Virus record (IMG/VR): IMGVR_UViG_3300042350_001707
Span: 1-23,768 of that record
Length of the DNA stretch: 23,768 bases
Origin: a virus
Reading direction: 5' to 3' (one strand)
Made by a program: the position numbers and the translations under genes. Below, in pieces: positions 1 through 23,768 of the stretch (its first letter is position 1; every line of letters starts with the position of its first letter). The notes below the pieces were generated by a model, which saw only the letters and a list, made by a program, of their open reading frames with translations, was not told the origin of the DNA and did no database searches.

Positions 1-399
1 CAACAGATCGAGACCCTCAAGCAGCGTCGCCCAGCGGCTGGACGCGAAGACGTAGCCCTTCCCGTAGCCGATGTCCTCGATGGAGGAGACCTTCTGCTCG
101 GCGGCGACATCCTTGAAGATGAGTTGCTCCAGCCAGTCGGCGCTGTCGATGCAGAGCGTGCTGAAATCATGCTCCTCCTCGTAGAGCGAGCCGATCGCCT
201 CCATCACGTCGTCGAAAGACTTCGCGAGCGGGAACGCCTGCACGTCGAGCGCGTCCAGACCGTCCTCGGTCTGAATGAAGACCGGGTTCGGCGCGGCAGC
301 GGCGAACGTGGACTTGCCGACGCCATGAATGCCGTACAAGAACAGGCGCGGCGGACGGCGCACCGAAGTGCGCCGCAGGGAAGACAGAGAGATAGCCAT
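1..399 (-). CDS. Sak4-like AAA/RecA-fold ATPase, 3' end cut off by window edge
   Basis: Translating the minus strand from an ATG at 399 gives 133 residues with no stop before the window edge, so this is the N-terminal part of the protein. A Walker A motif GIHGVGKST lies at residues 23-31 and a Walker B-like LCID at 82-85, followed by a stretch with IEDIGYGKGY typical of phage Sak4/AAA_24 ATPases. Such proteins are RecA-core ATPases encoded beside single-strand annealing or ssDNA-binding proteins and act in phage homologous recombination and replication; that role is family knowledge. An AAAGGA ribosome-binding site precedes the ATG. The gene lies 14 bp downstream of the 414-833 gene and is probably cotranscribed with it from the control region near 900. 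A general phage nucleotide-binding protein is the alternative. Confidence 0.85.
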   Translation of the reverse strand, partial: MAISLSSLRRTSVRRPPRLFLYGIHGVGKSTFAAAAPNPVFIQTEDGLDALDVQAFPLAKSFDDVMEAIGSLYEEEHDFSTLCIDSADWLEQLIFKDVAAEQKVSSIEDIGYGKGYVFASSRWATLLEGLDLL

Positions 400-413
400 T
401 GATCGATTTCCTT

Positions 414-833
414 TCAGATCTTGCGCGAGATCGCGACGGCGGTCTTCGCGGGTTCGGTGACGATATGCTTCGCGATCTTCGCGAAGAGATCCGGCTCGTT
501 GTTGAGCAAGTACTTCAGCCCCGTCGCATCGACCTCGGGCTTGATCTTGATCGGGCGCAGAGCCTCGGGGATGTTCGCGATCACGGCATCGACGAAGACC
601 GACATGTCGGTCGGCTTGCGCGTGAGCTTCGCGGTGAGCGTCACCTTGTACTCACCAACCTCATAGGTCGAGGAACCCTCGACCTTGTCGAAGGCGAGAG
701 CCTTGATGAGTTCCTCTTCGATGGCGACGCGCGCCTTGTTCGCATCGCTCTCGATGCGCTTCGCGTTCGCTAGCTCGTCGGCAATCTGCTCGACGGTGCG
801 CGCCTTCGGCGCGACGGACTTCTTGGCCTTCAT
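414..833 (-). CDS. Conserved small phage protein beside Sak4 (DUF7173-like), function unknown
   Basis: This 139-residue protein starts at an ATG preceded by AGGAG. It opens with a lysine-rich segment and a probable coiled coil (about residues 14-48, rich in Ala, Glu, Lys and Arg). A compact alpha/beta part follows, with YKVTLTAKLTRK near residue 65 and a conserved-looking C-terminus, IAKHIVTEPAKTAVAI. From memory it resembles a family of small phage proteins often encoded next to Sak4-type ATPases (DUF7173-like). No catalytic motif is visible. Its position as first gene of the leftward early unit, directly before the recombination ATPase, suggests an accessory role in recombination or replication. 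That is inference from context only. Confidence 0.75.
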   Translation of the reverse strand: MKAKKSVAPKARTVEQIADELANAKRIESDANKARVAIEEELIKALAFDKVEGSSTYEVGEYKVTLTAKLTRKPTDMSVFVDAVIANIPEALRPIKIKPEVDATGLKYLLNNEPDLFAKIAKHIVTEPAKTAVAISRKI

Positions 834-865
834 GTTCGATCTCCTGATTGGGTTTCGATTTCGTT

Positions 866-890
866 CAACTCAACTAAACGCAACTCAACT
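866..890. repeat. CAACT direct repeats in the divergent control region
   Basis: CAACTCAACT occurs at 866-875 and again at 881-890, separated by AAACG, giving four CAACT units in 25 bp. The array lies between the candidate leftward promoter and the start codon of the 414-833 gene, where a repressor or initiator protein could bind. It could also be chance low complexity; no binding protein is identified. Confidence 0.5.
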
Positions 891-896
891 GTCGGC

Positions 897-926
897 GTTA
901 TATTTTCTTCGCAGAGCTTCACGCAA
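897..926 (-). promoter_or_regulatory. Candidate sigma70-like promoter for the leftward Sak4 operon
   Basis: Read on the minus strand, TTGCGT (926-921) and TATAAC (902-897) are separated by 18 bp, a fair match to the -35/-10 consensus. The site lies about 65 bp upstream of the ATG at 833 in an AT-richer patch of an otherwise GC-rich window. Assignment is by eye from consensus similarity only. Confidence 0.4.
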
Positions 927-947
927 GGACAAAACATCGAAAATTCC

Positions 948-967
948 CTGAGCGTGTAAACGCTCAG
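948..967. promoter_or_regulatory. Perfect inverted repeat in the divergent control region (possible operator)
   Basis: CTGAGCGT-GTAA-ACGCTCAG is a perfect 8-bp inverted repeat with a 4-bp centre. It lies between the two divergent transcription units. It could be an operator for a dimeric regulator or a hairpin in a leader transcript. No U-tract follows on either strand, so an intrinsic terminator is less likely. Confidence 0.5.
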
Positions 968-977
968 TCGCGCAGCG

Positions 978-995
978 TTGACGTGGGGGCGTCAA
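978..995. promoter_or_regulatory. Second short inverted repeat upstream of the rusA-like gene
   Basis: TTGACG-TGGGGG-CGTCAA is a 6-bp inverted repeat about 40 bp upstream of the preferred resolvase start codon. The left arm also matches a -35 hexamer (TTGACG), but the segment 17 bp downstream (CATGTT) is a weak -10. It may be an operator overlapping the rightward promoter. The evidence is limited to the symmetry. Confidence 0.3.
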
Positions 996-1034
996 GCCCT
1001 CATGTTCTCAGCCTCGACAACGGAGGACGGCACG

Positions 1035-1538
1035 ATGATCACGATATCTCTTGCGGGCGAGCCTGTCGCGAAGGGACGCCCTCGCGCGTCTCTGCGTCGC
1101 GCACGCGGCGGCAAGCTGCGGATACACATGCGGACGCCAGACAAGACCGCGAGCTATGAGGAGCGCGTGCGTGCCGCTGCGCGCACAGAGGTCGAGACGT
1201 TGAGCGGTCTCATGTCCCTGCCGTTCGACGGACCCGTTCGCATCGACCTCCTCGCGGTCTTCGAGCCGCCCGCATCATGGAGCCAGAAGAAGCGTGCCGC
1301 CGCGATCGGTCGCGAAATCGCACACACGGTGCGGCCCGATCTCGACAACATTCTCAAGGCGTGGCTCGACGCTCTGAACGGCATCGTCTATCGCGACGAC
1401 ACACAGGTCGTGCGCGTCGCAGCCGAGAAACGATACGGACCCCAAGCGCTCGTCACAGCCTTCATCACGCGCGCGCCGCAGGATGCGTCGTCGCGCCTGC
1501 ATTATCAGCTTGATCATCTCGCGGGGGAGCGCAAATGA
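1035..1538 (+). CDS. rusA: RusA-family Holliday junction resolvase
   Basis: The protein has 167 residues from the ATG at 1035. RusA enzymes are dimeric Mg-dependent endonucleases that cut Holliday junctions during phage recombination and replication. The hallmark is visible in the second half: RPDLDNILKAWLDALNG followed by IVYRDDTQVV, carrying the conserved acidic residues and lysine of the active site. The N-terminus (ISLAGEPVAKGRPRAS) matches the usual first beta strand. The frame stays open upstream to a TTG at 978, but the ATG at 1035 has GGAGGA eight bases ahead and begins just where family members begin, so it is preferred. The stop overlaps the next start as ATGA, implying translational coupling to the primase. 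Together with the divergently encoded Sak4-like ATPase it suggests recombination-dependent replication. Confidence 0.93.
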   Translation: MITISLAGEPVAKGRPRASLRRARGGKLRIHMRTPDKTASYEERVRAAARTEVETLSGLMSLPFDGPVRIDLLAVFEPPASWSQKKRAAAIGREIAHTVRPDLDNILKAWLDALNGIVYRDDTQVVRVAAEKRYGPQALVTAFITRAPQDASSRLHYQLDHLAGERK

Positions 1539-3790
1539 AGTCGCCCTACGCGCGCGTGGCGCAGCGGCTGATCGACAGCGGCTACAGCGTCATCCCGATC
1601 GTTCCCGGCGAAAAGCGTCCAGGCGAGTTCACGCGCGGCGAGTGGCGCGGGATGATCGACTGGCAGCGGTACTGCGACCGACTGCCGACCGTGTTCGAGA
1701 TCGACATCTGGAACGGCTGGCCCGACGCGGGCGTCTGCGTCGCGCTCGGCAAGGCGTCGAACCTGATCGCAGTCGATTTCGACTACGGCCCCGACGAGCT
1801 TCGCGCCGCGCTCGAAGCGCTGATCCCGCCCAGCCCCGTCCGCAAGCGTGGCGCGAAGGGATACACGGCGTTCTATCGCGCGAGCGACTTGCCCTCGCGC
1901 AAGTGGAACGTCGGCAGACAGTCGGTCATCGAGATCCTGTCGCACGGGCGGCAGACCGTGCTGCCGCCGACGCTGCATCCTGACGGCATGGAATACTCGT
2001 GGCTGACGCCCGACACGCTGGAAGGCGTGTCCGCAGACGAACTGCCTGAGCTTCCCGCCGATCTGATCGAGCAGATCGAGCGCGTCGTGCGTCCGTATCA
2101 GACCGAAGAGGACCGAGAGCCGACAACGCGCCGCTCGTCTGGCGAGGGCGACGGCAACGCATACTGGCGCGAGGTCAACGACACCGCGATGTCGAACTTC
2201 GACGCCTGGGTGCCGGATCTGTTTCCGATGTCGAAGGCGCGGCGCGACGGCAGCTATCGCGTGATCGCACATTGGCGCGGCTGCGAGCGCGCGAACGTCT
2301 CGATCCATCCGCAGGGCATCACCGACTGGGGCGAGGGGCGCAATTACACGCCGCTCGACCTCGTCATGGCGGCGGCGGGCAGCGATCTGGAGAGCGCCAC
2401 GCAATGGCTGCGCGAGCGGCTCGGCATGCAGCCGCCTGAGCCTGCTGTCGATGTAAGCGCGTTCGTCGAGAAGCATGCGCCAGGAAAGAAGAAGAAGGCA
2501 CAGCCGCAGCCGCAAGAGCGGCCCGCGCCGAAGGCCGCGCCTGTCGGATATTTCGACCTCGGCGGCGCGATGCAGATGATGTTCGACGCGATCATCAAGT
2601 CCGCGCGTCGCCCGCAGCCGATCCTGGCTGTCGGCGCATGCATCGCGGCGATCGGCGTGCTGATGGGGCGGCGCTACGCGACGCCGACCAATCTCAGGTC
2701 GAACGTCTACGTCATCGGCATCGCGGACAGCGGCGCGGGAAAGAACGCCGCGCGCGAGGTGATCAACCTCGCATTCTCGGAGGCCGGTCTCGGGGACTAC
2801 CTGGGCGGCAACAAGATCGCCTCGGGCAGCGGTCTGCTGAGTGCCGCGTTTCGCCATCCGGCGATCCTGTTTCAGCAGGACGAGTTCGGCATGTTCCTGT
2901 CTGGCGTCGCGGATCGAAAGAAGGCCCCGCGCTACCTGACCGAGATCCTCGATCACCTGACGGAGCTATACACGTCAGCCAGCGGCGTCTTCCTGGGGAT
3001 TGAATACGCGGACCAGAAAGAGCGCCCGCGCCGCGACATCGTCCAGCCCTGCGTCTGCATCCATGCGACGACGACGCCTGGGCATTTCTGGGCTGCGCTG
3101 CAAAGCTCGAACGCCATCGACGGATCGCTCGCACGCTTCCTGATGTTCGAGAGCGCGGAGAGCTATCCAGACGCGCAGATGTCTGTGCAGCCCGAGATCT
3201 CACAGGATCTGATCAAGGCGCTCCAGACAATCGCTTGGCCTGGGCAGGCAGACGGCAAGAACCTCGCGTCGCACATGGGCGCGGGCGACATGAAGCCCGC
3301 GCGCATCATCACCGTGCCGTTCGACGACGAGGCGAACGCTGCGATGAAGGCTCTGGACGAGGAGATCACCGACCGACTGCGCGGCGCGGCGGGCACGCAC
3401 TACACCTCGATCATGGCGCGGCAGTGGGAACACACGGCCCGCCTTGCGATGATCCGCGCCGTCTCGCGCGACGCGCGCGATGCGCGTGTAAACGCTGACG
3501 ACGTGAAGTGGGCCGATCTCGTCGTGCAGCGGTCGGTCGATCTGCTGTGCAGCGGGATCGAGCAGCACGTCGCAGACAACGCAGAGGAAGCCAAAACCAA
3601 GCGCACGATCGAGATCATCCGCTCGGCTGGCGAGGAGGGGATCACCAAGAGCCAGCTATTTCGTCGGACGCATTTTCTGAACCCGCGAGATCGCGAGGCA
3701 ATTCTGAAGGCGCTAGTCGAGAGCGAAGAGATCTCATCCGAAATTCGGGCTGGCGTAACAAAGCCGACGACCATATATCGTGCGAAATGA
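1535..3790 (+). CDS. Prim-pol / DUF3987 primase-helicase fusion
   Basis: The protein has 751 residues. Residues about 1-190 resemble the bifunctional primase/polymerase (archaeo-eukaryotic primase-like) domain: AVDFD carries the metal-binding pair D81/D83, and IEI (E133) with VLPPTLHPDG (142-151) forms the later motifs. Residues about 235-300 look like a CHC2-like remnant without the cysteine cluster (NVSIHPQG, TPLDLVMAA). Residues about 340-640 form a DUF3987-type helicase ATPase with Walker A GIADSGAGKN (395-404) and Walker B ILFQQDE (444-450). The C-terminus (about 675-745) looks like a winged helix. Such fusions prime and unwind DNA at phage forks. The start overlaps the resolvase stop (ATGA). 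At the usual motif II histidine the sequence reads GYTAFYR (109-115), with Thr where His is expected, and Walker A ends in Asn rather than Ser/Thr. Confidence 0.88.
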   Translation: MKSPYARVAQRLIDSGYSVIPIVPGEKRPGEFTRGEWRGMIDWQRYCDRLPTVFEIDIWNGWPDAGVCVALGKASNLIAVDFDYGPDELRAALEALIPPSPVRKRGAKGYTAFYRASDLPSRKWNVGRQSVIEILSHGRQTVLPPTLHPDGMEYSWLTPDTLEGVSADELPELPADLIEQIERVVRPYQTEEDREPTTRRSSGEGDGNAYWREVNDTAMSNFDAWVPDLFPMSKARRDGSYRVIAHWRGCERANVSIHPQGITDWGEGRNYTPLDLVMAAAGSDLESATQWLRERLGMQPPEPAVDVSAFVEKHAPGKKKKAQPQPQERPAPKAAPVGYFDLGGAMQMMFDAIIKSARRPQPILAVGACIAAIGVLMGRRYATPTNLRSNVYVIGIADSGAGKNAAREVINLAFSEAGLGDYLGGNKIASGSGLLSAAFRHPAILFQQDEFGMFLSGVADRKKAPRYLTEILDHLTELYTSASGVFLGIEYADQKERPRRDIVQPCVCIHATTTPGHFWAALQSSNAIDGSLARFLMFESAESYPDAQMSVQPEISQDLIKALQTIAWPGQADGKNLASHMGAGDMKPARIITVPFDDEANAAMKALDEEITDRLRGAAGTHYTSIMARQWEHTARLAMIRAVSRDARDARVNADDVKWADLVVQRSVDLLCSGIEQHVADNAEEAKTKRTIEIIRSAGEEGITKSQLFRRTHFLNPRDREAILKALVESEEISSEIRAGVTKPTTIYRAK

Positions 3791-3800
3791 GGAGGCACAG

Positions 3801-4292
3801 ATGAGTGACGAGCAGAATGACGCAGACAGGTTCCGGTGCCGCATGGAAGCGGCATACGGATCGGCCTACGGATGGCAGCGCTGGTTCGCGCGGGCATTCG
3901 ACATCGAGCGGCGAACGCTCACAAGGTGGATTCAAAAGGAGGGAAGCACGCGCATACCGGGGTGGGCCTGGACGGCCCTGGACATGATCGAAACCATCAG
4001 ACGGATGACAGGAGAACTACCGATGTCTCAGATGAAGGTGCGGGGTCGCCCGCCGCAGACTGGTCGATACGAAACGCGACAGCAGATGTGCGAAGCGGTG
4101 CTGCGCGATGTTCTGGTGGGCGGCATGACGCAGCCGCAAGCCGCCGCAGCCGCTGGCGTAACGGTCGCCGTCGTGCAGCGCATCGTCGCGCGCCAAGAGG
4201 GCATGACGCCGAAGCTGCGAAAGGAGATCGAACGAGCCGCGAGCAAGCGGGCGAAGGAAGAGGCCCGCGCAACGAAGAAGCGCGCAGCTTGA
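3801..4292 (+). CDS. Small DNA-binding protein with two helix-turn-helix-like segments
   Basis: The protein has 163 residues from the ATG at 3801, which has GGAGG five bases upstream; an in-frame GTG at 3780 would overlap the primase and is less likely. Residues about 20-45 (WQRWFARAFDIERRTLTRWI) look like a helix-turn-helix of the small phage type that pairs a YG..WQ..LA segment with RTVRRW. Residues about 107-132 (MTQPQAAAAAGVTVAVVQRI) look like a second helix-turn-helix resembling resolvase or terminase small-subunit domains. The tail is basic (KRAKEEARATKKRAA). It ends the rightward early operon just before the terminator hairpin. A transcription regulator is the simplest reading; a terminase small subunit or replication-origin binder remains possible. 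Confidence 0.65.
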   Translation: MSDEQNDADRFRCRMEAAYGSAYGWQRWFARAFDIERRTLTRWIQKEGSTRIPGWAWTALDMIETIRRMTGELPMSQMKVRGRPPQTGRYETRQQMCEAVLRDVLVGGMTQPQAAAAAGVTVAVVQRIVARQEGMTPKLRKEIERAASKRAKEEARATKKRAA

Positions 4293-4298
4293 GGTGAC

Positions 4299-4326
4299 GG
4301 GGCCTGCGTTTCAACGCGCAGGCCCC
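4299..4326. terminator. Bidirectional terminator hairpin between convergent operons
   Basis: GGGGCCTGCG (4299-4308) and CGCAGGCCCC (4317-4326) form a perfect 10-bp GC-rich stem around an 8-base loop. It fills the 38-bp gap between the rightward early operon (stop at 4292) and the leftward late operon (stop at 4331). No strong U-tract follows on either side, so termination may be imperfect or protein-assisted, but position and symmetry favour a shared terminator. Confidence 0.8.
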
Positions 4327-4330
4327 ATTC

Positions 4331-6487
4331 TCAGAAGCGTCCAGAGCGCAGATCGCGCGTCACGTCTTCGCGCTCGGGGTCCTCTGGCGTCTGCCCAACG
4401 ACGGTCTGCGTGCCGACAACGGGCGCTCCGCGCGCAGCACTCTGATATCGCGCGCCCTGCACGACACGACGCTGCTGGTGCTTCTCCAACTGATCGAGGA
4501 TGTCCTTGATCTGCTGCGGCGTCGATCCAGAGAAGATGCGCGCGAGTTCACGCGCGCGCGCCTCTGGTTCCGCGATCCGGCTGAAGACATTCTGCGCCTT
4601 GTTGATCAGGTTCGGCGCAGAAGGGTTCGCAGCGAAGCCCGCGATATCCGAAAGCATCGCCGCGCCGGTTTGCGCCTGATCGAATTCCCGCGACGCCTCA
4701 AGCCTGCGTGCGGTCGGTGATCCTGCGACGGCACGCTGGTTCTGGCTGTAGATCTGCCCCTCGCGCATCAGGGCTTCCTCCAGCTTCCTGAAGTCGCGCG
4801 GGCCAGGGGCAATCATCTGGAGCTTCTCGCGGATCTCGGGGTTGCCGATGATCTGGCTGGCGGCTGCACGCGCGCGGTCTGCATCGTGCGGGTCCAGCGT
4901 CTGCGTGGCGGCGCGATAGTGGCGACGCAGCGCCTCGAACGCGCCAGTCCTGATTGCCTCCTGCTCAAGCGGCGTGTTCGCATCGGCCAGCGTCCTGGCG
5001 AGTCGCTGCGGCTCGATGCTCATAAATTCGTCGCGACCAAAGCGCAGGGCGTCTCGGATTTCGGCGTCGCCCTTGTAGACGGAGCGCGCTTCAGTCCAGG
5101 CGTCCCTCACGTTCTTCGGCAGCGCGTTCTCGACTGCCTCGATGTACTGAGATCTGAATTTTCTCAGCCCAGGAAGATCGGGCTGCACGGTGCCGCGTTT
5201 CACCGGCTGCGCCTCAAGTTCAGCGATCCTGCGATCAATCGCCCGCTTGAACTGATCGAGCGTCTGAAGAGACGGCTTCTCCATGACGCGCCGCCCGTCC
5301 TGCCAGATCTCCTTTCCAGGCTTCTCTCCCAGGAGCGTGTATCGCGGGTCGCTGAGAGCTTCCTGCCAGATTTTCTGCGCCCCTGGCTGGTTCAGCAGGG
5401 CTGTCAGTTCCGGCGTCTCTGTCACAGCCCTGCCAAGCGCATACGCGCGCTCGTAGTGCGGCTGCGCCGACTTACGCATCTTCTCGATGATTGCGTCCTC
5501 GGCATCGAAATAGTCGTCGGGCTTCAGCGTCTTGTTCAGTTGCTGCATGGTGCGCGCGACCGTGCCCTGGTTCGTCCTCATCGCTTGCTCTGCGAGGTCT
5601 TCGCCCGCGCCGGATTTCAGCGCAGCGACCTCGAACGCGCGACCAAGCTGCGGAGACTGATACTGAATGCCGAGCGGGACGCCCATCTTCTCGTCTGCCT
5701 TGATGCGCGCGCGCAGATCGTTGATCGTGATCGGATTGTCGCTCTTCGACATCATCTGGAGGACGTAATCGCGCGCGCGCGCGGCGGCATCCGCCCCAGG
5801 CAGATTGAGCCTGTCCGCGACGTTCTGGTAGCCGCTCGCCGCGAGCTTGCCCGCCACCGGAACGGCAAGGCCAAGCCCGCCGCCGACCATAGCGCCGAGC
5901 GCGCCGCTGCCCGCTGCGTCACCCATTTCCTCTGCGCTGCCGACACCGCTCGCCGCGCCTGTCAACGCACCGACCTTTCCGGCGGTTCGCGTCGGCGTCG
6001 ATCCCTGCCACGCGGCACGCGCCAATCGACCGAGCGTCCCAGCGTTGCGCGCGACGTTGCTCGCGCCCGCAGCGCTCGCCACCTGTCCGCCGGGAACGAA
6101 CATCGCGGCGACGGACGGCACGACGCCACCGGCAATCTCCGAGCCGAGAGCGGTCATCGGGTTCTGCTCGGCAAAGCGCGCAAGCGATGCGCGCTCCTCG
6201 TCTCGGAGTTGCTCGTAGCTCTTGCGCTCGAACGGATTGAGTGCGCGCGCGCCAGCGACGATCTCGTCTCCGAAATTGAACGTCAGCCCTTGCAGAGCCG
6301 TGCGCGCGAGACCTTTGGCATAGTCCGCGCCGCGAAGCTCACCGTCATCTTTCGGCTGCTGCTGCTGCGGTGCGGCGCTCGCGGCGGCTTGCGTCGCGAG
6401 CCTCACCGCATCCTCTGGCGTGGTTCCTTCTGGAACCTCGATGCGAGCGATGCGACCGTCTTCAAGCTGAACTCGCGCAATGGGCAT
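4331..6487 (-). CDS. Large probable internal virion (DNA-ejection) protein
   Basis: The protein has 718 residues; GAGGAG precedes the ATG. The N-terminus (MPIARVQLEDGRIARIEVPE, then GTTPEDAV) is a pattern common in large phage internal and tail proteins. Residues about 120-220 are rich in Ala and Gly with hydrophobic stretches that could insert in a membrane. The rest is charged and predicted helical, with many heptad-like Arg/Glu/Leu segments. No lysozyme or transglycosylase motif was recognised. It is the last gene of the late operon, after three other predicted internal proteins, an arrangement typical of podovirus ejection proteins that form a channel across the envelope. The C-terminus ends in DLRSGRF, identical to the end of the i-spanin at 18741. 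Ejection protein is a contextual inference. Confidence 0.7.
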   Translation of the reverse strand: MPIARVQLEDGRIARIEVPEGTTPEDAVRLATQAAASAAPQQQQPKDDGELRGADYAKGLARTALQGLTFNFGDEIVAGARALNPFERKSYEQLRDEERASLARFAEQNPMTALGSEIAGGVVPSVAAMFVPGGQVASAAGASNVARNAGTLGRLARAAWQGSTPTRTAGKVGALTGAASGVGSAEEMGDAAGSGALGAMVGGGLGLAVPVAGKLAASGYQNVADRLNLPGADAAARARDYVLQMMSKSDNPITINDLRARIKADEKMGVPLGIQYQSPQLGRAFEVAALKSGAGEDLAEQAMRTNQGTVARTMQQLNKTLKPDDYFDAEDAIIEKMRKSAQPHYERAYALGRAVTETPELTALLNQPGAQKIWQEALSDPRYTLLGEKPGKEIWQDGRRVMEKPSLQTLDQFKRAIDRRIAELEAQPVKRGTVQPDLPGLRKFRSQYIEAVENALPKNVRDAWTEARSVYKGDAEIRDALRFGRDEFMSIEPQRLARTLADANTPLEQEAIRTGAFEALRRHYRAATQTLDPHDADRARAAASQIIGNPEIREKLQMIAPGPRDFRKLEEALMREGQIYSQNQRAVAGSPTARRLEASREFDQAQTGAAMLSDIAGFAANPSAPNLINKAQNVFSRIAEPEARARELARIFSGSTPQQIKDILDQLEKHQQRRVVQGARYQSAARGAPVVGTQTVVGQTPEDPEREDVTRDLRSGRF

Positions 6488-6501
6488 CGCGATGCTCCTC
6501 G

Positions 6502-7941
6502 TTATTCATAGCCAAGGAATTTTGCGCCGCCCTGGGGAGGCGCGGCTGGCGCAGCACTCGGCGCGGCTGGCGCGGGCGCGGGCGGTTGCGCCCGCTTGCT
6601 AGCAAAGAAATTCTGCCACGACTGTCTCTTTTCGTTGAGGGCGTACTTGCCACTCTTCTCAGGATCGAAGATCGGGTTGCTGTTCAGATACTGGTTCCAG
6701 TACTCCTCCGCGCCCCGCAAGCTGCCGCTGTGTGCGCTGGCGTAGCTCTCAAAGAACTTGAGCTTCTGGATCATGTCCTCATGCGCCATTCGAGACGCGC
6801 GAATGATTGCGGCATTTGTCTCTCTCGGCTTGTCTGGGCCAACCGTGGCGCTCTGAAACATCCTGGCGTCGTAGTCAGACGTTGCGCCGCTTCCTGGCGG
6901 GCGCATATTCGGCGCGATCTTGTTGCTGATCGCAGTCATCTCGCTGATTTGTGGATCGAATGCGCCGACAATCGATCTCGCAGCAGCCCCGACGACGGGG
7001 ACGCCATAGACGCCACCCGTCGATTGCGACTTCATGAGTTGCTCAAAGCGGTCCATGTCCGCGATTGCCGCCCTGCTCGGGGCAATCGCCTCACGCAGGC
7101 CAGAAAGCTGCTTCTCCGCTTCCTTCATCTGGAGATTGGCGTACTGCTCGCTCATCTTCGGAGACAGATTTCGCGGCCCCGCATTCGGATTGAACGGCAC
7201 GCCGACGCTCCGCGCATATTCCGCGCGCTCGTCTGGCGAAACGACCGGAGCGCTGCCCTGCTTGTTCTGCGCGGGTCCGACCAAGCTCATCTTGCTCGGA
7301 TCTCGCTTGTCGATCGCGACGCGATACGCGCCAGGGGCGACGCCCATGCGCTTCGCCTGCTCGTCGCCAAGCTCGATGGTGTCGAAGTGATACCCGGCGT
7401 CCCGCCCCGCCGCGAGAGCGGCAAGATCGCGCCGCATCTCCCGGTTCTCACGCGCCCTGGCTTCCGCCGAAGCAAGAGAAGCTGACCGCTCCATCAGCCG
7501 ACGACCGGCTTCTGCACGCTTCAGCAGAGTGTCGTATTCGTTCTGCGCCTGCTGCGCGCCGACATCAGCGATCCCCGTCTCGTACTGCTGTGCCTGTGCG
7601 CGGTGCTGACGCTCCATCTCACGCTGACGCTGGAGCGCAGGAGACAACTCGCCCGCCACGTTGCCCATGCTCTCCGCGAACGATCCCGTCCTCGTTGGAG
7701 ACAGAAAGCCACGCGACATCGACAGCAGCATCTCCGCGCTGTTGTCGGTCTTCTGCGCCATGAGCGCATCGTAGCCGCGCCGCAGCGCCGCTTTCTTTTC
7801 TTCAAGAGCCTGCTTTCGTCGGTTCTCGATCTCCGAGAAATCGACGTTCGCCATCTTTGCGCCCGTGTCATACAGCTTTCGGACTGCGGGGGACGCAGAC
7901 AGAAAGTCGGCATCGGCCTCGTCGTTCTGCATGTCGCTCAT
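6502..7941 (-). CDS. Probable internal virion protein
   Basis: The protein has 479 residues. The ATG at 7941 overlaps the preceding stop as TGATG, which decides the start over a GTG one codon upstream. Residues about 30-185 are strongly helical and charged (runs such as RRKQALEEKKAALRRG), indicating coiled coil. A distinctive block around residues 320-395 includes PNMRPPGSGATSDYD and MFQSATVG, a pattern I associate with podophage structural proteins of unknown function. The C-terminus is Pro/Ala-rich and ends GGAKFLGYE. It lies between the 299-residue protein and the 718-residue protein in the putative ejection-protein cluster. A role inside the capsid or in the ejection channel is inferred from helical content and position, not from a recognised catalytic domain. 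Confidence 0.7.
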   Translation of the reverse strand: MSDMQNDEADADFLSASPAVRKLYDTGAKMANVDFSEIENRRKQALEEKKAALRRGYDALMAQKTDNSAEMLLSMSRGFLSPTRTGSFAESMGNVAGELSPALQRQREMERQHRAQAQQYETGIADVGAQQAQNEYDTLLKRAEAGRRLMERSASLASAEARARENREMRRDLAALAAGRDAGYHFDTIELGDEQAKRMGVAPGAYRVAIDKRDPSKMSLVGPAQNKQGSAPVVSPDERAEYARSVGVPFNPNAGPRNLSPKMSEQYANLQMKEAEKQLSGLREAIAPSRAAIADMDRFEQLMKSQSTGGVYGVPVVGAAARSIVGAFDPQISEMTAISNKIAPNMRPPGSGATSDYDARMFQSATVGPDKPRETNAAIIRASRMAHEDMIQKLKFFESYASAHSGSLRGAEEYWNQYLNSNPIFDPEKSGKYALNEKRQSWQNFFASKRAQPPAPAPAAPSAAPAAPPQGGAKFLGYE

Positions 7942-8840
7942 CACTTCATTCCCTGCAAGATGCCGCCATAGCCCGTCGCCATCCCGGCGAACTGCGATAG
8001 CGGGGACGGCTGGAAGTTCGTGCCGGGGGCGCTCGATATCTTCGTCTCGCTTTGCGGCATGGACATGCCGCGCAGCGCTGAGTTCAAGAAGGCGATGTTG
8101 TTGCGGTCGTAGTCGCGCTTTTCAAGGTAGTCCTGATTGGCGACATCGAGATTCCTCTGGTTCTGCTGCTGCTGCGTCTGGCCGATCGTCTCAAGCGCAG
8201 CCGTGTCTCGCAGGCCAAGCTGCTGGCCCATCTGAGCGAGCGCGCCCTGCTGCTGCGCGGCGGCGAGGCTGCGACCCATGCCGCTCTCATACGCGCGCAT
8301 CGCGGCATCCTGGCCTGCCTGGAGCGTCTCCGCTTGTTTGCCCAGGATCGACTCCTGGGTGTCGCGCAGCGCACGCTGAACGAAGTCGGCGTTTCGCGTC
8401 GAGCCGAATTGACCGGCCTTCGTGAACGTGTCTCCGATCTGCGGCAGGAGGTTCTCGGAGAGATTGCGCGCGCCGAGTTCAGCGATGCGGTTTGTGACGC
8501 CCGTCAGATACGGAGACTCAAACTTTGAGAAGATGTCGGCGTTGAACGGTGTCGCGGCTTGATTGGCGGATTGCTCCGCAGCCGTCATGCCGGTCTTCCA
8601 CATGCCCTGGTTCGCGCGCGTATCCGCGAATGCCTTCGTCTGGTCATCGGTGAGGCCAGCGACGCGCGCGGGCCGCGTGCCAGCGTAGTCGGCGTAGGGC
8701 TGCGCGGCGATCGCATTCGCCTTCGCCGCGATACCCTGCGCGTGTGCCTGATACCAATCTGGAAGATTTGAACTCGTGGACGAATAGCTCGTCGCCTGCG
8801 GCGGCGCCTTGCCCTCGAACAGAAAATCGGTGATAGCCAT
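7941..8840 (-). CDS. Probable internal virion protein, Gln/Ala-rich
   Basis: The protein has 299 residues; AGGAGG lies just upstream of the ATG. The N-terminal region carries YSSTSSNLPDWYQ, and the middle is helical and rich in Ala and Gln (MGRSLAAAQQQGALAQMGQQ and TQQQQNQRN). A motif like QFGSTRNADFVQRALRDTQ around residue 143 is reminiscent of phage internal virion proteins that begin with a short hydrophobic module and continue as long helices. Its stop overlaps the next start (TGATG), so translation of the two is probably coupled. It is one of four consecutive late proteins best explained as ejection or internal core components. No enzymatic motif is visible; the call rests on composition and context. 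Confidence 0.7.
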   Translation of the reverse strand: MAITDFLFEGKAPPQATSYSSTSSNLPDWYQAHAQGIAAKANAIAAQPYADYAGTRPARVAGLTDDQTKAFADTRANQGMWKTGMTAAEQSANQAATPFNADIFSKFESPYLTGVTNRIAELGARNLSENLLPQIGDTFTKAGQFGSTRNADFVQRALRDTQESILGKQAETLQAGQDAAMRAYESGMGRSLAAAQQQGALAQMGQQLGLRDTAALETIGQTQQQQNQRNLDVANQDYLEKRDYDRNNIAFLNSALRGMSMPQSETKISSAPGTNFQPSPLSQFAGMATGYGGILQGMK

Positions 8841-8841
8841 C

Positions 8842-9981
8842 TCAGTTCCTCCTCTGGAGGTAATGCTCTGGGGGTTTTGCGTCGGGAGAAATTTTCCCGC
8901 GCGATAGCGCGCCGCCTTTGTGCGCGCGAATGTTTTCGCGGAATTGATCGAGACGCTTTGCGCCAGCGTCGCTCGATCCGTCTCCGAGCAGGGCGACGGT
9001 CTCGGCGTCGATGACGTACTCGCCGTCGCTCAGACGTGCCGGGATCTCGTCCGACCGCCCGGTGCCGGGGCCAGACACCGGACCCTGCGCGCGCTCGCCG
9101 CCCGCCGCCAGCATCGCGAGCGGTCCTGCGTGGATCGACCCGCCATCTGCGGCGGCTACGGACCATGTCCGCTCCATGAATTTCGGGTCGGTCGCATCGG
9201 TCTGGGGTCGCTGCCCGTATCGATACCAGTCGGTCAGCCCGCTCGGGATCGCGCGGGACTGTAGCTGGTAGTTGACCGGCCTGAAGGTCGAGGCGGGCAT
9301 CTGCGGGGGCGGCGCGGGCGCGCGCGGGCGAGACATCATGCTCGACCCCATCAGCAGGCCAGCCCCGCCCGTGAGAAGCGGCCCCCAGGCCGATTTTCTG
9401 GCCCCTGGAGCGGGGGAAGCGTCCTTCCCGCTACCTGACTGCCCCGCAGCCGCTTGAGCCGCTCCAGTGGCCTGATTTCCGGCTGCGGCGGGGATGCCCA
9501 AGGCGTTGCCGATCGCGCCGCCCGCAAGCCCGCCGCGCAGGGCGTCCGCCAGCCCGGTCGAGGTCGCCCCGGCAAGAGCGCCGCCGAGCGCGCCCTGCGC
9601 TCCGTTCGCGAGCGCGCCCGCACCCGCGCCGATGATCGCGGAGCCGAGCGCTGGTGCCCAGGTCGATCCGGCGGGCAGGAGTGCGCTGCCGATGCTGCTC
9701 GCGAGGCCAGGGGCGACGACGTTCGACAACAGCGGAACAAACGGCGCAGCGGCGCGGAACAGGTCCGCGACCTTGAAGTACTCGGGCAGACCCGTCTCGG
9801 GGTTGGTCGTCGGCTCGCCCCAGTTCTCGCGAAGCCACGCGAACTCCTCGGGCGCGAGGTGGACGACTACGCTGTCGCCGTTTCGACCAGCAGCGCCTAC
9901 ACGCTGCGCGGCCTGGGCAAGCCCGCCCTCGGCATAGCGAGGCTCGGTCACGACTCGAAACGAGCATGGCATCATCGGCAT
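8842..9981 (-). CDS. Probable internal/tail virion protein with SDGEYVID motif
   Basis: The protein has 379 residues. The reading frame extends 18 codons further into the preceding gene, but the ATG at 9981 lies directly after that gene's stop (TAG-CG-ATG), with AAGGGA upstream, and is the better start. Residues about 75-205 are rich in Gly, Ala and Leu with several hydrophobic stretches, which could be membrane-active. The C-terminal part carries LSDGEYVIDAETVALLGDG (from residue 317) followed by KRLDQFRENIRAHK, a signature I recognise from many phage internal and tail proteins of unknown function. The downstream gene starts two bases past this stop. Membrane insertion during DNA ejection is plausible from the hydrophobic Gly/Ala blocks, but this is inference. 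Confidence 0.72.
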   Translation of the reverse strand: MPMMPCSFRVVTEPRYAEGGLAQAAQRVGAAGRNGDSVVVHLAPEEFAWLRENWGEPTTNPETGLPEYFKVADLFRAAAPFVPLLSNVVAPGLASSIGSALLPAGSTWAPALGSAIIGAGAGALANGAQGALGGALAGATSTGLADALRGGLAGGAIGNALGIPAAAGNQATGAAQAAAGQSGSGKDASPAPGARKSAWGPLLTGGAGLLMGSSMMSRPRAPAPPPQMPASTFRPVNYQLQSRAIPSGLTDWYRYGQRPQTDATDPKFMERTWSVAAADGGSIHAGPLAMLAAGGERAQGPVSGPGTGRSDEIPARLSDGEYVIDAETVALLGDGSSDAGAKRLDQFRENIRAHKGGALSRGKISPDAKPPEHYLQRRN

Positions 9982-9983
9982 CG

Positions 9984-12900
9984 CTACAGTCCCTTGTCGA
10001 ATTGTCGGTTGAATTCTACCGCCCACTCCCGCCAATCGGAATACATATATGGCGGCGGGACGGTTCGTCGCTGCATCTCTGCCAGGGACGCCACGTTTTG
10101 CGCCCAGGTGCGCCAGTCATCTTCTCGATCCAGCCGCCCAACGACACCGAATGCCTCTAGGTTGGTCGTTGTGTAATCGGCCCACTCTATCACCGAGAGA
10201 CCTCTCGGATCGACCATGATCCCAGAGTACAGATACGACGGCTGGTCAATCTCGACCGTCGAGTCACTCGAAAGCGTTGCGTTTCCGAGCGTTGCGGAAA
10301 GAATGCCGACAAGCGGAGAGAACGCATCGCTCGATAGCGTCGCGTCTCCCAGAACTGACGAAAGATTGCCTTCGTTGTTCTGCTCTGCGCTGGAAGAAAG
10401 AATTGCGTCTTCGAGCGCAGCGACAAGGTCGCCGGAAAGAGAAACTGCCGCATCGCTTGAAAGCGTCGCGTCTCCGAGCGTTGCGCTGAGATCTGCGACG
10501 TACGGCACAGATGCATCGGATGCGAGCGTCGCCGCGCCAAGCGTCGTCGTCACGTCTCCGAATTGAGCAACGTCATTGGACGCGCCTGCGAGCGGCAGTT
10601 CCGCAATCGCGAACACGCCGATTGCAGCGACACGCTCAAGCGTGAATGCCGGGGCGGCGAAAGACTCAAGCGTCGCCGCGCCAAGCGTGGCGGACAACTC
10701 GCCACTCAGGGAGATCGTTGAGTCGCTTGACAGCGTTGCGTCGCCAAGGGTGACGCTCAGATCTGCCGTGTTGTCGAACTGGCCCGCAGCGCCCAGTGTT
10801 GCCGCGTCGAGCGTGATGGACAGGTCGCCCGTCACCGGAATGCTGGCGTCGCTCGAAAGTGTGACCGCACCAAGCGTGACGCTTAGGTCTGCTGCGCTGT
10901 CGAACTGGCCGGAGGACGAAAGCGTCACGCCTCCAAGCGTCACGCTCAGATCTGCGGCGTTGTCAAACTGGCCTGCCGCAGACAGCGTCGCCGCATCAAG
11001 CGTGGCGGACAACTCGCCAGACAGAGAGAGCGTCGCGTCGCTCGAAAGCGTCACGCTTCCAAGCGTCACGCTCAGATCTGCCGTGTTGTCGAACTGACCA
11101 TCAGACGAAAGCGTCGCTGATTCCAGCGTAACAGACAGGTCGCCCGTCACCGGAATGCTGGCGTCACTCGAAAGCGTCGCTGCGCCTAGCGTTGCGACAA
11201 GCTCGCCGTCTGATGCCGTCGCACCACCACCGGACAGCGGAATTTCTGCGATGGCAAATACGCCGATCGCCGCCACCCTGTTCAAGGTGAACGGCAGATA
11301 TCCCGTTGCCTCAAGCGTCGCGCCCTCAAGCGTTACGCTTACGCTCCCGAAATTGTCTAGCTGCGCGTCAGACGAAAGCGTCGCCGCGCCAAGCGTAGCG
11401 CTTAGGTCTCCCGACAGAGAAATCGCCGAATCGCTCGATAGAGTTGCGTCGCCAAGCGTGATCGACAGGTCTGCGCTGTTGTTGAACTGAGCGTCTGCAC
11501 TCAGCGTCGCTGCACCGAGCGTTACGCCGAGATCTGCGGATATCGAGATTGCGGCGTCGCTCGACAAGACAGCCGCGCCAAGCGTCGCGGTCAGGTCGGA
11601 GACGTTGTTGAACTGCGCGTCGGAGGCCAGCGTCGCCGCACCTAGCGTGACGCTCAGATCTCCAAGGCCAGGAACAACCGCATCAGACGCAAGCGTCGCT
11701 GCGCCCAATGTGACCGACAGATCTGCCGCGTTGTTGAACTGAGCATCGCTCGAAAGCGTCGCCGCTCCCAGCGTTGCCGTCAGGTCACCCAGGCCGGGGA
11801 CGAGGGCATCGCTCGATAGCGTCGCGGCACCAAGCGTGACCGCAACGTCACCAGACGATGCATTCGCCCCGCCGCCTGCGAGCGGGAACTCAGCAATCGC
11901 AAAGGCGGCAATCGCGCCGACACGGTCGAGCGTGAACGGCACGACGCCGGTCGAGAACAGCGACGCAGCCTCAAGCGTGACGCTCAGATCCGCTGCGTTG
12001 TTGAACTGCGCGTCAGACGAAAGCGTGACTGCGCCAAGCGTCACGCTCAGTTCGCCCGACAGCGACAGCGTCGCGTCGCTCGACAGCGTCGCACCCGCAA
12101 GCGTTGCCGTCAGAGATCCCGTGACATCGAACTGGCCGGTCGAACTCAGCGTGGCCGTGCCGAGCGTGACCGACAGGTCGGCAGATATCGAGATCACTGC
12201 ATCGCTCGAAAGCGACGCCGCACCGAGCGTCGCAGACAAGCTGCCGAAATTGTCTAGCTGCGCGCTCGACGACAGCGTCGCCGCTCCGAGCGTTGCGGTC
12301 AGGTCGCCCGTGGCCGGGATCAGCGCATCGCTCGACAGCGTCGCATCGCCCAGCGTCACCGACAGCGTCGCGGTGTTGTTGAACTGCGCGTCAGACGACA
12401 GCGTGACGTTGCCCAGCGTCGCTGAAAGCTCGCCGCTCAGGGAGAGCGTGCTGTCACTCGAAAGGGTCGCGTCTCCCAGCGTTGCGTTCAGCGTCGCGAC
12501 AAGCTGCGAGATCACCGAGCCTGCGCCAGCCAGCGGGACGAATGCGATGGCGGCACCAGCGATCGCTGCGGTCGGCGTCAGGTCGGCGGGGATGCCCGCG
12601 AAAGCCTCAAGCGCAACCGTGTCGAGCGTGACGCTCAGTTCACCGGACAACGAGATCGTGCCGTCGCTCGACAGCGTCGCGTCGCCCAGCGTGACGTTGA
12701 CGCTGCCGGTGTCGTTGAACTGAGCCGCCGAAGACAGCGTCGCTGCGCCGAGCGTCACAGACAACGTCGCGGTGTTGTCGAACTGCCCCGTCGCACTCAG
12801 CGTGGCGGCACCGAGCGTTGCGCTCAGTTCGCCCGACAGGGAGATCGTGCCGTCACTCGACAGCGTCGCCGCGCCGAGTGTTGCGGACAGCGTCGCGGTA

Positions 12901-13400
12901 TTGTCGAACTGACCAGCCGACGAGAGCGTGGCCGCACCTAGCGTCGCGGACAGGTCGGCAGATATCGAGATCGCCGCATCGCTCGACAGCGTTGCCGCAT
13001 CGAGCGTTACCGACAGCGTTGCCGTGTTGTCGAACTGGCCCGCCGCACTTAGCGTCGCAGCGCCAAGCGTTGCCGTCAGGTCGCCGATGCCGGGGATCAA
13101 CGCATCGCTTGAAAGCGTCGCGGCCCCAAGCGTGATCGACAGCGTCCCGACGTTGTCGATCGACGAAGACGAACTGAGCGTGACTGCGCCCAGCGTCGCA
13201 GACAGATTCGCCGATATCGAGATCGAGCCGTTGGCACTCAGCGTCGCTGCGCCGAGCGTCACAGACAACGTCGCGGTGTTGTCGAACTGAGCGGTCGCAC
13301 TCAGCGTCGCCGCGCCGAGTGTTGCCGTCAGGTTTGCTGTTACCGGCGCTGCTCGCGTGCCCGCTATTGGGGCAGAGGCGATCGGGAAACTTGCGATCAT
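9984..13400 (-). CDS. Giant virion repeat protein: 44 copies of a 21-residue repeat
   Basis: The protein has 1138 residues. After a 23-residue N-terminus (with FPIASAPIAG) there are 44 repeats of exactly 21 residues with consensus LSVTLGAATLSSDAQFNNTA plus one acidic residue. They fall in blocks of 12, 9, 9, 9 and 5, separated by spacers of 28, 26, 26 and 27 residues with the core AIGVFAIAEIPLAGGGA; 84 unique C-terminal residues follow, containing DWRTWAQ and DWREWA. These lengths add up exactly to 1138. The alternating small-hydrophobic and Ser/Thr/Asp pattern suggests a beta-solenoid or stacked beta-hairpins. The gene sits between the nozzle-like protein and the internal proteins, so a fibre, sheath-like coat or adhesin is likely. 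Length may vary by recombination between repeats. Function is not known from sequence. Confidence 0.85.
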   Translation of the reverse strand: MIASFPIASAPIAGTRAAPVTANLTATLGAATLSATAQFDNTATLSVTLGAATLSANGSISISANLSATLGAVTLSSSSSIDNVGTLSITLGAATLSSDALIPGIGDLTATLGAATLSAAGQFDNTATLSVTLDAATLSSDAAISISADLSATLGAATLSSAGQFDNTATLSATLGAATLSSDGTISLSGELSATLGAATLSATGQFDNTATLSVTLGAATLSSAAQFNDTGSVNVTLGDATLSSDGTISLSGELSVTLDTVALEAFAGIPADLTPTAAIAGAAIAFVPLAGAGSVISQLVATLNATLGDATLSSDSTLSLSGELSATLGNVTLSSDAQFNNTATLSVTLGDATLSSDALIPATGDLTATLGAATLSSSAQLDNFGSLSATLGAASLSSDAVISISADLSVTLGTATLSSTGQFDVTGSLTATLAGATLSSDATLSLSGELSVTLGAVTLSSDAQFNNAADLSVTLEAASLFSTGVVPFTLDRVGAIAAFAIAEFPLAGGGANASSGDVAVTLGAATLSSDALVPGLGDLTATLGAATLSSDAQFNNAADLSVTLGAATLASDAVVPGLGDLSVTLGAATLASDAQFNNVSDLTATLGAAVLSSDAAISISADLGVTLGAATLSADAQFNNSADLSITLGDATLSSDSAISLSGDLSATLGAATLSSDAQLDNFGSVSVTLEGATLEATGYLPFTLNRVAAIGVFAIAEIPLSGGGATASDGELVATLGAATLSSDASIPVTGDLSVTLESATLSSDGQFDNTADLSVTLGSVTLSSDATLSLSGELSATLDAATLSAAGQFDNAADLSVTLGGVTLSSSGQFDSAADLSVTLGAVTLSSDASIPVTGDLSITLDAATLGAAGQFDNTADLSVTLGDATLSSDSTISLSGELSATLGAATLESFAAPAFTLERVAAIGVFAIAELPLAGASNDVAQFGDVTTTLGAATLASDASVPYVADLSATLGDATLSSDAAVSLSGDLVAALEDAILSSSAEQNNEGNLSSVLGDATLSSDAFSPLVGILSATLGNATLSSDSTVEIDQPSYLYSGIMVDPRGLSVIEWADYTTTNLEAFGVVGRLDREDDWRTWAQNVASLAEMQRRTVPPPYMYSDWREWAVEFNRQFDKGL
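10239..13331 (-). repeat. 63-bp coding tandem repeats in five blocks
   Basis: These are the DNA limits of the 44 in-frame 63-bp units. In transcription order, block 1 is 13331-12576 (12 units), block 2 12491-11925 (9), block 3 11846-11280 (9), block 4 11201-10635 (9) and block 5 10553-10239 (5). The gaps are the AIAEIPLAG spacers. Blocks 2, 3 and 4 with their spacers form near-equal modules of 645-648 bp. Copies share phrases such as AGCGTCGC and CGCTCGAAAGCGT but differ in many bases, so most duplications are not recent. Confidence 0.9.
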
Positions 13401-13406
13401 CGGGCG

Positions 13407-14984
13407 TTACCCGATGACGGTGCCATCGGAGGGTTCAACGTGCGCGAGGCAGTAGCCCATCTTGTAGTTCCCGCCGATTGCGTTCGACCGGAACTTGAAG
13501 CGCAGATTTCTGCGCGCCTCTTTCGACGGCACGATCTGCTGGTGCGGCGCGGACGGCGTCGCGGGGAACGAGATCTCTGCGCCGTTCACTTCGTTCGCGC
13601 GCGCGTTCGTCGTGCCGGTGATCTGCACCGTCATGTCGCCGCTCTGGACGAAATCCGGCTCGATCATCGAGACACGCAGCCATTGGTTCGCCGCCTTGCC
13701 GAAAGGTGCGCCCTTTGGCATCGAGATGTCAGCGGTCTCGAAGTAGCTGTCGATCGCGTTGGTCACGATGGGCGTGCCCTCGACTGCATCGGTGCCAAGC
13801 TCGTGCTGATAGATGCGATACTTGCTGCTGTGCGGCGTCGCGCCGACCATCAGCGGTCGCGGGAAGACGCGCGCCGAGATGCCCGTCGTCCTGCCGCCGA
13901 CAGGAAGCTCGGTGTCGTACCAGACGGGACGACCGGCGAGGGCGCTCTCGCGCGTGTTGAAGACCACGGCATGCGAGCATTCTGTCGCCGTGCCACGGGG
14001 GTAGCAGAACCAGATCTCGCCATAGCGCGGAATTGAGAACGCGAACACCTTGCTGCGCTGCGCGAAGTTCAACCCCTCGAAGAACCAGTCGAGGTTCAGC
14101 GTGTTGGGCATCTCACGCACGACACCGTTGAACATGTAGAACTTGTCGATGCCGACCCAGTAGAAGATGCCCTCGAACTCGACGATGGCATTTGGGGACA
14201 TGATCGAGATGCTGTCGGAGATCGTGTCGAACGCGAACACGGTCTGCCCGCCCGTGAAGTACGCGCGCAGCAGGCTGTCGGTTGACCACAGCAGGCCAGA
14301 CGGGCTTGAGCCTGGGCCGCCGCGCAGCGGCATGCCCGCGACGAGCTTCGACTGCGTGATGCGCGCGAAGCCCGCTCCTGCGCCATTGAAATGCTCTGGC
14401 TCATTCGGACGCGACCACGCGAAGCCGCCAGCCTGACCGAAAACGCACAGGTACGGGTGGAGCGCGACGACGCCTCCCGCGAGCGCATTCGCGCCCGTCA
14501 CGTTCGCGTCGGTGATCTGTGTAAACGCTCCGGTGCCCGTCGTCGCTCCAAGGTACAGAAGCCCGCCGACCTCGTTGTCGATCTGACCGAGATTTGGCGC
14601 GACGTGCGCGACGATAGCGTTGTTCGAGCCGCCAGCGTTGTAGATCGTCGCGGAGGTCCACTCGTAGTTCGCGTTGCTGACGAAGCCTGCCGGGGTGCGC
14701 GAGATGACGCTGGTCGGCACGCCCGTCAGGTTGTCGATCGCGATGCGCTCGATACCTGTGCTGGAGAACGAGTGGATGATCGTCTGTCCACCGGACGAAT
14801 CGACGTTGACCTCTCGCACGGGGCCGGAAAGCTGAGAGGAGATCTGGGAGTAGCCGCCCATCTTGCGCGGCAGTCCACGCTGCCAGCGGCACCATTGACC
14901 ATCGACATGGAAGTCCCCTTCGAGAACGGTCCCGTCTCGCTTGATCCCTGGCAGGGAAAGAATTCGGACGGGAGAGGGCGGCAT
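13407..14984 (-). CDS. Tail hub/nozzle protein, P22 gp10-like
   Basis: The protein has 525 residues; its ATG overlaps the cupin stop as TAATG. The opening (LSLPGIKRDGTVLEGDFHVDG, in part) with CRWQRGLPRKMGGY is typical of podophage tail hub or nozzle proteins (P22 gp10 'DNA stabilisation' type, functionally like T7 gp12). Recurrent aromatic beta-strand blocks, including AWSRPNEPEHF, LLWSTDSLLRAYFTG and IFYWVGIDKFYMFNG, indicate a beta-propeller-like body. In that family the protein forms a hexameric tube below the adaptor ring, closes the tail before ejection and carries fibres. Its place after adaptors and fibre genes fits. I am confident of a tail-tube/nozzle role and less sure of the exact subfamily. 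Confidence 0.8.
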   Translation of the reverse strand: MPPSPVRILSLPGIKRDGTVLEGDFHVDGQWCRWQRGLPRKMGGYSQISSQLSGPVREVNVDSSGGQTIIHSFSSTGIERIAIDNLTGVPTSVISRTPAGFVSNANYEWTSATIYNAGGSNNAIVAHVAPNLGQIDNEVGGLLYLGATTGTGAFTQITDANVTGANALAGGVVALHPYLCVFGQAGGFAWSRPNEPEHFNGAGAGFARITQSKLVAGMPLRGGPGSSPSGLLWSTDSLLRAYFTGGQTVFAFDTISDSISIMSPNAIVEFEGIFYWVGIDKFYMFNGVVREMPNTLNLDWFFEGLNFAQRSKVFAFSIPRYGEIWFCYPRGTATECSHAVVFNTRESALAGRPVWYDTELPVGGRTTGISARVFPRPLMVGATPHSSKYRIYQHELGTDAVEGTPIVTNAIDSYFETADISMPKGAPFGKAANQWLRVSMIEPDFVQSGDMTVQITGTTNARANEVNGAEISFPATPSAPHQQIVPSKEARRNLRFKFRSNAIGGNYKMGYCLAHVEPSDGTVIG

Positions 14985-15247
14985 TACCGGACCTCGGAAA
15001 AGACGTTCAGAACGACGGTGCCGTTGTCGAGCGCGACGATCTCATGCATGCGACCGGCGCGGAACAGAATAGGCGTGTCGTCTGGCCCGCGCTCGATTTC
15101 TTTTCCGCCAGAGCGCGCGACGATGCGGCCAGACACGACGAGGGTCAGGTGGTCCTCGTCGTGCTGGTGCGCGGGCAAGCCCTCGCCAGCCGCGAACTCG
15201 TATCGGTCGAACCGAGATCCGAGCGCTGAGAACTGGCGCAGCTTCAC
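14984..15247 (-). CDS. Small single-domain cupin
   Basis: The protein has 87 residues, the size of a minimal cupin barrel. Motif 1 is visible as GLPAHQHDEDHLTLVVSG, with H27 and H29 as likely metal ligands and E31 or H33 as a possible third. Motif 2 is FRAGRMHEI, with H68 as the last expected ligand. Cupins are beta barrels that often bind a divalent metal and include sugar isomerases, dioxygenases and pure ligand-binding proteins; the activity here cannot be told. The gene lies just after a Tfa-like small protein and overlaps the start of the nozzle-like gene (TAATG), so it is translated with tail proteins. It could modify or bind host surface sugars, or be a structural barrel in the tail. 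Confidence 0.82.
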   Translation of the reverse strand: MKLRQFSALGSRFDRYEFAAGEGLPAHQHDEDHLTLVVSGRIVARSGGKEIERGPDDTPILFRAGRMHEIVALDNGTVVLNVFSEVR

Positions 15248-15248
15248 C

Positions 15249-15467
15249 TCACATCTCCTCGACGCCGCTCGCCTGCGTCACGACGGGCGACGGCGCGGGC
15301 GGGCGCGGCGGCTTCGCGACGAATTCGCCATCGACGTAGTCATGCGTGTCGGCGGACACGTCGTCGTGGCATTCTGCCCAAAAGTTTGGCGGAACAAGAG
15401 GAAAGATTTGATTTTCGATCTGACAGATTCTGCTCCCTTCTTGAGGGGCAATCATCGCATATTTCAC
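15249..15467 (-). CDS. Small tail-fibre-assembly-like protein
   Basis: The protein has 72 residues from a GTG at 15467 that overlaps the previous stop as GTGA; an in-frame ATG eight codons further upstream would lie inside the preceding gene. The opening (MKYAMIAPQEGSRICQIENQ) resembles small phage proteins encoded beside tail fibre genes, which usually begin MKYA and carry a central Asp-Val-Tyr-Asp-like patch and a Pro-rich tail (KPPRPPAPSP). Such proteins often act as fibre chaperones or as small attached subunits. It directly follows the glycine-rich tip gene and shares its lower GC content. The assignment is a similarity impression with support from context. Confidence 0.55.
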   Translation of the reverse strand: MKYAMIAPQEGSRICQIENQIFPLVPPNFWAECHDDVSADTHDYVDGEFVAKPPRPPAPSPVVTQASGVEEM

Positions 15468-16054
15468 GGCAGCATCCTCGTTTCTACCCACTCGACGACA
15501 ACCGCCCCTTGATTTCCTGCCCCGCCCAGCCTGCTCGCCCCAGCAATGTGAGAATTGCTGACTCCTATGGAGCCAGCAGCGCCGCTGAATGGGACGCCAC
15601 CAATAGATGTGGACGATGCGTTCAAGAAAACTGCGTAGCTCTCCAACTCAAGCAGAAGCCCAGGAGCCGCAACAACTGACCCCGGTGCGGTTCCACCGGC
15701 AATACCTCCCGCTCCACCGTTTGCCTGGATGAAGGCACCAAAGAGCGATGCGGTTCCGGCAGAGCCAGCCGTGTTTGCGCCTCCAAAAGCACCCCCAGCT
15801 CCGACCGTCACCTGAGCGCTACTTGGAGGCTTTTCGATGACAACGGCTCCGCACCCTCCTGCTCCACCAGAGCCAAAGGTATTTGGAGCGCAACTATTAA
15901 CATAATAGCCGCCTCCGCCCGCCCCTCCGATTGCGACAACTCGAATCGCGGAGCAGCCTTCTGGCTTCACCCAAAAGCCAGAACTCAAAAACACCTGTCG
16001 TCGGGGTATCAACAGGGTTGTGGTTTGCTGACTCTGAAAAACACCTGGGTTCAT
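15464..16054 (-). CDS. Glycine-rich tail tip/adhesin protein
   Basis: The protein has 196 residues. An N-terminal beta-rich segment (about 1-45) ends in RVVAIGGAGGGG, a start typical of glycine-rich receptor-binding domains. Residues about 44-185 contain repeated Gly-rich runs (GSGGAGGCG, VGAGGAFGG, NGGAGGIAGG, FSGAAGSIG), as in polyglycine-helix phage adhesins. It ends in VVVEWVETRMLP. It is encoded after the tail fibre and small virion protein and before a Tfa-like gene, as expected for a host-range determinant. GC content in sampled 60-base lines between 15361 and 15660 is about 45-58 percent, below the neighbouring genes, which suggests recent exchange. The ribosome-binding site is weak. 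Receptor binding is inferred. Confidence 0.7.
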   Translation of the reverse strand: MNPGVFQSQQTTTLLIPRRQVFLSSGFWVKPEGCSAIRVVAIGGAGGGGYYVNSCAPNTFGSGGAGGCGAVVIEKPPSSAQVTVGAGGAFGGANTAGSAGTASLFGAFIQANGGAGGIAGGTAPGSVVAAPGLLLELESYAVFLNASSTSIGGVPFSGAAGSIGVSNSHIAGASRLGGAGNQGAVVVEWVETRMLP

Positions 16055-16057
16055 GGC

Positions 16058-16453
16058 TCACAGATCCGCGTATTCGGCGTCGATGTTGGTGTTCTGCGCG
16101 ACGTGAGGGGCGGCGCGCAGAAGAGTGGTGGTCCCCTGCAACATCAGCCCGACGCATTCCGGCACCTCGGCGTACTGCCCGCGAACCGTGGCGGAAACCG
16201 TCGCCGCAGCGAGAGCAACGTCACAAAGAAATCGGTTTGTCGTGCCGTTGTCCGTCGAGATGAAGAAGCGGATCATGTTGGCCGCTCCGGTGGCAACGGC
16301 ACCCGTCACCGCAACGCGCCGGATGCGACGCCCGTTCGCGGTTCCCGCCACAACGGTGACAAGCGTTCCCGTGCCATCGATCGCGGTGTTCGCGGTCCCA
16401 ACTTGAACATTCGCCCGCCCAGGCGTCGCGGCGTATTGGGGGTTCGTAGCCAT
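16058..16453 (-). CDS. Small virion structural protein
   Basis: The protein has 131 residues. It opens MATNPQYAATPGRANVQVGT and continues through short beta-rich segments (GTLVTVVAG, RIRRVAVTGAV, MIRFFISTDNGT). This composition and the opening are typical of small structural proteins found among fibre genes in podophages; I recall relatives starting MATNPNYAATPR. No enzymatic motif is visible. AGGAG lies about ten bases upstream and the preceding stop is one base from the start codon, so it is cotranslated with the tail fibre. It could be a fibre-associated beta-sandwich or a capsid decoration protein; position favours the tail. Confidence 0.65.
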   Translation of the reverse strand: MATNPQYAATPGRANVQVGTANTAIDGTGTLVTVVAGTANGRRIRRVAVTGAVATGAANMIRFFISTDNGTTNRFLCDVALAAATVSATVRGQYAEVPECVGLMLQGTTTLLRAAPHVAQNTNIDAEYADL

Positions 16454-16454
16454 C

Positions 16455-17906
16455 TCAGATTACTCCTGCATTGAGAATTGCGAAATTGGACTGCGGAGCC
16501 TCTTGCGAGGACCACGTCGTTCCATCCGACATTAGCACATTGCCAGCCGCGCCGGGAGCCACCTCCTGCAAAGCGGACGTTCCGTTGCCCAGCAGCACGT
16601 TGTTCACGGCAAGCGTCGCCGCTCCGGTGCCGCCGCGCGCGACGCCGATGGTCCCCGACGCAATCGCGGCGGCATCGATCGCGATCGTCACGTTCGACGC
16701 TGCCGTCAGCCGCCCCTGGGCATCCACGGTGAACGACGCGACAGCGGTCGCAGATCCATACGATCCGGCAGTCACCGCTGTGTTCGCGAGCGCGAGCGTG
16801 CCAGCCCCGGTGATCGGCCCGCCGGTCAGCCCGGTGCCGCTCGCGACGCTTGTCACGGTGCCCGACGACGACGACATCGCGAGGAACATGTTGGTGCCGT
16901 TCGACACTAGGATCGCGCGCGTGCCGGATGCGATGTTCGCGCTCGTTACGCCAGCATCGGCCGAATTCACGCGCCACGTCGCGACGTGCCCGCCCAGCGT
17001 CAGGTTGTTTGTGACGAACCAGAAGCCTGGAGCGGTGCCGTATTCGTAAATTCGGTCGCCGGTCAGCGTGCCGTTGAATTGCTGGATCTGCGCGGCAAGC
17101 TCGGACGCACTCAGCGTCTGCGTTCCAGCCGCGCCGCCTGCCGAGATGTTGACTGCCGAGATGGAATAGGCAGTCGATGCGCCGCCGCGACCGACCGTGC
17201 GGATCTGCGTGCCATCGCAGACCAGCATCGCGCTCTCGGTTTGGTTCAGCACCAGCGTCGTCGATCCGTCGATCAACTCCGACCCGCTCGGATCGAGCGT
17301 CAGCGTGCCGCTGCCGTCGTTGCGGACGAAGCAGAACCACGTCGCGCCGAGCGTCGCCGCCGCATCGATGGTGAACGTCAACGCGCCGCCTGTCGAGACG
17401 ATAAGCTGCGCCCGGTCGTTTGACGCAAGCGTGTAGTTCGCGTTCTTGGTCGAGGTCGGGCACGACTGGACAAGCAGCCCCAGAGCCGCTTGCAGACCCG
17501 CTCCAGCGAGGGAAGGGGCATCGGCCAGGGATGTACCAGCCCCGTACTGAATCGCGCCCCAGGTGCCCGCCAGGGTCGTATTGGAGCGCAACCAGATGAG
17601 CCAGCCCTGGCCTGGGGCGATTGTCGCGACCGCATTCGACGCGGCGTCGCGCACCGTCAGCGAATACGCGCCCAGGTTTCGGATCAGCGTGTCCGCGCCA
17701 GGAGAGCCGCCGCGCGCGTCCGGTAGCGTGATCGACCGGCCAGACGCATTCGGCGTGGCGTCGATCTTGTCTGCCATCACCAGCGTCCCTGGTGCTGCAT
17801 TCAGAGGCCAGCCAAGAGAGGCGTCTGCCAGGACCGAGATCGACAGATACGACAGGTCGGAGGGGTTGATGTTCTGCCCGCCGAAGATCTGAGTGTAGTT
17901 TGGCAC
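16455..17906 (-). CDS. Tail fibre protein
   Basis: The protein has 483 residues from a GTG preceded by AAGGAGG. The N-terminal third is a beta-rich attachment region. The C-terminal part shows classical phage fibre sequence: GTVTSVASGTGLTGGPITG (349-367), SFTVDAQGRLTAASNVTI (391-408), IGVARGGTGAATL (420-432) and LLGNGTSALQEV (438-449). These motifs occur repeatedly in trimeric tail fibres and in many phage side-fibre shafts. The sequence ends soon after GNVLMSDGTTWSS, so the receptor-binding tip may be supplied by a separate protein; the glycine-rich protein at 15464-16054 is the best candidate. The gene follows the adaptor gene directly, with its start codon one base beyond the adaptor stop. 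Confidence 0.85.
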   Translation of the reverse strand: MPNYTQIFGGQNINPSDLSYLSISVLADASLGWPLNAAPGTLVMADKIDATPNASGRSITLPDARGGSPGADTLIRNLGAYSLTVRDAASNAVATIAPGQGWLIWLRSNTTLAGTWGAIQYGAGTSLADAPSLAGAGLQAALGLLVQSCPTSTKNANYTLASNDRAQLIVSTGGALTFTIDAAATLGATWFCFVRNDGSGTLTLDPSGSELIDGSTTLVLNQTESAMLVCDGTQIRTVGRGGASTAYSISAVNISAGGAAGTQTLSASELAAQIQQFNGTLTGDRIYEYGTAPGFWFVTNNLTLGGHVATWRVNSADAGVTSANIASGTRAILVSNGTNMFLAMSSSSGTVTSVASGTGLTGGPITGAGTLALANTAVTAGSYGSATAVASFTVDAQGRLTAASNVTIAIDAAAIASGTIGVARGGTGAATLAVNNVLLGNGTSALQEVAPGAAGNVLMSDGTTWSSQEAPQSNFAILNAGVI

Positions 17907-17907
17907 C

Positions 17908-18555
17908 TCAAGCCTCCTTGCGGACGGTTGTGCGATCCATCATTCGCTGCACGTCCTCGCCATTCGTTGCGGCGAGGTGGCGATCGAAGAACTGCTGCCA
18001 GATCGCCATGCTCTCGGAGTTCTTCAGAAACGGCGCGGCCTCAAGCAGCGTAGCGTACAACAACAGGTCGGGCGCGTGCTGCGTCAGCCAGTTGCTCTGC
18101 GTCTGATCGTCCAGAAGAGGAAGCGTCTGCCAGTACAGGATCTCAGCGTTGAGTTGCTGATCTGGCGTCGGCGCAATGACCCAGTTGTCGAAATTGTAGT
18201 CTGCGTAGAACTCGGGCGTCCCCGTCAGGCTCTCGTCGGGCCAGTACTTTCTGACGTACTCGTAGCTGCGCGGGTAGATGAACTTGCGGCTGACTGCGGA
18301 CGCTCCGATGTTGAATGAGATCGTCCTGCGCCAGCGGGTCGGCTTTTCGTAGACGGAGACGCCGCTCGCAAGCGTCGTCGTGACGACGTTGATGAAGCCT
18401 TCGATCTTCAGTTCGCGCGCGCAGCGACGCTCCGCTGCGTTGATCAGGCGCGGGATCTGAGCGTAGACGAGCGGATCGCTCTCTGCGCTGAAGCCGCGCT
18501 CGATGTAGCGCTGCACGTCGAGCTTGAGGCTCGCGAATGTCGTCTGCTCTGACAT
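17908..18555 (-). CDS. Head-tail adaptor protein (SU10 adaptor-like)
   Basis: The protein has 215 residues. The N-terminus (SLKLDVQRYIERGF, then RLINAAERRCARELK) and the C-terminal helix block (DLLLYATLLEAAPFLKNSES) match the podophage adaptor family that forms a ring between portal and tail nozzle. The middle part (VIAPTPDQQLNAEILYWQ) is the usual beta segment. Its ATG lies two bases past the o-spanin stop (TGACATG), so the lysis genes and this structural gene are on one message. A second, larger adaptor-like gene is present at 20115-21170; the two probably contribute different rings of the neck. Membership of the SU10-type adaptor family is from memory of conserved motifs. Confidence 0.8.
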   Translation of the reverse strand: MSEQTTFASLKLDVQRYIERGFSAESDPLVYAQIPRLINAAERRCARELKIEGFINVVTTTLASGVSVYEKPTRWRRTISFNIGASAVSRKFIYPRSYEYVRKYWPDESLTGTPEFYADYNFDNWVIAPTPDQQLNAEILYWQTLPLLDDQTQSNWLTQHAPDLLLYATLLEAAPFLKNSESMAIWQQFFDRHLAATNGEDVQRMMDRTTVRKEA

Positions 18556-18556
18556 G

Positions 18557-18775
18557 TCAGGATTTGCACGCGCGGATCACGTCGCGCAGCATCCGGTAGT
18601 CGATGATCGCTTTTACCATTGCGCTGTCCTCGGCGGCTGCTTCCATCTCATCAGCAAGCCGCGACATGAAGGCGCGATCGTACTCGCGCAGCGGCGGGCA
18701 CGTCACGACGACGCTCGGCGCGCACGAAGCGAAGACGATGCTAAAAGCGACCAGAGCGAAGATCTTTGACCACAT
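18557..18775 (-). CDS. Rz1: o-spanin (Rz1-like outer-membrane lipoprotein)
   Basis: The protein has 72 residues from the ATG at 18775. The frame is open further upstream but lacks a signal there, whereas this start begins a lipoprotein signal peptide: W2-S3-K4, a hydrophobic core (IFALVAFSIV) and lipobox FASC with C18 as the lipidated cysteine. The mature part contains VVVTCPPLREYDRAF, as in Rz1-like proteins of many proteobacterial phages. The first 35 bases overlap the 3' end of the i-spanin gene in another frame, the classic Rz/Rz1 arrangement. The protein is expected in the outer membrane, binding the i-spanin to fuse the membranes in the last step of lysis. The family call rests on signal, size and overlap. 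Confidence 0.85.
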   Translation of the reverse strand: MWSKIFALVAFSIVFASCAPSVVVTCPPLREYDRAFMSRLADEMEAAAEDSAMVKAIIDYRMLRDVIRACKS

Positions 18776-18959
18776 GATCCTTGTCCTTCGGGGACGCAAC
18801 CGCAGCGTCAAGCATGCGCTCGTTCGCGCGCGCGGACTGCGCCTCGACGCGCCGCGTCGTCGAATTTGCGCCACGCTTCCAGGCGACGGCGACGACGGCG
18901 AGAGCGGCTCCAGCCGCCAGCAGATAGGCCCAGAACTTGTCGATCAGACCTCCGATCAT
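18741..18959 (-). CDS. Rz: i-spanin (Rz-like inner-membrane protein)
   Basis: The protein has 72 residues. The ATG at 18959 overlaps the lysozyme stop (ATGA) and has AGGAGG upstream; a longer frame reaching 19304 is only a shadow of the lysozyme gene. One transmembrane helix spans about residues 9-27 (FWAYLLAAGAALAVVAVAW), followed by a periplasmic helix rich in Arg, Ala and Glu (RRVEAQSARANERMLDAAVA). This is the layout of an i-spanin, though shorter than lambda Rz. The o-spanin gene begins inside its 3' end. The last seven residues, DLRSGRF, are identical to the end of the 718-residue virion protein at 4331. The role in lysis is inferred from topology and position. Confidence 0.82.
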   Translation of the reverse strand: MIGGLIDKFWAYLLAAGAALAVVAVAWKRGANSTTRRVEAQSARANERMLDAAVASPKDKDHVVKDLRSGRF

Positions 18960-19660
18960 CGAGATCCCTCCTGCCGACGCTTCCACTCCGACCAGACGAA
19001 CCAGCCGAGCGCTCCAATCGCCGCGACGCCCAGGACGCCCATCAGGACGTGCGGGCTGATTCCGATCGCAGCCAGACCATCCCAGATACTGGAGACCTGA
19101 GCAACAGCTTGCTGCGCGCCGGTAAGCGCAGCGCCAGCACCGGCAGCGATCGCCGCGACCGGCGGCTTGGCTGCGGGGTCGCGCGCCTCGGGCGTCGCGC
19201 GCGTTGTCTGCTCGTCGTCTCCGACCGGCGTCAGGTAGAGCGCGGCCTCGACCGAGCGGCGGCGCGTCAGCCCCGCGCGTACCTTGCCGCCCGCCTTGTT
19301 CCACATTGCGAATGCGTTCGCCGCTTCTGCGAACTTCGACTGATTGTGCAGACGAAGGACGGAGGACTTGCGAAAATTTCCGATGCCGATGTTATACGTC
19401 AGCGACACCATCGCAGCTAACTGGTTTTCATTCGGCGGCACGGCGCATGCCGAACGAACCTCTTTCGTCGTCGCATTCACCGTGATCAGAAGCTCGTGAT
19501 CGGCGCGATGCTGCGTCCATGTCGTGCCCTTCTGGACGTGCGGCCCCGTCTGCCCCCATCCGACAGTCCATACCGGCGGGCTTGCGAGCGTGTCGAGGTA
19601 CGCCTCAAGTCGGCACTTCTCGAAATCCTTGATGATGTTCAGACCGGCGTCGCTGATCAT
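18956..19660 (-). CDS. GH24 lysozyme (endolysin) with C-terminal transmembrane segment
   Basis: The protein has 234 residues from the ATG at 19660, which overlaps the preceding stop as ATGA. Residues 1-145 form a T4/lambdoid-type muramidase domain: the catalytic Glu is E14, D23 follows after eight residues, and T32 lies in WTVGWGQTG. The C-terminal signature GLTRRRSVEAALY (130-142) is also present. Such enzymes cut the MurNAc-GlcNAc bond of peptidoglycan. After an Ala/Pro-rich linker (about 150-190) comes a hydrophobic helix at about 205-223 and a basic end (WKRRQEGSR). There is no N-terminal signal or SAR helix, so the C-terminal helix may tether the enzyme to the inner membrane. The gene lies between the holin-like and spanin genes. 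Confidence 0.9.
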   Translation of the reverse strand: MISDAGLNIIKDFEKCRLEAYLDTLASPPVWTVGWGQTGPHVQKGTTWTQHRADHELLITVNATTKEVRSACAVPPNENQLAAMVSLTYNIGIGNFRKSSVLRLHNQSKFAEAANAFAMWNKAGGKVRAGLTRRRSVEAALYLTPVGDDEQTTRATPEARDPAAKPPVAAIAAGAGAALTGAQQAVAQVSSIWDGLAAIGISPHVLMGVLGVAAIGALGWFVWSEWKRRQEGSR

Positions 19661-19887
19661 TTGTCCACCTTGCCGTCGAGCTTGTCGAAGATCTTCTGAA
19701 TGAGAGCCTTGATCTCTCCAAGTTCGTCTTTCCTGACGTACTCGCGAGGGAGCGCGACCTCGATTTTGTGGAGATCCCTTCGCAGTTCCTTCACGGCATC
19801 CCATATCTGCCGCGCGAACCACCCGATGACGGCAAGGATCGCGCCGCCAGCCAGATTGATGATGCCTTGATAATCGATTCCGCTCAC
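19657..19887 (-). CDS. Small holin-like membrane protein
   Basis: The protein has 76 residues from a GTG at 19887; the GTGA overlap with the preceding stop supports this start. One hydrophobic helix covers about residues 9-28 (IINLAGGAILAVIGWFARQI). It is followed by an amphipathic charged helix (VKELRRDLHKIE) and a second helical part (LGEIKALIQKIFDKLDG). The layout of one membrane helix plus a coiled coil resembles XhlA-like or pinholin-like phage proteins. It lies directly upstream of the lysozyme, with an ATGA overlap, so it is the best holin candidate in the window. A non-holin anchor or regulator of the lysozyme is also possible; no sequence motif decides this. Confidence 0.6.
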   Translation of the reverse strand: MSGIDYQGIINLAGGAILAVIGWFARQIWDAVKELRRDLHKIEVALPREYVRKDELGEIKALIQKIFDKLDGKVDK

Positions 19888-20111
19888 GTCGCAATCTCCA
19901 CGTCTGGACGAACGAAGGGGAGGGTGATGTCTTCGGGTGGGCGCGCGGGGAGACGATACGGATCGTAATCGTCCCGGTCTGCTTCGCAGACTTTCAGCCC
20001 CGGCATATTCGGATCATCGTGAAGCTGGTGCAGCGGCATCTTGCGCGAGCATCGTCCGCAGATGCCGAGGCCGAGCGTCGGATTGCCAGTCGTGTCGATG
20101 AAGAGCGGCAT
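19884..20111 (-). CDS. Small conserved phage protein with CxxC motif
   Basis: The protein has 75 residues. CGRC (residues 18-21) and a later cysteine in LKVCEAD (about residue 42), with histidines between, could form a small zinc-binding knuckle, although the fourth ligand is not obvious. The opening MPLFIDTTGNPTLGLGICGR and the closing LPFVRPDVEI are patterns I recognise from small phage proteins of unknown function encoded near neck genes. It begins four bases after the adaptor stop and ends in a GTGA overlap with the holin-like gene. Its role, structural or regulatory, is not known. Confidence 0.65.
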   Translation of the reverse strand: MPLFIDTTGNPTLGLGICGRCSRKMPLHQLHDDPNMPGLKVCEADRDDYDPYRLPARPPEDITLPFVRPDVEIAT

Positions 20112-20114
20112 GCA

Positions 20115-21170
20115 TCACCTCGTGTAAACGCCGATGCGTGGTGCCCACTTGATCGGGCTGTTGTCGCGCTCCTCGTCTTCCGCAGAGCGCAGAGCCTTGT
20201 CCGCGAGCGCAAGCAGCTTGGCCTCGCGATCATCCGGCACCTCGGCCAGGACCGATGCGATGCGGCTCGCGAGTTGGAGGACGACAGCCTCGTACCAGCG
20301 CTGCGGGATGTCGAGCCTCTGCGACAAGCTGCCGACATCCATGATGTAGCGCTTGCGCCAGATCTCCATCTGGCTGAAGCGGTCGGTGCTGCTGACCGCA
20401 GGCCACAGATGAATGACCGGCTCGTCGCGCTGCCGGTCGAACCAATACTGGAGCGGACGCCCCCTGTAAGTGCGATCGACGAGCGCGGTGTAGTCGTCCC
20501 GGTTCATGCGCGCCATCGGGACTGCTCGGGGATTGTTGCCGATGAAAATCTCGCGCGCGCGCATGGTGAAGTTCAGCATACGAACTCTGAAGTATCGCGC
20601 GGACGTGAAGGTCGAGAGATCCGTCCAGAGCCAGTGTTCCGCGCCGAGCGAAACCGTAGTCGTCGTGTTGATGACCTCCCAGGTCGTGCCGTCGTCGCTG
20701 CGCGCGAACTCCAGTCTGACTGGACTGCTGCTGTCGTTGAGGTAGCCGACCGTAGTCGGCGCTGCGGCAGATCCGAAGTCCACGACGACCGAGCCGCCCG
20801 TGGAGGTCTGCACAAGCGTTGTCGATAGGTCGCCGTCGAATGCATTCTCGACGTTGCCGCCTGCCGTCGAGGTGTACGAGCCGGTCAGTCGCGTCAGGCT
20901 TCTCAGGTTGGCGTTCAGAATGTCCACCGTTCCGGTGAGGCCAGAGATCTCGTTCGTGCCCTCGTAGAGGGGCAGAACCTTTCGCTCGATGCACCACATT
21001 TGGATGCCGCGATTGGCGAAAGACGACAGCAGCATCCAGAGTTGATCCTGCGCGACTTCGATCTGCTCCGCGCCGATCTGCTGCGGCGTCAGCTTGCAGT
21101 ATCGAAACGCATGGTCGATGACCTTTCGGGTCTCGAACGTCGTCGCGGAAATCGTGCCGGAAACAGCCAT
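20115..21170 (-). CDS. Head-tail adaptor (P22 gp4-like) with inserted discoidin-like domain
   Basis: The protein has 351 residues. The ATG at 21170 overlaps the preceding stop as TGATG and is preferred to a GTG two codons upstream. Residues 1-92 are a typical neck-adaptor start: RKVIDHAFRYC, then LWMLLSSFANRGIQMWCIER. Residues about 215-351 complete the adaptor (MNRDDYTALVDRTYRGRPLQ, PVIHLWPA, MEIWRKRYI, a helical C-terminus). Between them, residues about 98-212 look like an F5/8 type C (discoidin) beta-sandwich: NVENAFDGDLSTT, GSVVVDFG, VRLEFARSDDGTTWEVI, ARYFRVRM. Discoidin domains often bind carbohydrates. The adaptor ring joins the portal; the insert would project outward. Adaptor and domain calls are from motif recognition. 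Confidence 0.78.
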   Translation of the reverse strand: MAVSGTISATTFETRKVIDHAFRYCKLTPQQIGAEQIEVAQDQLWMLLSSFANRGIQMWCIERKVLPLYEGTNEISGLTGTVDILNANLRSLTRLTGSYTSTAGGNVENAFDGDLSTTLVQTSTGGSVVVDFGSAAAPTTVGYLNDSSSPVRLEFARSDDGTTWEVINTTTTVSLGAEHWLWTDLSTFTSARYFRVRMLNFTMRAREIFIGNNPRAVPMARMNRDDYTALVDRTYRGRPLQYWFDRQRDEPVIHLWPAVSSTDRFSQMEIWRKRYIMDVGSLSQRLDIPQRWYEAVVLQLASRIASVLAEVPDDREAKLLALADKALRSAEDEERDNSPIKWAPRIGVYTR

Positions 21171-21643
21171 CAGCACTTCTCGCCATACATCGGCTTGCGA
21201 CCGTGCGTCGGCACGCCACCGCGCGCGAGCTTGGTCGGCGGCTTGCCGGGATGCATGGCTCGCTCGTGCTTGTGAACCGCGCCCTTCACCATGCGCTTGT
21301 CCGCCGCCACGTCCTCGTGCGCCGCGCCGCCCTTCTTCATGCCGCCGGGGATGCGGGCGCGCGCGCCATAGTTGGGCATGCCCTGGGGACGGGGCGCGGA
21401 GGCGATTTCCTGGCCCGCCAGGGCACTCAACGCGCCGACCGGCATCGAGGGTGCCGCCGCAGGCTTTCGCGCACCAGCGGGCGGAAAACCGGCCTTCTTG
21501 GGGGCGGCGGCGACCTTCGGCTTGACCTTCCCGCCGCCTGCGTAGAACTGCACGAGGCGACGCCCGTCGCCCCCCTTCGGCAGGCTGGTCAGCGAAGATC
21601 CGCCCTTGCCGAACTTGAACTCGCCGCGATGCGTCTTGCTCAT
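21170..21643 (-). CDS. Small basic Pro/Gly/Lys-rich phage protein
   Basis: The protein has 157 residues from the ATG at 21643, which overlaps the preceding stop as TGATG; a start three codons upstream at 21652 is less likely. It is low in complexity and strongly basic: GKGGSSLTSLPKGGDGRR near the start, a Pro/Ala/Lys-rich middle (KPKVAAAPKKAGFPPAGARK) and an end of ARGGVPTHGRKPMYGEKC. No fold or catalytic motif is recognised. It lies between a 52-residue basic protein and the adaptor. A nucleic-acid-binding or flexible virion component is possible from charge alone. Confidence 0.65.
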   Translation of the reverse strand: MSKTHRGEFKFGKGGSSLTSLPKGGDGRRLVQFYAGGGKVKPKVAAAPKKAGFPPAGARKPAAAPSMPVGALSALAGQEIASAPRPQGMPNYGARARIPGGMKKGGAAHEDVAADKRMVKGAVHKHERAMHPGKPPTKLARGGVPTHGRKPMYGEKC

Positions 21644-21801
21644 CACTTCCATCCCTTCTTCATGTCCGAATAGGACTTCTTCGAGATCGTGGACTTGCCC
21701 TTCGGGCGACTATCGCCTTCGAGCCTCTGGATGTTGATGTTTCGCACCAGCGATGGCTTCTGCGCCTTCATCGAGCGGAGCTTCTCCGACTTCGTCGCCA
21801 T
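21643..21801 (-). CDS. Very small basic protein (52 residues)
   Basis: An ATG at 21801 gives 52 residues: it opens MATKSEKLRSMKAQKPSLVR and ends KKSYSDMKKGWK. It lies one base after the stop of the 81-residue gene (TGACATG), and its own stop overlaps the next ATG (TGATG). Without it there would be an unexplained gap of about 160 bases in an operon that otherwise has none. The protein is lysine-rich and has no recognisable domain. Context and spacing make it a probable real gene of unknown function. Confidence 0.65.
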   Translation of the reverse strand: MATKSEKLRSMKAQKPSLVRNINIQRLEGDSRPKGKSTISKKSYSDMKKGWK

Positions 21802-21802
21802 G

Positions 21803-22048
21803 TCAGCAGTTCCAGGCGCGCAGCGACTTGTTGATGCGCGAGTTGGGGTCGCGCGCCGTCTTCTCGCTGGTGAGCTTCGCCTTCATCCCCTTCATCCGCG
21901 CGCAGAAGCTGTCGCGACGCGCGCCGCCCTCGGGCTGCGGCGGCTTGAGGTTCATGCCCTGCGCCTTGGCGGATGCGCGGCCTTTCGCATTCAGCCCGCC
22001 CTTCGGGTTCTTGCCTTCCTTGCGCTGCCACGCCGGGGTCTTCGCCAT
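21803..22048 (-). CDS. Small basic conserved phage protein (DUF6321-like)
   Basis: The protein has 81 residues; GAGGAGGAG precedes the ATG. The sequence starts MAKTPAWQRKEGKNPKGGLN and continues with KGRASAKAQGMNLKPPQPEG, then RRDSFCARMKGMKAKLT and a C-terminal RDPNSRINKSLRAWNC. This is a distinctive pattern that I recognise from many phage genomes (DUF6321-like), with conserved Cys in SFCARM and at the C-terminus. Its function is not established. The high Lys/Arg content and position among structural genes suggest a nucleic-acid-associated or virion role. It is the first of three consecutive small basic genes. Confidence 0.78.
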   Translation of the reverse strand: MAKTPAWQRKEGKNPKGGLNAKGRASAKAQGMNLKPPQPEGGARRDSFCARMKGMKAKLTSEKTARDPNSRINKSLRAWNC

Positions 22049-22058
22049 GCTCTCCTCC

Positions 22059-22487
22059 TCAATGGGTCCGGTGTCGGACGTTGTAAAGCTCGGCTATACC
22101 GATGATCGGGAAGACATCATAGACATCAGGCCCGCCGACACCAAAACCTTCTGTGACCGGGATCTCCAGCGTCCCCGTTGCGCTCAGGGTCGCTGCGTCC
22201 AGAAGCGCCGACAGGTCTGCCGTGATCGCGACGCCGAACTGAGCCGCCGAAGACAGCGTCGCGGCGTCGAGCGTTGCGGACAGCGATGCGACGTTGTCGA
22301 ACTGCCCGGTTGCCGACAGCACCGCGCCATCGAGCGTGACGCTCAGATTTCCGACGAGGCTCTGATCTGCGGTCGCATCGCTCGACAGCGTCGCTGCGTC
22401 GAGCGTCACGTTCAGACTGGCAGATATCCCGCCGCTGTCTGACAGCAGGGTGCCGAACTGAAATGTCAGCCCCTGCAACTGGGCCAT
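22059..22487 (-). CDS. Short virion protein with four copies of the 21-residue repeat
   Basis: The protein has 142 residues; GAGGTG lies a few bases upstream of the ATG. A 24-residue N-terminus containing LQGLTFQFGTLLSDSGG is followed by four units of 23, 21, 23 and 21 residues (for example LSVTLDGAVLSATGQFDNVA). They are the same family as the 44 repeats of the 1138-residue protein about 9 kb away. The 30-residue C-terminus (EGFGVGGPDVYDVFPIIGIA then ELYN) is unique. Two units carry two-residue insertions (ADQSLVGN, FGVAITAD). It may be a partner or a cap of the long repeat protein, or an independent tail or capsid decoration protein. Function is unknown. Confidence 0.75.
   Translation of the reverse strand: MAQLQGLTFQFGTLLSDSGGISASLNVTLDAATLSSDATADQSLVGNLSVTLDGAVLSATGQFDNVASLSATLDAATLSSAAQFGVAITADLSALLDAATLSATGTLEIPVTEGFGVGGPDVYDVFPIIGIAELYNVRHRTH
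22152..22415 (-). repeat. Four coding repeat units related to the 10239-13331 array
   Basis: These are the limits of four in-frame units of 69, 63, 69 and 63 bp that encode LS(V/A)TLDAATLSS-type repeats. The periodicity and residue pattern match the large array in the same operon, indicating common descent rather than chance similarity. Confidence 0.8.
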
Positions 22488-22514
22488 GCGTCACCTCATA
22501 CAGAAGCGCACAGA

Positions 22515-22688
22515 TCAGTCGATTACGACGCGCGCCCGCAACGTCGCGAGCGTCTCCTCGGTCCTCGCGATCTCCGCTTCGATCTGAGCGCAGAGGGCAG
22601 CGTCACCGAGAAGGCCCGCCGATGTCCGCTGCGCTGTCAGGTTGGCGAGGCGCGCAAGCGCAAGGGCAATCAGATCGGAAATCGTCAT
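22515..22688 (-). CDS. Very small helical phage protein (57 residues)
   Basis: An ATG at 22688, two bases after the stop of the Kelch-like gene, gives 57 residues: MTISDLIALALARLANLTAQ at the start, and QIEAEIARTEETLATLRARV near the end. The sequence is almost entirely predicted amphipathic helix with heptad spacing, suggesting a two-helix coiled coil. Small proteins of this kind (MTI..LIALA..RLA, then a TE.TLA.LR block) are common next to phage tail genes, as I recall. The spacing and the lack of any other gene between 22488 and 22690 support it. No function is known. Confidence 0.7.
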   Translation of the reverse strand: MTISDLIALALARLANLTAQRTSAGLLGDAALCAQIEAEIARTEETLATLRARVVID

Positions 22689-22690
22689 GG

Positions 22691-23768
22691 TCAGATCACC
22701 ATCTGCCGCATGTGGATTGCCGACGTATTCAACACGATGTGCATATAGTCGATCTCAGTCGCGCCGTCCCTATACGTCACGTCGAACGCGGTGTCGCCCA
22801 AGACCGCCGCACCGTTTGGGTAGAGCATCGTCGTCCAGCCGTCCATCGAGGCTTGCGCGATGTCGAAGCGGAACCAGCGACCCGTCGCGTCTTTCTGGAT
22901 GTAGATGGCATCTTTACTGTAGATCCACTTCGTGCCGGTCGTGAAGGTTTCGACAGCGGGGCTGTAGGTCAACGCTGCCCAGCTATTCGCGGCGATGTCA
23001 TAGCGGTCGAGAAGCGCGCCCGCGCCGCCACGGAACGAGTAGATATAGCGCCCGTTGAGGATCGCGCTCTCGTTGTTCCAGTCGCTGGCGGACACGCTGT
23101 GTATCCAGCTTCCAGACACCGCAGCACCCGGAGCGCCGCCGCGCGCCACGCTGGGAGAGAGAGTGGACCAAGAGTTGCCGCTTATCGAGTAGCGGTACAT
23201 CGCTATCGCGCCATTCCCGATGGCGTAGATGTAGTCGTCGTTGCCTTCGAGACTGTACTGCGAGGTCGCATCCGGCGTCGTTGTCCAGGCACTAGAAACG
23301 GTGATGACCGTTCCGGTGTTCGACGCAACCGTGCGGATCTGCCCCGCGCCCGTGCCAGCGGTGATCCGGATTTGGTAGTTCGCCCACTGGTTCGTTGTCC
23401 ACGACTTGGCCGAGTTCGTCAGCGTCGTGGATGCGCCAGCAGTCGCCGTGCCGGTGGCGAAGCTTTTGAATCCGAGATCAAGCCATGACGGCGTCGAGAT
23501 GAGCCGACCGTCCGTGCCCCATGACGCCGGAAGGCCGGTGTTGACCAACGTGACCCAGGTATTCGTCGCGTAGTCGTATCGCTTGAACGAGCCGCTCGCG
23601 AGCGTGCCCGCGCCCAGAACGAAGAAGACCGGCGTCTTCAATCGATACTGCGAGGTGCTGTCAAAAGCGGTCGCCTCGGCATCCGTGAAAGTGATCACCG
23701 CATTTGCGCCAATCGTATTCGACGCAATCGTCTTCAACTTGCCCGCGTTTGTGCCGCCGACGAAATAG
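22691..23768 (-). CDS. Kelch-like virion protein, 5' end beyond the window
   Basis: The frame is open from the right edge to the stop at 22691, about 359 residues, so the start is missing; an internal TTG at 23737 is not a likely start. Two copies of a linker-like motif are visible: GTNAGKLKTIASNTIGANAV at the edge and GTGAGQIRTVASNTGTVITV further on, each ending in DSTSQYRL or DATSQYSL. Kelch-like blades follow: DDYIYAIGNGAIAMYRYSIS with NSWSTL, GRYIYSF with LLDRYDIAANSWAALTY, and DAIYIQ with RWFRFDI. This suggests a beta-propeller virion protein, perhaps a fibre or capsid-surface component. It is the earliest gene of the late operon in this window. The similarity to Kelch repeats is by eye. 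Confidence 0.75.
   Translation of the reverse strand, partial: YFVGGTNAGKLKTIASNTIGANAVITFTDAEATAFDSTSQYRLKTPVFFVLGAGTLASGSFKRYDYATNTWVTLVNTGLPASWGTDGRLISTPSWLDLGFKSFATGTATAGASTTLTNSAKSWTTNQWANYQIRITAGTGAGQIRTVASNTGTVITVSSAWTTTPDATSQYSLEGNDDYIYAIGNGAIAMYRYSISGNSWSTLSPSVARGGAPGAAVSGSWIHSVSASDWNNESAILNGRYIYSFRGGAGALLDRYDIAANSWAALTYSPAVETFTTGTKWIYSKDAIYIQKDATGRWFRFDIAQASMDGWTTMLYPNGAAVLGDTAFDVTYRDGATEIDYMHIVLNTSAIHMRQMVI

Follow-up and report, generated by a model that had tools for sequence, protein, structure and literature searches.

A podophage-type head-tail adaptor interrupted by a discoidin/CBM32-like domain, a possible glycan-binding decoration of the phage neck

Introduction

Phage adaptors are usually viewed as plain connectors or as fibre docks. 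In the available excerpts of the papers cited here, T7 gp11 is described as a four-helix bundle with a five-strand fibre dock and an embracing helix (PMC6702177), and SU10 gp11, which docks long fibres, follows the same plan (PMC9509320). The fibre dock is reported to be missing in HK97, SPP1, P22 and Sf6 (PMC6702177). In Gram-negative podophages the tail can contain between one and three dodecameric adaptors (PMC11784390).

Carbohydrate-binding modules (CBMs) on phage necks are already known from lactococcal siphophages. The excerpted description of the 936 group places CBMs on the neck passage structure, the tail and Dit, and in lactococcal phages ‘definite binding’ is attributed to one tail CBM and one neck CBM (PMC6669499). 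Domain shuffling in neck passage proteins is also known, according to a further excerpt (PMC10684548).

Here we analyse a virus record of 23,768 bases, a fragment, which we call the window. It encodes a 351-residue protein that is well supported, by its sequence, by insertless homologues and by structure prediction, as a podophage-type head-tail adaptor into which an F5/8 type C (discoidin/CBM32-like) domain is inserted at about residues 92-213. The protein is predicted to share the four-helix bundle with T7 gp11, SU10 gp11 and P22 gp4/Sf6 gp7, and like the T7 and SU10 adaptors to have, between helices 2 and 3, a beta domain, which is their fibre dock. What distinguishes the window adaptor is that a hairpin of the beta domain holds an entire F5/8 type C domain; the excerpts on T7 and SU10 describe none. 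The 936 neck passage structure, as excerpted, carries a CBM on the phage neck, as we propose for the window adaptor, but judged by description this CBM makes up the distal portion of a neck passage (collar fibre) protein in its own right (PMC6669499), whereas the insert lies inside a podophage-type adaptor. Among the matches listed by a search of open-licence PMC articles, judged by title and start of abstract, no article was seen to place a discoidin/CBM domain within a phage adaptor.

Results and Discussion

Gene and division of the adaptor core

The features of the locus are collected in Table 1. The ATG start of the adaptor gene is at coordinate 21170, and the open frame extends on to a GTG at 21176. 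All four motifs from which a preliminary description had recognised the domain are present in the translation (AFDGDLSTT at 110-118, GSVVVDFG at 126-133, SDDGTTWEVI at 158-167, and YFRVRM at 193-198). That description had the adaptor split after about residue 92 by a discoidin-like insert of about 115 residues and then resuming. The split is real, since the adaptor of Roseobacter phage CRP-901, one of the insertless homologues found to align on both flanks, matches residues 1-90 and 221-309 with nothing between. The proposed length was too short, as the insert comprises 122 residues (about 92-213); its edges in alignments A1 and A4 agree with the CRP-901 comparison.

Table 1. Annotated features of the adaptor locus in the window
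Feature	Coordinates	Strand	Details
Head-tail adaptor 1 gene with inserted F5/8 type C domain	20115..21170	-	351 aa
Adaptor core, N-terminal half (residues 1-91): two bundle helices and first strands of the dock-like beta domain	20898..21170	-	Alignment with insertless CRP-901 residues 1-89; AF2 helices 14-24, 34-54
Insert (residues 92-213), F5/8 type C / CBM32-like beta-sandwich	20532..20897	-	PF00754 on insert alone; VIA match to 4a42_B
D112-G-D114-L-S-T117, calcium-site-like motif of F5/8 C domains	20820..20837	-	D112 and T117 invariant in 40 long inserts
Adaptor core, C-terminal half (residues 214-351): remaining beta domain and two bundle helices	20118..20531	-	Aligned with insertless relatives; AF2 helices 290-307, 313-334
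Small downstream protein, CxxC...C pattern	19884..20111	-	75 aa; 68% identical to RW gp075
Second adaptor, SU10_adaptor family, without insert	17908..18555	-	215 aa; PF24175 E 3.3e-26; SU10 adaptor 7z47_A E 0.002
Virion structural protein, homologous to RW gp068 and to the ‘phage stabilization protein’ of MW202545	13407..14984	-	phrog_3287 E 4.3e-27; 48% identity to RW gp068

Fold of the adaptor core

In an AF2 model of the full protein built with 48 sequences (mean pLDDT 84.4, pTM 0.69), the four helices listed in Table 1 are predicted to form an up-down bundle, with a beta domain (strands 61-94 and 202-274) between the helix pairs as in the T7 and SU10 docks. The extreme C-terminus (residues 336-346 and 349-351), where an embracing helix or loop onto the portal would lie, has pLDDT below 50. 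We class the protein as an adaptor by fold and homology and not by PF24175 (SU10_adaptor), because the whole protein scores 20.2 bits against a curated cut-off of 27; the insertless CRP-901 and DSL-LC04 adaptors exceed this cut-off with 52 and 49.3 bits. In a library of viral models, the whole protein matched a 350-residue protein of an uncultured phage (TM 0.86/0.87, 19% identity) and a 231-residue ‘tail tubular protein A’ (TM 0.75 by target).

Because matches to the insert crowd the core out of a PDB structure search, an insertless homologue (L114, 220 residues, mean pLDDT 75.6) was modelled separately. VIA aligned this model with 9k09_d of cyanophage A4 (Z 12.4, rmsd 4.2, 187 aligned), 8zkk_B of VP1 (Z 12.4), Sf6 7sp4_c (Z 10.9 over 105 residues), the T7 tail 6r21_M (Z 10.3) and SU10 7z47_A (Z 9.4); Z values below 13 may reflect an arrangement common to helical bundles, and here the top rows belong to one functional class, most of them covering 150-190 residues. 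Foldseek rows 1-22 were all phage portal, tail, connector or neck entries, the best being VP1 8zkk_B (E 6.7e-8), A4 9k09_d and the GP4 chains 8jov_G and 8jov_2. Further structural matches came from Pa223, KHP30, SU10, N4 and crAss001, with T7 gp11 and Pam1 in a second comparison, and a profile of insertless adaptors also matched P22 gp4 (E 0.0027). The insert opens the hairpin equivalent to L114 strands 77-87 and 94-97. With a beta domain placed between helices 2 and 3, and the insert opening one of its hairpins, we regard the insert as grafted on a dock-like domain.

The inserted domain

Pfam places F5_F8_type_C (PF00754) at residues 98-200 of the whole protein (E 2.8e-6, 27.9 bits, just below the curated cut-off of 28.2), and residues 92-213 alone score 31.4 bits, above the cut-off. 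The family was also matched at E ≤ 0.01 by 15 of 19 homologous long inserts, chosen out of 40. PDB sequence searches with P0001 and with profile A1 were both without a significant match; a PDB profile search with the 19 inserts returned three sequences at E 0.002-0.008, two of them named CBM32 and one the C-terminal domain of a putative chitobiase.

In the predicted structure the middle region is a separate beta-sandwich and not an integral part of the adaptor core. Apart from one short helix (107-110), the model is all beta between the helix pairs. Ten-residue blocks from 91 to 210 have pLDDT 86-95, and long continuous strands (81-94 and 202-218) flank the insert, whose placement against the core rests on the pTM of 0.69. 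The best VIA match of this predicted region was 4a42_B, the CBM32-6 of C. perfringens GH89 (Z 17.3, rmsd 2.0, 119 aligned); the CBM32 of AlyQ and a CBM62 matched at Z 16.3, and the top rows from Z 17.3 downwards are mostly CBM32 and CBM62 modules. The CBM32 modules 4a42, 7d2a and 4a41 have the fold in common with the modelled insert over 117-121 residues (Z 15.9-17.3); they belong to bacterial enzymes, whereas the insert belongs to a phage adaptor. APC10 (1jhj), which is not a sugar-binding module, also matches at Z 14.8, so that sugar binding does not follow from the fold alone. The PF00754 score over the cut-off, the CBM32 match of the model and the insertless relatives aligning on both sides together indicate a separate beta-sandwich.

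Distribution among relatives

A tblastn search of 50,697 phage records gave 12 matches, five covering at least 80% of the protein and the other seven only parts of the core. The five are Caulobacter phages GB2A, RW, RLK and KcrB (43.9% identity) and the metagenomic phage MW202545 (36.9%). For RW the recorded host is C. vibrioides CB15. The gene is already labelled ‘tail adaptor’ in the records MW202545, CRP-901 and MW202785, and the position of podophage adaptor genes behind the major capsid protein gene is also found in the annotated relatives MW202545 and DSL-LC04. The 18 members of alignment A1, which include the window's second adaptor, were matched by phrog_12985 (17), SU10_adaptor (14) and F5_F8_type_C (10). 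The CRP-901 and DSL-LC04 tail adaptors (226 and 221 residues, phrog_12985 group) are direct sequence homologues of the window adaptor core without the insert. The adaptor of Pelagibacter phage HTVC027P is likewise a core homologue, whose beta region contains an additional domain, about 86 residues long. This domain differs from the F5/8 insert and sits one loop earlier, which rules out a common insertion site.

To avoid a bias towards the insert, we searched with the C-terminal core alone, taken from the window and from MW202545. The insert was present in 147 of 147 relatives with a complete 5' part among the best 80 loci of each query (160 loci, not dereplicated and with some contigs recurring; 12 were cut off at the 5' end and L441 had no start found), a count that includes L494, L507 and L510, which the start pattern missed and where the insert is evident on reading. 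Losses of the insert in relatives beyond the best 80 per query are not excluded. In a core tree of 70 representatives, rooted arbitrarily on L033, the insert carriers all group together, apart from the insertless types and the HTVC027P-type adaptors. PF00754 occurs once per record in six of eight records, always in the adaptor gene; the two without it, RW and G003, have short inserts.

Long and short inserts and their variation

The 87 unique inserts comprise 40 long and 47 short forms. In the long inserts D112, T117 and E207 are invariant and position 114 is D or N. The segment bearing D112 and T117, a putative calcium site of the F5/8 C type, is absent from the short forms, including that of the cultured Caulobacter phage RW.

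Coding changes were compared in 30 independent close pairs drawn from the 87. The core had 1412 synonymous and 364 nonsynonymous differences (pN/pS 0.075, pS 0.34), and the insert 962 and 626 (pN/pS 0.208, pS 0.39). These values fit purifying selection on the insert, which is nevertheless freer than the core (pN/pS 0.21 vs 0.075 at similar pS), its amino acids changing at about three times the core rate. Mean identity is 31-46% in the insert where it is 44-64% in the core. We considered the insert as an arms-race hot spot and ruled this out, as 27 of 65 flanking open reading frames (at least 100 residues, pS above 0.05, from 28 of the 30 pairs; median pN/pS 0.16) reach the insert's value of 0.208. 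Over 83 flanking frames of the 28 pairs, called mechanically so that some may not be genes, pN/pS was 0.29 upstream (n=47) and 0.24 downstream (n=36). Since the neighbouring frames are comparable to the insert, the core appears slow rather than the insert fast. In two pairs (L240/L256 and L239/L251), cores that are 98% identical accompany inserts that are 68% and 81% identical; the inserts may have been exchanged by recombination.

Gene neighbourhood

The window is syntenic with Caulobacter phage RW for adaptor 1 (gp076), the small CxxC protein (gp075), adaptor 2 (gp070, 54%), gp069 (its N-terminal part) and gp068, and in part for gp065-067. The small CxxC protein is more conserved against RW (68%) than the adaptor (44%). 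The product of 13407-14984, the gp068 homologue, is probably the nozzle. Both adaptor types occur together in RW, MW202545, CRP-901, CRP-902 and HTVC027P, and the CRP-901 and DSL-LC04 records have two SU10-type adaptor places, as does the window's phage. Two adaptors in one phage are not new, as one to three are known in Gram-negative podophages (PMC11784390, excerpt). The second adaptor is not a close paralogue of the first, BLASTP giving no significant similarity between them.

Of 98 insert-bearing loci that extend far enough, 93 have the small CxxC protein immediately downstream by tblastn, against none of 228 others (loci not dereplicated). By eye, a similar small protein stands behind the CRP-901, DSL-LC04 and HTVC027P adaptors, so the zero looks like a limit of sensitivity, and we dropped this protein as an insert-specific partner.

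Possible function of the insert

By homology, the adaptor would form a twelve-subunit ring beneath the portal, the number of copies per virion being drawn from the solved SU10 and T7 adaptors. In the model, strands 81-94 and 202-218 form the hairpin that carries the entire F5/8 type C / CBM32-like domain, and the ring would project up to twelve of these domains outward from the neck. There they may bind carbohydrates of the host surface (capsule, LPS or S-layer sugars) weakly and multivalently at the first reversible contact, alongside the true fibres, which the second adaptor (about 1.6 kb downstream) and the nozzle would hold together with the channel. To this reading, an adaptor core whose grafted CBM32-like domain is a glycan-binding decoration of the neck, we give an even chance; its architecture comes from sequence and prediction, and the binding is our inference. 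The preliminary description had proposed a ring of twelve such domains decorating the neck, possibly binding host glycans or acting as whiskers or a collar, and we find its glycan-binding proposal plausible. Carbohydrate binding comes first for us since most of the best fold matches are sugar-binding modules and since lactococcal neck CBMs are reported to bind, in the excerpt available (PMC6669499). The conservation of the insert in all relatives assessed and its constraint also count in favour. Counted against are the 47 of 87 inserts, RW's included, that have no calcium-site segment, the position within a beta domain that serves T7 and SU10 as fibre dock, and a pN/pS ordinary for the neighbourhood, which gives no arms-race signal.

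The serious rival sees in the F5/8-like domain an enlarged dock for a fibre or appendage, gripping the N-terminus of a tail fibre and not host sugars. It takes its weight from the domain that hosts the insert, between helices 2 and 3, where T7 gp11 and SU10 gp11 have their fibre dock, and from linked fibre genes. Of the 83 insert-bearing loci that have 1.2 kb of sequence beyond the adaptor, at least 61 show, after the adaptor and the small protein, a fibre-like gene with a common N-terminal module (..ITxLPxA..), the profile having been built from 22 of the insert-bearing loci, which match by construction, and L238 being scored as lacking a module that its sequence shows. With this profile no such module was found in 138 loci of the insertless types retrieved with L028 and L030, nor in 66 HTVC027P-type loci (all counts not dereplicated). 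Among eight of the downstream fibre-like proteins scanned, seven match PHROG families and six match one or more tail or head families. The link has exceptions, however: no module match was obtained in the window's record (a fragment), in L003 or in the 31 kb RW region, all of which bear the insert, and the insertless MW202675 (L031) has the module. The insert carriers moreover form one clade in the core tree, so that the association may reflect descent, and insertless relatives presumably hold fibres too. We consider an enlarged dock rather unlikely.

Less probable still is a reinforcement of the neck, in which the insert domains would pack on the capsid vertex or on each other and stabilise the head-neck junction without any ligand. 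Packing would agree with an insert that is fixed among the relatives sampled and with a fold that is kept while the calcium-site segment is dispensable, but the insert is far more variable than the core, which is unusual for a surface fitting conserved partners. A merely chance likeness, or a middle region that belongs integrally to the core, is scarcely credible, since against a whole-protein PF00754 score just short of its cut-off stand the insert alone above it, insertless homologues aligning on both sides and a model sandwich matching CBM32 at Z 17.

If the glycan-binding reading is true, a short-tailed phage would have at its neck a receptor-binding function that could bias both its orientation and its reversible adsorption, and the adaptor ring would offer a fixed twelve-point display site. 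More broadly, and only tentatively, the adaptor ring of a whole clade of podophages might serve as a host-recognition device, with twelve CBM32-type domains as a multivalent glycan-binding collar and the dock domain as a place where foreign domains in general can be inserted (F5/8 C, and that of HTVC027P). As cultured Caulobacter phages carry the short form of the insert, the idea is accessible to experiment in a laboratory strain.

Further observations

The dock-like beta domain of L114 (55-150) resembles the N-terminal domain of the T7 fibre gp17 (Z 6-8), and parts of the P1 and phiKZ baseplates and TSP4 resemble it at the same level, which would fit a fold common to dock and fibre base. The domain of about 86 residues of HTVC027P (L032, 7458-8396) is also present in the adaptors L274-L353, and outside adaptors it was met again in the ‘tail tube B’ of Skadi pelagiphages and in ‘VrlC’ and ‘neck’ proteins of cyanophages. 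Directly behind the adaptor gene of L214, after position 4993, we saw by eye an open reading frame like a GIY-YIG homing endonuclease; in MW202675 an annotated intron-associated endonuclease occupies the same place. Finally, window positions 9984-13400 (minus strand) encode a 1138-residue protein with two stretches matching NCBIfam CsgH, a curli-like amyloid chaperone (E 3.1e-12), which is odd for a phage.
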